Assembly: GCA_016182605.1 (NCBI GenBank)
Contig: JACPGE010000008.1
Coordinates: 99,014 to 163,013, forward strand
DNA: 64,000 nt
Reading direction: 5' to 3'
Origin: Candidatus Hydrogenedentota bacterium
GTDB lineage: Bacteria > Hydrogenedentota > Hydrogenedentia > Hydrogenedentales > JAEUWI01
Both the position numbers and the translations under genes were made by a program. Below are positions 1 through 64,000 of the stretch, one piece after another; positions within the stretch are counted from its first letter, which is position 1; every line of letters begins with the position of its first letter. The notes below the pieces were generated by a model, which did not search any database, had not been told where the DNA came from, and was given only the letters and a program-made list of their open reading frames with translations.

Positions 1-2
1 TG

Positions 3-293
3 CGGCCCATCTTCCACCACAAACCCGAGCGGACCCAGGCGCACATCCTCGTGTGTTTCCTGGCGCTTGTGATGTGGCGCACCCTGCAACAATGGATGGA
101 AGGCGCCGGACTCGGCACCGCCCCGAGAAAACTCCTCGAAGAGATGGCCGAAGTGCGCTCCATGGACGTGGTGCTCCCCACCGGCGCGCATCACGACATC
201 CGGCTGCGCACCGTCAGCCGCCCCGAAAGCCACCTCGCAATCCTGCTGCAGAAACTCGGCCTTCCGCTACCGAACAAACCAAAATCGATCTAA
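3..293 (+). mobile_element. IS4/IS1634-type transposase, C-terminal part (cut by window edge)
   Basis: The open frame runs in from the window edge and ends at a TAA at 291-293. It reads RPIFHHKPERTQAHILVCFL, followed by a hydrophobic helix and a basic stretch ending near LLQKLGLPLP. This is the usual C-terminal end of IS4-superfamily (IS1634-like) DDE transposases, after the catalytic Glu region. The catalytic part lies outside the window, so the gene may be intact. A conserved-looking stretch at about 350-378 (AACTGCGGAAAATGGGTTAG) could be part of the element's right end, but the partner inverted repeat is outside the window. Confidence 0.7.
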
Positions 294-491
294 AATGTAG
301 TGCAGACTTTTTAGGAAAAATGCCGGGTTTCCTAAAGAATATCAGTTTCATGGTCCGTAACTGCGGAAAATGGGTTAGACTGCTCACCAACACCACCACA
401 ACTCGACAGATTATCACCCCTCAACCGTGAGAGGCAAACAACTTTAAACAGTTATAACAAAACAACTTATGATTACAACTACATTCCCCGC
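294..491. other. AT-rich non-coding stretch after the transposase
   Basis: About 200 bases between the transposase stop and the promoter of the ATPase operon, clearly more AT-rich than the window average. I see no credible gene; the short ORFs here (53..430 and 214..417) have no recognisable domain or ribosome binding site. It probably holds the end of the IS. Confidence 0.5.
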
Positions 492-520
492 TTGACAAAA
501 GAACCGAGATACAACATAAT
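492..520 (+). promoter_or_regulatory. Strong sigma70-type promoter for the AAA ATPase operon
   Basis: TTGACA at 492-497, a 17-base spacer and CATAAT at 515-520 give a near-consensus promoter about 50 bases upstream of the ATG at 572. The -10 box lies inside the left arm of the 511-558 inverted repeat, so a protein bound to the repeat would block RNA polymerase. Promoter identity is read from sequence; regulation is inferred. Confidence 0.7.
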
Positions 521-558
521 TGTTGCGCAACCAACATGTTGCGCAACAATTATGTTGT
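511..558. repeat. Perfect 21-bp inverted repeat, probable operator
   Basis: The left arm 511-531 and right arm 538-558 are perfect reverse complements separated by CAACAT. Each arm contains the palindrome GTTGCGCAAC (522-531 and 538-547), so the site has two palindromic half-operators 16 bases apart. It covers the -10 box and the start of the transcript, and ends 13 bases before the ATG, just before the ribosome binding site AAGGG (561-565). It could act as a repressor operator or as a leader hairpin. Confidence 0.75.
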
Positions 559-571
559 GAAAGGGTAAGTC

Positions 572-1783
572 ATGGGCGTTAATCTAGTCTCCGGTAGCGT
601 ACCACGCGGAAACGACTATTTCGGACGCGAAGCCTTCATCGAGAATCTCTGGCAACTTCTGGACAAAAACAACGTGCTACTGGTGGCGCCCCGGCGTTAT
701 GGAAAGACAGGCGCCATGTATCAATTGCTGGACCACCCCCGATCTCCCTATGTTCCCGCTTACATGAACGTAGAGTATCTCGAATCGGCAGGGGACTTTA
801 TGATCGAACTCATAGCCACCCTGCGCCGGGATCGGCATATGGCAAGGTCCGTAAATGCCCTCTGGGAGGGAGCCAAAGGAATGGGCCACTATCTACGCAA
901 CCTGGCCTCCGATATCGAACTTGGCGACCTTAAGGTCAAATTGCGCGAAGAAACGGACATCGCCAAGAACTGGCTCGATTATGGCTCGCGCATCCTCGAA
1001 CTACTCGCCCAAGAGAAATTTAACGCCCTCCTGATCATTGACGAATTTCCCTTCATGGTCCATCACATCGCGAAACGGGACAAAGCCGAACTGAGCCGGC
1101 TGCTGCGGTGGTTTCGCGCTGCGCGCAACGCCCCCGGCACCCGCACGCGCTTCCTGCTCGGTGGTTCGATCAATTTGGTCAGCACACTCGACGAACTGCA
1201 TCTGGTCGACACAATCAATGATCTCTCGAGCATTCCACTGCTGCCATTCGATGCAGACACAGCCCATAAGTTCATCGAGTCCGCCATGGAAGCGCGGGAG
1301 ATCGCAGTTTCGCCCGCCACGCGCCGGCGGATCATCGATGCAATTGGATCCCCTGTGCCATACCTGTTGTGTGTCCTGATGACTGCACTATCCGATCGGC
1401 ACCGGCTCACCGGGAAGGCGATAACACCCAAGATGGTGGAACAAGTCTTCAGCCAAGAATTGATGGGGCGGGCCGCTCCCTACTTTTGCCATTACTACAC
1501 ACGGCTTGCGGAATACTACAACGACACGGAAGCGCGCCAGGCGAAGGCCGTCCTTGGACACCTCTCCAGGGCAGACCGGCCCATCGCGCGAGACAACCTC
1601 TACGGCATTTTTTTGCGCGCGACAAGTGAAAAGCCATCCACAGCAACGACAGAACGATTTCAGGCCCTCATGCTTCGACTAGAAAACGACTTTTATGTCA
1701 CCGCAACAGATGGTCACTACCACTTCTCCATTCTCGCTGTGCAGCTCTGGTGGAAAAACAACTACGGATTTCAGCATTCATGA
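572..1783 (+). CDS. AAA/ATPase_2-type ATP-binding protein, first gene of pair
   Basis: 403-aa soluble protein. The N-terminus YFGREAFIENLWQLL is the usual lead-in of archaeal-type/STAND-like AAA ATPases. A Walker A (APRRYGKTG, about residues 39-47) and a Walker B (ALLIIDEF, about 150-157) are both intact. A sensor-like segment (LLGGSINLVSTLDEL) follows, then a helical C-terminal half ending in a winged-helix-like FYVTATDGHYHFSILAVQLWW. AAGGG precedes the ATG. The stop overlaps the next ATG (ATGA), so the two ATPases are translationally coupled. No substrate can be named; signalling or defence-type P-loop proteins look like this. Function unknown. Confidence 0.75.
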   Translation: MGVNLVSGSVPRGNDYFGREAFIENLWQLLDKNNVLLVAPRRYGKTGAMYQLLDHPRSPYVPAYMNVEYLESAGDFMIELIATLRRDRHMARSVNALWEGAKGMGHYLRNLASDIELGDLKVKLREETDIAKNWLDYGSRILELLAQEKFNALLIIDEFPFMVHHIAKRDKAELSRLLRWFRAARNAPGTRTRFLLGGSINLVSTLDELHLVDTINDLSSIPLLPFDADTAHKFIESAMEAREIAVSPATRRRIIDAIGSPVPYLLCVLMTALSDRHRLTGKAITPKMVEQVFSQELMGRAAPYFCHYYTRLAEYYNDTEARQAKAVLGHLSRADRPIARDNLYGIFLRATSEKPSTATTERFQALMLRLENDFYVTATDGHYHFSILAVQLWWKNNYGFQHS

Positions 1784-3309
1784 GGGGGCCAGGCACGATC
1801 CACTACTACCGGCCTCAGCGCAGCAACCCGGAAGAACTGGAATCCATTCTCGTTGGCCGCGAGCCAATGCTCGAAGAAATGCTGACAAGCCTCGGCCGGT
1901 GGAGCCCAAAGGCCTCCCGAGACCATTTTCTACTTATCGGCCCCCGGGGTATTGGCAAGACGTGTGTGCTGCAAGTACTCGCGCATCGCATTCGCACCGG
2001 CTCCCTTCACGATAAGTGGCAGCCCATAGCCCTATCCGAAGAAGGATACGGGCTCCAGGGAGTGGCCGACATCCTGATTCAGGCGCTGGAGGGCCTTTTG
2101 GAACAGACTCCAGCATGTGACGAACGGGAGACCCTGCGCAAGCTGAAGGCCGATTCGGACGACCAACGCGTCTGCGATCTCGCGCTGGACGCCTTCCGCC
2201 GCTTCCATCGGAGCACGGGCCGCGGCATCGCGCTCATGCTGGAGAATCTGAATCGACTGCTCGATGAGCAATTCAGGCGCAACCGCCAGGCCCATCTACT
2301 CCGCAAGATACTCATAGAAGAGGACTGGCTCGTGCTCATTGCGACTTCCCCAACCTACGTGCAGGCCGTGACCGAAGCTGAGGAGCCGCTCTACGCTTTC
2401 TTCCACCAGATGTACCTCAACGAACTGACATCCAAAGAACAACTGGAGATGCTCAACCGGCTCGCACAGCACGAGAACAACACACAGGCCCAGGTCGATG
2501 TGCGGCGCTTCCGTCCCCGGGCACAGGCGCTCTACCACTTCACCGGCGGCAATCCCCGCCTCACGGTCATGCTTTATCAGATTATCGTTCATCAACAGAT
2601 CGACGACGTGCAACAGGAACTGACCGCGCTGCTGGATCAGTTGAGTCCCTACTACCAGGATTGCATGCGCGATCTTGCGCCCCAGGAACGGGCGCTTATA
2701 GAGTGTATGGCGCTGCTCACGGAAGGCTGCACGCCAACGGAACTGGCGAATGCGTCACGCATGGAGGCCAAGACCGTTCGCGCCCTCCTCACACGGCTGG
2801 AACGTGGGGGCTACGTGCGTCGCGAAGAGCGAAAAAAAAAGCAAACCGTTTACTTCCTCCCAGATCGTTTTTTCCGTATCTGGCACCAATTGGCCTGTTC
2901 GCGTGCATTAGGCGGACAAGTACGGTATCTGCTGGAATATTTTTCCATATGGTACGCCCCGCATGAAGAATGGGAGGCCGGACAGCAGGTGATATTGAAG
3001 CCATTTCACAGCGGTACGGGTGGAAACCATGTTGCTGAACGCAATGCAGCGTATATGGAAAGCTCCGAGTCCGTTTCAATCTTGCGCGCCGCGTTCGTCC
3101 GGCGAGACTTGGCATACGTGCGCGAATATTTGACGCATACAGGGCAGCATCCGATGGAGGGCGCATCTCTAATGGCGCCCTGCATTCTGGCCCTCAATTA
3201 CCTCGACTCCGGCCGGGACGACAGCATCCTCACCCGCTTGCATCCAGAGTTGCGGGAGGCGGTGATGTTGCTGGTCGATGCATATGACGGCAATATCGAG
3301 GCGGCATGA
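1780..3309 (+). CDS. AAA ATPase with C-terminal winged-helix domain, second gene of pair
   Basis: 509 aa from the ATG at 1780, chosen because it forms an ATGA overlap with the upstream stop; the ORF track's 1750 start would lie inside the previous gene. Walker A GPRGIGKT is at residues 54-61. A Walker B-like strand (IALMLENL) sits near residue 150 and has Glu-Asn where Asp-Glu is usual. A helical region leads to a winged-helix domain at about 303-360 (CTPTELANASRMEAKTVRAL, then GGYVRREERKKKQTVYFLPD). The C-terminal about 120 residues are helical and unassigned. The family resembles archaeal-type ATPases with wHTH modules. The role of the pair is unknown. Confidence 0.72.
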   Translation: MRGPGTIHYYRPQRSNPEELESILVGREPMLEEMLTSLGRWSPKASRDHFLLIGPRGIGKTCVLQVLAHRIRTGSLHDKWQPIALSEEGYGLQGVADILIQALEGLLEQTPACDERETLRKLKADSDDQRVCDLALDAFRRFHRSTGRGIALMLENLNRLLDEQFRRNRQAHLLRKILIEEDWLVLIATSPTYVQAVTEAEEPLYAFFHQMYLNELTSKEQLEMLNRLAQHENNTQAQVDVRRFRPRAQALYHFTGGNPRLTVMLYQIIVHQQIDDVQQELTALLDQLSPYYQDCMRDLAPQERALIECMALLTEGCTPTELANASRMEAKTVRALLTRLERGGYVRREERKKKQTVYFLPDRFFRIWHQLACSRALGGQVRYLLEYFSIWYAPHEEWEAGQQVILKPFHSGTGGNHVAERNAAYMESSESVSILRAAFVRRDLAYVREYLTHTGQHPMEGASLMAPCILALNYLDSGRDDSILTRLHPELREAVMLLVDAYDGNIEAA

Positions 3310-3430
3310 TGACCAAAGGCTACATGCAGTTCCGGCAGATACTTTAGGGGCGGTGGATCCAATGGACGTGATGGGTTGTTGATACCGGGGTCCAGGGGGT
3401 GATTCAGTCCATCTCGACCACGATCTGCGT
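3310..3430. other. Convergent intergenic gap
   Basis: 120 bases between the converging ends of the second ATPase and the DUF1080 gene. No hairpin-plus-T-tract terminator or gene was seen. Confidence 0.4.
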
Positions 3431-4765
3431 TTACTGCGCCAGTTCTTTCACGCGGATGTTGCGGTAGGCGGCGGGATTGCCGTGGTCTTGGAGACCGATG
3501 AAGCCGCTGCGTTTGCGCAGGCGTAGAGCGTCGTGTTCGTCGAAATTGACGTTTTGAACTTCCTGGCCGTTCAAAACCACGCGCACGTGGGGACCCTGGA
3601 CGGTGATTTCGTAGGCGTTCCATTCGCCCACGGGATTGGAGGCATCGGCCGTGGCGGGGAGCACGTCGTAGATAGCGCCGGTGGACTCTTTGGTGGGCTC
3701 GGAGCCGTGATCGCCCATCATCTGCACTTCGAAGCCCATGCGCGACATGCGGTTGGTGCGCGGGCAGCGAAGGAAGACGCCCGCGTTGCCCTTTTCCTTG
3801 TAGACCCGCCATTCGAGGCGAAGCACGAAGTCGCTGTACGTCTTCTGGCTGAGCATGACAAAACCGCCGAGGCCGTTCCAGACGATCGCGCCGTCTTCGA
3901 CAATGAAGCCGTCCTTATTGGGGCCGATGATGGACCAGCCGTTGAGGGTCTTGCCGTCGAAGAGACTGTGAAAACCTTCGGCCTGCTCCTCCGCGCTGAG
4001 GGCATCATCGGGCAGGGTCACGGGCGCCTTTTCCAGCGGACGCAGCATCGCCGCTTCGTGCCGGGCGTAGACAGTGTCACTGAAGGGCACATAGGTGCTG
4101 TAGGCCACGTCGTAGGCCTCGGGCAGGGCGCCCACCACAAGGAAGGGGCGATCCGCCTGGGCCTGCGCGGCAGCGGCGACGAGATCCACATTGCCGCTGC
4201 CGCGGGAGGCGACAATCAAGGTGGGATCCACCTTGTGAAAGAGCGCCGCGAGATCCGCGCTGTCTTCGCCGTCTATCCAGAAGAGCGTTGCGCCCCGGCC
4301 ATTGAAGGCCTGCGCGGCGGTCTTCGCAGCATTCTTCCGGAACTTCGGCGTGGCATCCGGGTAGGCGCCCAGGACATCGCACACAGCGTTCATCCAGTAG
4401 CGGTCCGACTCATCCTTGATCTCAAAGAGCTTATCCAAGTACGCAGAGTCGATGGCGGTACCGTCTTCGTTGAAACCGCGCAGTTGAAACTTGAACCCGG
4501 TAATGCCCGCGCCGGAAGCTTTGACATATTCACCCACCCGCTGGCCGGGAGTGAGTTCGCCGTCGTAGAGGGGCTGGTTATCCGTCACGTGCATGGCGTA
4601 GTAGATGCCATCGACGGAGAGCCGGCCATCCCTCATTTTAAGGACGCGGTAACTAAGATCCTTCCCCGCGGCGGCTGCGCCGGGCACGATGCCAGCCAGT
4701 AGGCATGCGAATAACACAGCAAGTGCGGGCACCAACGTTACGCGGCGAATTTCGGGGCTGTGCAT
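3431..4765 (-). CDS. Exported DUF1080 (3-keto-disaccharide hydrolase-type) protein with extra N-terminal domain
   Basis: 444 aa from the ATG at 4765, preceded by GGGA; the longer ORF start lacks a signal sequence. A Sec signal peptide spans about residues 1-28 (VTLVPALAVLFACLLAGIVP). Residues about 30-220 form an alpha/beta region I cannot assign. Residues about 240-444 are the DUF1080 beta-sandwich: GFHSLFDGKTLNGWSIIGPN, then GNAGVFLRCPR, GAIYDVLPA and GFIGLQDHGNPAAYRNIRVK. DUF1080 proteins are exported carbohydrate-active proteins, abundant in PVC bacteria, and some cleave 3-keto-glycosides. Transcribed alone, convergent with the ATPase operon. Confidence 0.85.
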   Translation of the reverse strand: MHSPEIRRVTLVPALAVLFACLLAGIVPGAAAAGKDLSYRVLKMRDGRLSVDGIYYAMHVTDNQPLYDGELTPGQRVGEYVKASGAGITGFKFQLRGFNEDGTAIDSAYLDKLFEIKDESDRYWMNAVCDVLGAYPDATPKFRKNAAKTAAQAFNGRGATLFWIDGEDSADLAALFHKVDPTLIVASRGSGNVDLVAAAAQAQADRPFLVVGALPEAYDVAYSTYVPFSDTVYARHEAAMLRPLEKAPVTLPDDALSAEEQAEGFHSLFDGKTLNGWSIIGPNKDGFIVEDGAIVWNGLGGFVMLSQKTYSDFVLRLEWRVYKEKGNAGVFLRCPRTNRMSRMGFEVQMMGDHGSEPTKESTGAIYDVLPATADASNPVGEWNAYEITVQGPHVRVVLNGQEVQNVNFDEHDALRLRKRSGFIGLQDHGNPAAYRNIRVKELAQ

Positions 4766-4897
4766 GGCGACGGATCCCTGTGAGACAACGAATAGGGTTA
4801 ATGGCAAGAAGTGGACGAACCCGTCTTCCATGTAATCACAATCGGCAGCCCGATTCAAGGATGGGACAATTGCCAGTAACAATTCGCAGGCGGTGCT

Positions 4898-4906
4898 TGG
4901 TATGAT
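4898..4906 (+). promoter_or_regulatory. Extended -10 (TGGTATGAT) six bases before the ATG
   Basis: TGG plus TATGAT at 4901-4906 is followed after six bases by the ATG at 4913. Transcription would start at or next to the start codon, suggesting a leaderless mRNA. No -35 at a suitable distance was found, as is common for extended -10 promoters. Confidence 0.45.
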
Positions 4907-4912
4907 ACGCGC

Positions 4913-5428
4913 ATGATGAATTACCTGCTCATAGCCCTCTATCTGGGACCCTGGCTGCTGTTCTGGCTCGGTGCGGAGCTGCGGTTGCGCCGCCAGACTT
5001 CCCGGCCCGCGCGCCTGCAGCGCTGGACAGCGCGCGCCATTGTCTTTCTCAATGCGCTCATGATCCTCAATTTCAACCCCCATTTCGGCCTCGACTACTA
5101 TGGCGTAAAGGCCTGGTCCTACCCCTTGCAGGTGGCGGATAGCAGCGTCTTCTGGGTGGGTATGCTCTTGCTGGGCCTGGGCTTCTTTCTTGAGCGCCGG
5201 CCCGGGCCGGGCTTCCAGCCCTGGCCAAAAACTGGAAAGGCCGTGTGCGCGCTTTCTATACTATGCGGACTGTCGCTGGGCTGGTGGGCGTCTCGAAACG
5301 TGCATCTTGCCTGGATCGACCTGCCTTGGAGTATCGCGCGTTTCGTGGCCTCCTTGGGCTTCTGGCCACTGGCCGTGGGGTATTTCCAGTTCAGCCGCCG
5401 GCAACGCCCTGCCCCACTCCCGACCTAA
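4913..5428 (+). CDS. Small integral membrane protein, function unknown
   Basis: 171 aa with four predicted membrane segments: about residues 3-22 (YLLIALYLGPWLLFWLGAEL), 42-55, 78-95 (SVFWVGMLLLGLGFFLE) and 106-160 as one or two helices. A short basic tail ends RQRPAPLPT. No ribosome binding site precedes the tandem ATGs at 4913/4916, fitting the leaderless promoter noted above. No recognisable family. 80 bases upstream of the hisG-like gene in the same direction, possibly co-transcribed. Confidence 0.65.
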   Translation: MMNYLLIALYLGPWLLFWLGAELRLRRQTSRPARLQRWTARAIVFLNALMILNFNPHFGLDYYGVKAWSYPLQVADSSVFWVGMLLLGLGFFLERRPGPGFQPWPKTGKAVCALSILCGLSLGWWASRNVHLAWIDLPWSIARFVASLGFWPLAVGYFQFSRRQRPAPLPT

Positions 5429-5508
5429 CGCAGACTGGCCGGTGATTTTTTGCCTGCGCCCCGGTGCGGCCAAATCCGCGGCGGCCACAGCAAGGAAAGT
5501 AGATCGCT

Positions 5509-6558
5509 ATGAGCAACACGCAACTCGTTATTGGCATGCCTGCGGGGTCCCTGGCCGATCCCAACCGCGGCGGCAATCTCCTCACCCTGCTGAAGAACGC
5601 CGGCTTCGTATCCAAGGGCTACGATCAGGGCGGCCCGACCAAATTTCCGTTGAACGCCGTGCTTATGGGGTGGGACGGGCGTCCGCAGGAGTTTGGATCG
5701 CAATTGGCGATTGAAGAGGTGGACATTGCCATCGGCGGCGACGACTGGATCCAGGAACGTGTCCTCGAGTTCAAGTACGAGTACCACCAGGACATCCAAT
5801 TGGAGAAGGTGCTTTCCCTGGGCCGAGGCAACGTGCGTATTGTCATCATTGTGAATCCCATTGAGGCGGGAAAGTTTTTCGACGACTACCTGCGCGATCT
5901 GCTGTCGAAGAAGCCGTTGGTGACAATGGTTTCCGAGATGCCCTACCTGGCGCTGGACTGGTTCAAGCAGCGTATCGCCAAGCTGGGCTTTGAGCAGTCG
6001 CACGGCGGCTACAGCGTGCAGAAGTTCAAGACACCGCCCAAGATCGACGCGGGCATTGTGATCTACGAGACGTGGGGCAAGACCGAGGCCAAGGTGGTGA
6101 ACGGTTCGGTGGACTTCGGCATGGAGATCACGCAGAGCGGCAGCGCCCTGCGCAACTATGGCCTCCAGATCGGGGAAGACGTGCTGCACTCCGAAACCGG
6201 GATCTGGGCGAACGCCAGCATCAGGTCCCATCCCGAAAAGTACGAGCTTGCGAAGATGTTTCTGCTGAACATCTACGGGGCGCTCTTTGCGGAGAACAAG
6301 GTGCTGCTGCTTTTCAATGCGCCGAAGAACAATGTGCAGCCCGTGCTCGACTACCTCTCCCAGAACAACCTCTTCGCGGACGAGCCCACGATGAACGAAG
6401 GGGTCAATTTCACCGAGTTCAGCGTGCAGATGGACACCAAGGATCCGAAACTCCCCATTGCGCGTGTCCGCTATGAACTGCTCAAGCTCGGCGCCACGGG
6501 CATCGAGACCATACCCCTCGATTCCTGCATTCCCAGCATCGACGCCATCGGCTTTTGA
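5509..6558 (+). CDS. hisG: ATP phosphoribosyltransferase-like protein
   Basis: 349 aa. HisG catalyses the first step of histidine synthesis, joining ATP and PRPP. The opening LVIGMPAGSLADPNRGGNLL, the block WDGRPQEFGSQL and IAIGGDDWIQERVLE follow HisG family order. The loop SVDFGMEITQSGSALRNYGL corresponds to the PRPP-binding TGxTL loop, with TQSGSAL here. The C-terminal about 80 residues may be the regulatory domain. An AAGGAAAG ribosome binding site precedes the ATG. No other his genes are nearby, so it stands alone. The divergent PRPP loop leaves some doubt about activity. Confidence 0.8.
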   Translation: MSNTQLVIGMPAGSLADPNRGGNLLTLLKNAGFVSKGYDQGGPTKFPLNAVLMGWDGRPQEFGSQLAIEEVDIAIGGDDWIQERVLEFKYEYHQDIQLEKVLSLGRGNVRIVIIVNPIEAGKFFDDYLRDLLSKKPLVTMVSEMPYLALDWFKQRIAKLGFEQSHGGYSVQKFKTPPKIDAGIVIYETWGKTEAKVVNGSVDFGMEITQSGSALRNYGLQIGEDVLHSETGIWANASIRSHPEKYELAKMFLLNIYGALFAENKVLLLFNAPKNNVQPVLDYLSQNNLFADEPTMNEGVNFTEFSVQMDTKDPKLPIARVRYELLKLGATGIETIPLDSCIPSIDAIGF

Positions 6559-6674
6559 AACGGCACACGCCGGAACGCTTCCGGGAAGTGCGCTCTTGCG
6601 CATCGGCAGCCGCAGGTTTACTATGAGGGCAAGGGCCGGCACGGCCAGAATCGCCGGAGGATGGATCGAAGCCC

Positions 6675-7175
6675 ATGAAAGAACTGCTGATTCTGCGGCA
6701 CGCAAAGTCGAGTTGGGAGGAACCCGGACTCTCCGACTTTGAGCGGCCCTTGAATGAGCGCGGCAAGCGCGACGCGCCCCGGATGGGACGGCTCTTGCGC
6801 GAGCAGGATCTGCTACCGGATCTCGTGATCAGTTCAGACGCGAAACGCGCAATCAAGACGGCGCGGGCGGTCTGCAAGGAGGCAGGCTACGCGGGTCCCA
6901 TTGAAGAGCGGCACGAATTCTATCTTGCGGAAGCCGGGGTCTATATGGCCGTGTTGCACGACGCCCCGGATGCCGCCGGGCGCATTCTCATTGTGGGGCA
7001 CAATCCCGGGCTGGCCTTCCTGGTCGCCTCGCTCACGCACCAGCACGAAGAGATGCCCACGGGCGCGCTGGCCCACATCGTTTTCCCGATCCGCCATTGG
7101 CGGGAACTTCAACTTTCCACGCCCGGTATGCTTAAATGCGTGTGGCGGCCGAAGGAACTCCCCGGCGGCGCCTGA
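6675..7175 (+). CDS. sixA: SixA-type phosphohistidine phosphatase (histidine phosphatase superfamily)
   Basis: 166 aa. Removes phosphate from phosphohistidine on signalling proteins. The nucleophile motif LRHAKSSW (His9) is followed by LSDFERPLNERGKRDA, typical of SixA, and the second catalytic His lies in ILIVGHNPGLAFL. Length matches the family (about 160 aa). A GGAGG sits about 14 bases upstream of the ATG, rather far. No adjacent histidine kinase reveals the partner. Confidence 0.88.
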   Translation: MKELLILRHAKSSWEEPGLSDFERPLNERGKRDAPRMGRLLREQDLLPDLVISSDAKRAIKTARAVCKEAGYAGPIEERHEFYLAEAGVYMAVLHDAPDAAGRILIVGHNPGLAFLVASLTHQHEEMPTGALAHIVFPIRHWRELQLSTPGMLKCVWRPKELPGGA

Positions 7176-7239
7176 GGGCGGCCCATCCGGGCAGCGCTCC
7201 CTGCGTTCCATCCACCTGTACCGAGTTGAGTAACGCTGC

Positions 7240-9210
7240 ATGCATCATCCTGAGTTCCTGACCAATGCGGTCATTCTTTTTGGCACGGGTCTCGTCGTAT
7301 CCTGGGCCTTCCGCCGCCTGAATGCGCCTGCCGTCATCGGCTATCTCATGACCGGCATGATCATCGGTCCTTCCAGTTTTCAGCTTATCGAGGAAGAGCA
7401 GGTCAACGCCTTCGCCGAAATAGGTTTGGTCTTGCTGCTCTTCACCGTGGGCCTGGAGCTTTCGCCGAAGCCGCTTCTCGCCTCGGGATTGCGCCTGGTG
7501 CTTGCGGCCGCCGGCCAGATCGGGCTCACCGCGGCCGTGGCCGGGCTGGCCAGCTTCCTGGTGGCCGGTGTGACGCCGGTCACCGCGCTCATCACCGGCA
7601 TCGCGGTCTCCCTGAGCAGCACAGCCATTGTACTGAAGTCGCTCAGCGATCGCGGCGAGATCCGCACGGTCATGGGCAATCTTTCCACCGGCTTTCTCCT
7701 CTTGCAGGATGTTTTTGTCATCATTGTGATGATGCTTATTCCCCTCTTTGCCGTGGGCAAGTCCGGCGAAGGCTGGAGTGGCCTGATCGCGCCTCTCGCC
7801 GGCTTGCTCGGCTTCGGCGCGGGCATCGCCGTGTTGCGCCCCGTGCTGCCGCGGCTGCTCCAGTCCATCGTTGCCCGAGGCGGCTCCGAACTTACAACGC
7901 TGCTTGCGGTGTGCATGGCCGCGGGCGGCGCCACCCTCGCGGACATGGCGGGCTTTCCCCTGGCGCTGGGCGCATGCGTTGCCGGGCTTATCCTGGCGGA
8001 CGCCGACATCCGCCACCAGCTCGTGGCCGACATTGCCCCGTTCCGCGATGTGTTCAACGCGCTTTTCTTCATTTCGCTCGGCATGCTGGTCAACTTCGAC
8101 CGCGTGCTCGCCATCTGGCCGTGGCTGCTGCTGGCGGTGCTGCTTACGCTGCTGCTGAAGTCGCTGCTGACCGCGGCGGTGGTCACCCTCTTCAAATGGC
8201 CCTTGCGCATCGGCATCCAGGTGGGGCTGGGCCTCTGCACCGTCAGCGAATTTGGCTATGTGCTCGCGCATGAGGCGAGCGCCTCCGGCCTCATCGACGG
8301 CGCCGTCCTGCCCGTGCTCATCCCGTACGCAGTCGGCACGATGATCATCGGGGCCATGTTCCTGCCGCTCACCGGCCCCATAGCGGACAGGATCACGCGC
8401 CGCGTCAACGCCGTTTCGATCGGCGCGGATGCCCCCCTGGAGAAGGAAGGGTACAGCAATCACGTCATTGTGGTGGGCTACGGGATCTCCGGGCAGAATC
8501 TGGCGAAGGTCTTGCGTGCCACCCGCATCCCCCACATCATTGTCGAGATGAACCCCACGCTCGCGGAGAAGGCCCGGCAGCATGGCGAGGAGGTGCTCGT
8601 GGGGGATGCCACGCGCATGCACATCCTGGAAGAGGCGGGGCTGCGCCAGGCGCGCGCGCTTATCGTGGCGATCAACGACCTGCGCGCCACCCTCCACACC
8701 ATCGCCCAGGCCCGCAATCACCGCCCGGATCTGTACATCCTGGTGCGTTCGCACAATGTGGGTGAACTCGGCACGCTCTACACCAAGGGCGCGGACGTGG
8801 TGGTATCGTCCGATTTTGAGGTGAGCATCAAGATGTTCGCGAGTGTGCTTACGGAATTGCACATTCCGGACAACATCATTCAGGCGCAGATTGCCTCCGT
8901 GCGCGCGGGCGGCTATGGCATGCTGCGCGGCATCGCCCTGGAGAGCCCGGAGCAGCTTCAGGAACTCATGGCGGTCTTCCGGACCACGGCCACGCAGACC
9001 TGGTACATCAACGAAGAGCACCACGCGAACGGGAAGAGTATCGCGGGGCTCAACCTGCGCGCGGAGACCGGTGTAAGCATCATTGCGGTCGTGCGCGATG
9101 GCGAACCCATCACCAACCCCAGCCCGCAACTCGATCTGCACATGGGCGACGTGCTGGTGATGGTGGGCACGCACGCCCAGCTCGACGCGGCGCGGAAATT
9201 TTTGGCGTAG
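7240..9210 (+). CDS. CPA2-family monovalent cation:proton antiporter with RCK domains (KefB/C-like)
   Basis: 656 aa. Residues about 1-385 hold 12-13 membrane segments of the Na+/H+ exchanger fold, with the conserved LLLFTVGLELSP and GIAVSLSSTAIVLKSLSD. A cytoplasmic TrkA-N/RCK Rossmann domain starts at about 405 (HVIVVGYGISGQNLAKVLRA), and a TrkA-C domain occupies the last 80 residues (GKSIAGLNLRAETGVSIIAV, then MGDVLVMVGTHAQL). Such proteins exchange K+ or Na+ for H+, gated by nucleotide binding to RCK. Only a weak GAG lies upstream of the ATG. The ion cannot be read from sequence. Confidence 0.92.
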   Translation: MHHPEFLTNAVILFGTGLVVSWAFRRLNAPAVIGYLMTGMIIGPSSFQLIEEEQVNAFAEIGLVLLLFTVGLELSPKPLLASGLRLVLAAAGQIGLTAAVAGLASFLVAGVTPVTALITGIAVSLSSTAIVLKSLSDRGEIRTVMGNLSTGFLLLQDVFVIIVMMLIPLFAVGKSGEGWSGLIAPLAGLLGFGAGIAVLRPVLPRLLQSIVARGGSELTTLLAVCMAAGGATLADMAGFPLALGACVAGLILADADIRHQLVADIAPFRDVFNALFFISLGMLVNFDRVLAIWPWLLLAVLLTLLLKSLLTAAVVTLFKWPLRIGIQVGLGLCTVSEFGYVLAHEASASGLIDGAVLPVLIPYAVGTMIIGAMFLPLTGPIADRITRRVNAVSIGADAPLEKEGYSNHVIVVGYGISGQNLAKVLRATRIPHIIVEMNPTLAEKARQHGEEVLVGDATRMHILEEAGLRQARALIVAINDLRATLHTIAQARNHRPDLYILVRSHNVGELGTLYTKGADVVVSSDFEVSIKMFASVLTELHIPDNIIQAQIASVRAGGYGMLRGIALESPEQLQELMAVFRTTATQTWYINEEHHANGKSIAGLNLRAETGVSIIAVVRDGEPITNPSPQLDLHMGDVLVMVGTHAQLDAARKFLA

Positions 9211-9245
9211 GCCTGCACAGAGAGATCGGATTGAGGTCCCCGAAC

Positions 9246-10217
9246 TCAGTCCTGATTCGGCGGCACGCGCAAAGTGGCCACCACAGCGCGGTGGTCGGAG
9301 GGGTAGGGTGTGACCACCACATCGGCACGCTCCCGAGACTCGCCCACGATTTCACACTGCACAATCTCCACGCCGGGTGAGGCGTAGACGAAATCGATGC
9401 GATCATGGCGATCAGCCGGATCGTCCTCCCGGGTGGTGGGGGTCCAGGTGCGGCCGGGCTGCGCGGCTTCATCGGGATGGAGCGCTCGGAAAACATCGAT
9501 GAGGCCCAATTCCACGACCGCCCGGGAAGCGGGATAGGCAACGGCCAGCGGCACCACGCCGGCGTCTTGCGCCTTCGCAGTCCAATCGAGGTGGGAGGGT
9601 TCGTTGAAGTCTCCTGTCAGGGCGACACGGGCGCCCGCATCGACGAGCGGCTTCATTTCCTCCAACGCTTCGCGCAATTCGGCGCCGCGCGCCACCTCGG
9701 CCGCGTCGATAAGCTCTTTTTTGGTATGCAGGAAAGGGGCGTCTTCATAGGGAATGTCTAGCAACTGGTAGGGCTGGTAAGGCGCGTGGAAGAGGTGGAC
9801 GTTGAAAAGGTAGAACGCATCGCCGGAGGGCAGCCGCAACTCGGCCCCCTGCTTGTTGGGCGTGAGACGGACGATTTCGTGGCGGCTCAGGATGGCCTTG
9901 CCCCCGCCCTGCGCGGCATAGTTCCAACCCAGAAGTGCGGCGACCTCGCGGCCCCGATCCGGCTTTACGCCATTCTTCTCGCGGCCGTCGGCCTCCTGTA
10001 TGCCGACGATATCGGCGCCCGCGGCACGGATGACGGCGGCGGTGTGCTCCAGCGCAAATTTGCCGCCTTCACCGCCGACCCAAATGTTGAAGGACATGAC
10101 CCGCACGGTTCCGTCCTTCACCGGGCCGTCCTCCGCAGTGGTCTTGCAGCCGGCCAGCGTTCCAAGTACGGTCATTACGGCCGCCGCAATGCCAAGCAAC
10201 CTCGAGACGTTTCGCAT
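9246..10217 (-). CDS. Endonuclease/exonuclease/phosphatase-family lipoprotein
   Basis: 323 aa. The N-terminal signal ends in the lipobox LAGC (Cys at about 24), so it is anchored in the cell envelope. The EEP metal-dependent fold is complete: VMSFNIW (Asn), IVGIQEADG (catalytic Glu), LTGDFNEP (Asp/Asn), DRHDRIDFVY and YPSDHRAVVATL (Asp-His). GGAG precedes the ATG. Lipoprotein location suggests an extracytoplasmic phosphodiesterase or phosphatase rather than DNA repair; substrate unknown. Convergent with the antiporter gene. Confidence 0.87.
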   Translation of the reverse strand: MRNVSRLLGIAAAVMTVLGTLAGCKTTAEDGPVKDGTVRVMSFNIWVGGEGGKFALEHTAAVIRAAGADIVGIQEADGREKNGVKPDRGREVAALLGWNYAAQGGGKAILSRHEIVRLTPNKQGAELRLPSGDAFYLFNVHLFHAPYQPYQLLDIPYEDAPFLHTKKELIDAAEVARGAELREALEEMKPLVDAGARVALTGDFNEPSHLDWTAKAQDAGVVPLAVAYPASRAVVELGLIDVFRALHPDEAAQPGRTWTPTTREDDPADRHDRIDFVYASPGVEIVQCEIVGESRERADVVVTPYPSDHRAVVATLRVPPNQD

Positions 10218-10755
10218 CGTAATCTCCAGTTTCCCTATTGGGGGTGCGGTCCCAGGCCCCCCCTGGGATCGCCGTTTGTACTCGCCCTTTCCCTCATTCC
10301 TTCACTCCGCCCCAACAAGCACAACGCCCGGCGACGCCCCCTTGTCATCTCGTACGCAGTGAGAGATCTCCTCCTCCTCCTCTCCCAGATGCGATGGCGT
10401 TCCGATTGGCACAAGTGCTTCGGGCGGCATCAGGTTCGGACGCGGCGCACAAGACGATCTACCTTTGTGATGGGATACAGGCGTGCACTTCGACGTGGAA
10501 TGCCTACGCTCGGCGAGCGAAGGCCTACTTTGGCAGCGAGCCGGAAAGTAGCACGCTGCTCGCCGAGCGGCGTGATTGGGCTAAGACGGCAAAAACCAAG
10601 CACCCTTCGTTACTGTCCGCTATTTTCCTTACTGTCCGCCTGAGCCACTCGCCTTCCTGCGGTTTGCCCACGGGTTCAACGTTGAAGTGCAAGACCTATC
10701 CCTGTTTCGCCTGCGCCGCCTGAGAAACCCCAATCTCCCGTTTCGCGATTTCAGA
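10218..10755. other. 538-base intergenic region with structured element
   Basis: No convincing gene. ORFs on the plus strand here (10000..10362, 10238..10723) have unlikely composition and no ribosome binding site. It contains a strong imperfect hairpin at 10507-10569, a repeated TTACTGTCCGC (within 10610-10640), and at about 10259 a string CCTGGGATCGCCG also present near 18938. Confidence 0.5.
10507..10569. repeat. Nested inverted repeat: 12-bp outer and 7-bp inner arms
   Basis: Outer arms CGCTCGGCGAGC (10507-10518) and GCTCGCCGAGCG (10558-10569) are perfect complements. After symmetric six-base internal loops, inner arms CTACTTT (10525-10531) and AAAGTAG (10545-10551) also pair, leaving a 13-base loop. 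This would fold as a stable 63-nt stem-loop on either strand. No T-tract follows, so it is not a simple terminator. It may be a repeat element or a structured RNA. Confidence 0.6.
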
Positions 10756-12441
10756 TCAAAGCCCGATCAGCGCAATCTCACCCCAGTAGGCGGCTTCGCA
10801 GAACCAGCCGGTGGGCGCGTTCAGAATTTCGGCCTTTATGGTCTGGCCGGCATAGGGGGCGAGATCGACTTCGACGGTCAGCCAGCCTTCTTGAATGGTC
10901 TTCACGCTGACTTCTTTGTTGAGCACTTCTTCGCCGTTGATCTTTACGACGAGTTGCCAGTCGCCGCCGTCGTGGTGGCTGACGGTGAGGCGCAGCTTGC
11001 CTTTGGAGTTCACGGGAATGGCCCCCTCGCGCCAGATCACACAGGGCGTTGCGCCATCATCGGGGTGGGTGACGAGAACCCGTTCGCGATCCCGGTAAAA
11101 GGCGCGGATGCCGGGGTCCATCTCCAGGCCGCAATCTTCGATCTGCCAGCCCGGCGCGAACTCGGCGATCAACTTGTCCATGTCCGGGCGTCCATTGGAG
11201 AGTTCCGCAGGGCGGATGTGCTCTGCAACTTCGGCTTCCGAGTAGGTGCTGTTCGCGACGGGGCCGGGGCTCCAGCTTTGTTCGAGGGCAAACGGCTTCG
11301 GTTTCTCCACCGGGATCACGAGGATTTCTTTGCCGCCTTCCTCCACGATCTTGCCGCCGGCGCGGACGATGGCGTCGCGCGCGAGCTTTTCGCAGATCGC
11401 GATCAAACCGGTGAAGGAATATTCCGTGTGGGAAAAGACGGTCTCCGGTTTCAGGCCCGACGTGAATTTTTCGGGAATGTTCTTTGGATCGAGGGAGGTG
11501 AAGAGAATGCCGGCGGCACTGGAAGGGTTGCAGTCGGAGTCCTGGCCGCAACGTGTGGCGATCGCCATGGTCTTGTCCGGATCGCGATCGCCGTAGAGCA
11601 ACCCCATGACAATATAGGCGCCGTTGATCTTGGCGTCGATGTTGAAGCTTTTCTTCTTCTCGCCGCAGGAGGCCTTACGGTAGTCGAGGTTCTCGTTGTA
11701 CTTCTCCTCGATAAGCTTCCACGCGGCTTCCCAGTCCGACGGGTGGGCCTTCCACCACGCGATGACATCGCGGATGCAGGCCGCGTACTGACTGTCCGCG
11801 GGAATACACTCCAGCCCGGCAAGCACAATCTTTTCCGGATCGCTCTCGAAGAAGGCCGCCGAATACATGCCGCCCACGAACTGACCGCCGTAGAGACCAT
11901 CGCCATAGTTCATGATGCGGCCAAAGGTCTCGCCAAGCGCGATCGGCAGATTGGGCATGCCCGGCGCGATGAGGCCGGCGTAGTCCGCTTCGATCTGATA
12001 GTCGATATCGTCCGCGTGAGTGTTGAATTGCGGGTGGCCGGAGTCGGGCGGGGCGATGCCCTTGCGCAGGTTCTCGCGCCCGGTGGCGTTGGCGTGCCAA
12101 AGCGGGTAGAGGCTCCGGGCGAAATCGATGCCTGCCTGCTTCTGGGAGACCTCCCAGCCGTAGTTTTCGAGAGTCTTGAGGAAGGTCATCTCCACATAGA
12201 GATCGTCTTGCCAGAATTGATTGACGAATCCGGGCTTCCAGACCGGCAGATCGCTCTCCGGCACGACGCGGCCATTGAACTGAAACTCGGTGGGCGCGCC
12301 AAAGCCGACCCCGGCCATCTGCCCGATCCAGCCCGCCTTCATGCGGCTGAGGTATTCGTCCACCGGCAAGCGGAGGACATTTTCTTGTGCGGCGGCGGCG
12401 CCACAGAGTGCGATGGACAGAGAAAGTACAAACTGCTTCAT
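10756..12441 (-). CDS. Exported ADP-ribosylglycohydrolase-family protein
   Basis: 561 aa. A Sec signal peptide (about residues 1-18, FVLSLSIALCGAAAA) is followed by an ADP-ribosylglycohydrolase (ARH/DraG) fold: RMKAGWIGQMAGVGFGAPTE, WQDDLYVEMTFLKTL (metal-binding Asp pair), NTHADDIDYQIE and the second metal block ATRCGQDSDCNPSSAAGILF. About 150 C-terminal residues form a beta-sandwich-like domain. Cytoplasmic family members remove ADP-ribose from proteins; an exported form implies another substrate or role. GGAGGT lies 5 bases before the ATG. Monocistronic. Confidence 0.87.
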   Translation of the reverse strand: MKQFVLSLSIALCGAAAAQENVLRLPVDEYLSRMKAGWIGQMAGVGFGAPTEFQFNGRVVPESDLPVWKPGFVNQFWQDDLYVEMTFLKTLENYGWEVSQKQAGIDFARSLYPLWHANATGRENLRKGIAPPDSGHPQFNTHADDIDYQIEADYAGLIAPGMPNLPIALGETFGRIMNYGDGLYGGQFVGGMYSAAFFESDPEKIVLAGLECIPADSQYAACIRDVIAWWKAHPSDWEAAWKLIEEKYNENLDYRKASCGEKKKSFNIDAKINGAYIVMGLLYGDRDPDKTMAIATRCGQDSDCNPSSAAGILFTSLDPKNIPEKFTSGLKPETVFSHTEYSFTGLIAICEKLARDAIVRAGGKIVEEGGKEILVIPVEKPKPFALEQSWSPGPVANSTYSEAEVAEHIRPAELSNGRPDMDKLIAEFAPGWQIEDCGLEMDPGIRAFYRDRERVLVTHPDDGATPCVIWREGAIPVNSKGKLRLTVSHHDGGDWQLVVKINGEEVLNKEVSVKTIQEGWLTVEVDLAPYAGQTIKAEILNAPTGWFCEAAYWGEIALIGL

Positions 12442-12913
12442 GGTAACCTCCGGAATCGCGCTTGGGATCCGCCGTGAAGCCGGCGGGATCGATGCGCGGT
12501 GAAATAATGGTTCACAGGGCGCATCATTTAATCAGAAAATACGGCCGGGCATCAATGTGGCGCGGGCGATGAGGGACGGCCCGCGTTGCGGGGCCTTCCA
12601 TCTTCCGGTAAGTGCTCACGCCAGAATAATAGCGCCCTTGTTGCGATTGGGGTTCGGGGCGCCCACGGCCCGAAGAATGTGACAACACGATGAGAGTCTG
12701 TCTCCATAGCCGCGTGGCCGGCTGAAGCGTTACCGAAAAACGAGGTTCGCCCTCACGCATAGCAGCGCCCATGAGACACGACAGCAGAAAAGGCGCGGGC
12801 CTTTGGGGGCGCTCTGGGGACCGTGGGAATGAGAGGGCCTGGAAAGTCTTGCCGGCCTCGTCTTCGAAGGGGGACTGAGGGGGGATGTGGGTACGAACAG
12901 GGAGCATCCCGCC
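12442..12913. other. 472-base intergenic region, no convincing gene
   Basis: The ORF at 12524..12907 on the minus strand is Pro/Arg/Ser-rich, lacks a ribosome binding site and resembles no family. At 12818-12835 the string GGACCGTGGGAATGAGAG is a degenerate half of the palindromic repeat seen at 58380-58405. Otherwise nothing recognisable. Confidence 0.5.
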
Positions 12914-14461
12914 CTATTCCCACTCAATCGTGCCGGGCGGCTTGGAGGTGACGTCGTAGAGCACGCGGTTGATGTGCTTCACCTCGTTGCAGATGCGGTT
13001 CGCCACCCGCTGCAAGACCTCGGGGGGAAAGCGGTACCAGTCGGCCGTCATGGCGTCCTCGCTGGTGACCGCGCGCAGGCTGCACACTTCTTCGTAGGTG
13101 CGTTCGTCGCCCTGCACGCCCACACTCCGCACGGGCAACAGGCACACCAGCGCCTGCCAGATCGCGTCGTAAAGGCCGTGCTTGCGGATCTCGTCGATGA
13201 AGATCGCGTCGGCCTGGCGCAGGGTGTCGCACCGTTCCTTCGTCACCTCGCCCACGACCCGCACACCGAGGCCCGGCCCCGGGAAAGGGTGACGGCCCAC
13301 GACTTCGTTCGGCAGGCCAAGTTCGCGGCCCAGGGCGCGCACTTCGTCTTTGAAGAGTTCGCGGAGCGGCTCCAGCAGGGCCATGTTCATCTTTTCAGGG
13401 AGGCCGCCCACGTTGTGGTGGCTCTTGATCGTGACCGAAGGCCCGCCCGTGGCGGAGACCGATTCGATCACATCCGGGTATAGCGTGCCCTGCGCGAGAA
13501 AGTCCATGTGGCCGAGTTTCGTGGCTTCCTGCTCAAAGACTTCGACAAACAGGTTGCCGATGATCTTGCGCTTGCGCTCGGGCTCCGTGACGCCCTGGAG
13601 CGCGTCCAGAAACAGCTTCTCCGCATCGACATAGACCAAATTGATGTGGAAGTGATCGCGGAAGACGCGCTGTACGAGTTCGTCTTCGCCCAGGCGCAAA
13701 AGGCCGTTGTTCACGAAGACACACGTGAGCTGATCGCCGATGGCCTTGTGGATCAGCGCCGCCGCAACGGAACTGTCGACGCCGCCGCTCAGACCGCAAA
13801 GCACCTTCTTCTTGCCGACCGCAGCGCGGATCTCGTCAACCGCCTGGTCCACGAAATTGTGCATGGTCCAGGAATCTTTGCACCCGCACACCTCGTGCAC
13901 GAAGTTGTTGAGCATCTTCGTGCCTTCCACGGTGTGGATCACCTCGGGGTGGAATTGCACGCCGAAGCAGCGGCGCTTCGCGTCGGCGATGGCCGCGTAG
14001 GGCGAGTGCTCGGTGGTGCCGATCACCTCGAAGCCCGGGGGCAGTTCCGTGATGCGGTCGCCGTGGCTCATCCACACCTGGGTCTTGGGCGCAATGTGCT
14101 TGAGGAAGCCCTTGCTGTCGCCGTGCTCCAGATGGGCGAGGCCGTATTCCCGCGCGGTGGCGCGCTCCACCTTGCCGCCCAGCATGTCGGCGAAGAGCTG
14201 CACCCCGTAACAGATGCCCAGGATCGGCACGCCAAGATCGTAAACGGCGGGATCGGGCTTCGGCGCGCCCGCGGCATGGACGCCCGCCGGGCCGCCGCTG
14301 AAGATGATGCCCGCGGGCTGGTGCGCGCGCAACTCTTCCGCAGGAATGTTGTAGGGGAGGATGAGGCTGTATACATTCGCCTCACGAACCCGGCGCGCGA
14401 TCAGCTTGCTGTACTGGGCCCCAAAGTCCAGCACCACGATGGGTTGACCTGCTCCTTGCAT
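12914..14461 (-). CDS. guaA: GMP synthase (glutamine-hydrolysing)
   Basis: 515 aa from the ATG at 14461, which puts [18 protein letters not shown] at the start as in other GuaA proteins. Converts XMP to GMP using glutamine and ATP. The class I amidotransferase domain shows the nucleophile in [15 protein letters not shown] and FGVQFHPEV. The ATP pyrophosphatase P-loop is [20 protein letters not shown], and the dimerisation domain ends GTIEWE. Full length. It lies 80 bases downstream of guaB in the same direction, forming a guaBA operon. Confidence 0.97.
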
Positions 14462-14541
14462 CTTTCTGTTCACCCTCGCCGCCCTGCTCCGGAGACGCCT
14501 CTCCCGCCAGGGGAGGGAAGTCACCCGTATGGGGCTTCTCG

Positions 14542-16014
14542 TTAGTGGGGGATCTGGTAGTTGGGCGCGTCTTCTGTGATCGTCACATCGTGCGGGTGGC
14601 TCTCGCGCAGTCCGGCCGACGTGATCTGAATGAACTTGGTCCGGGTCTGCAGCGCGGCAATGTCCGGGCAGCCGCAGTAGCCCATGGCCGCGCGCAGGCC
14701 GCCCATGAGCTGGTGCACATAATCCGCCAGATAGCCGCGGTAGGGCACGCGCGCTTCGATGCCTTCCGGCACCAGCTTCTGCGGCTCCACATCGAACTGC
14801 ATGTAGCGGGTCTGGCTGCCCTTCTGCATGGCCTTGATGGATCCCATGCCCCGAACCACCTTGTAGGTGCGGCCTTCATACAACAGCTTCTCGCCCGGGC
14901 TCTCTTCCGTGCCGGCAAAGAGGCTGCCTATCATCACACTGTCCGCGCCGCCCGCGATCGCCTTGGCGATGTCGCCGGAATACTTGATGCCGCCATCGGC
15001 AATCACCGGAATACCGCTGGCCTTGCACGCCGCGACCACGTTCATAATGGCCGTGAGCTGCGGCACGCCCACCCCTGCAACAACGCGCGTGGTGCAGATG
15101 GAGCCGGGGCCCACGCCCACTTTGATGGCGTCCACACCGGCGGCAATGAGGTCTTCCGCGCCACACATGGTCACCACATTGCCCGCAATAATCTGTGCCT
15201 GCGGGAAGGCCTCCTTCACCTCGCGCACGGTCTGCGCCACCATCACCGAGTGGCCGTGGGCGCTGTCGATCACGAGCAGGTCCGCCCCGGCGGCAAGCAG
15301 CGCCTGGACGCGATCGAGTTCCGCGGGCCCGACGCCGATGGCCGCCGCCACGCGCAGGCGCGATCGATCGTCGACGCAGCGGTTTGGAAAGTCTTTCGCC
15401 TTCTTGATGTCCTTGATGGTGAGCAGCCCCTGGAGGCGCCCTTCCCCGTCAATGATGGGCAGCTTCTCGATCCGGTGCTTGTGCATCAGCTTCTTGGCTT
15501 CGTCATACGTGGCGCCCGGGGCCATGGTCACCAGCCGCTCTTTGGGCGTCATCACCGTGTGAATCGGCTGGTCAAAATCTTCTTCGAAGCGCAGGTCGCG
15601 GTTCGTGAGTATCCCCACGAGAAGGCCCTTCGCATCGGTAATCGGCACCCCCGAAACGTGGTACTTGCCCATCAGGGCGTCCGCATCCGCCAGGCTTCTG
15701 TCCGGCTGGAGCGTGAAAGGATCGGTAATGATCCCCGCCTGGGAGCGCTTGACCTTGTCCACCTCCGCGGCCTGATCCTCGATCGTGAGGTTCTTGTGAA
15801 TGACGCCGATACCCCCCTCCTGCGCAATCGCAATGGCCAGCCGCGACTCGGTCACGGTGTCCATGGCGGCGCTCATGAGCGGGATATTGAGGTCGATGCT
15901 GCGCGTCAGGCGCGTGCGCAGGGAGACATCCCGGGGGAGAACGTCCGAGCGTGCCGGTTCGAGGAGCACGTCGTCGAAGGAGAGACCTTTCGAGATCCGA
16001 TCAGCGGGTGTCAT
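14542..16014 (-). CDS. guaB: Inosine-5'-monophosphate dehydrogenase
   Basis: 490 aa from the ATG at 16014 (GGAACC upstream), giving the standard N-terminus [20 protein letters not shown]. Oxidises IMP to XMP with NAD+. A pair of CBS domains lies at about 95-210 ([20 protein letters not shown]). The catalytic loop is [20 protein letters not shown], with the nucleophilic Cys. The IMP-binding [17 protein letters not shown] and the flap motif near [20 protein letters not shown] are present. First gene of guaBA, divergent from yebC. Confidence 0.97.
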
Positions 16015-16082
16015 CGCAGGTTCCAGAACGGTTGGGGTTGATCCGAGGGCGGTCCCGGAACGAGGCAGGCTCCGAGGGACAT

Positions 16083-16111
16083 AGTATACGGAATTGCGGC
16101 CGGGGAAGCAA
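16083..16111 (-). promoter_or_regulatory. guaBA promoter candidate
   Basis: On the minus strand, TTGCTT (16111-16106), a 17-base spacer and TATACT (16088-16083) lie about 70 bases before the guaB ATG. Confidence 0.55.
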
Positions 16112-16141
16112 AAAGGGGCCACTTTGGGTTCTCCAACCGGA

Positions 16142-16171
16142 TTGCGGACAATATAGCCCCCTTGCTATACT
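16142..16171 (+). promoter_or_regulatory. yebC promoter candidate
   Basis: TTGCGG at 16142-16147, an 18-base spacer and TATACT at 16166-16171. The -10 is extended (TTGCTATACT), and the same ten bases recur before the sigma factor gene at 24564-24573. About 60 bases upstream of the yebC ATG. Confidence 0.55.
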
Positions 16172-16233
16172 TAGAGCTCTGGAATGGGCCTATTTTAAGT
16201 TATTCGCACCTTGTTTTTTAGGAGTGTACAGGC

Positions 16234-16986
16234 ATGTCAGGTCACAGTAAGTGGAGTACCATCAAGCGGAAGAAGGGCGCCCTTGACGCCAAGCGCGGCA
16301 AGGTCTTCTCCAAGCTCGCCAAGGAAATCACGGTCGCGGCCCGCCTCGGCGGGGGGGATCCCCTGATGAATCCCCGGCTCCGCACGGTCCTGCTCGCGGC
16401 ACGGGCCGAGAACATGCCCAAGGACAACGTCGAGCGCGCCATCAAGAAGGGCACCGGCGAAATCGAGGGCGTGAACTACGAAGAGCAGCGCTACGAGTGC
16501 TACGGCCCCTCCGGCGTCGGCATCATCGTCGACACCCTCACCGACAACAAGAACCGCACCGTCTCCGAAGTGCGCCACACCGTGAGCAAGCACGGCGGCA
16601 GCATGGCGGAAGCCAACGCCGTCATGTGGAACTTCTCCTCCAAGGGCCGCATCACCGTGGACAAGGCGGGCCTGACGGACGACGAGATCTTCGAAAAGGC
16701 CAGCGAAGCCGGCGCGGAAGATGTGGACATGGAAGGCGACATGTACGAGATCATCACCGAACTCGGCGATCTCCATGCCGTGGCCGCCGCCCTCGAAGCC
16801 ATGAAGATCACGCCCAAAGAGGCCAAGCCCACCCTTATTCCCAAGACGACTATCGAGGTCGAAGGCAAGGCCCTCTCCGCCATGCTCAAGATCATCGAGA
16901 CCCTGGAAGACAACGACGATATCCAGGACGTCTACACCAACATCGAATTCAGCGAAGAGGCCCTCGAAGCCGTCATGGCCGACTAA
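16234..16986 (+). CDS. yebC: YebC/PmpR (TACO1) family protein
   Basis: 250 aa. The opening SGHSKWSTIKRKKGALDAKR and LRTVLLAARAENMPKDNVER are family signatures. The central block YGPSGVGIIVDTLTDNKNRT and the DVYTNIEFSE end are also typical. Members bind DNA or associate with ribosomes and affect translation of difficult stretches; both roles are reported for the family. TAGGAG lies 9 bases before the ATG. It commonly sits near ruvC, as here (190 bases upstream). Confidence 0.96.
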   Translation: MSGHSKWSTIKRKKGALDAKRGKVFSKLAKEITVAARLGGGDPLMNPRLRTVLLAARAENMPKDNVERAIKKGTGEIEGVNYEEQRYECYGPSGVGIIVDTLTDNKNRTVSEVRHTVSKHGGSMAEANAVMWNFSSKGRITVDKAGLTDDEIFEKASEAGAEDVDMEGDMYEIITELGDLHAVAAALEAMKITPKEAKPTLIPKTTIEVEGKALSAMLKIIETLEDNDDIQDVYTNIEFSEEALEAVMAD

Positions 16987-17009
16987 GCCGCATTTGCAGT
17001 ATCGACGCT

Positions 17010-17035
17010 CGTTTCCACGGTCCTCCGTGGGAACG
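17010..17035. repeat. Dispersed palindromic repeat, copy 1
   Basis: Arms CGTTTCCACGG and CCGTGGGAACG around TCCT, one mismatch in the palindrome. Related copies lie at 17061, 58380 and 63241, with half-copies near 12818 and 62688. Located just after the yebC stop. Confidence 0.75.
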
Positions 17036-17060
17036 CCCAGCCCGCTGCGAATTCAGTATG

Positions 17061-17097
17061 CGTTCCCACGGCGGTCCGTGGAAACGGGTGATTTTTT
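17061..17097 (+). terminator. Palindromic repeat copy 2 followed by T-tract; likely yebC terminator
   Basis: The palindrome at 17061-17086 (CGTTCCCACGG ... CCGTGGAAACG) is followed after GGTGA by TTTTTT at 17092-17097. A hairpin plus T-run 75 bases after the yebC stop could stop transcription. It is inverted relative to copy 1. Termination is inferred; the repeat is directly seen. Confidence 0.55.
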
Positions 17098-17124
17098 ATA
17101 GGACCTATGTCTTATAGGTCCTAT
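17098..17124. repeat. Perfect 11-bp inverted repeat upstream of ruvC
   Basis: ATAGGACCTAT (17098-17108) and ATAGGTCCTAT (17114-17124) are perfect complements with a five-base loop. It is followed by two direct CTATATGCCC copies (about 17121 and 17139). It lies 54 bases before ruvC and could be an operator, a leader hairpin or an intergenic repeat family. Confidence 0.6.
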
Positions 17125-17177
17125 ATGCCCCATTCGCCCTATATGCCCTATGCCCTCTCCACCTCCCAGGAGCCCCC

Positions 17178-17657
17178 ATGCGCGTATTGGGTTTCGACCC
17201 CGGAACCGCCACCACCGGCTACGGTGTCGTTGAAAACGCCGGCAGCCGCCTCCTCTACGTGGCCCACGGCACCATCGCCACGCCCGCCCACACCGCCTTC
17301 GAAACGCGCCTCCTCCACATCCACACCGAGGCACGGCGCCTTATCCATGAATACGCCCCCGCCGCCATCGCCATCGAAAAACTCTTCTTCAAGCAAAACG
17401 TCACCACCGGCATCTCCGTCGCCCAGGCCCGCGGCGTCCTCGCCCTCGCGGCCGCGCAGGAAGGCCTGCCCATCTACGAATTCGCCCCCACCGAAGTAAA
17501 GACCGCCGTCACCGGTTACGGCAAGGCCGACAAACGCCAGGTGCAGGACATGATCAAGATCCTCCTCAACCTGGAAAAAGCGCCCCGCCCCGACGACGCC
17601 GCCGACGCCCTCGCCCTCGCCATCTGCGCGATTCACGCCATTCCCCGCACGCGCTGA
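17178..17657 (+). CDS. ruvC: Holliday junction resolvase RuvC
   Basis: 159 aa, normal length. Cuts four-way DNA junctions during recombination with RuvAB. The acidic catalytic residues are visible: Asp7 in VLGFDPGTATTGYG, Glu in AIAIEKLFFKQN and the Asp pair in APRPDDAADALALAIC. Also typical are SVAQARGVLALAA and YEFAPTEVKTAVTGYGKADK. AGGAG precedes the ATG. ruvA and ruvB are not in the window. Confidence 0.96.
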   Translation: MRVLGFDPGTATTGYGVVENAGSRLLYVAHGTIATPAHTAFETRLLHIHTEARRLIHEYAPAAIAIEKLFFKQNVTTGISVAQARGVLALAAAQEGLPIYEFAPTEVKTAVTGYGKADKRQVQDMIKILLNLEKAPRPDDAADALALAICAIHAIPRTR

Positions 17658-17717
17658 GTGGGGGAGTTGCGATTCAGGGTCTCATGGTGCGCCCAGGTGG
17701 CGGAACGCCCGGCGCCG

Positions 17718-18494
17718 TTACGCGTACGGCCAGTCCTCGATGGCGCGGTTCTCGTGCAGCTCGCCGCAGGCACCCATGAGCAAAGTAATCGCACAAAGAA
17801 TCCACAACTGTGCCGCGAGCACCGGCCAGACGTAGAAAAAGTTCACAGTTGCGGCGTGGGTAAATCCCAGCAGCATGCCCGTACTCCAGTAACCAGCGAT
17901 AAAAAATGCCGGAAAGGGAAGGAACGCGAGGGGTATCGCGCGTGCCGATTTCATCAAGAGCGCTTGCGTTGGGCGGCTTTCGTTGCTATTGGTCTGTGCG
18001 CGGTCCACGAAGTCCTGCAAGGGCTGCCACGCAATGAAGAGGCAGAAGAGCCAAGCGAAGAAGAATATCAGCAAGGGCGTTACTTCAATTGCCCGTGTCA
18101 GTGGATTGATGTTGCACCACAGCACTGCTGTGCCCACGCCGATGCCCATCAGGAGGAAGCTGGCCACGGTGGACAACGCCACATACGCCGGTGCCACGCG
18201 GACGGCAAAACGCGCGCGGGATTCTCCCGGCCGTACTGCCGCGCGGCGCCTGAAGGCCAATTCAAGCCGCTCCCGCGGCGTGATCGACGCCTGAAGGGAC
18301 GCACGGAGTTCCGCAGGGTCGCCCAACCGCGACCAGGCCCGTGCGCAGGCCGCATCGTTTCCGCCTTCCTCCTCCGCCAAGGCGAAGAAGTGGGCCCACA
18401 ACTCGCGGCGCATCGTATTCTTCCGGAGGAGCGATGCGTTGATGGGGTGGACGATGGCCTCGATGGGTTGCTTGTAAGGTTCCACGGCACTCAT
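17718..18494 (-). CDS. Membrane protein co-transcribed with PadR-type regulator
   Basis: 258 aa from the ATG at 18494, which overlaps the padR stop (ATGA), so the two are coupled. The N-terminal about 110 residues are soluble and helical, with a permease-associated look (MRRELWAHFFALAEEEGGND, and SRLGDPAELRASLQASITPR). Five or so membrane helices follow (VALSTVASFLLMGIGVGTAV, LLIFFFAWLFCLFIAW, FLPFPAFFIAGYWSTGML, AQLWILCAITLLMG). PadR genes are often paired with such HAAS/DUF1700-like membrane proteins. Exact function unknown. Confidence 0.75.
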   Translation of the reverse strand: MSAVEPYKQPIEAIVHPINASLLRKNTMRRELWAHFFALAEEEGGNDAACARAWSRLGDPAELRASLQASITPRERLELAFRRRAAVRPGESRARFAVRVAPAYVALSTVASFLLMGIGVGTAVLWCNINPLTRAIEVTPLLIFFFAWLFCLFIAWQPLQDFVDRAQTNSNESRPTQALLMKSARAIPLAFLPFPAFFIAGYWSTGMLLGFTHAATVNFFYVWPVLAAQLWILCAITLLMGACGELHENRAIEDWPYA

Positions 18495-18835
18495 GTTGCG
18501 CCCTCCAGCATGGGTCCCACGGTGGATACAAACAGTTTCCATTGCGTGCGCCGCGCCGCCAGATCGCGCGTGCCCTTGGCGGTGAGCCTGTAAAGCCGCC
18601 GCTTCGGACCCTTGCGCGGCGCGTCGTCCTTTTCCCAGCGCGTGGCCAGCATGCCTTTTTGCTCCAGCCGGTACAGCACGGGATAAAGCGCGCCTTCCCG
18701 CATGTGAAAGACGCCCCGCGCTTCCGCGTTCAGCCGCTGCATCACCTCGTAGCCGTGCGCTTCGCCCGCTTCCAGCGTGGCCAGCACCAGGCCCTCCAGG
18801 TGACCCCGCAGCATATCTCCAGACAGGGGGTTCAT
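18491..18835 (-). CDS. PadR-family transcriptional regulator
   Basis: 114 aa from the ATG at 18835, with AGAGG just upstream. The family winged helix is clear: LRGHLEGLVLATLEAGEAHG, GYEVMQRLNAEARGVFHMRE, then GALYPVLYRLEQKGMLATRW and RRLYRLTAKGTRDLAAR. PadR proteins repress targets and often their own operon. It is the first gene of a two-gene operon with the membrane protein, whose expression it likely controls. Confidence 0.92.
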   Translation of the reverse strand: MNPLSGDMLRGHLEGLVLATLEAGEAHGYEVMQRLNAEARGVFHMREGALYPVLYRLEQKGMLATRWEKDDAPRKGPKRRLYRLTAKGTRDLAARRTQWKLFVSTVGPMLEGAT

Positions 18836-18841
18836 GCCTCT

Positions 18842-18870
18842 ATTTAAGCACACTGAGTAGTTGCTGTCAA
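18842..18870 (-). promoter_or_regulatory. padR promoter candidate, very close to the start codon
   Basis: On the minus strand TTGACA (18870-18865), a 17-base spacer and TTAAAT (18847-18842). The -10 ends six bases before the ATG at 18835, so the transcript could start at the start codon. Alternatively the -35 is coincidental and the AGAGG ribosome binding site is used from an upstream promoter. Confidence 0.45.
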
Positions 18871-19027
18871 GAGGGGTCGGCGCCCGATCTTCTGATGGAG
18901 ATCCCCGGGATGGTGCCGCCTGGGAGCGCCATCCTCGCCTGGGATCGCCGAGTTGCACTCGGCCCGCCACCACGCGCATCCACACCCCTACGCCCGGCCA
19001 ATATTCCGAAATCGTGGATACCCCCGC

Positions 19028-19966
19028 TCACTTCGCGCCCGGCGCTTTGACGGCGCCCAACGCCACATCCCGATCCGCGGGGCCTTCGTAGGTCTGCACA
19101 AAGTAGGGCTCGGCGTCCGATTCCGCGGAGAGTTCGATCGTGACGGCGTCGCGCGTGAGGATACCCCTCGCGTTCAGCCTCCCCGCAGCGTCTGTCTGCG
19201 CGCACAGCCGATGGACTTCCTTGCCATCTGTATCGCGAACAGTAAGCACATACTCTGCATGGGCGAGGACGCGCCCGCCGCTGCCGGTCAGCGTCGCGGA
19301 AATGGCGCCCGGCTTGCGCAGGGTCAGGGTGATCTCCGGCACTTCCTGGCCGCCTTTCACGGTGAAATGGGGCGACGCCGTCCACGTGTAGGAATCCTTC
19401 GAGGCGCTGACCCACACCTCATGGCCCGGCTTGGCCCACCACGTATGGCGCCCCGATCCTCCCGTCCGCGAGGAGATGCTCAGCGCGCCAAAGTCCCCAT
19501 CGTATTCCGGAGTCCTGCGCGAGAGCCGGAGCTCCGCCCCGGAGACGGCCTTTCCCTCAGCGTTTACCACCCGCACATCGACGCGCACGGGATCAATCAT
19601 CGCCAAGGACTCGATCTCAACCGCATCCCCGGCGGCCTCCACGGAGATTTCCTGCTCCGCCCCATCGCGCGCACGATCCCAATGGTCATACCAGAACGGG
19701 GCATAGCTGGGGGTCAGCACATACCTGCCCGCCTCGGGAAGCGCCAGGGAGAATTGCGCTGCCCCCTCCTTCGACAAGGCCTGGGCCGTCCAAGCACCCG
19801 TGGCGGCATGCCGCGCATGCACCCAGGCCTCCATGGGAATCGGCTGCTGCGATTCCGCCCCCACAATCGCGCCCGTCACGACGATAGCTTCGGCCGCAGA
19901 CAGCGCGGGGAAGAGCGCGGCAACTGCCAGCGCAGCGAGCTGGGATCGAATCAGGGTCGTGTTCAT
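19028..19966 (-). CDS. Secreted protein with carboxypeptidase-regulatory-like beta-sandwich repeats
   Basis: 312 aa from the ATG at 19966 (AAAGG upstream), preferred over the GTG at 19990. A Sec signal peptide spans about residues 1-25 (LAALAVAALFPALSAAEA). The rest reads as two or three Ig/CarboxypepD_reg-like modules: VVTGAIVGAESQQPIPMEAW, VRVDVRVVNAEGKAVSGAEL and VLTVRDTDGKEVHRLCAQTD, each with the GKAVSGA- or TDAAGR-type turns. No catalytic motif. Likely an envelope or extracellular scaffold or binding protein. Its promoter lies against the edge of the surE duplication. Confidence 0.7.
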   Translation of the reverse strand: MNTTLIRSQLAALAVAALFPALSAAEAIVVTGAIVGAESQQPIPMEAWVHARHAATGAWTAQALSKEGAAQFSLALPEAGRYVLTPSYAPFWYDHWDRARDGAEQEISVEAAGDAVEIESLAMIDPVRVDVRVVNAEGKAVSGAELRLSRRTPEYDGDFGALSISSRTGGSGRHTWWAKPGHEVWVSASKDSYTWTASPHFTVKGGQEVPEITLTLRKPGAISATLTGSGGRVLAHAEYVLTVRDTDGKEVHRLCAQTDAAGRLNARGILTRDAVTIELSAESDAEPYFVQTYEGPADRDVALGAVKAPGAK

Positions 19967-20000
19967 GGCCGGCCTTTCGCGCGTGTTCACTGGACAAGCA

Positions 20001-20015
20001 GTACTACAGTAGTAC
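20001..20015. promoter_or_regulatory. 15-bp palindrome GTACTACAGTAGTAC at the transcription start, probable operator
   Basis: Seven-base arms around a single central base. It lies directly downstream of the predicted -10 of the 19966 gene (start of transcription about 20016), a classic repressor position. No regulator can be assigned from the window. Confidence 0.5.
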
Positions 20016-20022
20016 CCCTGTC

Positions 20023-20051
20023 ATGATACGCGCCACAGCCGCTGCCGTCAA
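20023..20051 (-). promoter_or_regulatory. Promoter for the 19966 secreted-protein gene
   Basis: On the minus strand TTGACG (20051-20046), a 17-base spacer and TATCAT (20028-20023). The -35 box is the very edge of the surE-derived direct repeat and is repeated at the other copy (22377-22382). Confidence 0.55.
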
Positions 20052-20142
20052 TCTCCATCCGCCAACGTATCCGCCCGCGCCCCGCCCTCAGATCTCCAGC
20101 GTGGATATCGCGATCCCGCCGCCGAAGCACACGGTCACGTCC
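20046..20142. repeat. Left direct repeat: relic of the surE 3' end
   Basis: This 97-base stretch matches 22377-22472 with about five substitutions and one inserted base. In the surE reading frame (minus) it encodes the last 17 residues DVTVCFGGGIAISTLEI and the stop at 20088-20090, plus 42 bases of downstream sequence. The two coding differences are synonymous. It is the outer boundary of the inserted segment and looks like an attachment-site duplication. Confidence 0.85.
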
Positions 20143-20230
20143 CACACCGCATTGACGGGGCCCAGCAATTTGATTGAGTGGGTCGAATGAACGAAATAAT
20201 CTCCTGGCGCAACATTCCGGGATCATGATC

Positions 20231-20482
20231 TCACCTTAAAATGATCGTCCTGAAAGAGCCAAACAAATCGCAGTTCCCAAGTGCAGTGCGGGGAGTAAAC
20301 GGATTTGGAGCCTGTCGCACCACTTCAGGGCTGAATCTCTGGCTGTCCAGGCCCCTGAACGGTAATCCGGGGCTATTATATTGACCACTTGGGGCCACGT
20401 AATAGAATCGACCCACCGGAGCGCGGAATTCATCCGTTTGACGAATATAGTTTTGGATACGCGAGGCATGTTCATGGTCCAC
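20231..20482 (-). CDS. Possible small or frameshifted ORF downstream of the HEPN gene
   Basis: 83 aa from a GTG at 20482. The same frame is open back to a TAG at 20543-20545, which overlaps the end of the 537-aa gene (GTAGACTGAA at the junction). The added residues would be TEKCAGKNGRPLSYSGESLV. Composition (PVGRFYYVAPSGQY, RGLDSQRFSPEVVRQ) looks protein-like. It could be a separate small protein, or a C-terminal extension lost by a +1 frameshift. A competing frame (20236..20571, 111 aa) is also open, so the call is weak. Confidence 0.3.
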   Translation of the reverse strand: MDHEHASRIQNYIRQTDEFRAPVGRFYYVAPSGQYNSPGLPFRGLDSQRFSPEVVRQAPNPFTPRTALGNCDLFGSFRTIILR

Positions 20483-20537
20483 GACAAGTGATTCGCCAGA
20501 GTATGAGAGAGGGCGGCCGTTCTTCCCCGCACACTTT

Positions 20538-22151
20538 TCAGTCTACCTGCAGTCCGCACACATCCAGCCACTGTCTATTCCAGGCAAAACGCCACCTTCC
20601 AATAGCCTGTACTTTAGAATTCATAATATCGGGCGACTGAATCCGGCCGGCAACCTGATATCGTAGCGTACATATCAAATCACAACCCAGCCCAAATCCT
20701 GCGAGTCGCCGTCGACGGTAGTCTCGTCTGAACAAATTCAATTGAACGAAACCTATAGGCAAGTAGGCTGACAGATGCCAACGATTCTGTTTCCTCGCAC
20801 ACTTTCTCGCAACGCGTACAATGTAGCTGCGGTACATTCGAATCGTTTCCATGACATCAGCGTCGTTCAGGTCATCGATGACCAAGTCGGCCCTGATTAC
20901 AGAATACCAAGAGTTTCTGTGGATCGACACATTTCTGCAGTTTACTTTGGGAAACCCAAAGTCATCGTGCAAACGTTGCATGGTCACTGGCCAATGAATC
21001 TGAAAACTAGTTAGTAAAGTGTCGATTCGACCAAGGAAATGAGGTAATGAAAGCAAGGGAAAATAGTATACGCAATTATTCTCCAGAACCCCCAAGTACC
21101 GGGATATATCATCAATATGCGCTTCCCGCAACTCTCTTAACCGTTGCCCGTCAAAACCGGCCCATCCACGCAGAGCCTTTCGACTATAGAGAGAAAAAAA
21201 ATAGCGATCAAATCCTGGAGCAAAGTACTCCGCAAGTATTCCTGATTGTATCGTCGACCATTGTATCTTCGCGTAGTGCCGTGAATTGGGACGAGCGAAA
21301 ACGACCAACTGGCGTGTGTTCCCTATCTCCTGTTCCAGACACCCTTCAATTGTCCACCACGGGGACTTGGTTTCTTCTTGCAGTTCTTCCACCAGCAATT
21401 GATGTGGACGGATATAGCCGCGATCTTGCGAGACCAACAGGAATGCTTTCATAGCCACAGCAAGGCCGTTGCATGCATCCAGTAGGTCGTCGAATAAGCG
21501 CACTACAGCCCGAACACCGAGAGTCTCCTGTCGTTGACCCCTATCGCGATAACATATTTCATCCTTGCGAAACGTGAATCCGCCGTGCGCTATTCCATTT
21601 CGCACTATGTGTCGGTAGGACCGAGCAAAGCACCTGGTCGCGTCACGGTTGAGTTCTTGTACAACGGACCAAGTGTCAAGCCCTTCGGTCCCCTTGCCCC
21701 GATCACATCGAGAAAACCAGGCAACAGGTCGAGTAAGTGGTGTTAACACCCCTTCGATAAGACGCAGATAGGCAGGATGAATCTTGTCGTCTATGAATCG
21801 AATAGTATCGAACTCGTCACCGATGCCGAATAGTTTATCGTGCCAATCCTGAGAATTAATCTCCCGAAGGAACAAGAAAGCATTGTTGATTTCATCGCTG
21901 AATTGTTCAAGACACTCTCGTAGCCTTACTGTGTCAGTCTCATCTCGATGTTGAAGCCACAATGCAAACGCATCATATACTTCGAGATCAAAAAACTTTT
22001 CTGGGCGTTTGTCCAAATAGTGGCGGAGAGAAAGGCAATGCGATCCAAGTGCGTCGAGGATTAACGGAAATGCCGTAGCAATTCGGACTTTATCACGAGA
22101 ATCGAGTTCCCGTGTTAACGCATTGCACAATCGATTATGAAGTGGGTGCAT
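20538..22151 (-). CDS. Large HEPN-motif protein, candidate defence effector
   Basis: 537 aa, no signal peptide or clear membrane segment. Residues 184-189 are RNGIAH within SYRHIVRNGIAHGGFTF, the R-N-x3-H signature of HEPN ribonucleases, followed by DEICYRD as in Abi/ApeA-like HEPN domains. The N-terminal 180 residues are helical. The C-terminal 300 residues (RLRELREAHIDDISRYLGVL, MYRSYIVRVARKCARKQN) are unassigned. Codon use and A+T content differ from neighbours. No ribosome binding site; a palindrome precedes the ATG. Cargo of the surE insert. Family knowledge suggests RNA cleavage in phage defence; here that is inference. Confidence 0.65.
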   Translation of the reverse strand: MHPLHNRLCNALTRELDSRDKVRIATAFPLILDALGSHCLSLRHYLDKRPEKFFDLEVYDAFALWLQHRDETDTVRLRECLEQFSDEINNAFLFLREINSQDWHDKLFGIGDEFDTIRFIDDKIHPAYLRLIEGVLTPLTRPVAWFSRCDRGKGTEGLDTWSVVQELNRDATRCFARSYRHIVRNGIAHGGFTFRKDEICYRDRGQRQETLGVRAVVRLFDDLLDACNGLAVAMKAFLLVSQDRGYIRPHQLLVEELQEETKSPWWTIEGCLEQEIGNTRQLVVFARPNSRHYAKIQWSTIQSGILAEYFAPGFDRYFFSLYSRKALRGWAGFDGQRLRELREAHIDDISRYLGVLENNCVYYFPLLSLPHFLGRIDTLLTSFQIHWPVTMQRLHDDFGFPKVNCRNVSIHRNSWYSVIRADLVIDDLNDADVMETIRMYRSYIVRVARKCARKQNRWHLSAYLPIGFVQLNLFRRDYRRRRLAGFGLGCDLICTLRYQVAGRIQSPDIMNSKVQAIGRWRFAWNRQWLDVCGLQVD

Positions 22152-22156
22152 TAAAT

Positions 22157-22168
22157 ATACTTAAGTAT
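22157..22168. promoter_or_regulatory. 12-bp palindrome ATACTTAAGTAT just before the HEPN gene
   Basis: Perfect palindrome whose edge is five bases upstream of the ATG at 22151, in an AT-rich stretch that probably includes the -10 region. A binding protein here would control the gene. No Shine-Dalgarno sequence is visible, so the transcript may be leaderless. Confidence 0.4.
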
Positions 22169-22376
22169 GTTAAAGGGAAAGAGTAATCGAGCCGCACTTG
22201 TTAGAACGCGGCCTAAACGAACGTCAAGAGTAAGGCGACGCGCCAGCGCTCTTTTACAGGATTCAAGACGGGTATGCACTCCGACAAGTAATTTCTTAGG
22301 AGTTTCGGGGGCATTGGTGGAGAGCGAAAAAATACTACTGTAACGAGAGTGTTATTTTACGCGCCGGGGATCGTTT
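22169..22376. other. Non-coding end of the surE insert
   Basis: About 200 bases between the HEPN gene start and the right direct repeat. No gene or integrase fragment. On the minus strand downstream of surE, TACAGTAGTATTTTTTCG (about 22325-22345) carries a T-run and shares TACAGTAGTA with the palindrome at 20001. Confidence 0.4.
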
Positions 22377-22472
22377 CGTCAATCCCATACGCCAACGAAT
22401 CCGCCCGCGCCCCGCGCTCAGATCTCCAGCGTGGAGATCGCGATCCCGCCGCCGAAGCACACCGTCACGTCC
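22377..22472. repeat. Right direct repeat: 3' end of the functional surE
   Basis: The partner of 20046-20142. It holds the last codons and stop (22418-22420) of the intact surE plus about 40 downstream bases, including the TTGACG that serves as a -35 box at the left copy. Confidence 0.85.
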
Positions 22473-23113
22473 GTGCCGGGGACCTGGTCGCGGCCCTGGT
22501 AGCGGCCGCGCTGGTAGCGGTAGTGTTCGCCCTCCATCTTGTACTCGATCGGCAGGCAGGTGCGGCAGGGCTCGGTCCAGTGGACCTCGGGAATCACCGC
22601 GTCGTCGCGGTGGGGGAAATTGGCGTTCCAGAACCGGCCCCGTTGCCACGCCTGGCCTTCGAGGAGCCCCAACACACGGTGCGCGTGGTCCACGGCGCGT
22701 TCCCAGTTCAGCGGGAAGCCCTCGTGAAAATACTGGGAGAAGGCGACGGCGCGCACCCCGTGAAAGGCGGCCTCCCGCGCCGCGCCGACCGTCCCCGACA
22801 GGTAGATGTCGTGGCCGAGGTTGCCGCCCTCGTTGATGCCCGACACGACCCATGCCGCGTCCTGTGCGAAATAGGCGAGGCCCAGGCGCACGCAATCCGC
22901 GGGCGATCCATGCACGGCGTAGCGGTTTTCGCCGCGCTGCTCCACCTTGATGGGTGTATTCATGGTGGTGAGGTGGCTGCAGCCCGACTGCACCGTGGCG
23001 GGCGCGACAATCACGGGCGTCCAATCGCCCCAGTGCCGTACCGCCGTTTCCAGCGCCTCGATTCCCGGCGCGTCAACACCGTCGTCGTTTGTAATGAGGA
23101 TAATCCGGGACAA
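22418..23113 (-). CDS. surE: 5'/3'-nucleotidase SurE
   Basis: 231 aa. Survival protein E dephosphorylates nucleoside monophosphates and short polyphosphate. The metal site ILITNDDGVDAPGI, VIVAPATVQSGCSH, VHGSPADCVRLGL and VVSGINEGGNLGHDIYLSGT are all present. Length is slightly below the usual 250 aa. The last 17 codons coincide with the right direct repeat, so the insert re-created an intact reading frame rather than breaking it. Confidence 0.95.
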   Translation of the reverse strand: MSRIILITNDDGVDAPGIEALETAVRHWGDWTPVIVAPATVQSGCSHLTTMNTPIKVEQRGENRYAVHGSPADCVRLGLAYFAQDAAWVVSGINEGGNLGHDIYLSGTVGAAREAAFHGVRAVAFSQYFHEGFPLNWERAVDHAHRVLGLLEGQAWQRGRFWNANFPHRDDAVIPEVHWTEPCRTCLPIEYKMEGEHYRYQRGRYQGRDQVPGTDVTVCFGGGIAISTLEI

Positions 23114-23488
23114 ATCCTGTGCGCTCCTTTGGGGTGGCTTCGGTTGCGGTGCGCCGCGTTCCCGGCCTGGCGCTCGCGGGTCCGGTTAAGCGCCTGGCGC
23201 GGGTTCGACAGTCAGCGGGGCCGCGCTTTGCCGCACCGCATCATAGAAGAGACGCGCCATGGTAGCGCGTTTCCCGGTGGCAATTCAGCCTGCCTCCCGC
23301 CCCGAAATCGGTGCTTGCATAATTCCGCCCTCGAAACTACTATATATGCCACCGGCCCATCGTCGCAGCTACCAGATGTGCCGAATCCGGGCTGCTGCGG
23401 CGTTTACTTGCTCCTGCCGCCTCCGTTATCATGTTCTTGCTGGCTGTACCCGGTCCCCTTTCAATGTCCTGCTGGAGAACGTCCCACA
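23114..23488. other. 375-base divergent region between surE and pilT
   Basis: No gene supported. It contains a pilT promoter candidate (23315-23343) and the pilT ribosome binding site. The ORF 23259..23543 runs into pilT out of frame and is rejected. Confidence 0.5.
23315..23343 (+). promoter_or_regulatory. pilT promoter candidate
   Basis: TTGCAT (23315-23320), a 17-base spacer and TACTAT (23338-23343), about 145 bases before the pilT ATG. Confidence 0.5.
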
Positions 23489-24541
23489 ATGGATATCCAA
23501 GACCTCTTTGATCTTGTCGCCCAGGAAAAGGCCTCCGACCTGATTATCAGCGCGGGGGCGCCCCCGATACTGCGCATCAACGGCCAGCTCTTCCGCAGCC
23601 GCACCGACTCGCTCACCCCGGAGCAAACGCAGGCCCTCATCTATGGCTTCCTCACCGAGGAACAGCAGGCCCGTTTCGAAAAGAACCGCGAACTGGATTT
23701 TTCCCTGGCCGTAGGGCGCAAGCACCGCTTTCGCGTCAATGTGTACCGGCAGAAGGGGGCGGTTACGGCCGCGCTCCGGCCCATACCGGAGAAGATACCC
23801 AATCTCGAAGATCTTGGCTTTCCCAAAGGGCTGAAAGAGATCGCGAATGCCAAACAGGGCCTGGTGCTGGTGACTGGCCCGACGGGACACGGCAAAACGA
23901 CGACGCAGGCGGCGCTAATCGACCAGATCAACAACAAGCGGGCGTGTCATATAATTACCATCGAAGACCCCATCGAGTACGTCCATACCCACAAGCGCAG
24001 CATTGTGGACCAGCGCGAAGTGGGAGACGACACCATGAGCTTCCCCAACGCCCTCAAGTATGTGCTCCGCCAGGACCCGGACGTCATCCTCATTGGGGAA
24101 ATGCGCGACCTGGAGACCATCAAGGCGGCCCTGACCGCGGCGGAAACGGGGCATCTCGTCTTTGCCACCCTGCATACCAACGACGCCATCCAGACGGTGG
24201 ACCGCATCATCGACGTGTTCCCGGGCGGGGAGCAGACGCAGATCCGGTTTCAGCTCTCGATGACGCTCTTAGCCATTGTGGCACAACGGCTTATACCTAC
24301 AGCGGACCACACGGGGCGGGTCCTCGCCTGCGAATTGCTCAAGAACAATACGGCCATTGCCAACCTGATTCGTGAGGGAAAGACCCACCAGGTGTACAGT
24401 GTGGTGGAGACCAGCGCCCGCGAAGGCATGATCACCATGGATCGCTCCATCAAGAAGCTCTACATGGACGGCGCCATCAGCTACGAGGACGCCCTGGCGA
24501 ACATGCGGAACACCAAGGAACTCGAAGAGGTCGAAAAGTAA
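23489..24541 (+). CDS. pilT: Type IV pilus retraction ATPase PilT
   Basis: 350 aa from the ATG at 23489 (GGAG upstream), giving the usual MDIQDLFDLVAQEKASDLII start; the longer ORF in the track is an artefact. It powers pilus retraction and twitching. Walker A GPTGHGKTTT, the Asp box IITIEDPIEYVH, Walker B DVILIGEMRD, the His box ATLHTNDAIQTVDRIID and the PilT-specific AIANLIREGKTHQ are present. No other pil genes are nearby; pilT genes often stand apart. Confidence 0.95.
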   Translation: MDIQDLFDLVAQEKASDLIISAGAPPILRINGQLFRSRTDSLTPEQTQALIYGFLTEEQQARFEKNRELDFSLAVGRKHRFRVNVYRQKGAVTAALRPIPEKIPNLEDLGFPKGLKEIANAKQGLVLVTGPTGHGKTTTQAALIDQINNKRACHIITIEDPIEYVHTHKRSIVDQREVGDDTMSFPNALKYVLRQDPDVILIGEMRDLETIKAALTAAETGHLVFATLHTNDAIQTVDRIIDVFPGGEQTQIRFQLSMTLLAIVAQRLIPTADHTGRVLACELLKNNTAIANLIREGKTHQVYSVVETSAREGMITMDRSIKKLYMDGAISYEDALANMRNTKELEEVEK

Positions 24542-24563
24542 GGGGCCCCCCGGCACCCGATTT

Positions 24564-24573
24564 TTGCTATACT
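24564..24573 (+). promoter_or_regulatory. Extended -10 TTGCTATACT upstream of the sigma factor
   Basis: TATACT at 24568-24573 with a TG one base upstream, identical over ten bases to the yebC -10 region. It suggests the start of the leader is at about 24580, so the sigma factor starts at the downstream ATG (24662), not at 24584. Confidence 0.5.
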
Positions 24574-24661
24574 GTAAAAAAAGATGGAACCCCCTGCACC
24601 TTGCGGGGATACACATACGTACACGGAAGCAGCAGTTCTGCTGAAAGCGAGAACAAGAGTC

Positions 24662-25336
24662 ATGGCGGAAGGCTTGGAAAACGTCGTCGCGCTCCCCCAG
24701 AAGCAACACCTCAAAGTGCTGGACAAGTCCGGCGTTCCGGTGCGGGAATGGGCGGATGAGACCCTCATGCTCGAACACGGGCGGGGCTCCGAAGCTGCGT
24801 ATGAGGAGTTGGTCCGCCGCCACCAGCGGGGGGTGCTGAACTATACCTTCCGCATGGTGAACAACCGCCAGGTCGCGGAAGAATTGACCCAGGAAGTGTT
24901 TATTGCGCTGGTGAAGAACGCGGGGCGCTATCAGCCCACCGCAAAGTTCACCACGTACCTCTATACGATTGCCTCCAATATCGTCTCCAAGGAATGGGCG
25001 CGCCAAAAACGCCGCCCGAAACTGTTCAGCCTCTCCTCGTGGTGGAACGGCCACGACGACGAAGACGGGCTCAACCCCATGGAACATATTGGCGACGAGC
25101 GGGCCAGCGTGATGGCGGCGTTCCGGCGCGGCGAGATCTCGGAGGCGGTTAATGCCGCCCTGCGCCACTTGCCGGCCCACCAGCGGGAAGCCTTTGTGCT
25201 GCGGCGCTTCCAGGACCTGTCGTACGAGGAAATTGCCGATGTGATGGAGGTGCCCGTGGGCACCATCAAGTCGCGGATCGTGCGTGCCGAACGCGCGTTG
25301 CGCCCCTATTTGGAAAAGTACCGGGAATACGTGTGA
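24662..25336 (+). CDS. ECF (RpoE-type) RNA polymerase sigma factor
   Basis: 224 aa from the ATG at 24662 (AAGAG just upstream); the ORF track start at 24584 lies right after the -10 box. Region 2 is ELVRRHQRGVLNYTFRMVNN and AEELTQEVFIALVKNAGRYQ. Region 4 is LRHLPAHQREAFVLRRFQDL, then SYEEIADVMEVPVGTIKSRI. It directs polymerase to stress or envelope promoters. The next gene is a zinc-binding anti-sigma factor, so activity is held in check by that protein. Targets unknown. Confidence 0.93.
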   Translation: MAEGLENVVALPQKQHLKVLDKSGVPVREWADETLMLEHGRGSEAAYEELVRRHQRGVLNYTFRMVNNRQVAEELTQEVFIALVKNAGRYQPTAKFTTYLYTIASNIVSKEWARQKRRPKLFSLSSWWNGHDDEDGLNPMEHIGDERASVMAAFRRGEISEAVNAALRHLPAHQREAFVLRRFQDLSYEEIADVMEVPVGTIKSRIVRAERALRPYLEKYREYV

Positions 25337-25440
25337 TTGCCCGGTGGTGATACTGGCTGCGGGTTGTTAACTTGGGAACGATACGCCTGCTGCACGGATA
25401 CTTGGCTGTGTGCAGCGGCGCCTAACGTGGATTGAGTCCG

Positions 25441-26148
25441 ATGAAACTGGAGCATAAATTACAGCGGCATCCCTTCCGGTACCAATTGATGGCGTGGGCT
25501 GAGTCCCACGTCAATCCCGGTATCCCCGTGCCTGCCGCCATCGCCGCGCACCTGGCCGAGTGCCCTGAATGCGCCGAAGAAGCCCGCGAAATGCGCGCCT
25601 CCCTCGAATTCGTCGCGTTGGCCCCCGCACTGGAGCCCTCGGAAGAACTGACCTCCAGCATTCTCCTTCACGCCAAGGCCACGCGCAAGGCCGTCGCCCG
25701 CGAAGCCCGCCGCAATGCCGCGCCCATGGCCGCACTGCGCGGTCTCGGCTATGCCGCCGCCCTTTTCCTCGTCACCGGCCTCGTCTTTGGCGCCGTGCTC
25801 GGCAATCCCGCGCGCGAAACCGGCCAGACCGAGATCCAGCTCACCCACGCCCCCATGATGATTACCGAAGAGGCCGATCCTGGCGTCTCCCCCGAATCGA
25901 TCCGCAAGGCGAACGCCGAAGTGCGCACGCTCTCCGCGGCGGTGCAGGTGGCCGCGCGCAAGCAGACCCAGCCTCCGGAAATCCAGCAGCAGATCCGCAA
26001 CGTCAGCGCGCTCGACGTGGACATCGCGGCGGCCATCAAGGCCCTGGAACGCAACCCCGGCTGCGTCCGTGCCACGCACATCGTGCACGCGAACCTCAAG
26101 CGCCAGGCGGAAACCCTGCGCTCGCTGTACAAGCGCCAGACCCTCTAA
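25441..26148 (+). CDS. Membrane-anchored zinc-finger anti-sigma factor
   Basis: 235 aa from the ATG at 25441; the track's 25432 start is TTG. The ZAS signature H-x3-C-x2-C is seen in IAAHLAECPECAEEAREM (about residues 37-54). One membrane helix lies at about 101-120 (GYAAALFLVTGLVFGAVL). The C-terminal about 115 residues face the periplasm and are helical (EIQQQIRNVSALDVDIAAAI). Such proteins bind and silence the partner sigma factor until a signal arrives. 104 bases after the sigma gene. Confidence 0.85.
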   Translation: MKLEHKLQRHPFRYQLMAWAESHVNPGIPVPAAIAAHLAECPECAEEAREMRASLEFVALAPALEPSEELTSSILLHAKATRKAVAREARRNAAPMAALRGLGYAAALFLVTGLVFGAVLGNPARETGQTEIQLTHAPMMITEEADPGVSPESIRKANAEVRTLSAAVQVAARKQTQPPEIQQQIRNVSALDVDIAAAIKALERNPGCVRATHIVHANLKRQAETLRSLYKRQTL

Positions 26149-26175
26149 ACGGGCCGCTATAACGCAGCGGATTCT

Positions 26176-27303
26176 TCAGGCACTCGCTGCGGCCACGCTC
26201 CGGAAAATCTCCAGCGATTTCACCGCCGTCTTCTCCCAACTGAACGCGCGCGCCCGGGCTATCCCCTGTGCCGCCAGCCGCTGCCGCAAGGCCTCATCGG
26301 TCAACAGCAGCGCAAGCTGATCCGCCATCTCCTCCACCGACCAGGGATCCGCGAGCAGTCCCGCGCCGTCGAGCACTTCCGGCAAGGCGCACGTGGTGGG
26401 GCCGAGCACCGGCGTGCCCGAGGCCATCGCCTCCACGGCGGGTATCCCGAAGGACTCGCAGAGCGACACGAAGAACAGCGCTTCCGCCTCGCGCATGAGC
26501 GCGGGCATGTCTTCACGGCCCACATGGCCGATGAAATGGATGCGTTCCGGATGGGGGACGGCCTTCGCCGCACGCATCACGGGAGCGGTGCTTGCCGTTG
26601 CCGCGTCTTGCGCGCCCGCGATCACAAAGTGTTGGGGCAGTTCCGGATGCTGTGCCATGCACCGGCCAAAGGCCTCGATCATGCGCACCAGATTCTTTCG
26701 CGGCGAGAGGCGGCCCGTGAACAGTACAAAACGTTCCGGCAGCCGGTAGGTCTCCCGCACGTGCGCGGCTGCGACGGCGTCGTGCACGGCGGAGAAGGCC
26801 GGGGCGCATGCGTGGTGCGTCATTGAAATGCGATTCAGGGGAATGCCCGACAAGGCCGCGAGCTGTTGCCGCGAATCTTCACTCACTACAATGACATGCT
26901 GCGCAAAGCACCGCGCCATCCGCGTGGCACGCGCCAGGCCGCGGCGATCCCGGGCGCTCAGGCATTCCGCCTGCTCCCGGTAGAGGCCGTGATGCGTGAC
27001 CACCACGGGACACGGACAACCGAGCGGCGTCTGCAATACGGGCGCGAAGAAGAGGTCTGGCGGCTCGCGGCGCAGTTCACGGGAGAGCCGCAGGAGCGTC
27101 CAATAACGCCCTGCGGGCAGCACGCGGATCTCCGCGCGGGGCGGCGCGATGGGAAAGCCCGGCAGGGGCGGACGATCGAGGTAGATCCGGAAGCGGCAAC
27201 CGGTGTCCATTGCGGCGAAGGCCCGGAGCAATTCGTAACAATAGACCCCGGCGCCCAGCGGATTCGGCGAGTTTGCCGCGCGGCCATCAATGCCGATGAG
27301 CAT
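26176..27303 (-). CDS. GT4-family glycosyltransferase
   Basis: 375 aa with GT-B fold. The acceptor domain opens MLIGIDGRAANSPNPLGAGV with the glycine-rich loop. The donor domain shows FVLFTGRLSPRKNLVRMIEA and the E-x7-E motif in SLCESFGIPAVEAMASGTPV. Transfers a sugar, likely mannose-, rhamnose- or glucose-type, from a nucleotide donor to a growing glycan. Last gene of the four-gene surface-glycan operon, 14 bases after the methyltransferase. Donor sugar cannot be read. Confidence 0.92.
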   Translation of the reverse strand: MLIGIDGRAANSPNPLGAGVYCYELLRAFAAMDTGCRFRIYLDRPPLPGFPIAPPRAEIRVLPAGRYWTLLRLSRELRREPPDLFFAPVLQTPLGCPCPVVVTHHGLYREQAECLSARDRRGLARATRMARCFAQHVIVVSEDSRQQLAALSGIPLNRISMTHHACAPAFSAVHDAVAAAHVRETYRLPERFVLFTGRLSPRKNLVRMIEAFGRCMAQHPELPQHFVIAGAQDAATASTAPVMRAAKAVPHPERIHFIGHVGREDMPALMREAEALFFVSLCESFGIPAVEAMASGTPVLGPTTCALPEVLDGAGLLADPWSVEEMADQLALLLTDEALRQRLAAQGIARARAFSWEKTAVKSLEIFRSVAAASA

Positions 27304-27317
27304 GGGCGGGCCTCCCT

Positions 27318-28121
27318 TCAGGCCGTTTTCTCAATGCAGAGGAACTGGCCGGCGAAGGGGTAGGGCTTAATCGCCGAGTAGGCCCCGGCATGCGCCGCCA
27401 GGAACTCGTCCACGGCGGTCTGCGCCCCGGCGGAGAAGCAGCCGTAGTCGTCCACGATCAGGTGGCCGCCCACGGGCATGGTTTCATGCAGGAAATTCAG
27501 CGCGATCAGGATCGGCTCGTAAAAATCGAAATCGATGTATGCAAAAGCCACCTGCGCCGGCAATGCGGTGGAATGGATCGTCTTCTCGATGAAGCCCGGC
27601 ACAATCATCGTGCGCGCCGGCGGAAAATTCAGTTCCCGAAGGCGTCCGCGCACCTCCTCGATTGGAAAGGCCATCCGGCCCTCATAGGCCTCCATGGAGC
27701 CCACGCCGAGAATGTCGTCGATCAGCACGTCCTTCTCCGTGGGCCTGGGCAGTCCCTGGAAGGAATCGAAGAGCCACAGCTTGCGGTCCGTGTCCTGAAT
27801 CTCGTTCGCCATCAGCGCCGACGTCGCGCCCGCCGCCACACCAAACTCGCAGATATCGCCCGGAACCTTCAGGGCCCGCCGCAGGTGCTCCAGCACATAG
27901 ATCGCCTCGCTCACGTTGGTGCCCGTCAGACGCGCCATCAGTTCGGCGCGCCGGGGCGAAGGGGGCAGGGGCGCAAAGCCCAGTTCCCGGTAACAGCCTA
28001 TCGTCTCTTCAATCAGGGCCAGGTGCTTGCGCGAATCCACCTTGGGGCGCTCGATGTGCCGCACTTCCAATTGCAGCGGTGACAGGCACCCGTTAATGAG
28101 GCTCTTGATCATTTCTTTCAT
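27318..28121 (-). CDS. TylF/MycF-type O-methyltransferase
   Basis: 267 aa from the ATG at 28121 (GGGG upstream); the longer ORF overlaps the next gene. SAM-dependent TylF fold: ICEFGVAAGATSALMANEIQ, LWLFDSFQGLPRPTEKD, the metal-binding YIDFDFYEPILIALNF and GGHLIVDDYGCFSAGAQTAV. TylF-type enzymes methylate sugar hydroxyls, so a methylated sugar in the glycan is likely. Third gene of the operon. Confidence 0.9.
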   Translation of the reverse strand: MKEMIKSLINGCLSPLQLEVRHIERPKVDSRKHLALIEETIGCYRELGFAPLPPSPRRAELMARLTGTNVSEAIYVLEHLRRALKVPGDICEFGVAAGATSALMANEIQDTDRKLWLFDSFQGLPRPTEKDVLIDDILGVGSMEAYEGRMAFPIEEVRGRLRELNFPPARTMIVPGFIEKTIHSTALPAQVAFAYIDFDFYEPILIALNFLHETMPVGGHLIVDDYGCFSAGAQTAVDEFLAAHAGAYSAIKPYPFAGQFLCIEKTA

Positions 28122-28243
28122 GGGACCCCGCCGTCTGGGCGCACGGCCGTCTTCCGCGCGCGTTGGGAAAAATAGAGTGTACCCGCAGGACCGCGCACGG
28201 CGCAATTGCGCGGGCACAGGGCAACGCATCAATCCCCCTGACG

Positions 28244-29713
28244 TCATCCACCCCGCGTTCGCGGCCTCATCGCGCGGGCGAGTTCCCGGAATTCCTTGGG
28301 ACGCATCACCCCCGTACCCAGAGAGAGCGCCACAAAGAGGGCCAGTGCCGCCGCGCCGCTCCACAGTGTGGCGTCATACCACCACCGCAGGGCAAGGGCG
28401 GCCGCCAGAAACACCTGCGGCAAAATCAACGCGCGAAGGGGCACCGCGAGCCCCAGATACAGCACGTACGCGCTCTGAGTCACCGCACCAAATCCCACCG
28501 CCACAACATAGGCCCAGCCCGCGCCGGCCATGCCGTAGTGCGGCAACAGCAGCAGATTGCCCAGCACGCTGACACTGGCCGTGGCAATGTTCAACAGGGT
28601 CATGGCGCCGGGACGCCCCAACGCAACGATGCTCAGACCGACAATCCCCGACTGCACGGCCAAGCAGGTGCCCGCGAGCAGCGCCCACAACACGGCCGTC
28701 ATTGGGAGGTAGTCCTCTGAGAACAGCAGCCTGATCACGGGCTGCTCCACCGCAAGCAGGGCGAGCACACCGCAATAACTGAGAAAAGCCACAAGCGAAA
28801 GCGTGCGATGCAGGAGCCGCGCGGCGCCTTCGCGATCGCCCTGTGCTATGCGCTCGGAGATTCCCGGAAGATAGGGCACCAGTGCCGCGCTCAGCAGGCG
28901 GCTGATCGCGCCCGGCACGCGCTTGGCCATCTCGTAGGTGGCCACCGCGCCCGCCGCAATGGCGGGATCCAGGAGCCAGAACAGCAAGAGCGAATCGAGG
29001 CGTTGCGTGGTAAACGAGAGCAGGTTGTTCCAATGCAGCGGCCAACTGAAGCGCACCGCATCCCGGTAGCGCCGCCACTGCACGTCTGCGAGCCGCAGGC
29101 GGGGCAGCCCGGCAAAGCTCGCGGCGGCTCCCACGGCATAGGAGAGGATCGTGCCGATCAGCAGCGCGTTCAGCCCCAGCCCCAGGCCCCAGAGCAGCAG
29201 CGATACGAGGAACATTTGCACGATCGACGCCACACCGATCGCAGCCGCGCGGTGCGCATAGCGGTTCAGGCCCGCGGTGGCGCCCATCGCCGAGTCGCGC
29301 TGTGTGGCAAACAGCATCAACGGCGCGAGCGCCCACAGATAGGGGAAGAGGTGCCTCCAGTTGGGATTGGCAGCATACCGTGCGGGGTCGCCCGCCGCCA
29401 TCCACGCCACTAACAACGCGCCGCCCAGCGCCAGCGAAATCAGCGCCTGCACGCCCAGCACGGACGTGATGAGGCCAGGCCGCTCTTCTTCGCGCGCCGC
29501 GGAGACCAGCTTGGGCAGCGCGGTATAGAGCCCGAAATTGTTGAGGATAAGCAGCAGATCGGCGCCGAGGATCAACAGGGTGAACGTGCCGACGTCATGC
29601 TGGGGCAGGGAATTCGTCAAGACCTTGCCGATCACCAGCACCGCCGCCATCGAGACCGCCATGCCCGCGATGGAGAGCACGGCGCCATGAATCATCGTGC
29701 GCCCGCTGCTCAT
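28244..29713 (-). CDS. Oligosaccharide flippase (Wzx-like, MOP superfamily)
   Basis: 489 aa with 12-14 membrane helices, for example AVLSIAGMAVSMAAVLVIGK, LLILGADLLLILNNFGLY, ALISLALGGALLVAWMAAG and VALSLGTGVM near the end. The first-helix pattern, and the extended ALPKLVSAAREEERPGLITS loop, fit polysaccharide biosynthesis exporters that flip lipid-linked sugars. Second gene of the operon, 22 bases after the Wzz-like gene. The pair Wzz-Wzx implies a Wzy-type pathway; no polymerase is in the window. Confidence 0.88.
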   Translation of the reverse strand: MSSGRTMIHGAVLSIAGMAVSMAAVLVIGKVLTNSLPQHDVGTFTLLILGADLLLILNNFGLYTALPKLVSAAREEERPGLITSVLGVQALISLALGGALLVAWMAAGDPARYAANPNWRHLFPYLWALAPLMLFATQRDSAMGATAGLNRYAHRAAAIGVASIVQMFLVSLLLWGLGLGLNALLIGTILSYAVGAAASFAGLPRLRLADVQWRRYRDAVRFSWPLHWNNLLSFTTQRLDSLLLFWLLDPAIAAGAVATYEMAKRVPGAISRLLSAALVPYLPGISERIAQGDREGAARLLHRTLSLVAFLSYCGVLALLAVEQPVIRLLFSEDYLPMTAVLWALLAGTCLAVQSGIVGLSIVALGRPGAMTLLNIATASVSVLGNLLLLPHYGMAGAGWAYVVAVGFGAVTQSAYVLYLGLAVPLRALILPQVFLAAALALRWWYDATLWSGAAALALFVALSLGTGVMRPKEFRELARAMRPRTRGG

Positions 29714-29735
29714 GCCGGGATGCTCTCTGGGCCCA

Positions 29736-31061
29736 TCAATCGTGTTGCGCCATCGCCGGCGCCTCCGTCCGCCGTGCAGGCCCCTGCAAGGCCCGCTGAA
29801 GCAGCGTCAACAAGACGGCAGCCACGCCCGCAATGGCCGTGACGCCCGCCACAATGCGCGCGCGGTGCGGACCCGCCGCGCTTTCCGGCGCAGGCGCAAG
29901 CGCCGCCTGCGTAAACGCCGGTCCGGAAGCACCCATCATCGATTCGACGCCTTCCAGCGCGTCCAGCGATCGGCGCAAGGTCCCCTCCACGCGCTCCAGG
30001 CCGTCCCGATCGGTCTTCGCATGGGCAAGCTGCACCCGCAGGGCGTCGGCATCCGTGCGCAACGATTTCCTGGACACGTCCAACTGCACCAGTTCCTCCT
30101 TGATACCGGCCAAGTGCAAGCGGCGTTCCACCGACAGCTTTTCCTTCCAGTCCGGCCCGGTTACCGGCGTATCCACCGGGGCCTCTTCCTCCTGCGGCGG
30201 ATACGACGTGGTGCGGCGGCGGGGTTGCGCAGTGCCCCCGGCGTAATGCAATGCGGCCAGCTCCGCGCCCACCACCTTCTCGTCGCGCTGACGTTCGACC
30301 AGGGCCAGATCCGTTTCGGTGACCTGCTGCTCCAACGCGGTCAGCCGTGCCTCATTCGCGGCCACGTCAAACGTGGAACGGAAGCGTTCCAGGTTCTTCT
30401 GGTTCTCGTCCCATGCCGTTTGCAGCGCGGCCTTGCGTTCTTCCACAAACTGCCGCGTGCCCGCCATCCGCGACTCGTGGATGGCGTCCGCCGCTGCCAG
30501 GCAAAGCGACGCCCACGTGTTCGCGGCAAACGCCGCGGCCTCCGGTGTGGACGCCGTATACGACAATTCCAGCACCTCTTGATAGACCGCATCGTCAGGG
30601 GTTTGCAGGGCGATGCGCGCGCGTGTGTTCATCGCCGAGGCCACCCGCTCCAGGGTGGGGCGCGTCTCGGGATACTTCTCTTGCAGCGCCGTGCGCAACG
30701 ATTGCACCACATCGCTGCCCTGGAAAAGCAGGGCAAAGTCCGGCATGCTCAGGCGTGTGCGGTGCGCACGTTGCGGCGATGCGTTCATGGCGATTCGCGC
30801 GTCCTCCGGCAGGGCAAGCGTCTCCAGGACCCGCAGCGCCGCCAGTCCATCGCGCCCACGGGATCCGTTTCCAGACAGGGTCTGGCCTTCGATGCCCTGC
30901 ATGACTTCGAAGGGCGTCGGTGTCACGACGAGTTGCACCGTGCAGCGGAATCGATCCTCCAGCCGCAGCACAAACAGCAGCGACAGCCCGGCCGCAATCA
31001 CCATGGCCGCGGCACACCGGAACACCAGAGAACCGGATCCAGGGGATGTTCTTTGAGACAT
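29736..31061 (-). CDS. Wzz/GumC-type chain-length regulator without a kinase domain
   Basis: 441 aa from the ATG at 31061 (GAGGAAAG upstream). Membrane helix at about 14-32 (FRCAAAMVIAAGLSLLFVL), a long periplasmic region with coiled coils (AAFAANTWASLCLAAADAIH, VERRLHLAGIKEELVQLD) and a second helix at about 400-422 (VAGVTAIAGVAAVLLTLLQ). This two-helix, coiled-coil layout is that of Wzz/PCP proteins that set polysaccharide length. No Walker motif at the C-terminus. First gene of the glycan operon. Confidence 0.82.
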   Translation of the reverse strand: MSQRTSPGSGSLVFRCAAAMVIAAGLSLLFVLRLEDRFRCTVQLVVTPTPFEVMQGIEGQTLSGNGSRGRDGLAALRVLETLALPEDARIAMNASPQRAHRTRLSMPDFALLFQGSDVVQSLRTALQEKYPETRPTLERVASAMNTRARIALQTPDDAVYQEVLELSYTASTPEAAAFAANTWASLCLAAADAIHESRMAGTRQFVEERKAALQTAWDENQKNLERFRSTFDVAANEARLTALEQQVTETDLALVERQRDEKVVGAELAALHYAGGTAQPRRRTTSYPPQEEEAPVDTPVTGPDWKEKLSVERRLHLAGIKEELVQLDVSRKSLRTDADALRVQLAHAKTDRDGLERVEGTLRRSLDALEGVESMMGASGPAFTQAALAPAPESAAGPHRARIVAGVTAIAGVAAVLLTLLQRALQGPARRTEAPAMAQHD

Positions 31062-31200
31062 GGGGCTTTCCTCGCTGCGTGACGACCCGGGCGAGTATAA
31101 CAACCGGCGCGGCCCTTCCGGTACCCCTTCGTGATGGCGGGGCGCACCACGCTGGACCAGGCGCAATGCCTGCCGCAATGAAACCGCCACGGCGGCATGT

Positions 31201-31206
31201 TATGAT
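31201..31206 (+). promoter_or_regulatory. -10 box for the small membrane protein gene
   Basis: TATGAT followed by ACGG, the same TATGATACG string as at 4901. 33 bases before the ATG at 31239, with GAGG in between. Confidence 0.35.
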
Positions 31207-31238
31207 ACGGCCTTCAAAACCGCAGCGCGAGGTATTCC

Positions 31239-31487
31239 ATGTTCCGGGTGGGCTTTGGCGAGATCCTGGTGATCATAATCATCGCGGGGATGGTGTACCT
31301 GCGCTACCGCACGCAGAAGGCCATGGCCGAGGCCAAGGTGCACGAATACGTGCGCTATATCGCGCCGGTTTCGCGCGGCGGGCAGGGCGCCTGGAAGATC
31401 GTAGTCTCCGCCTTTGCCGCCGGTATCGCCGTGAGCGCCGGCCTCGTCTATCTCGTCTGGCGCTATTTCCTGTCGAACCAGGGCTAA
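31239..31487 (+). CDS. Small membrane protein, 82 aa
   Basis: Two membrane segments: about residues 8-21 (ILVIIIIAGMVYLRY, with the adjoining charged RYRTQKAMAEAK) and about 55-77 (IVVSAFAAGIAVSAGLVYLV). GAGG lies nine bases before the ATG. Divergent from the glycan operon and convergent with the sulfatase. No family recognised. Probably real given its ribosome binding site, promoter and hydrophobic pattern. Confidence 0.65.
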   Translation: MFRVGFGEILVIIIIAGMVYLRYRTQKAMAEAKVHEYVRYIAPVSRGGQGAWKIVVSAFAAGIAVSAGLVYLVWRYFLSNQG

Positions 31488-31496
31488 GCCACGGCC

Positions 31497-32903
31497 TCAG
31501 ACACTGCCGTCGCCCGCCACTGGAAAGAGCGCCGAGGGCACCCGCGCCGATTGGAACAGCGCCTCGAATGCCGCCACCTTCTCCGGATGCGCGCCCGCAA
31601 GATCGCGGGTCTCACCCGGGTCCTCATCCAGCCGGTACAGCTCGATTGCGCTCCCGGCCTTGCCCGGGCGCACCGCTTTCCAGTCTCCCTGGCGGAGGGC
31701 CTGCGCAAAGCCGCCCTCGTGAAACTCCCAATAGAGGTAGTCGTGTTGCTGCTGGTCCCGCGGCCTGCCAAGCAGCGTGGGCGCCACGGAAAGCCCGTCG
31801 AGCCCCGCGGGCGCTTTCGCGTGCGCCAGCGCCGCCGCCGTGGGCAGGAAGTCCCAGTGACTCCACACCAGATCGCTCTCCGCGCCTCCGGGAATCGTGC
31901 CGGGCCACCACGCGATCATCGGCGCGCGTATGCCGCCTTCGTACAAGGCGCGTTTGTATCCCCGCAGGGGGCCGCTGCTCTGGAAAAACTCCGGGTCGCC
32001 ACCGCCCTCTTTGTGCGTGCCGTTGTCGCTAGTGAAGAAGACCAGCGTTTCCTCCGCGATACCGAGCGCCTGAAGGGTGTCGATGACACGCCCCACCTGC
32101 GCATCCAGCAGGGCGATCATGGCCGCGTGGCCCTTCTGCGGATCGGGCCAGTCCCGGTCTTGGTAGATGCCGTAGTCTGGAATCTCCATGCCGTCTTTCA
32201 GCTTGGCGCCGCGCTCGTTGTTCGCATGCGGGAGCGTAGGCGTAAAATAGAGAAAGAAGGGCGAACGCTGGTGGCGCTCGATGAAGCCGATGGCCTGGTC
32301 TGCGATCAGGTACGGGGCGTACTCGTTGCGCTCCACCGCCACATTTTCGTGTTCGCCGTCTTTGTTGTTGAGCGGCGCCTGCTTGTCATTGTCCCAGAGG
32401 TACTCGGGATAATAGGTGTGCGCGTGATGCTGGTTCAGGTAACCGAAGAACTCGTCGAAGCCTTTGCGGTTGGGAATGCCGGCCGTTTCGGGTTCGCCCA
32501 GACCCCACTTGCCGAAGAGGCCCGTGCGGTAGCCCGCATTCCGCAAGATCTCCGCCACGGTGCGATCCCCCGGCTCCAGCGGCACGAGCTTGTTGCCCCG
32601 AACGCGCGCATGGCCCATGTGCAGCCCCGTCATCAGCGCGCAACGCGACGGCGCGCAGACCGTGCTGCCCGCGTAACACTGCGTAAAGCGCAGCCCCTCG
32701 CGCGCCATCCGATCGATGCGCGGGGTCTGGATCGTTTTCTGGCCGTAGCAGCCCAGATCGCCGTAGCCCAGATCATCCGCCAGGATGAAGACGATGTTGG
32801 GCGGGCGCAGACCGGGCTGCGCTGTGGCGGGCGCGCCCAGGATCAACGCACCCGCGCCACAAGCCGTTTGGAGCAGCCATTCCCTGCGGTTCATGTTGCG
32901 CAT
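31497..32903 (-). CDS. Exported type I sulfatase
   Basis: 468 aa. N-terminal export signal with NRREWLLQTACGAGALILGA, Tat-like. The maturation motif C-x-P-S-R is present in TVCAPSRCALMTGLHMGH, so formylglycine formation is expected. Metal ligands are in IVFILADDLGYGDLGCYGQK and VFFTSDNGTHKEGGGDPEFF. Hydrolyses sulfate esters, probably on sulfated polysaccharides in the periplasm. It starts four bases after the lipoprotein stop, forming a two-gene unit. No formylglycine-generating enzyme gene is nearby. Confidence 0.94.
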   Translation of the reverse strand: MRNMNRREWLLQTACGAGALILGAPATAQPGLRPPNIVFILADDLGYGDLGCYGQKTIQTPRIDRMAREGLRFTQCYAGSTVCAPSRCALMTGLHMGHARVRGNKLVPLEPGDRTVAEILRNAGYRTGLFGKWGLGEPETAGIPNRKGFDEFFGYLNQHHAHTYYPEYLWDNDKQAPLNNKDGEHENVAVERNEYAPYLIADQAIGFIERHQRSPFFLYFTPTLPHANNERGAKLKDGMEIPDYGIYQDRDWPDPQKGHAAMIALLDAQVGRVIDTLQALGIAEETLVFFTSDNGTHKEGGGDPEFFQSSGPLRGYKRALYEGGIRAPMIAWWPGTIPGGAESDLVWSHWDFLPTAAALAHAKAPAGLDGLSVAPTLLGRPRDQQQHDYLYWEFHEGGFAQALRQGDWKAVRPGKAGSAIELYRLDEDPGETRDLAGAHPEKVAAFEALFQSARVPSALFPVAGDGSV

Positions 32904-32907
32904 GCGA

Positions 32908-33492
32908 TCACTTGGGTCCCACGACGAGGTTGAGCATCGAGCCGCTGTCCTGCTTCATCAGCGTTACCGACAGTACCCGATCGTCCTTCTCGTAATGCAG
33001 CATTTCCATCGTGCCCGCCGTGGACATCGTCTGCGTTTCGGTCCAGCCCTGCTCTTTGCACGCCTTCACGTAATAGTCTTTCGCAGCGGCAAGATCGGCG
33101 CTGAGCGTCGCCTGCACCACCATGTTTCCCGATTCGGTCATACTGCTGATCAACTTCATCCCCTCATACTGCGGCACGTCTTTCGGGAAGTCCGCCGGCA
33201 GTTTTGTGTTCTCGCCGTAATGCGCCTCCGCGCCGTCCGCGCCCTTGATGTGCATTTCTGCCGTGCCGCCCTCCTGTTTCGTCTCAATATTGATCGCGTT
33301 GCCCTCCGCATCCGTGCCGGAAATCTTTACATTGCCCCCCTCCAGGTTTACATCAAGATTGTGCCCCTCCTTCGCCGCCGCCTGCTCCGCGGCCACTTCC
33401 GCCGCCTCATCCGCCGCCTTGCCGCAGCCGGAAGCGGCCAGGATCAGTGTGGCGGCCAACGCGGCCGGCGCCAAATATCTCAGTGGGTTCAT
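32908..33492 (-). CDS. Small lipoprotein, function unknown
   Basis: 194 aa. Signal with lipobox (LILAASGC), then an Ala/Glu-rich linker (EAAEVAAEQAAAKEG), a short beta segment (LDVNLEGGNVKISGTDAEGN) and a C-terminal domain from about residue 97 (KLPADFPKDVPQYEGMKLIS ... AAAKDYYVKACKEQGWTETQ) resembling small envelope lipoproteins. First gene before the sulfatase. AGGAGG lies just upstream of the ATG. Confidence 0.75.
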   Translation of the reverse strand: MNPLRYLAPAALAATLILAASGCGKAADEAAEVAAEQAAAKEGHNLDVNLEGGNVKISGTDAEGNAINIETKQEGGTAEMHIKGADGAEAHYGENTKLPADFPKDVPQYEGMKLISSMTESGNMVVQATLSADLAAAKDYYVKACKEQGWTETQTMSTAGTMEMLHYEKDDRVLSVTLMKQDSGSMLNLVVGPK

Positions 33493-33571
33493 GGTCTTCC
33501 TCCTTCAGGTCGGTGCATGCCGGGTCCCTGCCGCCACAGACAATACCCATGCCGCGGCGGCGGACCCCGCC

Positions 33572-33577
33572 AGTATA
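33572..33577 (-). promoter_or_regulatory. -10 box for the lipoprotein-sulfatase unit
   Basis: TATACT read on the minus strand, about 80 bases before the ATG at 33492. The -35 is unclear. Confidence 0.35.
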
Positions 33578-33628
33578 GTACATGCCCGTGCCGTTCGAAT
33601 AGTGCTACGCCGCGCCCCGGCTTTGCGC

Positions 33629-33634
33629 TACAAT
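33629..33634 (+). promoter_or_regulatory. -10 box close to the fdhD start
   Basis: TACAAT at 33629-33634 ends seven bases before the ATG at 33642, which would make the mRNA leaderless. The ATG at 33633 overlaps the box itself and is therefore unlikely to be transcribed from this promoter. Confidence 0.4.
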
Positions 33635-33641
33635 GGGGTTC

Positions 33642-34475
33642 ATGGCGCAATCCCCACAGATACCTGCGGAAGCCCTGCTTTGCGGGGGCGGCCCGCCGCG
33701 TCCCACCCGGGAGACCCTCGCGGCGGAGGCGCTCCTGCAAATAAAGATCAACGGCGCCGCCTGGATGACGACCGTGCAGACCCCGGGCATGGAAGCGGCC
33801 CTGGTGCGCGGGCTGCTCCTTTCCGAGGGGGTGATCGCCGCGGACACGCCGGTATCGCTGCATACCGTGAACGATCCGGAGAGCGGGTGGGTGGCCTGTG
33901 TGGAAGCCGCCATTCCTTCGGCTTGGCTCCGCAAGGACATCGCGGATCTGCGCAGCAACGTGGCGTCGGCCTCCTGCGGTTTCTGCGGCGTGCGCAGCGT
34001 CGAAGATCTCAAGCTCGACGGCGCCGCCCTGCTCCACACGATGGAGGCCCGCTACACGCCCGCGCAGATCGCCGCCATGATGGACGCGCTCACCCAGGGG
34101 CAAGGCCTCTTCCAGGCCACGGGCGGCTGCCATGGCGCGGCCCTCTTCGACGCGAACGCCACCCTCCTGTGTCTCGCGGAGGACATCGGCCGGCACAACG
34201 CCGTGGATAAATGCATCGGCGCGCTGCTCCTGGAAAAACGAATCGGCGCCGCACGCTGCCTCGTGGTCAGTGGCCGCCTCTCTTACGAAATCGTTTTCAA
34301 GGCCGTGCAGGCGCGCGTCCCCGTGGTTGCCGCCGTCTCCGCGCCGTCCTCGCTCGCCGTGGATACCGCGCGCCAGTATGGCATCACGCTGCTCGGGTTC
34401 TGCCGTCCGCCACGCTCCACCGTCTACAGCCACCAACACCGGATCGCGGCCTCCGTCTGCGCCGGGGAAAGCTGA
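33642..34475 (+). CDS. fdhD: FdhD-type sulfur carrier/sulfurtransferase for formate dehydrogenase
   Basis: 277 aa from the ATG at 33642. FdhD passes sulfur from IscS to the molybdenum cofactor of formate dehydrogenase. The conserved cysteine motif ASASCGFCGVRS is present (C-x2-C). Other family blocks are LVRGLLLSEGVI, GLFQATGGCHGAALF, EDIGRHNAVDKCIG and VVSGRLSYEIVFKAVQARVP. It is directly followed, two bases later, by the molybdoenzyme it would serve. Confidence 0.93.
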   Translation: MAQSPQIPAEALLCGGGPPRPTRETLAAEALLQIKINGAAWMTTVQTPGMEAALVRGLLLSEGVIAADTPVSLHTVNDPESGWVACVEAAIPSAWLRKDIADLRSNVASASCGFCGVRSVEDLKLDGAALLHTMEARYTPAQIAAMMDALTQGQGLFQATGGCHGAALFDANATLLCLAEDIGRHNAVDKCIGALLLEKRIGAARCLVVSGRLSYEIVFKAVQARVPVVAAVSAPSSLAVDTARQYGITLLGFCRPPRSTVYSHQHRIAASVCAGES

Positions 34476-34477
34476 CT

Positions 34478-36703
34478 ATGTCCCCCATCAAGAAACAATG
34501 GACGCCCGCAAACTGGGCGGGCCTCATGCCCTTCGGCCTCGGCGAACAGGCGCCCAACAACTACAAGGAACTGATCCGCGCCCTGCGCGAGAACAGCCAC
34601 GACCTCCCCTTTGCCTGGCGCATCCTACGCGACGGCGTGTGCGATGGCTGCGCGCTCGGCACGAGCGGCATGACGGACTGGACCCTGGAGGGCGTGCACC
34701 TCTGCAACATCCGGCTGCGGCTCCTCAAGCTCAACACCATGCCCGCCGTCAACGCAAACGCCCTCGCGGATGTGGACTGGCTTTTGGAGAAATCCAACGC
34801 GGAGTTGCAGGACCTGGGCCGTCTGCCCTATCCCATGATCCGCCACGCGGGCGATCGCGGCTTCACCCGCATCAGTTGGGACGATGCCCTCGATTTCATT
34901 GCGGCGCGCATCCGGGACACGGCGCCGGATCGATCGGGCTTCTATCTCACCAGCCGCGGCATGCCAAACGAGGCCTACTACGCCGCGCAGAAGGCCGTGC
35001 GCGCCATGGGCACGAACAACATCGACAATGCGGCGCGCATCTGCCACTCTCCCAGCACATCGGCCCTCAAGGGCGGCGTGGGCGCGGGCGCGAGCACGTG
35101 TTCCTACACCGACTGGATCGAGAGCGATCTCATCGTGTTCTTCGGCTCGAACGTGGCCAACAACCAGCCCGTCGCCACGAAGTACATTCACTACGCGCGC
35201 AAAAACGGCGCAAAGGTCGTCTGCGTCAACAACTACCGCGAGCCGGGCATGGACCGCTACTGGATTCCCTCCATCCCCGAAAGCGCGATCTTCGGCACCG
35301 TGCTTACGGACGCTTTCTACCTGGTGAATGTCGGCGCGGACATCGCTTTTATCAATGGCGCGCTCAAACACATTTTCGCAAACGGCTGGGAGGATCCCGG
35401 CTTCGTGGAGCAGCACACCGAAGGCGTTGGCGCCCTGAAAGATGCCCTCGCCGCGGAGTCCTGGGACGAACTCGAACGCGTCAGCGGGGTGAGCCGCGAC
35501 GAGATGCTCGATTTCGCGCGCATGATAGGCAAGGCGAAGAAAGCCGTCTTCGTGTGGAGCATGGGCATCACCCAGCACACCCACGGCGTGGACAACGTGC
35601 GCGCCATCATCAACCTGGCGCTCACGCGCGGCTTCGTGGGCAAGAAGGGATCCGGCCTCATGCCCATACGCGGCCACAGCGGCGTGCAGGGCGGCGCGGA
35701 AATGGGCGCCTATGCCACGGCCTTCCCCGGCGGCCTGCCCATCAACGCGGAAAATGCCGCGGCCCTCGCCGCGCAGTGGGGCTTCGACGTGCCCGCGGCG
35801 CCCGGCCTCTCCGCGCCCGAGATGATCGACCGCGCTTCCACCGGCGCGCTCGACGTGCTCTTCTCCGTCGGCGGCAATTTCCTGGAGGTGCTCCCCGAAC
35901 CGGACTACGTGCGCGCCGCCCTGAACAACACCCCCCTGCGCGTACACATGGACATCGTGCTCTCCAACCAGATACTGCTCGACCCGAAAGAGACCGTCAT
36001 CCTCTTGCCCGCATGCACGCGCTACGAAACGCCCGGCGGCGTCACCGAGACCAGCACCGAACGCCGCATTATCTTCAGCCCGGAGATTCCCGGACGCCGC
36101 ATCGGCGAGGCGCGCCCCGAGTGGGAGGTCTTCTTCGACCTCGCGCGGCGGGTGGCGCCGGAAAAATCCGCTGCATTGACCTGCGCGAACACCGCCGCGC
36201 TGCGCGAAGAAATTGCCCGCGTCGTGCCCTTCTACGACGGCATCCAGCACCTCAAGAAAAAAGGCGATCAGTTTCAATACGGCGGCGCGCACCTCTGCGC
36301 CGATTGGAATTTCAAGACGGCGGACGGCAAGGCCCACTTCACCCCCGTGCAATTCACGCGCGAAGAACTGCCCGCCGGCCACTTCCACGTCAGCACCCGG
36401 CGCGGCAAACAGTTCAACAGCATGATCCACGAAAACGCCGACGCCATCACCGGGGCCATGCGCGAAGCCGTCCTGATCAACGCGTCCGACGCCGCCGCCC
36501 TGGGTCTGCAACCCGGCGACCGCGTCACCCTGAAAAACGAGATCGGCGCCTATACCGGGAAGGTCTACATCGCCCCCGTGAAACCCGGCAACGTCCAGGT
36601 CCACTGGCCCGAAGGCAACGTGCTCCTCGATCGCCACAAACGATCCGCGGAGGCCGGCGTGCCGGACTACAACGCCGTGGTAAAACTGATCAAAGCGGAA
36701 TGA
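34478..36703 (+). CDS. Molybdopterin oxidoreductase, FdhF/YdeP type
   Basis: 741 aa from the ATG at 34478; the upstream 89 codons of the ORF overlap fdhD. The N-terminal motif GVCDGCALGTSGMTDWTLEG followed by VHLCNIRLRLLKLNT supplies cysteines for an iron-sulfur cluster and is typical of YdeP-like (TIGR01701) proteins. The cofactor domains include ARICHSPSTSALKGGVGAG, FFGSNVANNQPVATKY, LMPIRGHSGVQGGAEMGAYA and the C-terminal dinucleotide domain (FNSMIHENADAITGAMREAV). Probably formate or related oxidation; substrate unproven. Coupled to fdhD. Confidence 0.9.
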   Translation: MSPIKKQWTPANWAGLMPFGLGEQAPNNYKELIRALRENSHDLPFAWRILRDGVCDGCALGTSGMTDWTLEGVHLCNIRLRLLKLNTMPAVNANALADVDWLLEKSNAELQDLGRLPYPMIRHAGDRGFTRISWDDALDFIAARIRDTAPDRSGFYLTSRGMPNEAYYAAQKAVRAMGTNNIDNAARICHSPSTSALKGGVGAGASTCSYTDWIESDLIVFFGSNVANNQPVATKYIHYARKNGAKVVCVNNYREPGMDRYWIPSIPESAIFGTVLTDAFYLVNVGADIAFINGALKHIFANGWEDPGFVEQHTEGVGALKDALAAESWDELERVSGVSRDEMLDFARMIGKAKKAVFVWSMGITQHTHGVDNVRAIINLALTRGFVGKKGSGLMPIRGHSGVQGGAEMGAYATAFPGGLPINAENAAALAAQWGFDVPAAPGLSAPEMIDRASTGALDVLFSVGGNFLEVLPEPDYVRAALNNTPLRVHMDIVLSNQILLDPKETVILLPACTRYETPGGVTETSTERRIIFSPEIPGRRIGEARPEWEVFFDLARRVAPEKSAALTCANTAALREEIARVVPFYDGIQHLKKKGDQFQYGGAHLCADWNFKTADGKAHFTPVQFTREELPAGHFHVSTRRGKQFNSMIHENADAITGAMREAVLINASDAAALGLQPGDRVTLKNEIGAYTGKVYIAPVKPGNVQVHWPEGNVLLDRHKRSAEAGVPDYNAVVKLIKAE

Positions 36704-36956
36704 GCAGACGCCCGGTCCCGGCAGAACAGAGTTCGCGAAGTCCGCCCCTACCCCGGATAAATCACGGGCTCCAAGCGCCTGTTCCGTAACTCCTTCTTAG
36801 ATCCACAATGGCCACGGCATTCACGGCGGCATCGCCAGACAGCCCGTGGTTTGGCCTGCCCGGTGAACGCCAGCACCATCGTCACGCCGAGCATATTTCA
36901 TCACGTTCCAAGACGATCTCGTTGTCAATAAGCTTTGAAGTGGTGAAATATGCGGG
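36704..36956. other. Convergent intergenic region
   Basis: 250 bases between the converging molybdoenzyme and HD genes. No gene. It contains an inverted repeat at 36891-36953 listed separately. Confidence 0.5.
36891..36953. repeat. 14-bp inverted repeat between convergent genes
   Basis: GCATATTTCATCAC (36891-36904) and GTGGTGAAATATGC (36940-36953) pair with one mismatch around a 35-base spacer. Position near the end of the HD gene suggests an mRNA 3' end structure, though there is no long T-tract. Confidence 0.45.
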
Positions 36957-37727
36957 CTACCGCAGCGGCGCCTTCCGCAACCTGCCACTGAACTGCACGT
37001 TTTTCTCGAGCCACCCCGCGCGGGTCTGGGGGAAGCGCGCCGCCTCCGCCTTCCAGCACGCGCAGATCAGTTCATTCTGGTTGCAGCGGGGATGACGCGC
37101 CAGCACCGCTCCGATCGCTGCCTTCGGCATCCGCCACAGCCGCAGCCCCGTGGTATCCACCGCCGTGGCCAGGTTCAGCAGGTGCGCCTCGGGACCATAG
37201 GCCAGGTCCACCCCGATATTCAGGTGCAGCGTAATGGCCTCGCACACCGTGTCGATGGCGCGCGCGCTGTATTCCGCCGCCGTCATGGCCTGCGCCGCAA
37301 CGTCCGCCCCTATAAGCGAGAAGCAGGCGGGACGCCCCTGGGCGCCGCCGTGCGTTTCCGTGAGGCCCATGTCGTGGTACATCGCCGCGAGGTAGAGCAG
37401 TTCGGGGTCGGGCTTCAGCCCAAGCTGCGCACCGAAGATGCGCCCCCACGCGTAGCTGCGCGCGCAGTGATTAAACAGATACTCGGGCGAAAGATTGCGG
37501 CAGGCGCTCTCGGCCGCCCTGGCGAGGGCCGAATCGGGCGGGGTCAGCGCATCCAGGTCCGGCGGCACCGCCGCGGCCCGACGCAGGCTCAGTTTGTGGA
37601 GCCATTCCTCCGGGATGAGGGTCAACTGGGCGAGCAGCACCTCCTTGAACAGGGTGCGCGACTCGGCGGCCGTCAACACACCGCCGCCGGCGCGCGTCCA
37701 CGCCAGGGATCCGATGGGGCTTGTCAT
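36957..37727 (-). CDS. HD-domain metal-dependent phosphohydrolase-like protein
   Basis: 256 aa, cytoplasmic. The HD signature is spread over FNHCARSYAWGRIFG (His), then YLAAMYHDMGLTETHG (His-Asp) and VCEAITLHLNIGVDLAYGPE (His, plus Asp later in AVDTTG). The arrangement resembles cyanamide-hydratase-like and other small-molecule HD proteins. Substrate unknown. Divergent from the phosphatase gene, 120 bases away. Confidence 0.82.
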   Translation of the reverse strand: MTSPIGSLAWTRAGGGVLTAAESRTLFKEVLLAQLTLIPEEWLHKLSLRRAAAVPPDLDALTPPDSALARAAESACRNLSPEYLFNHCARSYAWGRIFGAQLGLKPDPELLYLAAMYHDMGLTETHGGAQGRPACFSLIGADVAAQAMTAAEYSARAIDTVCEAITLHLNIGVDLAYGPEAHLLNLATAVDTTGLRLWRMPKAAIGAVLARHPRCNQNELICACWKAEAARFPQTRAGWLEKNVQFSGRLRKAPLR

Positions 37728-37846
37728 GGCTGGGGTCCTCTCGCTGCACTGGAAACCAGGACGCCTGGACTGGAAATCTACCGTGGGAAATGTGCCTAAT
37801 AGGACCTTCGCTTTGCAAGAGGAAAATAGCGAGGAGTATCCCCGTC

Positions 37847-38944
37847 ATGCGCCGTCTGATTGCGGCTGGATTGCTTTGTTTGGCGGCATCCCCCGCCGTT
37901 GCCGCCGGGTTCAAGACCGAAAACGTCATCATCATGACGGCGGACGGCATCCGCGTCCAGGAATTCTTCGGCGGGGTGGACCCCGTCATCTTCGACAGCG
38001 GCGACCAGGCCGGCATCGAGAACATCGTCTCCCTGCGCAAGGAATTCTGGCGCGATACCCCCGAGGCGCGCCGCGAAGCCCTCATGCCCTTCCTGTGGAC
38101 CGAACTGCTGAAGGAGGGCATCCTCTTGGGGAATCCGGCGAAAAACAGCCCCGTAACCGTGACCAACCTGCACAAGGTCTCCTACCCGGGCTATGCCGAG
38201 ATCCTCACCGGTTTCGCGCAGGCGCGCATCATCAACAACAACAAGATCCCCAACCCGAGCCACACCGTGCTCGAGTTTGTGCAGAACGAATTCAAGCTCG
38301 GCTACACCGGCGTGGGCGCCTTTGGCTCCTGGGAACTCTTCAACTGGATCTGCGCCCGGGAGAAAGACCCCTTCTACATCAACGCCGGTTACGAGGCCGT
38401 GCCGAAGAAACTGCTCACCCCCGGCATGCACCCGCTCAACGAGCTTCAATTTCAGATGTTGACGCCTTGGGACTCCGTCCGCTTCGACATGGTCACCCTC
38501 ACCCTGGGCTTGGAATATCTCAAGAAGTACGCGCCCCGTATCTTCTTCCTCTCCCTCGGCGAGACCGACGACTGGGCGCACAACCGCCGCTATGATCGCG
38601 TGGTGCAGACGGCCCGCCTCTTCGACGACGCATTGAAGACGGTTTGGGAAACGGTTCAATCCACCAAAGCCTACCGCGGCAAGACCACGCTGATTATCAC
38701 CGGCGACCATGGCCGCGGCATCACGCCGGAAGACTGGACCTCCCACAAGGGAACGATTCCCGGCTCCGAGTTCATCTGGATGGGCGTCTTCGGCCCCGAC
38801 ACCCCGAAGCAGGGCGAACTCGGCGATACCCCGGCCACGCAATCGCAGGTGGCCGCCACCGCCGCTAAATTCCTCGGGCTCGATTACAACGCCGCCGTGC
38901 CGGAAGCGGCCCCCCCTGTCGACGCCGCCTTTTCAAAGCCGTAA
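37847..38944 (+). CDS. Exported alkaline phosphatase-superfamily protein
   Basis: 365 aa from the ATG at 37847 (GAGGAG upstream). Sec signal peptide at about 1-19 (LIAAGLLCLAASPAVAAG). Metal ligands are in NVIIMTADGIRVQEFF, the nucleophile region is VSYPGYAEILTGFA, with SLGETDDWAHNRRYDR and LIITGDHGRGITPEDW completing the site. It resembles phosphodiesterase/sulfatase-like members of the superfamily. Substrate unknown; acts in the periplasm. Confidence 0.85.
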   Translation: MRRLIAAGLLCLAASPAVAAGFKTENVIIMTADGIRVQEFFGGVDPVIFDSGDQAGIENIVSLRKEFWRDTPEARREALMPFLWTELLKEGILLGNPAKNSPVTVTNLHKVSYPGYAEILTGFAQARIINNNKIPNPSHTVLEFVQNEFKLGYTGVGAFGSWELFNWICAREKDPFYINAGYEAVPKKLLTPGMHPLNELQFQMLTPWDSVRFDMVTLTLGLEYLKKYAPRIFFLSLGETDDWAHNRRYDRVVQTARLFDDALKTVWETVQSTKAYRGKTTLIITGDHGRGITPEDWTSHKGTIPGSEFIWMGVFGPDTPKQGELGDTPATQSQVAATAAKFLGLDYNAAVPEAAPPVDAAFSKP

Positions 38945-38959
38945 GCTGTTGGCACGGTC

Positions 38960-39085
38960 AAGCACTTTGGGACATCGCTGCTGATATTCGACCGGCTTCT
39001 TCTGCAATGTGTTGCGGTGCATTCCAAGGATCCGCGCCGCCGGCTGGAAGCGCCGCGAACCGCGTTGCGCCAGGCCGTAGACACT
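38960..39085 (-). pseudogene. Remnant of a Fis/NtrC-type helix-turn-helix
   Basis: In the minus frame of ORF 38933..39193 the segment FQPAARILGMHRNTLQKKPV matches the Fis-family C-terminal helix-turn-helix (typically RAARLLGIHRNTLRKKL). The preceding sequence is not protein-like and there is no start codon with a ribosome binding site. It appears to be a decayed end of a response-regulator or Fis-like gene. Confidence 0.4.
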
Positions 39086-39113
39086 CCATCCCAACGCCAT
39101 GATGGATCCCGGG

Positions 39114-40517
39114 CTATATGGAGTCGTAGCCGAAGAGGCGGTGGGCCACGATGGCCTGATAGACCGGTTCCGGCACCCCGAGCCTCCAATCACCGTCGCC
39201 CCGCTTCAGATCTTCCAGAATGGTGCGGGAGAAATGGGCCATGACGCTTTCGTCGTGCCCGGTGAGTGGCACGATGAATCCGTTCTCGCGCAGATGGGCA
39301 TAGAGATGGCGCAGATGCGCGGGCAGCACGACATTGTCCGCGGTGGCGAGGGGGCCGTTCTCCACGAGCTTCGGATAGACATAGAGTTTCGTATTGCCGG
39401 GGAAGAGCTTGCCAAACGCTTCGAGAATGCCTCCTTCGAGTTCTTCATAGTACTGTTCATTAAAGATGTCGACGATGTTGTCCACGCCGAGCACGATGCC
39501 GATTCTGCGGCCGGTGAACTGGTTCAGGTAGGCACGGAGCCGGAAGAAGCGGCCATAGTTCGAGATGAGGACGTTGAAACCCAGTGAGCTGAGAATGTCG
39601 ACGCGGGCGAGAAAGTCTTTGGTGTCGATGTCGCCGCCGGTCATGAGTTTGGCCATGGTGATCTCGGCCAGCAGCATGGACTGGTCGGGATTGAGATTGG
39701 GCTCTTCCAGGAAGGTGCGCATCCCGCACCGCACCATGTCCATGGAGACATGGGTGACGGGCCGGAAGCTGCCCCGGTAGACGAGGATTTCCTTCTTGTA
39801 GAGGGCTTCCGCGGGCTGCACGACGGTTCCGGGGGGCGTGAAGAGGACGGCGTTGGTCAGCCCGGACTTGACGAGTTGGAGCGCCATGAGCCGGTTGTCG
39901 ACTTCTTCAAAGTACGGTCCGGAGAAGTGGATCATGTCCACTTCGAGGCGCTTCACGCCGAGAAAGTCATTGAGCGATTCAATGAGCTGGACCGGATTGC
40001 GGTAGTAGTAATACGCGCCATAGATGAGGTTCACCCCGATGATACCAAGGGCCTCCTGCTGCTGGCGGTTGCTTTCATCAAGCATGCGGACGTGAACGAT
40101 GATCTCGCTGGGCGGCGCCTGGGGGTAGAGCTGCAGGCGCACACCGAGCCAGCCGTGGCAGTTGTCCCGTTTCTTAAAGCCCTGGGCGGCGACGGAATCG
40201 GCGAAGACGAAGAAGGTCGTGTTTTTGGGGCGGGAAGCGCCGAGGCGCTCCAGCAGGAGATCGAATTCGCGGCGGAGCATTTTTTCCACACGCGAACGGC
40301 TAACGTAGCGGCCGTCCTCCTCGGCGCCGTAGATGGCGTCGCTGAACTGCATGTCATAGGCCGACATGGTCTTTGCGATGGTGCCCGCGGCGCCGCCGGC
40401 CTGGAAGAAACAGCGGGCAACTTCCTGACCGGCGCCGATCTCGGCGATGGTGCCATATACGGCCGGGTCCAGGTTGATCTCGAGGGCCTTTTGTTGAAGA
40501 CTCGATTTGTCCGACAT
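39114..40517 (-). CDS. Conserved protein of unknown function, 467 aa
   Basis: 467-aa soluble protein without signal peptide. It opens SSLQQKALEINLDPAVYGTI, then AEIGAGQEVARCFFQAGGAA and GTIAKTMSAYDMQFSDAIYG. I have an impression of similar sequences in other bacteria, often carrying unreliable names, but recall no proven function. Other blocks are FFVFADSVAAQGFKKRDNCH and LRHLYAHLRENGFIVPLTGH. No catalytic motif recognised. It follows the P-loop gene by 54 bases in the same direction, so the two are likely co-expressed. Confidence 0.7.
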   Translation of the reverse strand: MSDKSSLQQKALEINLDPAVYGTIAEIGAGQEVARCFFQAGGAAGTIAKTMSAYDMQFSDAIYGAEEDGRYVSRSRVEKMLRREFDLLLERLGASRPKNTTFFVFADSVAAQGFKKRDNCHGWLGVRLQLYPQAPPSEIIVHVRMLDESNRQQQEALGIIGVNLIYGAYYYYRNPVQLIESLNDFLGVKRLEVDMIHFSGPYFEEVDNRLMALQLVKSGLTNAVLFTPPGTVVQPAEALYKKEILVYRGSFRPVTHVSMDMVRCGMRTFLEEPNLNPDQSMLLAEITMAKLMTGGDIDTKDFLARVDILSSLGFNVLISNYGRFFRLRAYLNQFTGRRIGIVLGVDNIVDIFNEQYYEELEGGILEAFGKLFPGNTKLYVYPKLVENGPLATADNVVLPAHLRHLYAHLRENGFIVPLTGHDESVMAHFSRTILEDLKRGDGDWRLGVPEPVYQAIVAHRLFGYDSI

Positions 40518-40571
40518 GGATCGCGTTCCCTTTCTTGAGGGCGCCCAGCATGGCGCCCGTACGAGATTCGA

Positions 40572-41102
40572 TCAGCGCGGTTTCCGGAACTTTGGGAAGC
40601 CGTTCATCGCGGCGATGATCTTGCCGATGGATTCCCGCTCATCGAACTCGGCCGTGTTGATATGGAGGTCGGCCTTGAATGTCTTGATACCCGCCGTGAC
40701 ATCGCTGAGCCAAGTGGCATCGCGATCGCGCATGGGGTTGGGCATGGGGCGGCTGGAGATCCGTTTCAGGAGTGTGTCGACATCGCCGGAGAGGACGACG
40801 CGCATGACGGGCCATTTGCAGGCTTCCAGCCGCGAGACGAAGCCGTTCATGCGATGCTCCACCGTGAAGATCCACGTCATAAACAGAAAGGAGGCGCCCC
40901 AAACCGAGAAGTTGTGCGCGCAGGCGATAAGATTGCGTTCGACCAGATCGAGGCGGCGGTGGTTCGCGCCGCCGGGATGGGTCATGGAAACGGCGTCGCC
41001 CTCAATGCATCCGGTGGGTTCATTGAGTTTCGCACGGCAGAGCCGGTGGGCGAGCGTGCTCTTGCCGCTTCCCATGGGCCCGGTTAACAAGACAATATTC
41101 AT
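40572..41102 (-). CDS. P-loop nucleoside/nucleotide kinase-like protein
   Basis: 176 aa from the ATG at 41102 with AGGAGA upstream. Walker A LLTGPMGSGKSTLAHRLC is at about residues 4-21. CIEGDAVSMTHPGG could hold the acidic catalytic or substrate site, and a lid-like stretch follows (RISSRPMPNPMRDRDATWLS). Size and order fit adenylate-kinase-like small-molecule kinases. Substrate unknown; it is the first gene of the pair with the 467-aa protein. Confidence 0.75.
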   Translation of the reverse strand: MNIVLLTGPMGSGKSTLAHRLCRAKLNEPTGCIEGDAVSMTHPGGANHRRLDLVERNLIACAHNFSVWGASFLFMTWIFTVEHRMNGFVSRLEACKWPVMRVVLSGDVDTLLKRISSRPMPNPMRDRDATWLSDVTAGIKTFKADLHINTAEFDERESIGKIIAAMNGFPKFRKPR

Positions 41103-41287
41103 TGAATTCTCTCCTGAGGTTGCAGAACACACACCTTACAGGAGGAATGCCGGAAGCATACCTTAGAAGCGAAGTATATCAGGCGGCGCGCGAAAAATAC
41201 ATCCGCGCCCGGGCAAAGACGGACGCACGGGCGAGAGGAAAATTGACTCGGGCATTTTCCATTGTGTACCATACTGCCTCCATTCGG

Positions 41288-41374
41288 GCCCGGGTGGTGA
41301 AATTGGCAGACACGCATGGTTCAGGTCCATGTGCTCGCAAGGGCATGGAGGTTCAAGTCCTCTCCCGGGCACCA
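41288..41374 (+). tRNA. tRNA-Leu (anticodon CAG)
   Basis: 87 nt including encoded CCA. Acceptor GCCCGGG pairs with CCCGGGC, followed by ACCA. The anticodon stem CATGG/CCATG encloses the loop TTCAGGT, giving anticodon CAG. A long variable arm (TGCTCGCAAGGGCA) marks a class II tRNA, and the T arm contains GGTTCAAGTCC. A TTGACT box (41243-41248) lies upstream. Confidence 0.95.
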
Positions 41375-41386
41375 TAAGAGAGTTCG

Positions 41387-41428
41387 CGGGCGGCGCATCC
41401 CAAAGGAAGCGCTGCCCGTTTTCATTTT
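41387..41428 (+). terminator. Rho-independent terminator of tRNA-Leu
   Basis: Stem CGGGCGGCGC (41387-41396) and GCGCTGCCCG (41409-41418), ten pairs including one G-U, with a 12-base loop, followed by TTTTCATTTT. Confidence 0.85.
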
Positions 41429-41617
41429 CAGGCGCACGCGGCGAGGCGGTGCTTATTCAGGAAACCTGACGGGGCCGCGGGGTATTGCATATAGGGTTGG
41501 CCGTGGCGCGCTTGCGCCAACGGGCGGCACTTCAAAAAATTTGCAATCCGAGCGCGGCATCCGCAGACTGGGCAGGCTCCCTGATGGCAGCGGGCCCTTC
41601 CCCAGAAGGAAACACCA

Positions 41618-42508
41618 ATGGACACGATGAACCGGCGTAATTTCATGAAAGTGACCGCGCTTGGCGCCGCGGCGGCGCTGACGCCGGGCGCTGCAATGGC
41701 GGAAGCAGCGCCGGAGAACCCTTTTCCCAAGGCGGCCCAGTGGGGCAAGATTCCCGGGGAGGGCACCGACGAAGAGAAGATCCGGCTCACCCGCGACGCG
41801 GGATTCGATGGCATCGAGGCCTACCCCATGGACGACCTCGAAGCGGCCCGGGCGCGCGGGGAATTGGCGCGGAGCCTGAATTGCCCGATCCATTCCATAA
41901 CGTATGGCGGCTGGGACGCGCCCATGTCGAGCCCGGACCCCGCGGCGATCAAGCAGGGGCATGCCGGGATCGAGAATGCGCTGCGCACGGCAAAGGCGGT
42001 GGGCGCGGAGACGATGCTGCTGGTGCCGGCGGTGGTGACCGAATCGGTAAGTTATGCGCAGGCTTGGGAGAACTCGCAGAAGAATATCCGGCCCATGATA
42101 CCGCTTGCGGAAGAGCTGGGTATCATGATTGCGATCGAGAATGTATGGAACAAGTTTCTGTTGAGTCCGCTGGAATTTGCGAAATACATCGATGAATTCG
42201 AAAGCCCGTGGGTGCAGGCCTATTTCGACGTGGGCAACGTGGTGGCCTTTGGCTATCCCGAGGACTGGATCCGCACCCTGGGCAAGCGCATCCACAAGGT
42301 GCAGTGGAAAGACTTCAAGCGCAAGACCAATGAGTGGTGCAAGCTTCCGTATGAGGGCGATGTGAACTGGCCCGTGGTGCGCCAGGCGCTGGACGAGATC
42401 GGTTACCGGAGCTGGGGCACGGAAGAGTTTCCCAAGGGCGATGAAGCACAGTTTCGTGAACTGGCCCGGCGCATGGATCTGCTTGGGAAGGGCGCTGCCT
42501 CGGCCTGA
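41618..42508 (+). CDS. Tat-exported sugar phosphate isomerase/epimerase-like protein
   Basis: 296 aa. Twin-arginine signal NRRNFMKVTALGAAAALTPG. The rest is a xylose-isomerase-like TIM barrel: RLTRDAGFDGIEAYPMDDLE, MLLVPAVVTESVSYAQAW, the Glu in IMIAIENVWNKFLLSPLEFA, the Asp in VQAYFDVGNVVAFGYPEDWI, and VQWKDFKRK with WGTEEFPKGDE as further metal ligands. Exported members of this family are common in PVC bacteria. AAGGAA upstream. Starts a three-gene unit, 11 bases before the phosphoesterase. Confidence 0.88.
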   Translation: MDTMNRRNFMKVTALGAAAALTPGAAMAEAAPENPFPKAAQWGKIPGEGTDEEKIRLTRDAGFDGIEAYPMDDLEAARARGELARSLNCPIHSITYGGWDAPMSSPDPAAIKQGHAGIENALRTAKAVGAETMLLVPAVVTESVSYAQAWENSQKNIRPMIPLAEELGIMIAIENVWNKFLLSPLEFAKYIDEFESPWVQAYFDVGNVVAFGYPEDWIRTLGKRIHKVQWKDFKRKTNEWCKLPYEGDVNWPVVRQALDEIGYRSWGTEEFPKGDEAQFRELARRMDLLGKGAASA

Positions 42509-42519
42509 GAAAGGGTATC

Positions 42520-43521
42520 ATGCCGCCAACGCCATCCAACACCGGTGCGACGCCGCAGGGCAGTGGCCCGCGCATCGATCACGTGGCGTTGCGCGATCGC
42601 GTCGGCGCGTTTCACTACCGGATGCGGATTAACCTGCAGACCTATCACGCGCGCGGCGTGATAGGCGTGGGCCGCACGCGCTTTCACCCGGAAAACCTGT
42701 GGCAGATCAAGTTTGCGCTCACATTGCTGCTCAAACTTACCGGACTCTACGGAATTGGCCGCAGGAACACGAAGCGCTTTGAAGTGGTGGAGAACGAGGT
42801 GCAGCTCCGGCGGCTGCCGGATGCCTTTCAGGGCTACCGGGTGCTTCACCTCAGCGACCTCCACCTCGACATAGACCCCGGTATCACGGACGCCCTGATC
42901 GAAGCATTGCGGGGCCTGGAATACGATGTGTGCGTCATCACGGGCGATTTCCGGGGGGAGACCTGGGGGGACATCGGGCCTGCCCTGCACGAGACCACGC
43001 GGCTGCTGCCGCATATCACCGCGCCGGTCTATGCGATACTGGGCAATCACGATTTCATGGAGATTGTGCCGCCGCTCGAAGCGCAGGGGGTGCAATTCCT
43101 GTTGAATGAGACGGCGGCACTTGAGAAAGACGGCGCAACGATCTATCTCTCCGGAGTGGACGATCCTCACTTTTATGAACTTCAAAACTTTGAGAAGATC
43201 TGCGAGGGCGTGCCCATCAACGCCACGAAGATCCTCCTGAGCCATTCCGCGGAGCCCTATCGCGCGGCATTGGCTTGCGGCTTCGACATCATGCTTTCCG
43301 GCCACACGCATGGCGGCCAGATCTGTCTTCCCGGGCGCATCCCCCTGATCTGCAACGCGGATCACCCCCGCTACATGATGCAAGGCCATTGGCGCTTTCA
43401 CGAATTGCTCGGCTATACCTCGCGGGGCACGGGGGTGTGCCTGGTGCCGGTGCGCTTCTTCTGTCCCCCCGAGATCACCCTCCATCGGCTCCACCGGCGA
43501 TCGGGAAGCCGTGTTGGCTAG
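42520..43521 (+). CDS. Metallophosphoesterase (YaeI/LpxG-like)
   Basis: 333 aa. The calcineurin-type site is complete: VLHLSDLHLDIDPG (Asp, His), CVITGDFRGETW (Asp), AILGNHDFMEIV (Asn-His), KILLSHSAEPYR and MLSGHTHGGQICLPG (His-x-His). About 95 residues precede the domain, including one hydrophobic helix (KFALTLLLKLTGLYGIG). Family members act on membrane-associated substrates such as lipid A precursors; the substrate here is unknown. Its stop overlaps the next start by 11 bases. Confidence 0.88.
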   Translation: MPPTPSNTGATPQGSGPRIDHVALRDRVGAFHYRMRINLQTYHARGVIGVGRTRFHPENLWQIKFALTLLLKLTGLYGIGRRNTKRFEVVENEVQLRRLPDAFQGYRVLHLSDLHLDIDPGITDALIEALRGLEYDVCVITGDFRGETWGDIGPALHETTRLLPHITAPVYAILGNHDFMEIVPPLEAQGVQFLLNETAALEKDGATIYLSGVDDPHFYELQNFEKICEGVPINATKILLSHSAEPYRAALACGFDIMLSGHTHGGQICLPGRIPLICNADHPRYMMQGHWRFHELLGYTSRGTGVCLVPVRFFCPPEITLHRLHRRSGSRVG

Positions 43522-44497
43522 GGCGTTGGATCCCGAGGAGGCCCTGGCGCTCGTGCGTGCGTATGGCCGCTTTTCGTTGTCCTATTCCATACTCCAGCCC
43601 GGCATGGAATACTTCGGCGAACCCGGACTGGGCGTCATTGCCTACCGCCGCAGGATGGGTCAATGTACGGTTCTGGGCGACCCGGTGGTTTCGGAGGAGC
43701 TCCGGCTTGCACTGATAGAAGTTTTCCTGGATCGCTTCCCAAACGCATTGTTCATGCAGGTGCACCGCGAAACCGGGGAACTGCTGCGTCCGCGCGGCTA
43801 CCACCTGACGCCAGTGGGCGTGGAGAATGAAATCCAGACCAGTGCGTTCAGCCTGCGCGGGAAGCAGAAGGCCGACTTGCGCCACTACCGCAACCGCGCT
43901 TTGGCGGGCGGCGTCACGGTGCATGAAGCGTGCGACACCCGGGCACTGCGTCTGGAATTGAAGCCCGTGTCGGATTCCTGGCTGCCGATGAAGTCATGGT
44001 TTCACCATGAGCTGGAATTCCTGGCGCGGCCCTTTGTGCTGGAGCCCGAGCCCGATGTGCGCATCTTCACCGCGCGTATCGGCGCGCGCGCCGTGGGGTT
44101 TGTGGTGCTGGATCCCATCTACGAATCCGGCAAGGTGATGGGCTATACGGTGACCATACTCCGGCACTATCCAGATGCGCCCGAGGGCACCGTGGATTAC
44201 ATCAACCTGTGCGTGCTCGAAACCCTGCGAAACGACGGCGTGGCGCTGCTCTCCTTGGGCGTGAGCCCCTTCCATCACATCGACGAGACGGCGCGCGAGG
44301 AAGGGCCCGGCGCCCTGCCCGTATATTTGCTCTACCGCATGTTGCGGCGCTTCGGAGACCCCATCTATCACTTCCGCGGTCTCAGCTTTCACAAGAGCCG
44401 CTACCGTGCGGCCGAGGCGCCCGTGTATACCGCCGTGCGCGGCCGCCTGGGGCTCTTGCCGGTCTATGCCGCTTCGCGGGCCTGCCGCATGCTGTAG
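43511..44497 (+). CDS. DUF2156/phosphatidylglycerol lysyltransferase-type GNAT protein
   Basis: 328 aa from a GTG at 43511. Two GNAT-like halves: FSLSYSILQPGMEYFGEPGL and GLGVIAYRRRMGQCTVLGDP first, then KSWFHHELEFLARPFVLEPE, ARAVGFVVLDPIYESGKVMG and INLCVLETLRNDGVALLSLG. The pattern matches the C-terminal domain of MprF-like aminoacyl-lipid synthases and DUF2156 proteins. It lacks the MprF membrane domain. Coupled to the phosphoesterase, suggesting a shared membrane-lipid role. Confidence 0.78.
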   Translation: MLARALDPEEALALVRAYGRFSLSYSILQPGMEYFGEPGLGVIAYRRRMGQCTVLGDPVVSEELRLALIEVFLDRFPNALFMQVHRETGELLRPRGYHLTPVGVENEIQTSAFSLRGKQKADLRHYRNRALAGGVTVHEACDTRALRLELKPVSDSWLPMKSWFHHELEFLARPFVLEPEPDVRIFTARIGARAVGFVVLDPIYESGKVMGYTVTILRHYPDAPEGTVDYINLCVLETLRNDGVALLSLGVSPFHHIDETAREEGPGALPVYLLYRMLRRFGDPIYHFRGLSFHKSRYRAAEAPVYTAVRGRLGLLPVYAASRACRML

Positions 44498-44506
44498 CGA
44501 TTCCTC

Positions 44507-45709
44507 TCAGCCGTGTTTCTTAATTTCGATCTTGGCGATGGTTTCCAGGTGAACGGCGTCGGGGCCGTCGGCGATACGCAGGGTGCGGGAATTGGCCCAG
44601 GCGCTTGCCAGGTGGAAGTCCTGGCAGACGCCACCGCCACCATGGGCCTGAATGGCGCGATCGATGACGCGGAGGGCCATGTTGGGCGCGATGACCTTGA
44701 TCATGGCGATCTCGGAGCGCGCAACGCGGTTGCCGTGTTTGTCCATCATGCCGGCCGCCTTGAGAACGAGCAGCCGCGCCTGTTCGATTTCGATACGGGA
44801 CTGCGCGATGTCTTCGCGGATCGATCCGAACTCGGCGAGGGTGCGCCCGAAGGCGACGCGGCTGGTGACGCGCGCGCACATGGACTCCAGGGCGCGCTCG
44901 GCCACGCCGATGAGGCGCATGCAATGGTGGATGCGGCCGGGGCCAAGGCGTCCCTGGGCGATTTCGAAGCCGCGCCCTTCGCCCAGGAGGAGGTTGGACG
45001 CGGGCACGCGCACGTCTTCGAAGAGGACTTCCATATGGCCGTGGGGCGCGTCGTCGTAGCCGAAGACGGTGAGGGGCCGCAGCACCTTCACGCCGGGCGC
45101 ATCCATGGGGACCAGGATCATGCTCTGTTGGGCGTGTCTTGGCGCCTCGGGGTTGCTCTTGCCCATGAAGATGGCGATCTTGCAACGCGGATCGCCCGCG
45201 CCGGAGGTCCACCATTTGCGGCCGTTGATGACGTATTCATCGCCCACGCGGCGTATGCTGGATTCAATGTTCGTTGCATCGGACGAGGCGACAGCGGGTT
45301 CGGTCATGGCGAAGCACGAACGGATCTCGCCGTTGAGCAGCGGCTCAAGCCACCGCTTCTTGTGTTCCGGCGTGCCATAACGCTCGATGACTTCCATGTT
45401 CCCCGTGTCGGGTGCGCTGCAATTGAAGGCTTCCGGCGCCCAGGGCACGCGGCCCATGATCTCGCAAAGCGGCGCATACTCCAGATTCGTGAGACCGGCG
45501 CCCCGCTCCGACTCGGGCAGGAAGAGATTCCACAGCCCCTCGGCGCGGGCCTTCACCTTGAGTTCTTCAATGATCGGCAACGGCTGCCAGCGATCGCCCT
45601 CCTGCACTTGCTGGTGTGCCGTGGCCTCGTTGGGGTAAACATGTTTGTCCATGAAACCGGAGACGCGCGCTTGCAGTTCCCGGACCTTGGGGGTAAAATC
45701 GAAATCCAT
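44507..45709 (-). CDS. Acyl-CoA dehydrogenase
   Basis: 400 aa from the ATG at 45709 with AAAGGAG upstream; the longer ORF is not needed. FAD-dependent oxidation of acyl-CoA. Family blocks: [40 protein letters not shown] (FAD site), [38 protein letters not shown] and [20 protein letters not shown]. Similar to the long-chain/ACAD10-11-like subgroup. Single gene, divergent from the Gfo/Idh gene. Confidence 0.95.
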
Positions 45710-45874
45710 GATCGCTCCTTTCGTGCCGTGCCTGGAAAGACGCAGTATGCGGAAAAGCGGGGCAAATGGCAACGTTGCCGTGCCGCCCGGGAATCCGCTT
45801 GCGCGGGGCCGCGCGTCCCGGTAGACTGAGCGCGACATTGAGCGCCCGTCGCGGCACAAAGGGACACGCATGCC

Positions 45875-47248
45875 ATGAACCTTAACGAACCGAAATCAAC
45901 GCTTTCCGCTTCTCCCGTCTCGCGGCGCACGTTTCTGAAGTCGTCTGCGCTTGGCGCAGGGTTGGCCACGTTCGGCATGCCCGCCATCGTGCGGGGGCAG
46001 GGGCTGAACGAGAAGCTGAACATTGCCATCATCGGCGCGGGCGGCCGTGGGGGCGCGAATCTGGAGGGCGTCTCCTCGGAGAATATCGTGGCCTTGTGCG
46101 ATGTGAACGGCTCAAGTCTTGCGGCCGCCGCGGCCAGGTATCCCAAGGCGATCCAGGAGACCGATTTCCGGAAGATTTTCGATCATGCGAAGGACTTCGA
46201 CGCGGTGGTGGTGAGCACCTGCGAGCACACGCACGCGTTTGCGACACTGCCCGCGCTGCAATTGGGAAAGCACGTCTATTGCGAGAAACCGCTGACCCAC
46301 AACATCTGGGAGGCGCGCAAGATCCGGGAGGCTGCGGCATCGGCGAAAGTGGCGACACAGATGGGCACCCAGATTCACGCGGATGACAACTACCGGCGCG
46401 TGGTGGAGCTGATACAGGCGGGCGCGATTGGCGCGGTGAGCGAGGTGCACGTGTGGGTTTCCCGCGTGTGGGGCTGGCATGCCTCCGAAGCGGCATTCAA
46501 GGAGGCGCAGGACATCGTGTTTGTTCAGGATCGCCCTGCGGTGGAGGAGCCCGTTCCCGCGGATCTCGACTGGGATCTCTGGATAGGTCCCGCCCCCATG
46601 CGTCCCTTCAACAATGTGTATGTACCGGGACCAAAGTGGTACCGCTGGTGGGATTTTGGCAATGGCACGATGTCGGACCTGGGGAGCCACTGGATCGATC
46701 TGCCGTTCTGGGCGCTGAATCTCGATCATCCCCTGACCATCGAAGCCGAGGGCCCGCCGATCCATCCCGAGATTGCACCGGCGTCTATGCAGGCGCGCTA
46801 CACCTATGGCGCGCGCGATGGCCGCGGTCCGCTGGCACTCACGTGGTACCAGGGCACGCACCGGCCGCAGCTTTGGACGGAGCGCGCGATTCCCCAATGG
46901 GACAGCGGCGTGCTCTTTGTGGGGAGCAAGGGCATGCTGCTCTCCGACTATGGCAAGCATCTTCTGTTGCCGGAAGAGCAGTTCAAGGATTATGAGCGGC
47001 CCGCGGAAAGTATTCCCAAATCCCTCGGGCATTACGCCGAGTGGATACACGCATGCAAGACCGGAGCGCCCACCACGTGCCGCTTCGAGTATTCCGGGTG
47101 GCTGACCGAGGCGAATCATCTGGGCAACGTGGCGTTCCGCACCGGCAAGAAACTGGAGTGGGATGCGGCGCAGTTGCGCGCAACGAATGCGCCAGAGGCC
47201 GATCAGTACATCAAGCGTGAGTACCGCAAGGGATGGGAACTCGCCTGA
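45875..47248 (+). CDS. Tat-exported Gfo/Idh/MocA-family oxidoreductase
   Basis: 457 aa. Twin-arginine signal [20 protein letters not shown]. Rossmann domain [20 protein letters not shown] binds NAD(P). The family motif is in [20 protein letters not shown] (Glu-Lys-Pro). The C-terminal substrate domain includes [20 protein letters not shown]. Such proteins oxidise or epimerise sugars or cyclitols; exported forms are frequent in PVC bacteria. Convergent with the V-ATPase operon. Confidence 0.93.
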
Positions 47249-47304
47249 TACGGAATGGGCGCAACTGGCGGATTCACCGGAAGAAGCTGCTGCGCGAACG
47301 GAAC

Positions 47305-47955
47305 TCAGAGCCCCGCGTTTTCTCCGGCCTCGGCCGCAGTGCGCATGGCCTTAATCTTCATGAGCCGGACCGTGTTTGAGCGTTCCATCTCATCGAGTTT
47401 GCCGGCGATGAAACGCACCGTGGTCTGGATGCGGGGAATGACCGTGTGCTCCAGGGCGTTCACCCGCCGCCGCGTGCGTTCGATTTCGCGGGCGAGCAGG
47501 CGCACGGCCTGTTCCGACTCGGCCAATTGCAGCAGCACCGGGAAAAGCGCCAGCGTTTCGGTGATGGCGGTGTCCAACTGTACGGGGGTATGAACGAGCG
47601 AGCAGGCACCCGCGGGCGCGCCGAATTCCGCCCGGAATTGGGGCAGGGGCACACCCATGATACGCTGCGTTTCCATGCGCAACGTGAGTGGCCGGTGCTC
47701 CGCCTCGAGGGCATCTCCGATGATGGCTGGCGAAGAAAGGGCGAGCGCGGCGCCGAACTCCTGGCGCACTTCCGGCCAGGCTTTTGCCACGGCCTTGCGT
47801 TGCGCCTTGTAGTTGCCCGCGAGACGCACAAAGTCCTTCATCATGCCTTCCAGCTTGTCTTTCAAGAGCTTGTGCCCGCGCTGCGCCACCACGAGACGCT
47901 TTCGCATCCGCAGCAGTTCCATGCGCGTGGGATTGACGGGCAGACGATTGGCCAT
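47305..47955 (-). CDS. atpD: V/A-type ATPase subunit D (central stalk)
   Basis: 216 aa, last gene of the operon. Opens LPVNPTRMELLRMRKRLVVA, then RGHKLLKDKLEGMMKDFVRL, and ends with the coiled coil LAREIERTRRRVNALEHTVI. These are the two long helices that rotate inside the A3B3 head. Nine bases after subunit B. Confidence 0.93.
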   Translation of the reverse strand: MANRLPVNPTRMELLRMRKRLVVAQRGHKLLKDKLEGMMKDFVRLAGNYKAQRKAVAKAWPEVRQEFGAALALSSPAIIGDALEAEHRPLTLRMETQRIMGVPLPQFRAEFGAPAGACSLVHTPVQLDTAITETLALFPVLLQLAESEQAVRLLAREIERTRRRVNALEHTVIPRIQTTVRFIAGKLDEMERSNTVRLMKIKAMRTAAEAGENAGL

Positions 47956-47963
47956 GGTCTTGC

Positions 47964-49394
47964 TTAGTGCTCCGCGGCGCCCGGGTCCGAACCCTGGTAG
48001 TACTTGTCGATGATATTCTGATGAATGCGTTTCAGTTCGGTTCTTGGGAGCATGCTCAGCAAGGCCCAGCCCAGATTGAGGCTCTCTTCGATGGAGCGGT
48101 TCTCGTGATCGCCCTGGCGTACCAAGCGATCTTCGAAGGCATCGGCGAAGCGCACGTAAATCAGGTCTATCTCGCTCAGGGCCGATTCACCGAGCACGAC
48201 CGCAAGTTCCTTGGCGTTCTTTCCCCGCGCATAGGCGGAGTACAACTGATTCATGACCCCTGCGTGATCTTCGCGGGTCTTGTCCGCGCCGATACCCTTG
48301 TCCTTCAGGCGCGAGAGGGAGGGGAGCACATCCACGGGCGGATAGATGCCCTGGGTATGGATCGAACGGCTCAGCAGGATCTGTCCCTCGGTGATATAAC
48401 CGGTGAGATCGGGAATGGGATGGGTCTTGTCGTCTTCGGGCATGGTAAGCACGGGGATCTGCGTGATGGAGCCCGGCTTCCCCTTGATGCGTCCCGCGCG
48501 TTCGTAGATGGACGAAAGATCGGTGTAGAGATAGCCGGGATAGCCGCGGCGCCCGGGGACTTCCTTGCGCGCCGCGGAGATTTCCCGGAGCGCTTCGCAG
48601 TAGTTGGTCATGTCGGAAAGAATGACCAGGACGTGCATGCCCTTCTCGTACGCGAGGTATTCCGCGGCGGTGAGGGCCACGCGAGGCACGGCGACCCGCT
48701 CCACGGGTGGATTGTCGGCGAGGTTGAGAAAGAGCACGGTGCGCTCCAGGGCGCCGGTGCGGCGGAAGTCTTCGATGAAGTATTCAGCCTCTTCAAAGGT
48801 GATACCCATCGCGCCGAAGACGACGGCGAAGCGTTCGCCACTCTTGCGCACGGAGGCCTGGCGCGCGATCTGTGCGGCCAAGGGCCCGTGGGGCAGACCG
48901 GAGCCCGAAAAGATGGGCAGCTTCTGTCCGCGCACGAGTGTGTTCAGCATGTCGATGGTGGTAATGCCGGTCTGGATGAATTCGTTGGGATAATCGCGCG
49001 CCCAGGGATTGAGTGGGTTGCCGTTGATGTTGCGCGACTCTTCGGGGATGATGGCCGGGCCGCCGTCCGCAGGCAGGCCGAAGCCGTTGAAGATGCGCCC
49101 CAGCATATCGGTGGAGACGCCCATTTCCATGGGGCGGCCGAGAAATTTTACCTGAAGGCCGGCGGGCGTCATGCCGCTGGTGCCTTCGAAAACCTGAATG
49201 AGCGCCTTGTCCCGGTGAATCTCAAGCACGCGGCCCCGGCGGATCTCTCCATCTGCGCAGCGGATGGAGGTCAGTTCGCCGTAGGTGGCGTCTTCCACCT
49301 GATCCAGGAGGATCAACGGCCCGACCACTTCGCGCACCGTGCGGTATTCCCGGGTGATCGGCAGCGATGAGGAGTTTGGAATCGCCGTGGTCAT
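47964..49394 (-). CDS. atpB: V/A-type ATPase subunit B (non-catalytic head subunit)
   Basis: 476 aa. Opens [20 protein letters not shown]. The degenerate nucleotide site is [20 protein letters not shown], and [37 protein letters not shown] and [20 protein letters not shown] are characteristic. Alternates with subunit A in the head. Overlaps the A stop by four bases. Confidence 0.96.
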
Positions 49395-51205
49395 GATGCT
49401 TGTGCTCCTTCGGTGGGAATGGTGGCCAGGGCGGCCTGGTCTACGCGCGCCCGCAACTGCGTCAATTCATCGAGGCGCTCGTTATCCAACAGCCGTGCCC
49501 GTGCGATGTCTTCGAGCACGGAGAGTTGAATGAGCTTGGACAGGGGCGCGCCCTTCGCCAGCGCGCCGCGGCAGGCCGCGTAGTAATGCAGGATGAGGCG
49601 CAACAGTTCGAACTGTTTGCGGAGCGGGGTGTAGGTGTCGCGATCGTCGAAGGCGTTCTGGTGGAGGAAGTCTTCGCGAATCATCCGGGCCACCTGCAAG
49701 AGGAGGCGGTCGTCCGCCGCGAGGGCATCCACGCCCACGAGCCGCGCGATTTCGTCGAGATCGCTTTCCCGCTGGAGAATGGCGAGCGACTGTTTCCGCA
49801 CATTGGCCCAGTCTTTGTCGATACGCTCGCCGAGAATCTGTCCGATGGTGTCTTGATAGAGGGAATAGGAGGTGAGCCAGTTGATGGCGGGGAAATGGCG
49901 CGCAAAGGCGAGCTTGTCATCGAGGCCCCAGAATACCTTCACGACGCGCAGGGTGGCCTGAACGACCGGCTCGGAGAGGTCGCCGCCGGGAGGGGAAACC
50001 GCGCCGATGATCGAGACCGAACCGGTGCGTCCGTCGTTGCCCTGGCAAGCGACATAGCCCGCGCGTTCATAGAACATGGCGATGCGCGAACTGAGGTAGG
50101 CGGGGTAGCCTTCTTCGCCGGGCATTTCCTCGAGGCGGCCTGAGATTTCGCGCATGGCCTCGGCCCAGCGGCTCGTGGAATCGGCCATGAGTGCCACGGA
50201 ATAGCCCATGTCGCGGTAGTACTCGGCGATGGTGATTCCGGTAAACACACTCGCCTCCCGCGCGGCCACGGGCATGTTGGAGGTGTTGGCAATGAGGACG
50301 GTGCGTTCCATGAGCGGCCGCCCCGAGGCCGGGTCGGTCAGTTCAGGCAGCTCCATCAGCACGTCGGTCATTTCATTGCCGCGCTCGCCACAGCCAACGT
50401 AGACAACAATCTGCGCGTCGGCCCATTTCGCAAGCTGGTGCTGCACGACGGTCTTGCCACTGCCGAAGGGGCCGGGCACGCATGCGGTGCCGCCCTTGGC
50501 AATGGGGAAGAACATGTCAATCACGCGCTGCCCTGTAATCAGGGGCTCCAGCGGCAGGTGCTTTCGCGTGACAGGGCGGGGCGTGCGCACGGGCCAGCGC
50601 TGCACCATGGTGACGGAGACGGGCCCATCCTCGGAGTCTATGAGCGCCACCTGTCCATCGACGGTTGCGGAGACGGGGGCGATCTGCATGACCTTGCCGC
50701 GCAGCTTGGGCGGCACCATGATCTTGTGTTGAATGAGTTCGGTTTCCTGAACCACGCCGAGCACGTCACCGGGTCCCACGGCATCGCCCACTTTTGCGAC
50801 GGGCTCGAAGTTCCAAATGCGGGTGCGGTTCAGCGCGGGCCGTTCGGCGCCGCGCACGATATAGTCGCCGAAGTCCTCATATAGTGTGTCGAGCGGACGT
50901 TGCACGCCATCATAGATGGACTGCAAGAGACCAGGACCCAACTCCACGCTGAGGGCTTCCCCGGTGCGGTAGACGGGCTGGCCCGGACCGACGCCCTCGG
51001 TCTCTTCGTAGACCTGGATAGCGCACTGGCCGCGGCGAATTTCGATCACCTCGCCAAAGAGCCGCAGATCGCTCACACGGACCATTTCATACATGAAGGC
51101 GCCGTCCAGGTTTTCCGCCACCACGAGGGGGCCCGAAACCTTTACGACCCGGCCGTGCCGCTCTGCTGTATTGACGGCGCCGATGGGCGCCAACTCTGCA
51201 CTCAT
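49391..51205 (-). CDS. atpA: V/A-type ATPase catalytic subunit A
   Basis: 604 aa. The P-loop [20 protein letters not shown] and catalytic [16 protein letters not shown] are intact; the A-subunit-specific non-homologous region lies at about 120-210. [20 protein letters not shown] and [20 protein letters not shown] are strongly conserved. Hydrolyses or makes ATP in the head. Start overlaps subunit F's end (ATGA). Confidence 0.97.
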
Positions 51206-51525
51206 TCAATGTCTCCTAACATGTCAACCCCAAGCGCCCGTTCGACCGAGCGCCGGACCGATACATAGCCGGCATCTTGCGTGTTGGAATCGTCGGGCAA
51301 TACCATAAGCACCGCGGAAGTTGCTGCGCGGAAATCCTCCAGGGCCTGACTGGCGCCCGCGGCCAGATTTCCCGGAACGAGCACCAGCGCCACGTCTGGA
51401 TCGCGCACGATATGCATCAATTCGGCGGCAAGCGCCGTTGCCGAATCGGCCTCGCGATAGTGGCAACCGGCCACGCGCCAGCACAGGAAGCTGTGCAATT
51501 CGCCTATTGCCACCACTTTTTTCAT
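51202..51525 (-). CDS. atpF: V/A-type ATPase subunit F
   Basis: 107 aa from the ATG at 51525, which overlaps the subunit C stop; the rest of the 180-aa ORF is out of place. KKVVAIGELHSFLCWRVAGC, then DVALVLVPGNLAAG and AVLMVLPDDSN follow the small alpha/beta fold of subunit F on the central stalk. Position between C and A supports the call. Confidence 0.85.
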   Translation of the reverse strand: MKKVVAIGELHSFLCWRVAGCHYREADSATALAAELMHIVRDPDVALVLVPGNLAAGASQALEDFRAATSAVLMVLPDDSNTQDAGYVSVRRSVERALGVDMLGDIE

Positions 51526-52535
51526 GGGCGCGTCTTTTCCAAGAGGGCCGCGCCGTCCTGCGCGGTCCCCATCTCCGCAAAGCACAATTGCCGCCGCAGA
51601 TCCGCCAGGGGACGCTGCACTTTGAGGCCCCACAGGAGCAGCCGGACATTGCGCATCTCCACCATCATCCCGAACAAGAAACCGAAGACGCGTTCGGGTC
51701 CGGCGGTCTGGCTGTGGCTCACGGCCACGCTGCGCAGCAGGCAAAGCATGGCGCGCCGCTCGAACTCGGCGGCGCGCAGGACCGGCGATGCTTCACTGAG
51801 ATTGCCTGCAACGATGCCCAGTTCTCCGGTCAAACCGGCAATTTCGGTTCCGCCGGACAACTCGAAGCGGTGAAAGAGGGATTCAAAAGCCGGTTCGTTC
51901 AACGCCGTTTTCAGGTGGATCGCATCCTGGCTGCCGCGCGACGCGAGACGCAGCAGGATGCACACGCATTGAATCAGGACCCATTCCGTCACCCACGTGA
52001 GGATCGCGGCCGAGCCAATTTGGCGCGCGAGCCTCAATTGATGGCGCAGGAAGGCGCCATCGAGCGCGAGGGAAACATGTGCGGCGTTGCCTTCATTGAG
52101 CGCAGTCCGCACTGCGGATTGAAGATCATCGGGCAGCAGGGTCAGGGGGGTATGCTCTCCGACGGGCACCACATCGGGGACTTCTGCGCCGTTGTAAATG
52201 GTTTCCGCCTCGCCCCGCAGCGCGCGGCCGAGATTGAGATAGTCTTCATTCGCCAGGAAAAGGTTGGCGGCTTCGGGAGCTGGCGAGTTCTCGCGCAGAT
52301 CGATAATCCGGCCACGGTAGGCCTTCTCGATGCGGTCAAACCACGGCAGGGACTCAGAGGTGGGCACGCCCCGGGCGGAGAAAGCCGCCGCACTCAATTG
52401 CTGGAAGGAGTCGCCGGCAGACGGCGCATTCAGGGCCTGGGTGAAGACTTCCCGTGAGACACGCCGCCCTTCGAGCGCGCTGATGCGCCCGCAGACGAAG
52501 CCCCAACGGGCATCATGTTGCAGGGGTGTGTACAC
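51522..52535 (-). CDS. atpC: V/A-type ATPase subunit C (AC39-like)
   Basis: 337 aa from a GTG at 52535, chosen because GGAGGGGG lies about nine bases upstream and the protein then opens YTPLQHDARWGFVCGRISAL as in AC39 proteins; the track's 52559 start is TTG. All-helical repeats such as EAANLFLANEDYLNLGRALR and VEMRNVRLLLWGLK fit the funnel-shaped subunit joining rotor to head. Confidence 0.82.
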   Translation of the reverse strand: MYTPLQHDARWGFVCGRISALEGRRVSREVFTQALNAPSAGDSFQQLSAAAFSARGVPTSESLPWFDRIEKAYRGRIIDLRENSPAPEAANLFLANEDYLNLGRALRGEAETIYNGAEVPDVVPVGEHTPLTLLPDDLQSAVRTALNEGNAAHVSLALDGAFLRHQLRLARQIGSAAILTWVTEWVLIQCVCILLRLASRGSQDAIHLKTALNEPAFESLFHRFELSGGTEIAGLTGELGIVAGNLSEASPVLRAAEFERRAMLCLLRSVAVSHSQTAGPERVFGFLFGMMVEMRNVRLLLWGLKVQRPLADLRRQLCFAEMGTAQDGAALLEKTRP

Positions 52536-53139
52536 GGCCGGCCGCCCCCTCCGGTGCAAACAAGCGCGCCGCCACGGTTGGCCCCAGCACGTCGCGCAAT
52601 TCCTCCGAAACGGTTGTCAGGGTGCGATCCACCTCGAAGGTGCCGCTGTCGTAAATGAAGCCGCCGCGAACGTCGAGCGGACGTGCAGGGTCGACGCGCA
52701 ACCGGCCGATCTCCTCCCGCGAGGCGTTCAGCGCTGCAAGTATCTGTTCAAAGAGTTCCGCCTCCTCCGGATGGACACGCACTGCGCCGCCGCGATCGGG
52801 CGCCACGGCGGTCAGCAGGCGTTTCATGACATCGCGATAGACGTCTGGCGGCCATTCGAGCGCGACCAGCCGGGCGCGGTGAAACACGCCGTTCAGGAGC
52901 GCCGTGCGCCGTGCGAGGATTTCCATGTTCATTTCGCTGCGTGCCTGCGCGAGCTGGCCGGCGAGCGCCTGGGCGACGATTTGCGCCTCGTGCTGAAACT
53001 GGGTTTCCAGCTCCGCACGGCGGGCATCCAGGGCGGCTTGCAGCATCGAATCTGCCGCATGCTGCGCCTCGGAAAGCAAAGTATCTGCCTGGGCCTGAGC
53101 GGCAGCCAGCACGGTTCCCTCTATGGCATCGAGTCCCAT
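52513..53139 (-). CDS. atpE: V/A-type ATPase subunit E (peripheral stalk)
   Basis: 208 aa from the ATG at 53139. The N-terminal half is a long Ala/Gln-rich coiled coil (VLAAAQAQADTLLSEAQHAA), the C-terminal half alpha/beta (VRVHPEEAELFEQILAALN, LDVRGGFIYDSGTFEVDRTL). This is the stator subunit E. Follows K by 10 bases and overlaps C. Confidence 0.85.
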   Translation of the reverse strand: MGLDAIEGTVLAAAQAQADTLLSEAQHAADSMLQAALDARRAELETQFQHEAQIVAQALAGQLAQARSEMNMEILARRTALLNGVFHRARLVALEWPPDVYRDVMKRLLTAVAPDRGGAVRVHPEEAELFEQILAALNASREEIGRLRVDPARPLDVRGGFIYDSGTFEVDRTLTTVSEELRDVLGPTVAARLFAPEGAAGRVHTPAT

Positions 53140-53149
53140 GGCTGGCGCC

Positions 53150-53677
53150 TTATCCCGCTTCTGGAGGCAGGACCGCGCCCACACGGGTCAGCCAATTGAT
53201 GAAGAGGATGGCTGCGAGCAGGGCGACAACCGCGTAGGTTTCCACGAGGGCCGGGAAAAGCAGCGCACGGCCGCTTTCCTCGGGGCGCCGCGCGACGAGC
53301 GAAATACCCGCGGCGGAGGCCTCCCCCTGTTTGATGGCGCTTATCAACTGTACGGCGCCACAACCGATGCCGAGCATGAGCAGGGCGAAGCCCACACCCA
53401 CGCTCACATCCCACTTGCCGTCGGTAAGGCCGGTGTTGATGGCCATGAGTATGGCGATGATGAAACCGTAGAAGCCCTGGGTGCCGGGCAGCGCGACCAT
53501 GACGAGAAGGCGCCCGAACAATTCGGGCTTCTCGCTGAGCACGCCCGCGGCCGATTGTGACGCCGTGGCAATGCCCCGTGCGGACCCGGCGCCGCTCAAT
53601 GCCACAACAATCGCCGCCCCAGCATAAGTCATGCTTGGTCCGGCTTCCGCCGCAAAACTTTGCCACCATGTTTCCAT
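53150..53677 (-). CDS. atpK: V/A-type ATPase membrane rotor subunit K, with Na+-ligand pattern
   Basis: 175 aa, four helices, two c-like hairpins. Glu146 in ALLFPALVETYAVVALLAAI is the ion-carrying carboxylate. Leu63, Thr66, Gln67 (VALPGTQGFYGF) and Gln117 (SAIKQGEASAAG) sit at the spacing of the Enterococcus hirae NtpK Na+ ligands (L61, T64, Q65, Q110, E139). Family knowledge makes Na+ coupling likely; sequence alone cannot exclude H+. Confidence 0.92.
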   Translation of the reverse strand: METWWQSFAAEAGPSMTYAGAAIVVALSGAGSARGIATASQSAAGVLSEKPELFGRLLVMVALPGTQGFYGFIIAILMAINTGLTDGKWDVSVGVGFALLMLGIGCGAVQLISAIKQGEASAAGISLVARRPEESGRALLFPALVETYAVVALLAAILFINWLTRVGAVLPPEAG

Positions 53678-53694
53678 GCGCGTCTTCCCTCTAT

Positions 53695-55716
53695 TTAGTT
53701 GGACGAAACGGCAGACTTTTCCGGCCTGGAAACCTTGATCGAAGCAGAGTCGATGCCAAGGGGCTGGAACGGTTTGCCGCCACCAGTGTAAAAACGGCCA
53801 AAGAACTCGACAAAAATCAGCCGCGCCGAGTGGATAAAGGCGCCCAGCAAACTGATTATGAAGTTGAAGAGATGCCCGCCTGTGAGTAGCGCCACCCCGA
53901 GCACGGGCCCCGCATAGGGGATTTCACTCAGCATGGAGGCCATGAGATTGATGGACATGGCCACGATGCCGGTCGTCAAGCCGAGTGCGAGCAGACGGCA
54001 GTAGGACAGGGTGTCGCCGATGAAGGCGGTGCAGCCGTAGGAGCCTACAATGCCGTAGAGGCTGACCACGCCGACGACGGCCTTGCCGGTCAGCGTGGAT
54101 TCGCCCCGCCCCTGGGTGAGGACCAGGCCGATGGCGCCGCCCGCGAAGATGAGGGTGGCCGCCGTGGCGAGCCAGGCGGGCAGACTGACGAACAGCATGG
54201 AAATCAGCACGGCCATGGCCGGGAGCGTGATGAGCCAGAGCAGGCCGTCGAAAACGGCCGCGGCCAGGTCGCCCTGCCGGATGGAATCGTACATTTTGAT
54301 GGCAATGCCGTAGAGCTGATTGATCATGCCGATGCCGAGGGCCATCACGAGGGCCACGACCGGTTTGCTCATGGGATCGAAAAGCTGGAAGGTCTCGCGC
54401 AGGCGGATGAGGGGATTGCCCGCGCCGATGTAGCGCTCCTGGAACAAGTCGCCGAACCAGGCGCCGAGCATGGCGCCGAAGATGACGGTCGACACGCCGG
54501 AATAGAAGAAGAGCATCGCGAAGTTTTCCATCGTCTCGATGCCGCGGTTCTTCCGTGCGATGTAGAGGCTCAACGCAATCAGCAGGGCGCCGTAGCCCAC
54601 GTCGCTGAAGCAGATGCCGAAGAAGATGTAGAAACTCATCATGAGAAACGCGGACGGATCAAAGTCGGTGTAACGCGGCAGGCCATACATGTGCACGAGA
54701 AAGGAAATGGGCCGCACCATGCGCGGCAGATTCAAGAGCACGGGCACGTCCTCGTCTGTGCCGGGCTTCTGCACGTCGAGCGTGGCCCCTGGAAAGCGCA
54801 GCGCAATCAACTGTTCCAAGGCAGCCACATCGCGGGCGCGGGCGTAGCCACTGACCACATGCGTCCAGGATCCCACAAAGGATTTGTCACGGGATTCCAC
54901 TTCACGCCGCCGGCTTTCCCAGTGGCCCAGGACGATGCGGAGCGCCCGGCGGAAGCCGGCCAGGACTACGGCTTCTTCGACGCCCGCGGCGAGCTTTTCG
55001 GCGCAGGTTTCCCGTTCCGCCGCAAGTTGAGCAAGATACGCGGGCATGTTCAAGGGAGAATTGGGAAAGGCGATCTCGGCCATGCCCAGTGCGGCAAGGA
55101 GGGCCAGCAATGCCGCTTCGTCTTCGGACTTGGCGGCAAGGCACACGCAGATTGCGTCCGCGGCCCTTTGGGCTTCGTAAACAAAGGCGCTCTGATTCTG
55201 GAGTTCGGCTTCGATGGCCGGCCAGCGCCGCGCGGAGACCTGCACGAATGCCAGGCGAGTCCAATGGCCGGGGCGAAGCCGCTCCAGCGGCGTATCCAGG
55301 AAGGCCCACGGGGTGTATTCCCGCACTTCGCGGGCGATTTCATCCATCCGGTGCCGGGCTTCTTTTGTGCTGCGGTGAATGCCGACGGCGTCCCGGTAGA
55401 TAAGTTCCACGGGCGTCTCAGCGAGGGCCTGCTCTAGTTCGGCCTCCTGCGTCATCAGGGGTACGGAGACCAGCTTGCTGAAGAACGATGCGGGAGCAGG
55501 CGCCAAGGAATCGATTACTTCGAGGCTGAGTGTCAGTTCCTGAATGCGCACGGCGATCCCGGCCATTTCTGCCCGGGGCGGCCTCGCTCCGGGAAGCGCG
55601 GAATCGGGCTCTGCCGTGATCTGCACACACCCAAGCGCACGGAGTTCCGAGAGCATTCTGGGGCCCTCGTCCGCGGCAACGGCGATGCCGATCTTGCGCA
55701 TGGGCTCAATGGCCAT
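53695..55716 (-). CDS. atpI: V/A-type ATPase subunit I (a-like membrane subunit)
   Basis: 673 aa from the ATG at 55716 with GGGGGAA upstream; the longer ORF start is rejected. N-terminal about 340 residues are cytoplasmic and partly coiled, opening MAIEPMRKIGIAVAADEGPR. The C-terminal half has seven or eight helices, including GICFSDVGYGALLIALSLYI and NFAMLFFYSGVSTVIFGAML. The essential region is in RLLALGLTTGIVAMSINLMA (Arg), then LGAFIHSARLIFVEFFGRFY. Forms the ion half-channels beside ring K. Confidence 0.93.
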   Translation of the reverse strand: MAIEPMRKIGIAVAADEGPRMLSELRALGCVQITAEPDSALPGARPPRAEMAGIAVRIQELTLSLEVIDSLAPAPASFFSKLVSVPLMTQEAELEQALAETPVELIYRDAVGIHRSTKEARHRMDEIAREVREYTPWAFLDTPLERLRPGHWTRLAFVQVSARRWPAIEAELQNQSAFVYEAQRAADAICVCLAAKSEDEAALLALLAALGMAEIAFPNSPLNMPAYLAQLAAERETCAEKLAAGVEEAVVLAGFRRALRIVLGHWESRRREVESRDKSFVGSWTHVVSGYARARDVAALEQLIALRFPGATLDVQKPGTDEDVPVLLNLPRMVRPISFLVHMYGLPRYTDFDPSAFLMMSFYIFFGICFSDVGYGALLIALSLYIARKNRGIETMENFAMLFFYSGVSTVIFGAMLGAWFGDLFQERYIGAGNPLIRLRETFQLFDPMSKPVVALVMALGIGMINQLYGIAIKMYDSIRQGDLAAAVFDGLLWLITLPAMAVLISMLFVSLPAWLATAATLIFAGGAIGLVLTQGRGESTLTGKAVVGVVSLYGIVGSYGCTAFIGDTLSYCRLLALGLTTGIVAMSINLMASMLSEIPYAGPVLGVALLTGGHLFNFIISLLGAFIHSARLIFVEFFGRFYTGGGKPFQPLGIDSASIKVSRPEKSAVSSN

Positions 55717-56032
55717 GGATTCCCCCGCTTGCCAGGGACTGCGCCACGAACACGGACATTTCGTCGAGTCGATCTTCGCTGATGGCGTCCACCCGGGCCA
55801 GGGCATCCGCCCGCTCTTTGGCCAGATCCTGCAGGGCCTGCGCATGGGCCGCTTCCTGCTCCGCCCGGAGGGCCGACAGGCGCGCGTCGAACCCGGTGTC
55901 CAAACGAACGAGTTCGTCTTTAAGCCGGGATTCCGCGCCGGTGCGCAGCGACAGCGCCTTTGCAGCGGCATCGGCCACCAGCGCGTCGGCACGCTGCTCC
56001 AGCTCCTGCACTCGGTGGATCAAGGTTGACAT
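55706..56032 (-). CDS. V/A-type ATPase peripheral stalk subunit (H/G-like)
   Basis: 108 aa from the ATG at 56032. The whole chain is a coiled coil: RVQELEQRADALVADAAAKA, then LRAEQEAAHAQALQDLAKER. In operons ordered like Thermus (G-I-L-E-C-F-A-B-D), the first gene is the peripheral-stalk partner of subunit E. Overlaps the subunit I start by 11 bases. Assigned by position and coiled-coil character. Confidence 0.75.
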   Translation of the reverse strand: MSTLIHRVQELEQRADALVADAAAKALSLRTGAESRLKDELVRLDTGFDARLSALRAEQEAAHAQALQDLAKERADALARVDAISEDRLDEMSVFVAQSLASGGIHGH

Positions 56033-56146
56033 AGGAATTCCATCCCCAAGACGAAGTAAATCGCTCGCGTGGTTCGCGTTCCAATGCGATAAGCTGCGCC
56101 GGACGCAGGACACCCGTCTTGCTTGATCGCAACTCACCCCTTGCAC

Positions 56147-56175
56147 AGTATAGCGCACGGTCACAGTCATTACAA
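56147..56175 (-). promoter_or_regulatory. V-ATPase operon promoter candidate
   Basis: On the minus strand TTGTAA (56175-56170), a 17-base spacer and TATACT (56152-56147), leaving a leader of about 108 bases before the first gene. Confidence 0.55.
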
Positions 56176-56265
56176 AATTGCGGGCTTCGAGCGGGTTTCC
56201 GGCAGGGATCGCGGGTCTTGGCGAGGCGGGAATTACGGCAATTTCAGATGGAAAAGGGGCGCCAC

Positions 56266-56271
56266 TATACT
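56266..56271 (+). promoter_or_regulatory. -10 box for the exported-enzyme cluster
   Basis: TATACT about 100 bases before the ATG at 56370. The -35 (about 56242, TTTCAG) is poor. It diverges from the V-ATPase promoter. Confidence 0.4.
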
Positions 56272-56369
56272 CTCCCCCGCCCTCCGGTGTGCGGCGCCAG
56301 CCCCGTTCATGGTATACGTTGGCAGGCGGGAAACCCGCGTGCTGCCCGGGACCCCAGTCAATCGACGCC

Positions 56370-58295
56370 ATGAGGATACGACCGATGCCCTGTTTCCACC
56401 GGTTTTGGTGTATTTGCCCTGCCTTAATCCTGGCGCTGGGCGCCACTGCGGAACTTGCCGCGCCGTTCGAATCCCTCGGCATTCCCGTGCGCAAGGCGGG
56501 TCTGATGGGCACGATCGTAGGTCCCGGCCCGACGGAAGGCTCGGAGCGCATCTACATCAATATGCGGCAAGACGGGGGCAAGCTCTTCCTGGTGTCCATC
56601 GACCCCGAGACCGGCGCGACCGAGCAGTTTCAATCGCCGGTGGGCACGGGCGCCTGGGGGTTTATGACCGGCCCGGACGGGCGCATCTACCTCGGCACCC
56701 ACGAGGGACCCGATGCCAACGACAGCGGCATGCTGCTGGTCTTCGACCCGAAGCAGCCCGAGAAGCAGATTCAGGCGATCGGGAAACCATCTGACACGGA
56801 ATCCTACCTCTGGATGTTCTGCACCGGCGCCGACCAGAAGATCTACGGCTGCACCTTCCCCGGCGCAAAAATTGTGTCCTATGACCCGGCCACCGGCGCC
56901 ATGGCCGATCATGGTGTGATGGATGAGACGCAGCAATACTCGCGCAACATCTGCACGGGCCCGGATGGGATGATTTACGTGGGCATCGGGTACGGGCGCG
57001 CCAACGTGGTGCGTTTCGACCCGAAGACCGGCGCCCATGAGTCGATCCTTCCCGAGCAATACCGCGCGGATCCGAAACAGACCACCGCAAGCGTTTGGCG
57101 CGGCGTGGACGGCGCCGTATATGTAAGCGCGATTTCGATGACGGCGGGCGCCGATGGTCAGCCCGAGGCCGGATCCGCCACCCTGCGCGTGGAGAAGGCA
57201 GGGCTGGTCGAGGTTGCGAACGCGCCGGCCGCGGTGACCCATACCACCCTGCGCGACGGCCGCCACGTAAGCAACGTCACCATTGACGGCGCCTACGACC
57301 TCGTGAGCCCCGATGGCGCCGTGGAGAAGCGCACCTTCACGTATGCCAGCGCGGGCTGCGGCCTTTTCATGGTGGACAACGGGCCCCTGGGACGCATCTA
57401 CGGCGGCACCTTCATGCCCAACGAGTTGTTTCACTATGACCCCGCCACGGGCGCGCTGGAGAACCCGGGGAATCCCACGGAGGTGGGCGGCGAAATCTAC
57501 AGTATGCTCGATCACAATGGCCTGCTCTACGTGTGCGCCTATCCGGGCTCGTTTCTCTCCAGGTGGGATCCCAAACTGCCCTGGAACTACGGCCGGGAAG
57601 CCACGAACAATCCGCGCGGTTTCGGCAATCTTGGACCGGGCCACCTGCGTCCCCGCGCCATGATTCACGGTCCCGGGCAGCAGATCTACATCGGCAGTTT
57701 TCCGGAGTACGGCATGCTGGGCGGTTCCCTGGGCGTGTGGGACCCGGTGGAAGACCGGCTGATCGAGAACTACCCCCAGCTCATCCGGAACCAGTCCATC
57801 ACCACTCTCGTGTGGGATGAGAAGACTGGCCTGATCTTTGGCGGCAGCAGCACCCAGGGCGGTGGCGGATCCACGCCGAGTGAGCCGTCGGCCAAGTTCT
57901 TTGCCTTTGACTCCACTGCGAAGCAACTCAAGTTTGAGATCGTTGTTGCGGACGACGTGCCCTACATTCGCGCGATGTGTCCGGTGGGGCGAAAGATTTA
58001 TGGCGTGGGCAAGGGCGACACCCTCTTTGTCTATGACATCGATGCGGAAAAGCTGGTGCATCAGGCGGATCTCGGGGTGGGCAGCGTGTGCGACGTGTCC
58101 CTGCGCCCGTGGAAGGACGGCATGATCTATGGCGTCGCTTCGCGGAAGATCTTCAAGCTGGATCCCGAATCTTACGCATGCACCACACTCGCGGAGTATC
58201 CGAACACGATCCGGTGCGGCTTCGCCATCGACGATCACGGCATTTACTTCGGCGATCGCGCGGAACTGATCCGATACAACTGGCCGGCACACTAG
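56370..58295 (+). CDS. Exported beta-propeller protein
   Basis: 641 aa from the ATG at 56370. Signal peptide about 1-28 (ICPALILALGATAELA). The body is built of repeated propeller blades, each with a GxxG-type turn and YDPATG-like strand: GFMTGPDGRIYLGTHEGPDA, KIVSYDPATGAMADHGV, NICTGPDGMIYVGIGYGR, FHYDPATGALENPG, MIHGPGQQIYIGSFPEYG. Similar to NHL/SMP-30-like or quinoprotein-like propellers; no catalytic site is visible. First gene of the cluster; probably substrate binding or lactonase-like. Confidence 0.8.
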   Translation: MRIRPMPCFHRFWCICPALILALGATAELAAPFESLGIPVRKAGLMGTIVGPGPTEGSERIYINMRQDGGKLFLVSIDPETGATEQFQSPVGTGAWGFMTGPDGRIYLGTHEGPDANDSGMLLVFDPKQPEKQIQAIGKPSDTESYLWMFCTGADQKIYGCTFPGAKIVSYDPATGAMADHGVMDETQQYSRNICTGPDGMIYVGIGYGRANVVRFDPKTGAHESILPEQYRADPKQTTASVWRGVDGAVYVSAISMTAGADGQPEAGSATLRVEKAGLVEVANAPAAVTHTTLRDGRHVSNVTIDGAYDLVSPDGAVEKRTFTYASAGCGLFMVDNGPLGRIYGGTFMPNELFHYDPATGALENPGNPTEVGGEIYSMLDHNGLLYVCAYPGSFLSRWDPKLPWNYGREATNNPRGFGNLGPGHLRPRAMIHGPGQQIYIGSFPEYGMLGGSLGVWDPVEDRLIENYPQLIRNQSITTLVWDEKTGLIFGGSSTQGGGGSTPSEPSAKFFAFDSTAKQLKFEIVVADDVPYIRAMCPVGRKIYGVGKGDTLFVYDIDAEKLVHQADLGVGSVCDVSLRPWKDGMIYGVASRKIFKLDPESYACTTLAEYPNTIRCGFAIDDHGIYFGDRAELIRYNWPAH

Positions 58296-58379
58296 AGGTC
58301 TGCGATGAACAGTTCTTACAACCAGGGTTTGCGAAGCGAAGCACCGGAGTATCTGATGTGCGCTGAGAAGGTGCGTATG

Positions 58380-58405
58380 CATTCCCACGGAGGACCGTGG
58401 GAACG
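58380..58405. repeat. Dispersed palindromic repeat, copy 3
   Basis: CATTCCCACGG ... CCGTGGGAACG around AGGA, preceded by GTATG as at copy 2. Located in the gap between the propeller and nitrilase genes. Read as protein it gives [10 protein letters not shown], which artificially extends the downstream ORF to 58305. Confidence 0.75.
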
Positions 58406-58436
58406 AGAGATTGCATCTTGTGCGTTGATACAAGCG

Positions 58437-59762
58437 ATGGCGATGGGCTGCGTTCTTCTCATCGGTATTTCCGCGCTGGCGGCGCCCGCACCGGAAGGCT
58501 GGGAGACGATCTCCATCCGCGAGGAAACGCGCCCGGCCTTCACCTATGAACCCGAAGGCGGCCCGGATCGCAGCAGCGCGTTTATCATCACGTCAGACGA
58601 GCGCGAGGGCCTGGACGGGCGTTGGGCCAGGTCCTTCCCCGTGGAAGGCGGTCAGCACTACCACTTCAGCGCCCTGCGCAAACTGGAGCATGTCGCCTAC
58701 CCCCGGCGTTCCGCCTTCGCCCGCATCATCTGGAGCGATGCCAAGGGCCAAACGGTCCGGCACGCCGTGGAGGGCGCCAAGACCTTTGACGGAGACGCGC
58801 CGCCCGTCGCGGAGCCCGAGTATCCGCTGGAGGGCGCAACGCGGGACGATGGCTGGACCGAAATCAATGCCATCTATCTCGCCCCGCCCACGGCCACCCA
58901 GGCCCGGGTGGAGCTTCATTTCCGCTGGGCGGCGCAGGCCACAGCCACCTGGGCGGGAGTGCGTTTTGAGAAGGGCGCTGCGCCGGAATCGCGCATCGTG
59001 CGGCTCGCGGCCATCCATTACATTCCCACTGGCGGCACGAGCGCCGCGGAGAACTGCCGCCTCTTCGCGCCCCTGGTGGCCGAAGCAGCGGCGCAGCGCG
59101 CCGATCTGGTCGTGCTGCCCGAAACGCTGACCTGCACGAACAATGGCCTGAGCTACGCCGACGTGGCCGAGCCCGTCCCGGGCCCCTCCACGGAATACTT
59201 CGGCGGCCTGGCGAAAGAGCACGGAGTCTATCTTGTAGCGGGCATTGTGGAGCGCGTCGATCGCCTGCTCTACAATGTGGCGGTGCTCCTCGATCCCGAG
59301 GGCGCGCTCGCGGGGAAGTACCGCAAGGTCACCCTGCCGCGCACGGAGATCGACATGGGCATTTACCCCGGCAATGAATATCCAGTGTTCGAGACACGCT
59401 TCGGGAAGCTCGGCATGATGATCTGTTACGACGGCTTCTTCCCCGAGGTGGCGCGCCAGCTCACGAACAACGGCGCGGAAGTCATCGCCTTTCCTGTGGC
59501 CGGTTGCAACCCCCTGTTGGCCTCGGCGCGCGCCTGCGAGAATCACGTTTACGTCGTGAGCAGCACCTACTGCGACCCGGGCCTGAACTGGATGATTACG
59601 GGCATCTTCGATCGGGAGGGCCGCATCATCGCGCAGGCAAAAGAATGGGGCACGGTCACCGTCACGAAGGTCGACCTGAACAAACGCCTCTACTGGACCA
59701 GCCTGGGCGATTTCGGCGCGGAACTTCCCCACAACCGGCCCGTACTGCCGGAGGAGCGTTGA
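58437..59762 (+). CDS. Exported carbon-nitrogen hydrolase (nitrilase superfamily) with N-terminal beta domain
   Basis: 441 aa from the ATG at 58437, the first start after the repeat that gives a clean signal peptide ([19 protein letters not shown]). Residues about 25-180 are a beta-sandwich-like domain ([20 protein letters not shown]). Residues 185-441 hold the Glu-Lys-Cys triad: [30 protein letters not shown] and [15 protein letters not shown]. Hydrolyses C-N bonds of amides or nitriles; export is unusual for the family. One-base overlap with the next gene. Confidence 0.87.
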
Positions 59763-60547
59763 TGGAAATCTGGGATGGCCACTGCCACCTCTCCGGGTAC
59801 GCCGGCACGCCCGACGAGCGCGTGGGAAAGCTGGTCGCGCTGGCGGATCGCATGGGCGTGGACCGGCTCTGCATCTTCATGGGCGCCAACTTCCACTACG
59901 ATCCCACACCGGAAGAAATGCGCGCGGCCAACGACGAGGTGCTCGACGGCCTGCGGAACTGGCACCACCACGCTTTCGGCTTTGTCTATCTCAATCCTAA
60001 TCACCTCGACGCGAGCCTCGCCGAGTTTGCCCGGTGTGTGGAGCAGGGTCCCATGGTCGCGATCAAACTGTGGGTTGCACAGCATTGCGATTCGCCGGAT
60101 GTGGATGCGATTGTGACGCGTGCCGCAGCCGCGAAGGCGCCCATCTTTCAACACACCTGGCAGAAGATCACGGGCAACCTGCCCGGCGAATCCACCGCGG
60201 AAGAACTGGCCCGCCTGGCCGCGCGCCATCCGGAGGCCACCTTTATTTGCGGCCACGCGGGCGGCGACTGGGAGAACGGCATACGGGCCATTCGTCCACA
60301 CGCCAACGTCTACGCGGACCTCGGCGGCGGCGATCCCACGGCGGGCTTCACGGAGATGGCCGTGCGCGAACTGGGCGCGGAGCGCGTGATCTTTGGCAGC
60401 GACATTCCGGGACGCAGCTATGCCTCCCAATTGGCGAAGGTGTATGGCGCGCAGATCACGGAAGAGGCAAAGCGTCTCATCTTCAGCGAAAACCTCAAGC
60501 GCCTCTTGACTCCCATCTTGAAACTGAAGGGTGTGCCCGTCTACTGA
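59762..60547 (+). CDS. Amidohydrolase-family (TIM barrel) hydrolase
   Basis: 261 aa from the ATG at 59762 (TGATG junction). The metal site is complete: His-x-His in IWDGHCHLSGYAG, Lys/His in VAIKLWVAQHCDSPD, His in PIFQHTWQKITGN, His in TFICGHAGGDWENG and the catalytic Asp in VIFGSDIPGRSYASQ. This is the amidohydrolase-2 subfamily (decarboxylases, lactonases). Substrate unknown; coupled to the exported nitrilase. Confidence 0.85.
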   Translation: MEIWDGHCHLSGYAGTPDERVGKLVALADRMGVDRLCIFMGANFHYDPTPEEMRAANDEVLDGLRNWHHHAFGFVYLNPNHLDASLAEFARCVEQGPMVAIKLWVAQHCDSPDVDAIVTRAAAAKAPIFQHTWQKITGNLPGESTAEELARLAARHPEATFICGHAGGDWENGIRAIRPHANVYADLGGGDPTAGFTEMAVRELGAERVIFGSDIPGRSYASQLAKVYGAQITEEAKRLIFSENLKRLLTPILKLKGVPVY

Positions 60548-60551
60548 CAGG

Positions 60552-61340
60552 ATGAATCGAGTGACCCAGGAACTCATCGATACCAATGTCTACATCGGCC
60601 CTTGGCCCACACGTCGCGTGCCGGGCGACGATTCCGCCGCGCTGACGGAAATGCTGCGCGGCCACGGCGTGACCCAGGCGTGGGCGGGCAGCTTTGATTC
60701 GCTCCTGCACAAGGACATCGCCGGGGTGAACGCACGCCTGGCGCAGGCCTGTGCCGCCTCGGGCGGCCTCCTCGTGCCCTTCGGCGCGATCAACCCCGCG
60801 CTGCCCCAGTGGGAAGACGACGTGCGGCGTTGCGCGGAGGAGCACCGCATGCCCGGCATCCGGCTCCATCCCAACTACCACGGTTACGCGCTCGACGATC
60901 CCCGCTTCACCGCCCTGCTGCAGGCCGCGGCCGATCGCAAGCTCCTCGTGCAGATCGCCATCACGATGGAGGATGAACGCATGATGCACCCGCTGATGCA
61001 GGTGCCCCACGTGGATGTGCTGCCCCTGCCGGATCTTCTCGCGGTCCATCCCGGATTGCGCGTGGTGCTCCTGAACGCCTTCCGTGGCGTGCCCATGCCC
61101 CTCGTCCAGCGGCTTGCGGAAACGAAACAGGTGTGCTTCGATTTGGCATGGCTCGAGGGCGCTGCCGGACTCGAGGTGCTCAAGAAACAGATCCCCCTGG
61201 AACGGGTGCTCTTCGGTTCTTACGCGCCCCTGTTTTATTTCGCCTCGTCCTGGCTTAAACTGGCGGAGTCGCCGTTGAGCGAAACGGAACGGGCGGCGTT
61301 GATGTGCAACAACGCGGCAGGCCTCTTGGCCGCCCCATAA
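60552..61340 (+). CDS. Amidohydrolase paralogue lacking metal-site residues
   Basis: 262 aa, four bases after its paralogue, with CAGGA at the start. Fold and blocks correspond (VTQAWAGSFDSLLHKDIAGV, MPGIRLHPNYHGYALDDPRF, VLFGSYAPLFYFASS), but the His-x-His is replaced by LIDTNVYIGPWP, and the catalytic Asp in GSD is Tyr (FGSYAP). It is probably inactive as a metal hydrolase, or works as a partner subunit. Confidence 0.78.
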   Translation: MNRVTQELIDTNVYIGPWPTRRVPGDDSAALTEMLRGHGVTQAWAGSFDSLLHKDIAGVNARLAQACAASGGLLVPFGAINPALPQWEDDVRRCAEEHRMPGIRLHPNYHGYALDDPRFTALLQAAADRKLLVQIAITMEDERMMHPLMQVPHVDVLPLPDLLAVHPGLRVVLLNAFRGVPMPLVQRLAETKQVCFDLAWLEGAAGLEVLKKQIPLERVLFGSYAPLFYFASSWLKLAESPLSETERAALMCNNAAGLLAAP

Positions 61341-61358
61341 CGAAAAGGAATTTCAGGC

Positions 61359-62678
61359 ATGGGCCCGAACGGAAACATGGATCGCCGGCGTTTTCTTTCC
61401 AGCACCGCGGGCTTGGGCCTGGCAGGGCTTGCCGCGGCGCAGACCGGCCACGGGCAGGAACCCGCCAAGCTCGCCATCAATGGCGGCGAGAAGGCGGTGA
61501 CCCTTTCCAGCAAGCAACCGCCACGCTTCGGCGAACCGGAAAAGGTGCAGCTCGACGCCATGATCCAACAGGACACGCTCTTCTACTGGAAGGGACCGCA
61601 GACCACGGCGTTTACCGAACGCTTCCAGCAAATCGGCGGCCACACGCATGTCATGACCTGCTCATCGGGCACGGCGGCCCTGCACATCGCCGTGGGCGCC
61701 GCGGGCATCGGGCCGGGCGACGAGGTGATCACCGCGCCCATCACGGACGTGGGCACCATTATCGGCGTCATCTACCAGCAGGGCGTGCCCGTCTTCGCGG
61801 ATTTGGGCGCGGGCACCTACAACCTCGATCCCGCCGGCGTGGAGCGCCGCATCACCCCGAAAACGAAGGCCATTATCGCGGTGCACCTCGGCGGCAACCC
61901 CTGTGACATGGACGCGCTGCGGAAGATTGCCGATGCCCACGGGCTCATCCTCATTGAGGACTGTGCCCAGGCCTGGGGGGCGCAATACCGCGGCCGGCCC
62001 ATCGGCACCGTGGGCGACATCGCGTGCTGGTCGCTGCAAAACTCCAAGCACATTACCTGCGGCGACGGCGGCGTGGTGGCTTCCAACCACGAAAGCTTCG
62101 GACCGAAGATCCAGCAATACGGGGACAAGGGTTTCAACCGCATCAGCGGGGTCTTCGAATCCTTCTCCACGAACTACCGCATGAGCGAGACCCAGGCCGC
62201 CGTGGCCGCGGGGCAACTGACGCGCCTGGAGGGCATCGTGGCGGCACGTGCACGGCTCGGCAACCTGCTCACGGAAAAGATCGCGGGCGCGCCCGGCATC
62301 ACGCCGCATGAAGTGCACCCCGAAGACCGCTGCGTCTACTGGTTCTACATGTTGCGCGTTGATTCCACGAAACTGAAGTGCAGCCGTGACGAGTTCCACA
62401 AAGCCCTCAGCGCCGAAGGCGTTGGCTGCAGCCCCGGCTACATCCCCACCACGGTGCACAAGAGCCCGGTCTTCCAGAACCATGCGTTCTTCAACGGACC
62501 CTGGCCCGTGAAACTCGCGGGACTCACGGATATGGACTACACGAAGCAGGAGACTCCCGAGGCCGAAGCCATTCTCAAAACCAGCGTCCGCGTCGTCATC
62601 ACCGAGTCCATGCCGGAAGAGCAGATCCTGCAAACGGCGGAGGCGATAAGGAAAGTTGCAGCCTACTACTCCGTGTAG
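61359..62678 (+). CDS. Tat-exported DegT/DnrJ/EryC1-type PLP aminotransferase
   Basis: 439 aa. The N-terminus MDRRRFLSSTAGLGLAGLAA is a twin-arginine signal. The fold-type I PLP site is intact: VMTCSSGTAALHIAVGAAGI, LILIEDCAQAWGAQYRGRPI (Asp for the pyridine nitrogen) and ACWSLQNSKHITCGDGGVVA (Schiff-base Lys). Family members transaminate nucleotide sugars in the cytoplasm, so export is striking. AAGGA upstream. Last gene of the cluster. Confidence 0.87.
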   Translation: MGPNGNMDRRRFLSSTAGLGLAGLAAAQTGHGQEPAKLAINGGEKAVTLSSKQPPRFGEPEKVQLDAMIQQDTLFYWKGPQTTAFTERFQQIGGHTHVMTCSSGTAALHIAVGAAGIGPGDEVITAPITDVGTIIGVIYQQGVPVFADLGAGTYNLDPAGVERRITPKTKAIIAVHLGGNPCDMDALRKIADAHGLILIEDCAQAWGAQYRGRPIGTVGDIACWSLQNSKHITCGDGGVVASNHESFGPKIQQYGDKGFNRISGVFESFSTNYRMSETQAAVAAGQLTRLEGIVAARARLGNLLTEKIAGAPGITPHEVHPEDRCVYWFYMLRVDSTKLKCSRDEFHKALSAEGVGCSPGYIPTTVHKSPVFQNHAFFNGPWPVKLAGLTDMDYTKQETPEAEAILKTSVRVVITESMPEEQILQTAEAIRKVAAYYSV

Positions 62679-62687
62679 AGTATGCCT

Positions 62688-62699
62688 GCATTCCCACGG
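62688..62699. repeat. Half copy of the dispersed palindrome
   Basis: GCATTCCCACGG, preceded by GTATGCCT, matches the left arm and flank of copies 2 and 3; the right arm is missing. Confidence 0.5.
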
Positions 62700-62736
62700 G
62701 GAGAATGAAATGGCGGGGCGATGCTTGGCGCGCCGT

Positions 62737-63135
62737 TTATTTTGGATCCGTGGACTCCCCCACGTCCGGCAACAGATCCTTCAATTTCGCGAAGGCTTCA
62801 AAGCCCAGCCCGCCGCTGCTGCTGTTGGCCGGGGCTTCCGCCTCGTTCGCCAGCGCGTCCACATCGTGGTGTTCGCGGTCGTGGCAGGCGCGGCAGAGCA
62901 ACTCCCAGTGGCTGCCGGCGGGCGGGTTGTTGTTGTGGTCGTTGTCCTTGTGGTGGACGGTCAACTCGCTGATTCGCGCGCCGGTGAACTCGCGGCCGCA
63001 GCGCCCGCAGAGGTGGGGAAAGAGCCGCAGGGCCCGTTCGCGGTAGCCCTGCTCCCGGCCCGCCTTGCTCTTGAGCGCGTCGGCCAGCACTTGGGCGCGT
63101 TTTTCCGGGTCGACGGACTGTTTACGCAGACGCAT
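62737..63135 (-). CDS. YajD-like HNH nuclease
   Basis: 132 aa from the ATG at 63135 with AGGGAAAAGGA upstream. The zinc-finger/HNH elements are LFPHLCGRCGREFTG (Cys-x2-Cys), ELTVHHKDNDHNNNPPAGSH (His-His, Asn) and WELLCRACHDREHHD (Cys-x2-Cys, His). Same order as Escherichia coli YajD, whose role is not established. Convergent with the aminotransferase. Confidence 0.88.
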   Translation of the reverse strand: MRLRKQSVDPEKRAQVLADALKSKAGREQGYRERALRLFPHLCGRCGREFTGARISELTVHHKDNDHNNNPPAGSHWELLCRACHDREHHDVDALANEAEAPANSSSGGLGFEAFAKLKDLLPDVGESTDPK

Positions 63136-63240
63136 TCCTTTTCCCTCATGATGCCGGTATGGTTTCGGGTAAGCGTCCCTTTGGACAGGTGCACCCCCTC
63201 CCATTTGGAAGATGGAACCGAAAAAACGTCCAAGCGCGCC

Positions 63241-63266
63241 CGTTCCCACGGTCCTCCGTGGGAACG
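63241..63266. repeat. Dispersed palindromic repeat, copy 4
   Basis: CGTTCCCACGG ... CCGTGGGAACG around TCCT, a perfect palindrome of 11-bp arms. Lies upstream of the YajD-like gene. Confidence 0.8.
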
Positions 63267-63566
63267 GGAATTCCTTTCGGGACTTTTACCGGCCTCATCT
63301 CGGAAATGGAGGCAACGCAGGCCAAGATACTGTTTTTGCACTCAGCTTGGCAAGATTGCCCTTGCCGGATGGGCGGCTTCGCGGTAGACTTAATAGGGTG
63401 GTGCCTTTGGGAAACGGGTGTTTCCTGAAACACGACTTGGCGCCACGGAAAATACACGGGTTCCACAATGTGGGCTTCGAGGCGGCGCCCAAGACGCTGT
63501 CGCCCGGTGTGCGCCAGCACACCGCCCGATACGGTTCCGCCGCTCCTCCGCCCAGGAGGTTTGACT
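63267..63566. other. 300-base non-coding stretch
   Basis: No supported gene. Ends in a small hairpin (CCTCC 63545-63549 with GGAGG 63555-63559) that overlaps the ribosome binding site of the next small gene. Confidence 0.4.
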
Positions 63567-63770
63567 GTGACCAAACACAAAGCTCCCTCCACCCAGCAGG
63601 TCAAGCGGCGCCGCCGTGCCGAAGGCGCCGAAGGCCGCAGCCTGCTTCCGTCCGGCATTGCCGGGGGCCAGGGGATCGTCCCCTCCCCCGCCATGGCCGC
63701 TTCGGGCCGCCGTGCTGCGGGTGGCCACCGGAAGGATCGTCAGATCCAGCACATACCGCGCAAGGGCTAA
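63567..63770 (+). CDS. Small basic protein, 67 aa, function unknown
   Basis: GTG start at 63567 seven bases after a perfect AGGAGG (63554-63559). The protein is rich in Arg, Lys and Gly (TQQVKRRRRAEGAEGRSLLP, then AASGRRAAGGHRKDRQIQHI) and would bind nucleic acids. No family recognised. The ribosome binding site could be masked by a short hairpin. Real gene status is likely but unproven. Confidence 0.5.
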   Translation: MTKHKAPSTQQVKRRRRAEGAEGRSLLPSGIAGGQGIVPSPAMAASGRRAAGGHRKDRQIQHIPRKG

Positions 63771-63780
63771 CACATGAAAA

Positions 63781-63814
63781 CGCGTCGTGAGAAGGGCTTT
63801 CCTTTCACGACGCG
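63781..63814. terminator. Strong hairpin after the small basic protein gene
   Basis: CGCGTCGTGA (63781-63790) pairs perfectly with TCACGACGCG (63805-63814), with further AAGG/CCTT pairing inside. No T-run on the plus strand; on the minus strand TTTT follows, so it may terminate the incoming transposase transcript as well. Confidence 0.55.
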
Positions 63815-63889
63815 CTGAGGGCTGTTGCCCGTCAACCGGCCGTGGTGCGGCCGGGCGGCGGGCTTAGGGGTCGTGACAAAACAAGTCGA
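63815..63889. other. Possible IS end
   Basis: Short stretch after the hairpin and before the transposase stop, with GGCCGTGGTGCGGCCGGGC. It may contain the element's terminal repeat; the partner is outside the window. Confidence 0.3.
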
Positions 63890-64000
63890 TCATTTTGGCG
63901 GTGTGTTTGCATGGATAGTGTAGTTCCATTCACCGTGAAATTCGTGTGGGTGGATGTTGATTTCTGCCATCTCCGCGTTACTTACCTTCCTGGCTTTCTC
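63890..64000 (-). mobile_element. ISAzo13-family transposase, C-terminal end (cut by window edge)
   Basis: On the minus strand from the window edge, the frame reads EKARKVSNAEMAEINIHPHE then FHGEWNYTIHANTPPK and stops (TGA at 63892-63890). FHGEWNYTI at the end is characteristic of ISAzo13 (Rhodopirellula-type DDE) transposases. Only about 36 codons are in the window and the ORF track missed it. Confidence 0.75.

What the first reader, a model, noticed from the sequence alone, without database searches (positions are those of the whole stretch)
492..3309. Two coupled AAA ATPases under a promoter overlapped by a perfect 21-bp inverted repeat
A near-consensus promoter (TTGACA-17-CATAAT) is embedded in a 48-base perfect inverted repeat containing two GTTGCGCAAC palindromes. 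It drives two translationally coupled ATPases, the second with a winged helix, beside an IS end. The second ATPase or an outside factor could bind the repeat. The pair resembles no standard housekeeping operon and may be a defence or signalling module.
Basis: partly seen in the sequence, partly recalled or inferred. Interest (0 to 1): 0.58.

Follow-up and report, generated by a model that had tools for sequence, protein, structure and literature searches.

The report
Self-controlled ATPase pair with repeated operator
A two-gene pair of switch-like ATPases, found patchily in bacteria of about ten phyla, carries at its promoter a row of short mirror-image DNA sites that probably let the second protein shut off its own genes; what the pair does for the cell is unknown.

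Summary
The perfect 21-bp inverted repeat (511-558) is three abutting 16-bp pseudo-palindromes (RCAACW-N4-WGTTGY); the two GTTGCGCAAC boxes are their junctions. They cover the -10 and start region of a TTGACA-17-CATAAT promoter. Downstream lie P1 (572-1783) and P2 (1780-3309), overlapping by ATGA. Relatives in about ten phyla keep the P1-P2 order and coupling, and nearly all carry a palindrome array at the promoter. The 16-bp periodicity is strong (mean lag-16 z 2.72 in 28 loci, -0.17 for 213 other genes). Site sequences drift (TTGCGCAA, TTGTACAA, TCGTACGA, AAGATA/TATCTT) while spacing mostly holds. P2 is a STAND/ORC-type NTPase with a MarR-like winged helix, often followed by TPR or HEAT repeats. 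Palindromes stay at several P2 genes without P1 and are missing in the one P1 lineage without P2. Best explanation: P2 binds the array and represses its own operon; P1 is its ATPase partner (P1-P2 fusions exist, though without the array). The cellular role is open: defence genes lie near a few relatives, but not here. No matching paper or family model was found. Judged a new variant of a known kind: STAND-type transcriptional switches.

The parts
492..520 (+). sigma-70-type promoter TTGACA-17-CATAAT
   Evidence: TTGACT-17-CATAAT stands in the same place relative to the array in relative L017
511..526 (.). operator unit 1, ACAACATAATTGTTGC, covers the -10 box
527..542 (.). operator unit 2, GCAACCAACATGTTGC, at the expected transcription start
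543..558 (.). operator unit 3, GCAACAATTATGTTGT
572..1783 (+). P1, 403-aa STAND/ORC-type ATPase; Walker A APRRYGKT, Walker B IIDE (Asp157-Glu158 invariant in the family)
1780..3309 (+). P2, 509-aa STAND/ORC-type NTPase with a MarR-like winged helix; Glu-Asn at the Walker-B position; start overlaps the P1 stop (ATGA)
2692..2859 (+). MarR-like winged helix of P2 (residues about 305-360), proposed operator reader

Best explanation
The locus is a self-contained, autoregulated two-gene switch. P2, a STAND/ORC-type NTPase, binds the three abutting 16-bp pseudo-palindromes through its MarR-like winged helix. The sites cover the -10 box, the start point and the early transcribed region, so P2 keeps the P1-P2 operon low. 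P1, a second ATPase of the same superfamily with an intact Asp-Glu Walker B, works in a complex with P2, whose own Walker-B position reads Glu-Asn and so may bind ATP without hydrolysing it well. When P2's C-terminal part (TPR or HEAT repeats in most relatives, a short helical tail here) meets its signal, nucleotide state and oligomerisation change, P2 leaves the DNA and the operon is induced. Shown by sequence: the operator, its conservation and periodicity, the near-strict pairing and coupling, the domain layout, and that the array is found with P2 rather than with P1 alone. Inferred: that P2 is the binder, that it represses, the P1-P2 complex, and the signal step. The cellular output is unknown; a stress or invader response is my guess, unproven.
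For: Pairing: 27 of 30 P1 loci have a P2 homologue (in one a fragment) directly downstream, usually overlapping or nearly so; one more is cut by the contig end. Operator: units with at most 1 mismatch in 16 of 25 pair promoters, mean 1.08 per promoter against 0.0028 per control window; lag-16 z 2.72 (n=28) against -0.17 (n=213), p=5.5e-16, and 16 is the strongest lag; a matrix trained on five loci puts 9 of 23 held-out loci above the 99th percentile of controls. The array goes with P2: G000:C101 keeps P2 and a 16-bp-spaced array (TCGTACGA-N8-TCGTACGA) although P1 is reduced to a remnant of about 55 aa; P2 genes without P1 on Agrobacterium and Sphingobium plasmids have CAACA-N4-TGTTG-type sites; P1 without P2 (L022, L023) has none. 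P2 matches MarR_2 in 15 of 18 members and a solved MarR protein. P1-P2 fusions in three genomes argue that the two act together. P1 and P2 are homologous. In the sponge-associated group some units lie over the -35 box and spacer, which are not transcribed, favouring DNA over RNA; the window's leader RNA is not unusually stable (z 0.06).
Against: The fused P1-P2 genes (L065-L067) keep the winged helix but have no array. The most distant pairs differ: Moraxella L015 has longer palindromes at other spacings, L012 reads as 15-bp spacing by eye, L016 is unclear. Mycobacterium L079 shows no such array. In ORC and STAND proteins a winged helix need not be a promoter binder, and P1 also has one. Many loci are close relatives, so they are not independent and the p-values are too strong. 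P1 without P2 is a single lineage. There are no binding or expression data.
Confidence: 0.62

Rival explanations
1. The pair is an anti-phage defence system: P2's C-terminal part senses an invader product, P1-P2 assemble, and the operator only holds the system down until needed.
For: STAND/NLR-like folds including Avs3 among P2's structural matches; swappable TPR/HEAT regions; patchy distribution, 2 of 68 phylum genomes with a close pair; plasmid relatives beside Qat, a WYL regulator, type I restriction, Pycsar and AbiE.
Against: No effector domain recognised in either protein; no PADLOC or NCBIfam defence model met; most neighbours are ordinary genes and no matched control was run; none in the window.
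Confidence: 0.3
2. The array is read by an unlinked transcription factor, or by P1's winged helix, not by P2.
For: P1 also ends in a winged-helix-like fold; similar tandem units stand before a HicA-like gene and a tRNA on viral contigs, so other regulators can use such sites.
Against: The array persists where P1 is deleted and at P2-only plasmid genes, is absent at P1 without P2, and has no other exact copy in the genome; its sequence changes between lineages, as expected for a linked reader.
Confidence: 0.22
3. The array is an origin- or iteron-like element for ORC-like loading by P1-P2 (replication or mobility), with promoter control secondary.
For: Orc1/Cdc6-type folds and regularly spaced repeats.
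Against: The locus is chromosomal with no replication or partition gene next to it; Orc/Cdc6 family models are not met; units sit on canonical promoter elements in many loci.
Confidence: 0.07
4. The repeat acts as an RNA hairpin in the 5' leader (attenuator or translation control).
For: In L017 the stretch could form a very stable stem if fully transcribed (z -9.55).
Against: The window leader folds no better than shuffles (z 0.06); in L017 and the window the left part lies at or before the -10 box and is not expected in the RNA; in the L029 group units overlap the -35 box and spacer.
Confidence: 0.04

Closest known systems
STAND-family transcription regulators (MalT of E. coli, PMC10427625; IniR of mycobacteria, PMC5760070)
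   Same: AAA+/STAND NTPase joined to a DNA-binding part and a TPR-type sensor region; IniR's ATPase was likened to SSO1545, which is also a top fold match of P1.
   Different: In IniR the DNA-binding part is at the C-terminus, similar to SdiA, and it induces another operon. Here the winged helix is MarR-like, sits right after the ATPase core, the gene is paired with a second ATPase, and the sites lie on its own promoter.
MarR-family autorepressors
   Same: Winged helix with a basic or DxR-type wing; short pseudo-palindromic sites overlapping the promoter (family traits from own knowledge; similarity).
   Different: P2 is a large NTPase, not a small stand-alone dimer, and the sites come as abutting 16-bp arrays.
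Archaeal ATPases SSO1545 (2fna) and PABY2304 (2qen); Orc1/Cdc6
   Same: Closest solved folds of P1 (TM about 0.62) and, more weakly, of P2.
   Different: About 12-15% identity; no sign of an initiator role from context.
BREX ATPase BrxC and related (PMC12839542)
   Same: ORC/Cdc6-clade AAA+ core followed by winged helices.
   Different: BrxC is part of large multi-gene systems; none of those genes is here.
DS41_1 anti-phage protein (NCBIfam NF053860; DefensePredictor, PMC13092281)
   Same: Weak similarity of P2's winged-helix region to its C-terminal part (E 1.8e-4).
   Different: 20.6 bits against a cut-off of 370; not a member.

Membership tests
STAND NTPase | AAA+-type NTPase core with Walker A | tested here: met
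   P1 nSTAND1/AAA_22 and P2 AAA_16 hits, all slightly below curated cut-offs; AAA_16 in 17 of 18 P2 members; folds like STAND/ORC
STAND NTPase | GxP-type motif followed by a winged-helix domain | tested here: met
   GGNPRL 256-261, then winged helix about 305-360 in P2
STAND NTPase | C-terminal superstructure-forming repeats as sensor | tested here: inconclusive
   TPR in 11 and HEAT in 2 of 18 P2 members; the window's P2 has only a short helical tail modelled with low confidence
MarR-family regulator | MarR-type winged helix | tested here: met
   MarR_2 E 3.9e-5 in the window P2 (24.1 bits, cut-off 27), best 3.9e-10 in relatives, 15 of 18 members; solved MarR protein 3nqo E 9.5e-6
MarR-family regulator | small stand-alone dimer with N- and C-terminal dimerisation helices | tested here: not met
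   the winged helix is embedded in a 509-aa NTPase
MarR-family regulator | direct binding to palindromic operator DNA | not testable with these tools
   only indirect genomic evidence
Known anti-phage defence system | match to a PADLOC or NCBIfam defence model above threshold | tested here: not met
   one P1 relative hits candidate model PDC-S27 at 2.6e-8
Known anti-phage defence system | protection against phage | not testable with these tools
   needs a challenge assay
ORC/Cdc6 replication initiator | ORC/Cdc6 sequence family membership | tested here: not met
   ORC-CDC6-like Pfam 17.8 bits against 27; TIGR02928 12.3 against 181

The most novel reading that the evidence does not exclude
An undescribed, widely spread class of paired STAND/ORC-type ATPases in which an NLR-like sensor protein uses its own winged-helix domain as the repressor of its operon, with a hydrolysis-competent partner ATPase setting the switch, and with operator sequence evolving while a 16-bp tandem geometry is kept.
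Probability: 0.4. Interest if true: 0.7.

Novelty: new variant of a known kind. Interest (0 to 1): 0.52.

Why it matters
If right, it links NLR/STAND-type sensing directly to gene control in one protein pair: the winged helix that serves as a regulatory joint in other STAND proteins would here be the DNA reader. The conserved operator gives a simple reporter for finding what the sensor detects, and a sequence signature for finding the pair in unannotated genomes. Whether prokaryotic STAND proteins without an effector domain act in defence or in stress regulation would become testable.

Tried and rejected
Chance origin of the repeat: rejected. RNA hairpin: not supported in the window. DS-41 membership: far below cut-off; a family search in the phylum found only sub-threshold hits, none in this genome. 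Phage carriage of the pair: no P1 or P2 relative in viral contigs and no P1 relative in phage records. IS passenger: a simple scan found no terminal inverted repeats flanking the transposase, and the pair's promoter DNA has no second copy. Defence-island enrichment: aggregate neighbour scans gave few defence hits, and no matched control was run. Literature searches with STAND, winged-helix and operator terms, and a look into two papers, found no description of this pair.

Full report
Setting. The window is C24:99014-163013 of a 6.76-Mb, 98% complete genome. The best relative of the pair comes from Candidatus Hydrogenedentota and belongs to the same order; only 68 genomes of the phylum are held. 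Upstream of the finding a transposase ORF ends at window position 293; from its sequence I take it for an IS1634/IS4-type DDE transposase (own knowledge; sequence). Downstream (from 3431) lie ordinary genes.

The observation. TTGACA (492-497), 17-nt spacer, CATAAT (515-520) is the best promoter match in the intergenic stretch. A perfect 21-nt inverted repeat with a 6-nt centre spans 511-558. P1 (572-1783) and P2 (1780-3309) overlap by ATGA.

What the repeat is. Read against relatives, the 48 bp are three abutting 16-bp pseudo-palindromes, ACAACATAATTGTTGC, GCAACCAACATGTTGC and GCAACAATTATGTTGT, of the form RCAACW-N4-WGTTGY, the middle one with one mismatch. The GTTGCGCAAC boxes are the joints. 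Unit 1 covers the -10 box, unit 2 the expected start, unit 3 the early leader.

Conservation. A scan of GTDB genomes gave 25 loci; three plasmids, one further locus of the phylum and the window make 30. P2 (once as a fragment) directly follows P1 in 27 of them; the exceptions are two Nitrospinaceae loci with P1 only and one locus cut at a contig end. The coupling is usually an overlap, 8 nt in many. Upstream of the pairs the array recurs with drifting sequence: L017 has TGCGCA cores at exact 16-bp steps; L018 two perfect units; L020 three near-perfect ones; Neomarinimicrobiota TTGTACAA; Bacteroidetes L041 a 16-bp-stepped AAGATA/TATCTT array. Autocorrelation at lag 16 averages z 2.72 in 28 pair promoters against -0.17 in 213 other upstream regions of the same loci (p 5.5e-16); 16 is the top lag. 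A matrix trained on the window group alone scores 9 of 23 held-out loci above the 99th percentile of controls. The loci are not independent: about a dozen are close relatives from environmental and symbiont genomes, so the p-value is only a guide.

Which protein goes with the array. In the same genome, C101 carries a P2 paralogue with TPR repeats; its P1 is cut down to a remnant of about 55 aa, yet the promoter keeps TCGTACGA-N8-TCGTACGA, again at 16 bp. P2 genes without P1 on Agrobacterium and Sphingobium plasmids have CCAACA-N4-TGTTGG-type sites. P1 without P2 has none. This points to P2. Against it, three P1-P2 fusion genes have no array, and a Mycobacterium P2-like gene has none.

The proteins. 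P1: weak nSTAND1/AAA_22 matches, confident model (pLDDT 90), nearest solved folds PABY2304 and SSO1545; Walker-B Asp157-Glu158 invariant. P2: AAA_16, a MarR-like winged helix in 15 of 18 relatives, TPR in 11, HEAT in 2; model pLDDT 78.6 with a poorly defined tail; nearest folds Orc1/Cdc6, PABY2304, NLR and Apaf-1 types and Avs3; a solved MarR regulator matches the winged-helix region. At the Walker-B position P2 reads Glu-Asn, the Asn invariant among 18. P1 and P2 are homologous (hhalign E 1.2e-9). By eye, the C-terminal ends of the window P2, L017, L019 and L020 share a stretch of the type ALxYLxSxRDxxILxRxHPExREA, so the window's short P2 looks like a form without repeats rather than a broken one (inference).

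Interpretation. An autoregulated switch: P2 binds the array through its winged helix and represses; P1 is the ATPase partner; a signal on the C-terminal part releases P2. The operator, conservation, pairing and domain layout are shown; binding, repression, complex and signal are inferred.

Role. The close pair is patchy (2 of 68 genomes). Some relatives neighbour Qat, a WYL gene, type I restriction, or Pycsar and AbiE; most neighbours are ordinary. Defence stays a rival at about 0.3.

Known work. IniR (PMC5760070) and MalT (PMC10427625) are STAND regulators with another layout. BREX ATPases combine an ORC/Cdc6 core with wHTH modules (PMC12839542) but in large multi-gene systems. No description of this pair was found in the searches made; the library lacks most subscription journals.

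Noticed in passing
L006:17266-17373 (about 1.6 kb upstream of the window): A stretch of about 105 bp has some 40 further copies at 75-96% identity scattered over the genome: a high-copy short repeat family.
   Followed up: no
G000:C101:242317-246152 (L007): A second P2 gene with many TPR repeats, preceded by an internally deleted P1 remnant and its own 16-bp-spaced array with a different core (TCGTACGA).
   Followed up: partly
L065, L066, L067: P1 and P2 fused into one long reading frame (about 1200 aa where complete) in three genomes of one genus, without the array.
   Followed up: partly
L075:859-890 (177-kb viral contig): Tandem units of the same kind directly after a TTGACT/TATAAT-like promoter, ahead of what looks like a tRNA gene.
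   Followed up: no
L076:566-597 (viral contig): The same tandem unit just upstream of a HicA-like toxin start (MKYSEFKKWLKKQGATF), suggesting that other autoregulated systems use similar sites.
   Followed up: no
L081:5893-8588 and L079:6001-7170 (Mycobacterium plasmids): A short P2-like protein (NTPase plus MarR-like winged helix, no repeats); in M. avium it is coupled to a serine/threonine kinase gene and has a 20-bp palindrome at its promoter.
   Followed up: partly
L022, L023 (Nitrospinaceae): P1 without P2, followed by a different gene of about 220 aa, and without palindromes.
   Followed up: no
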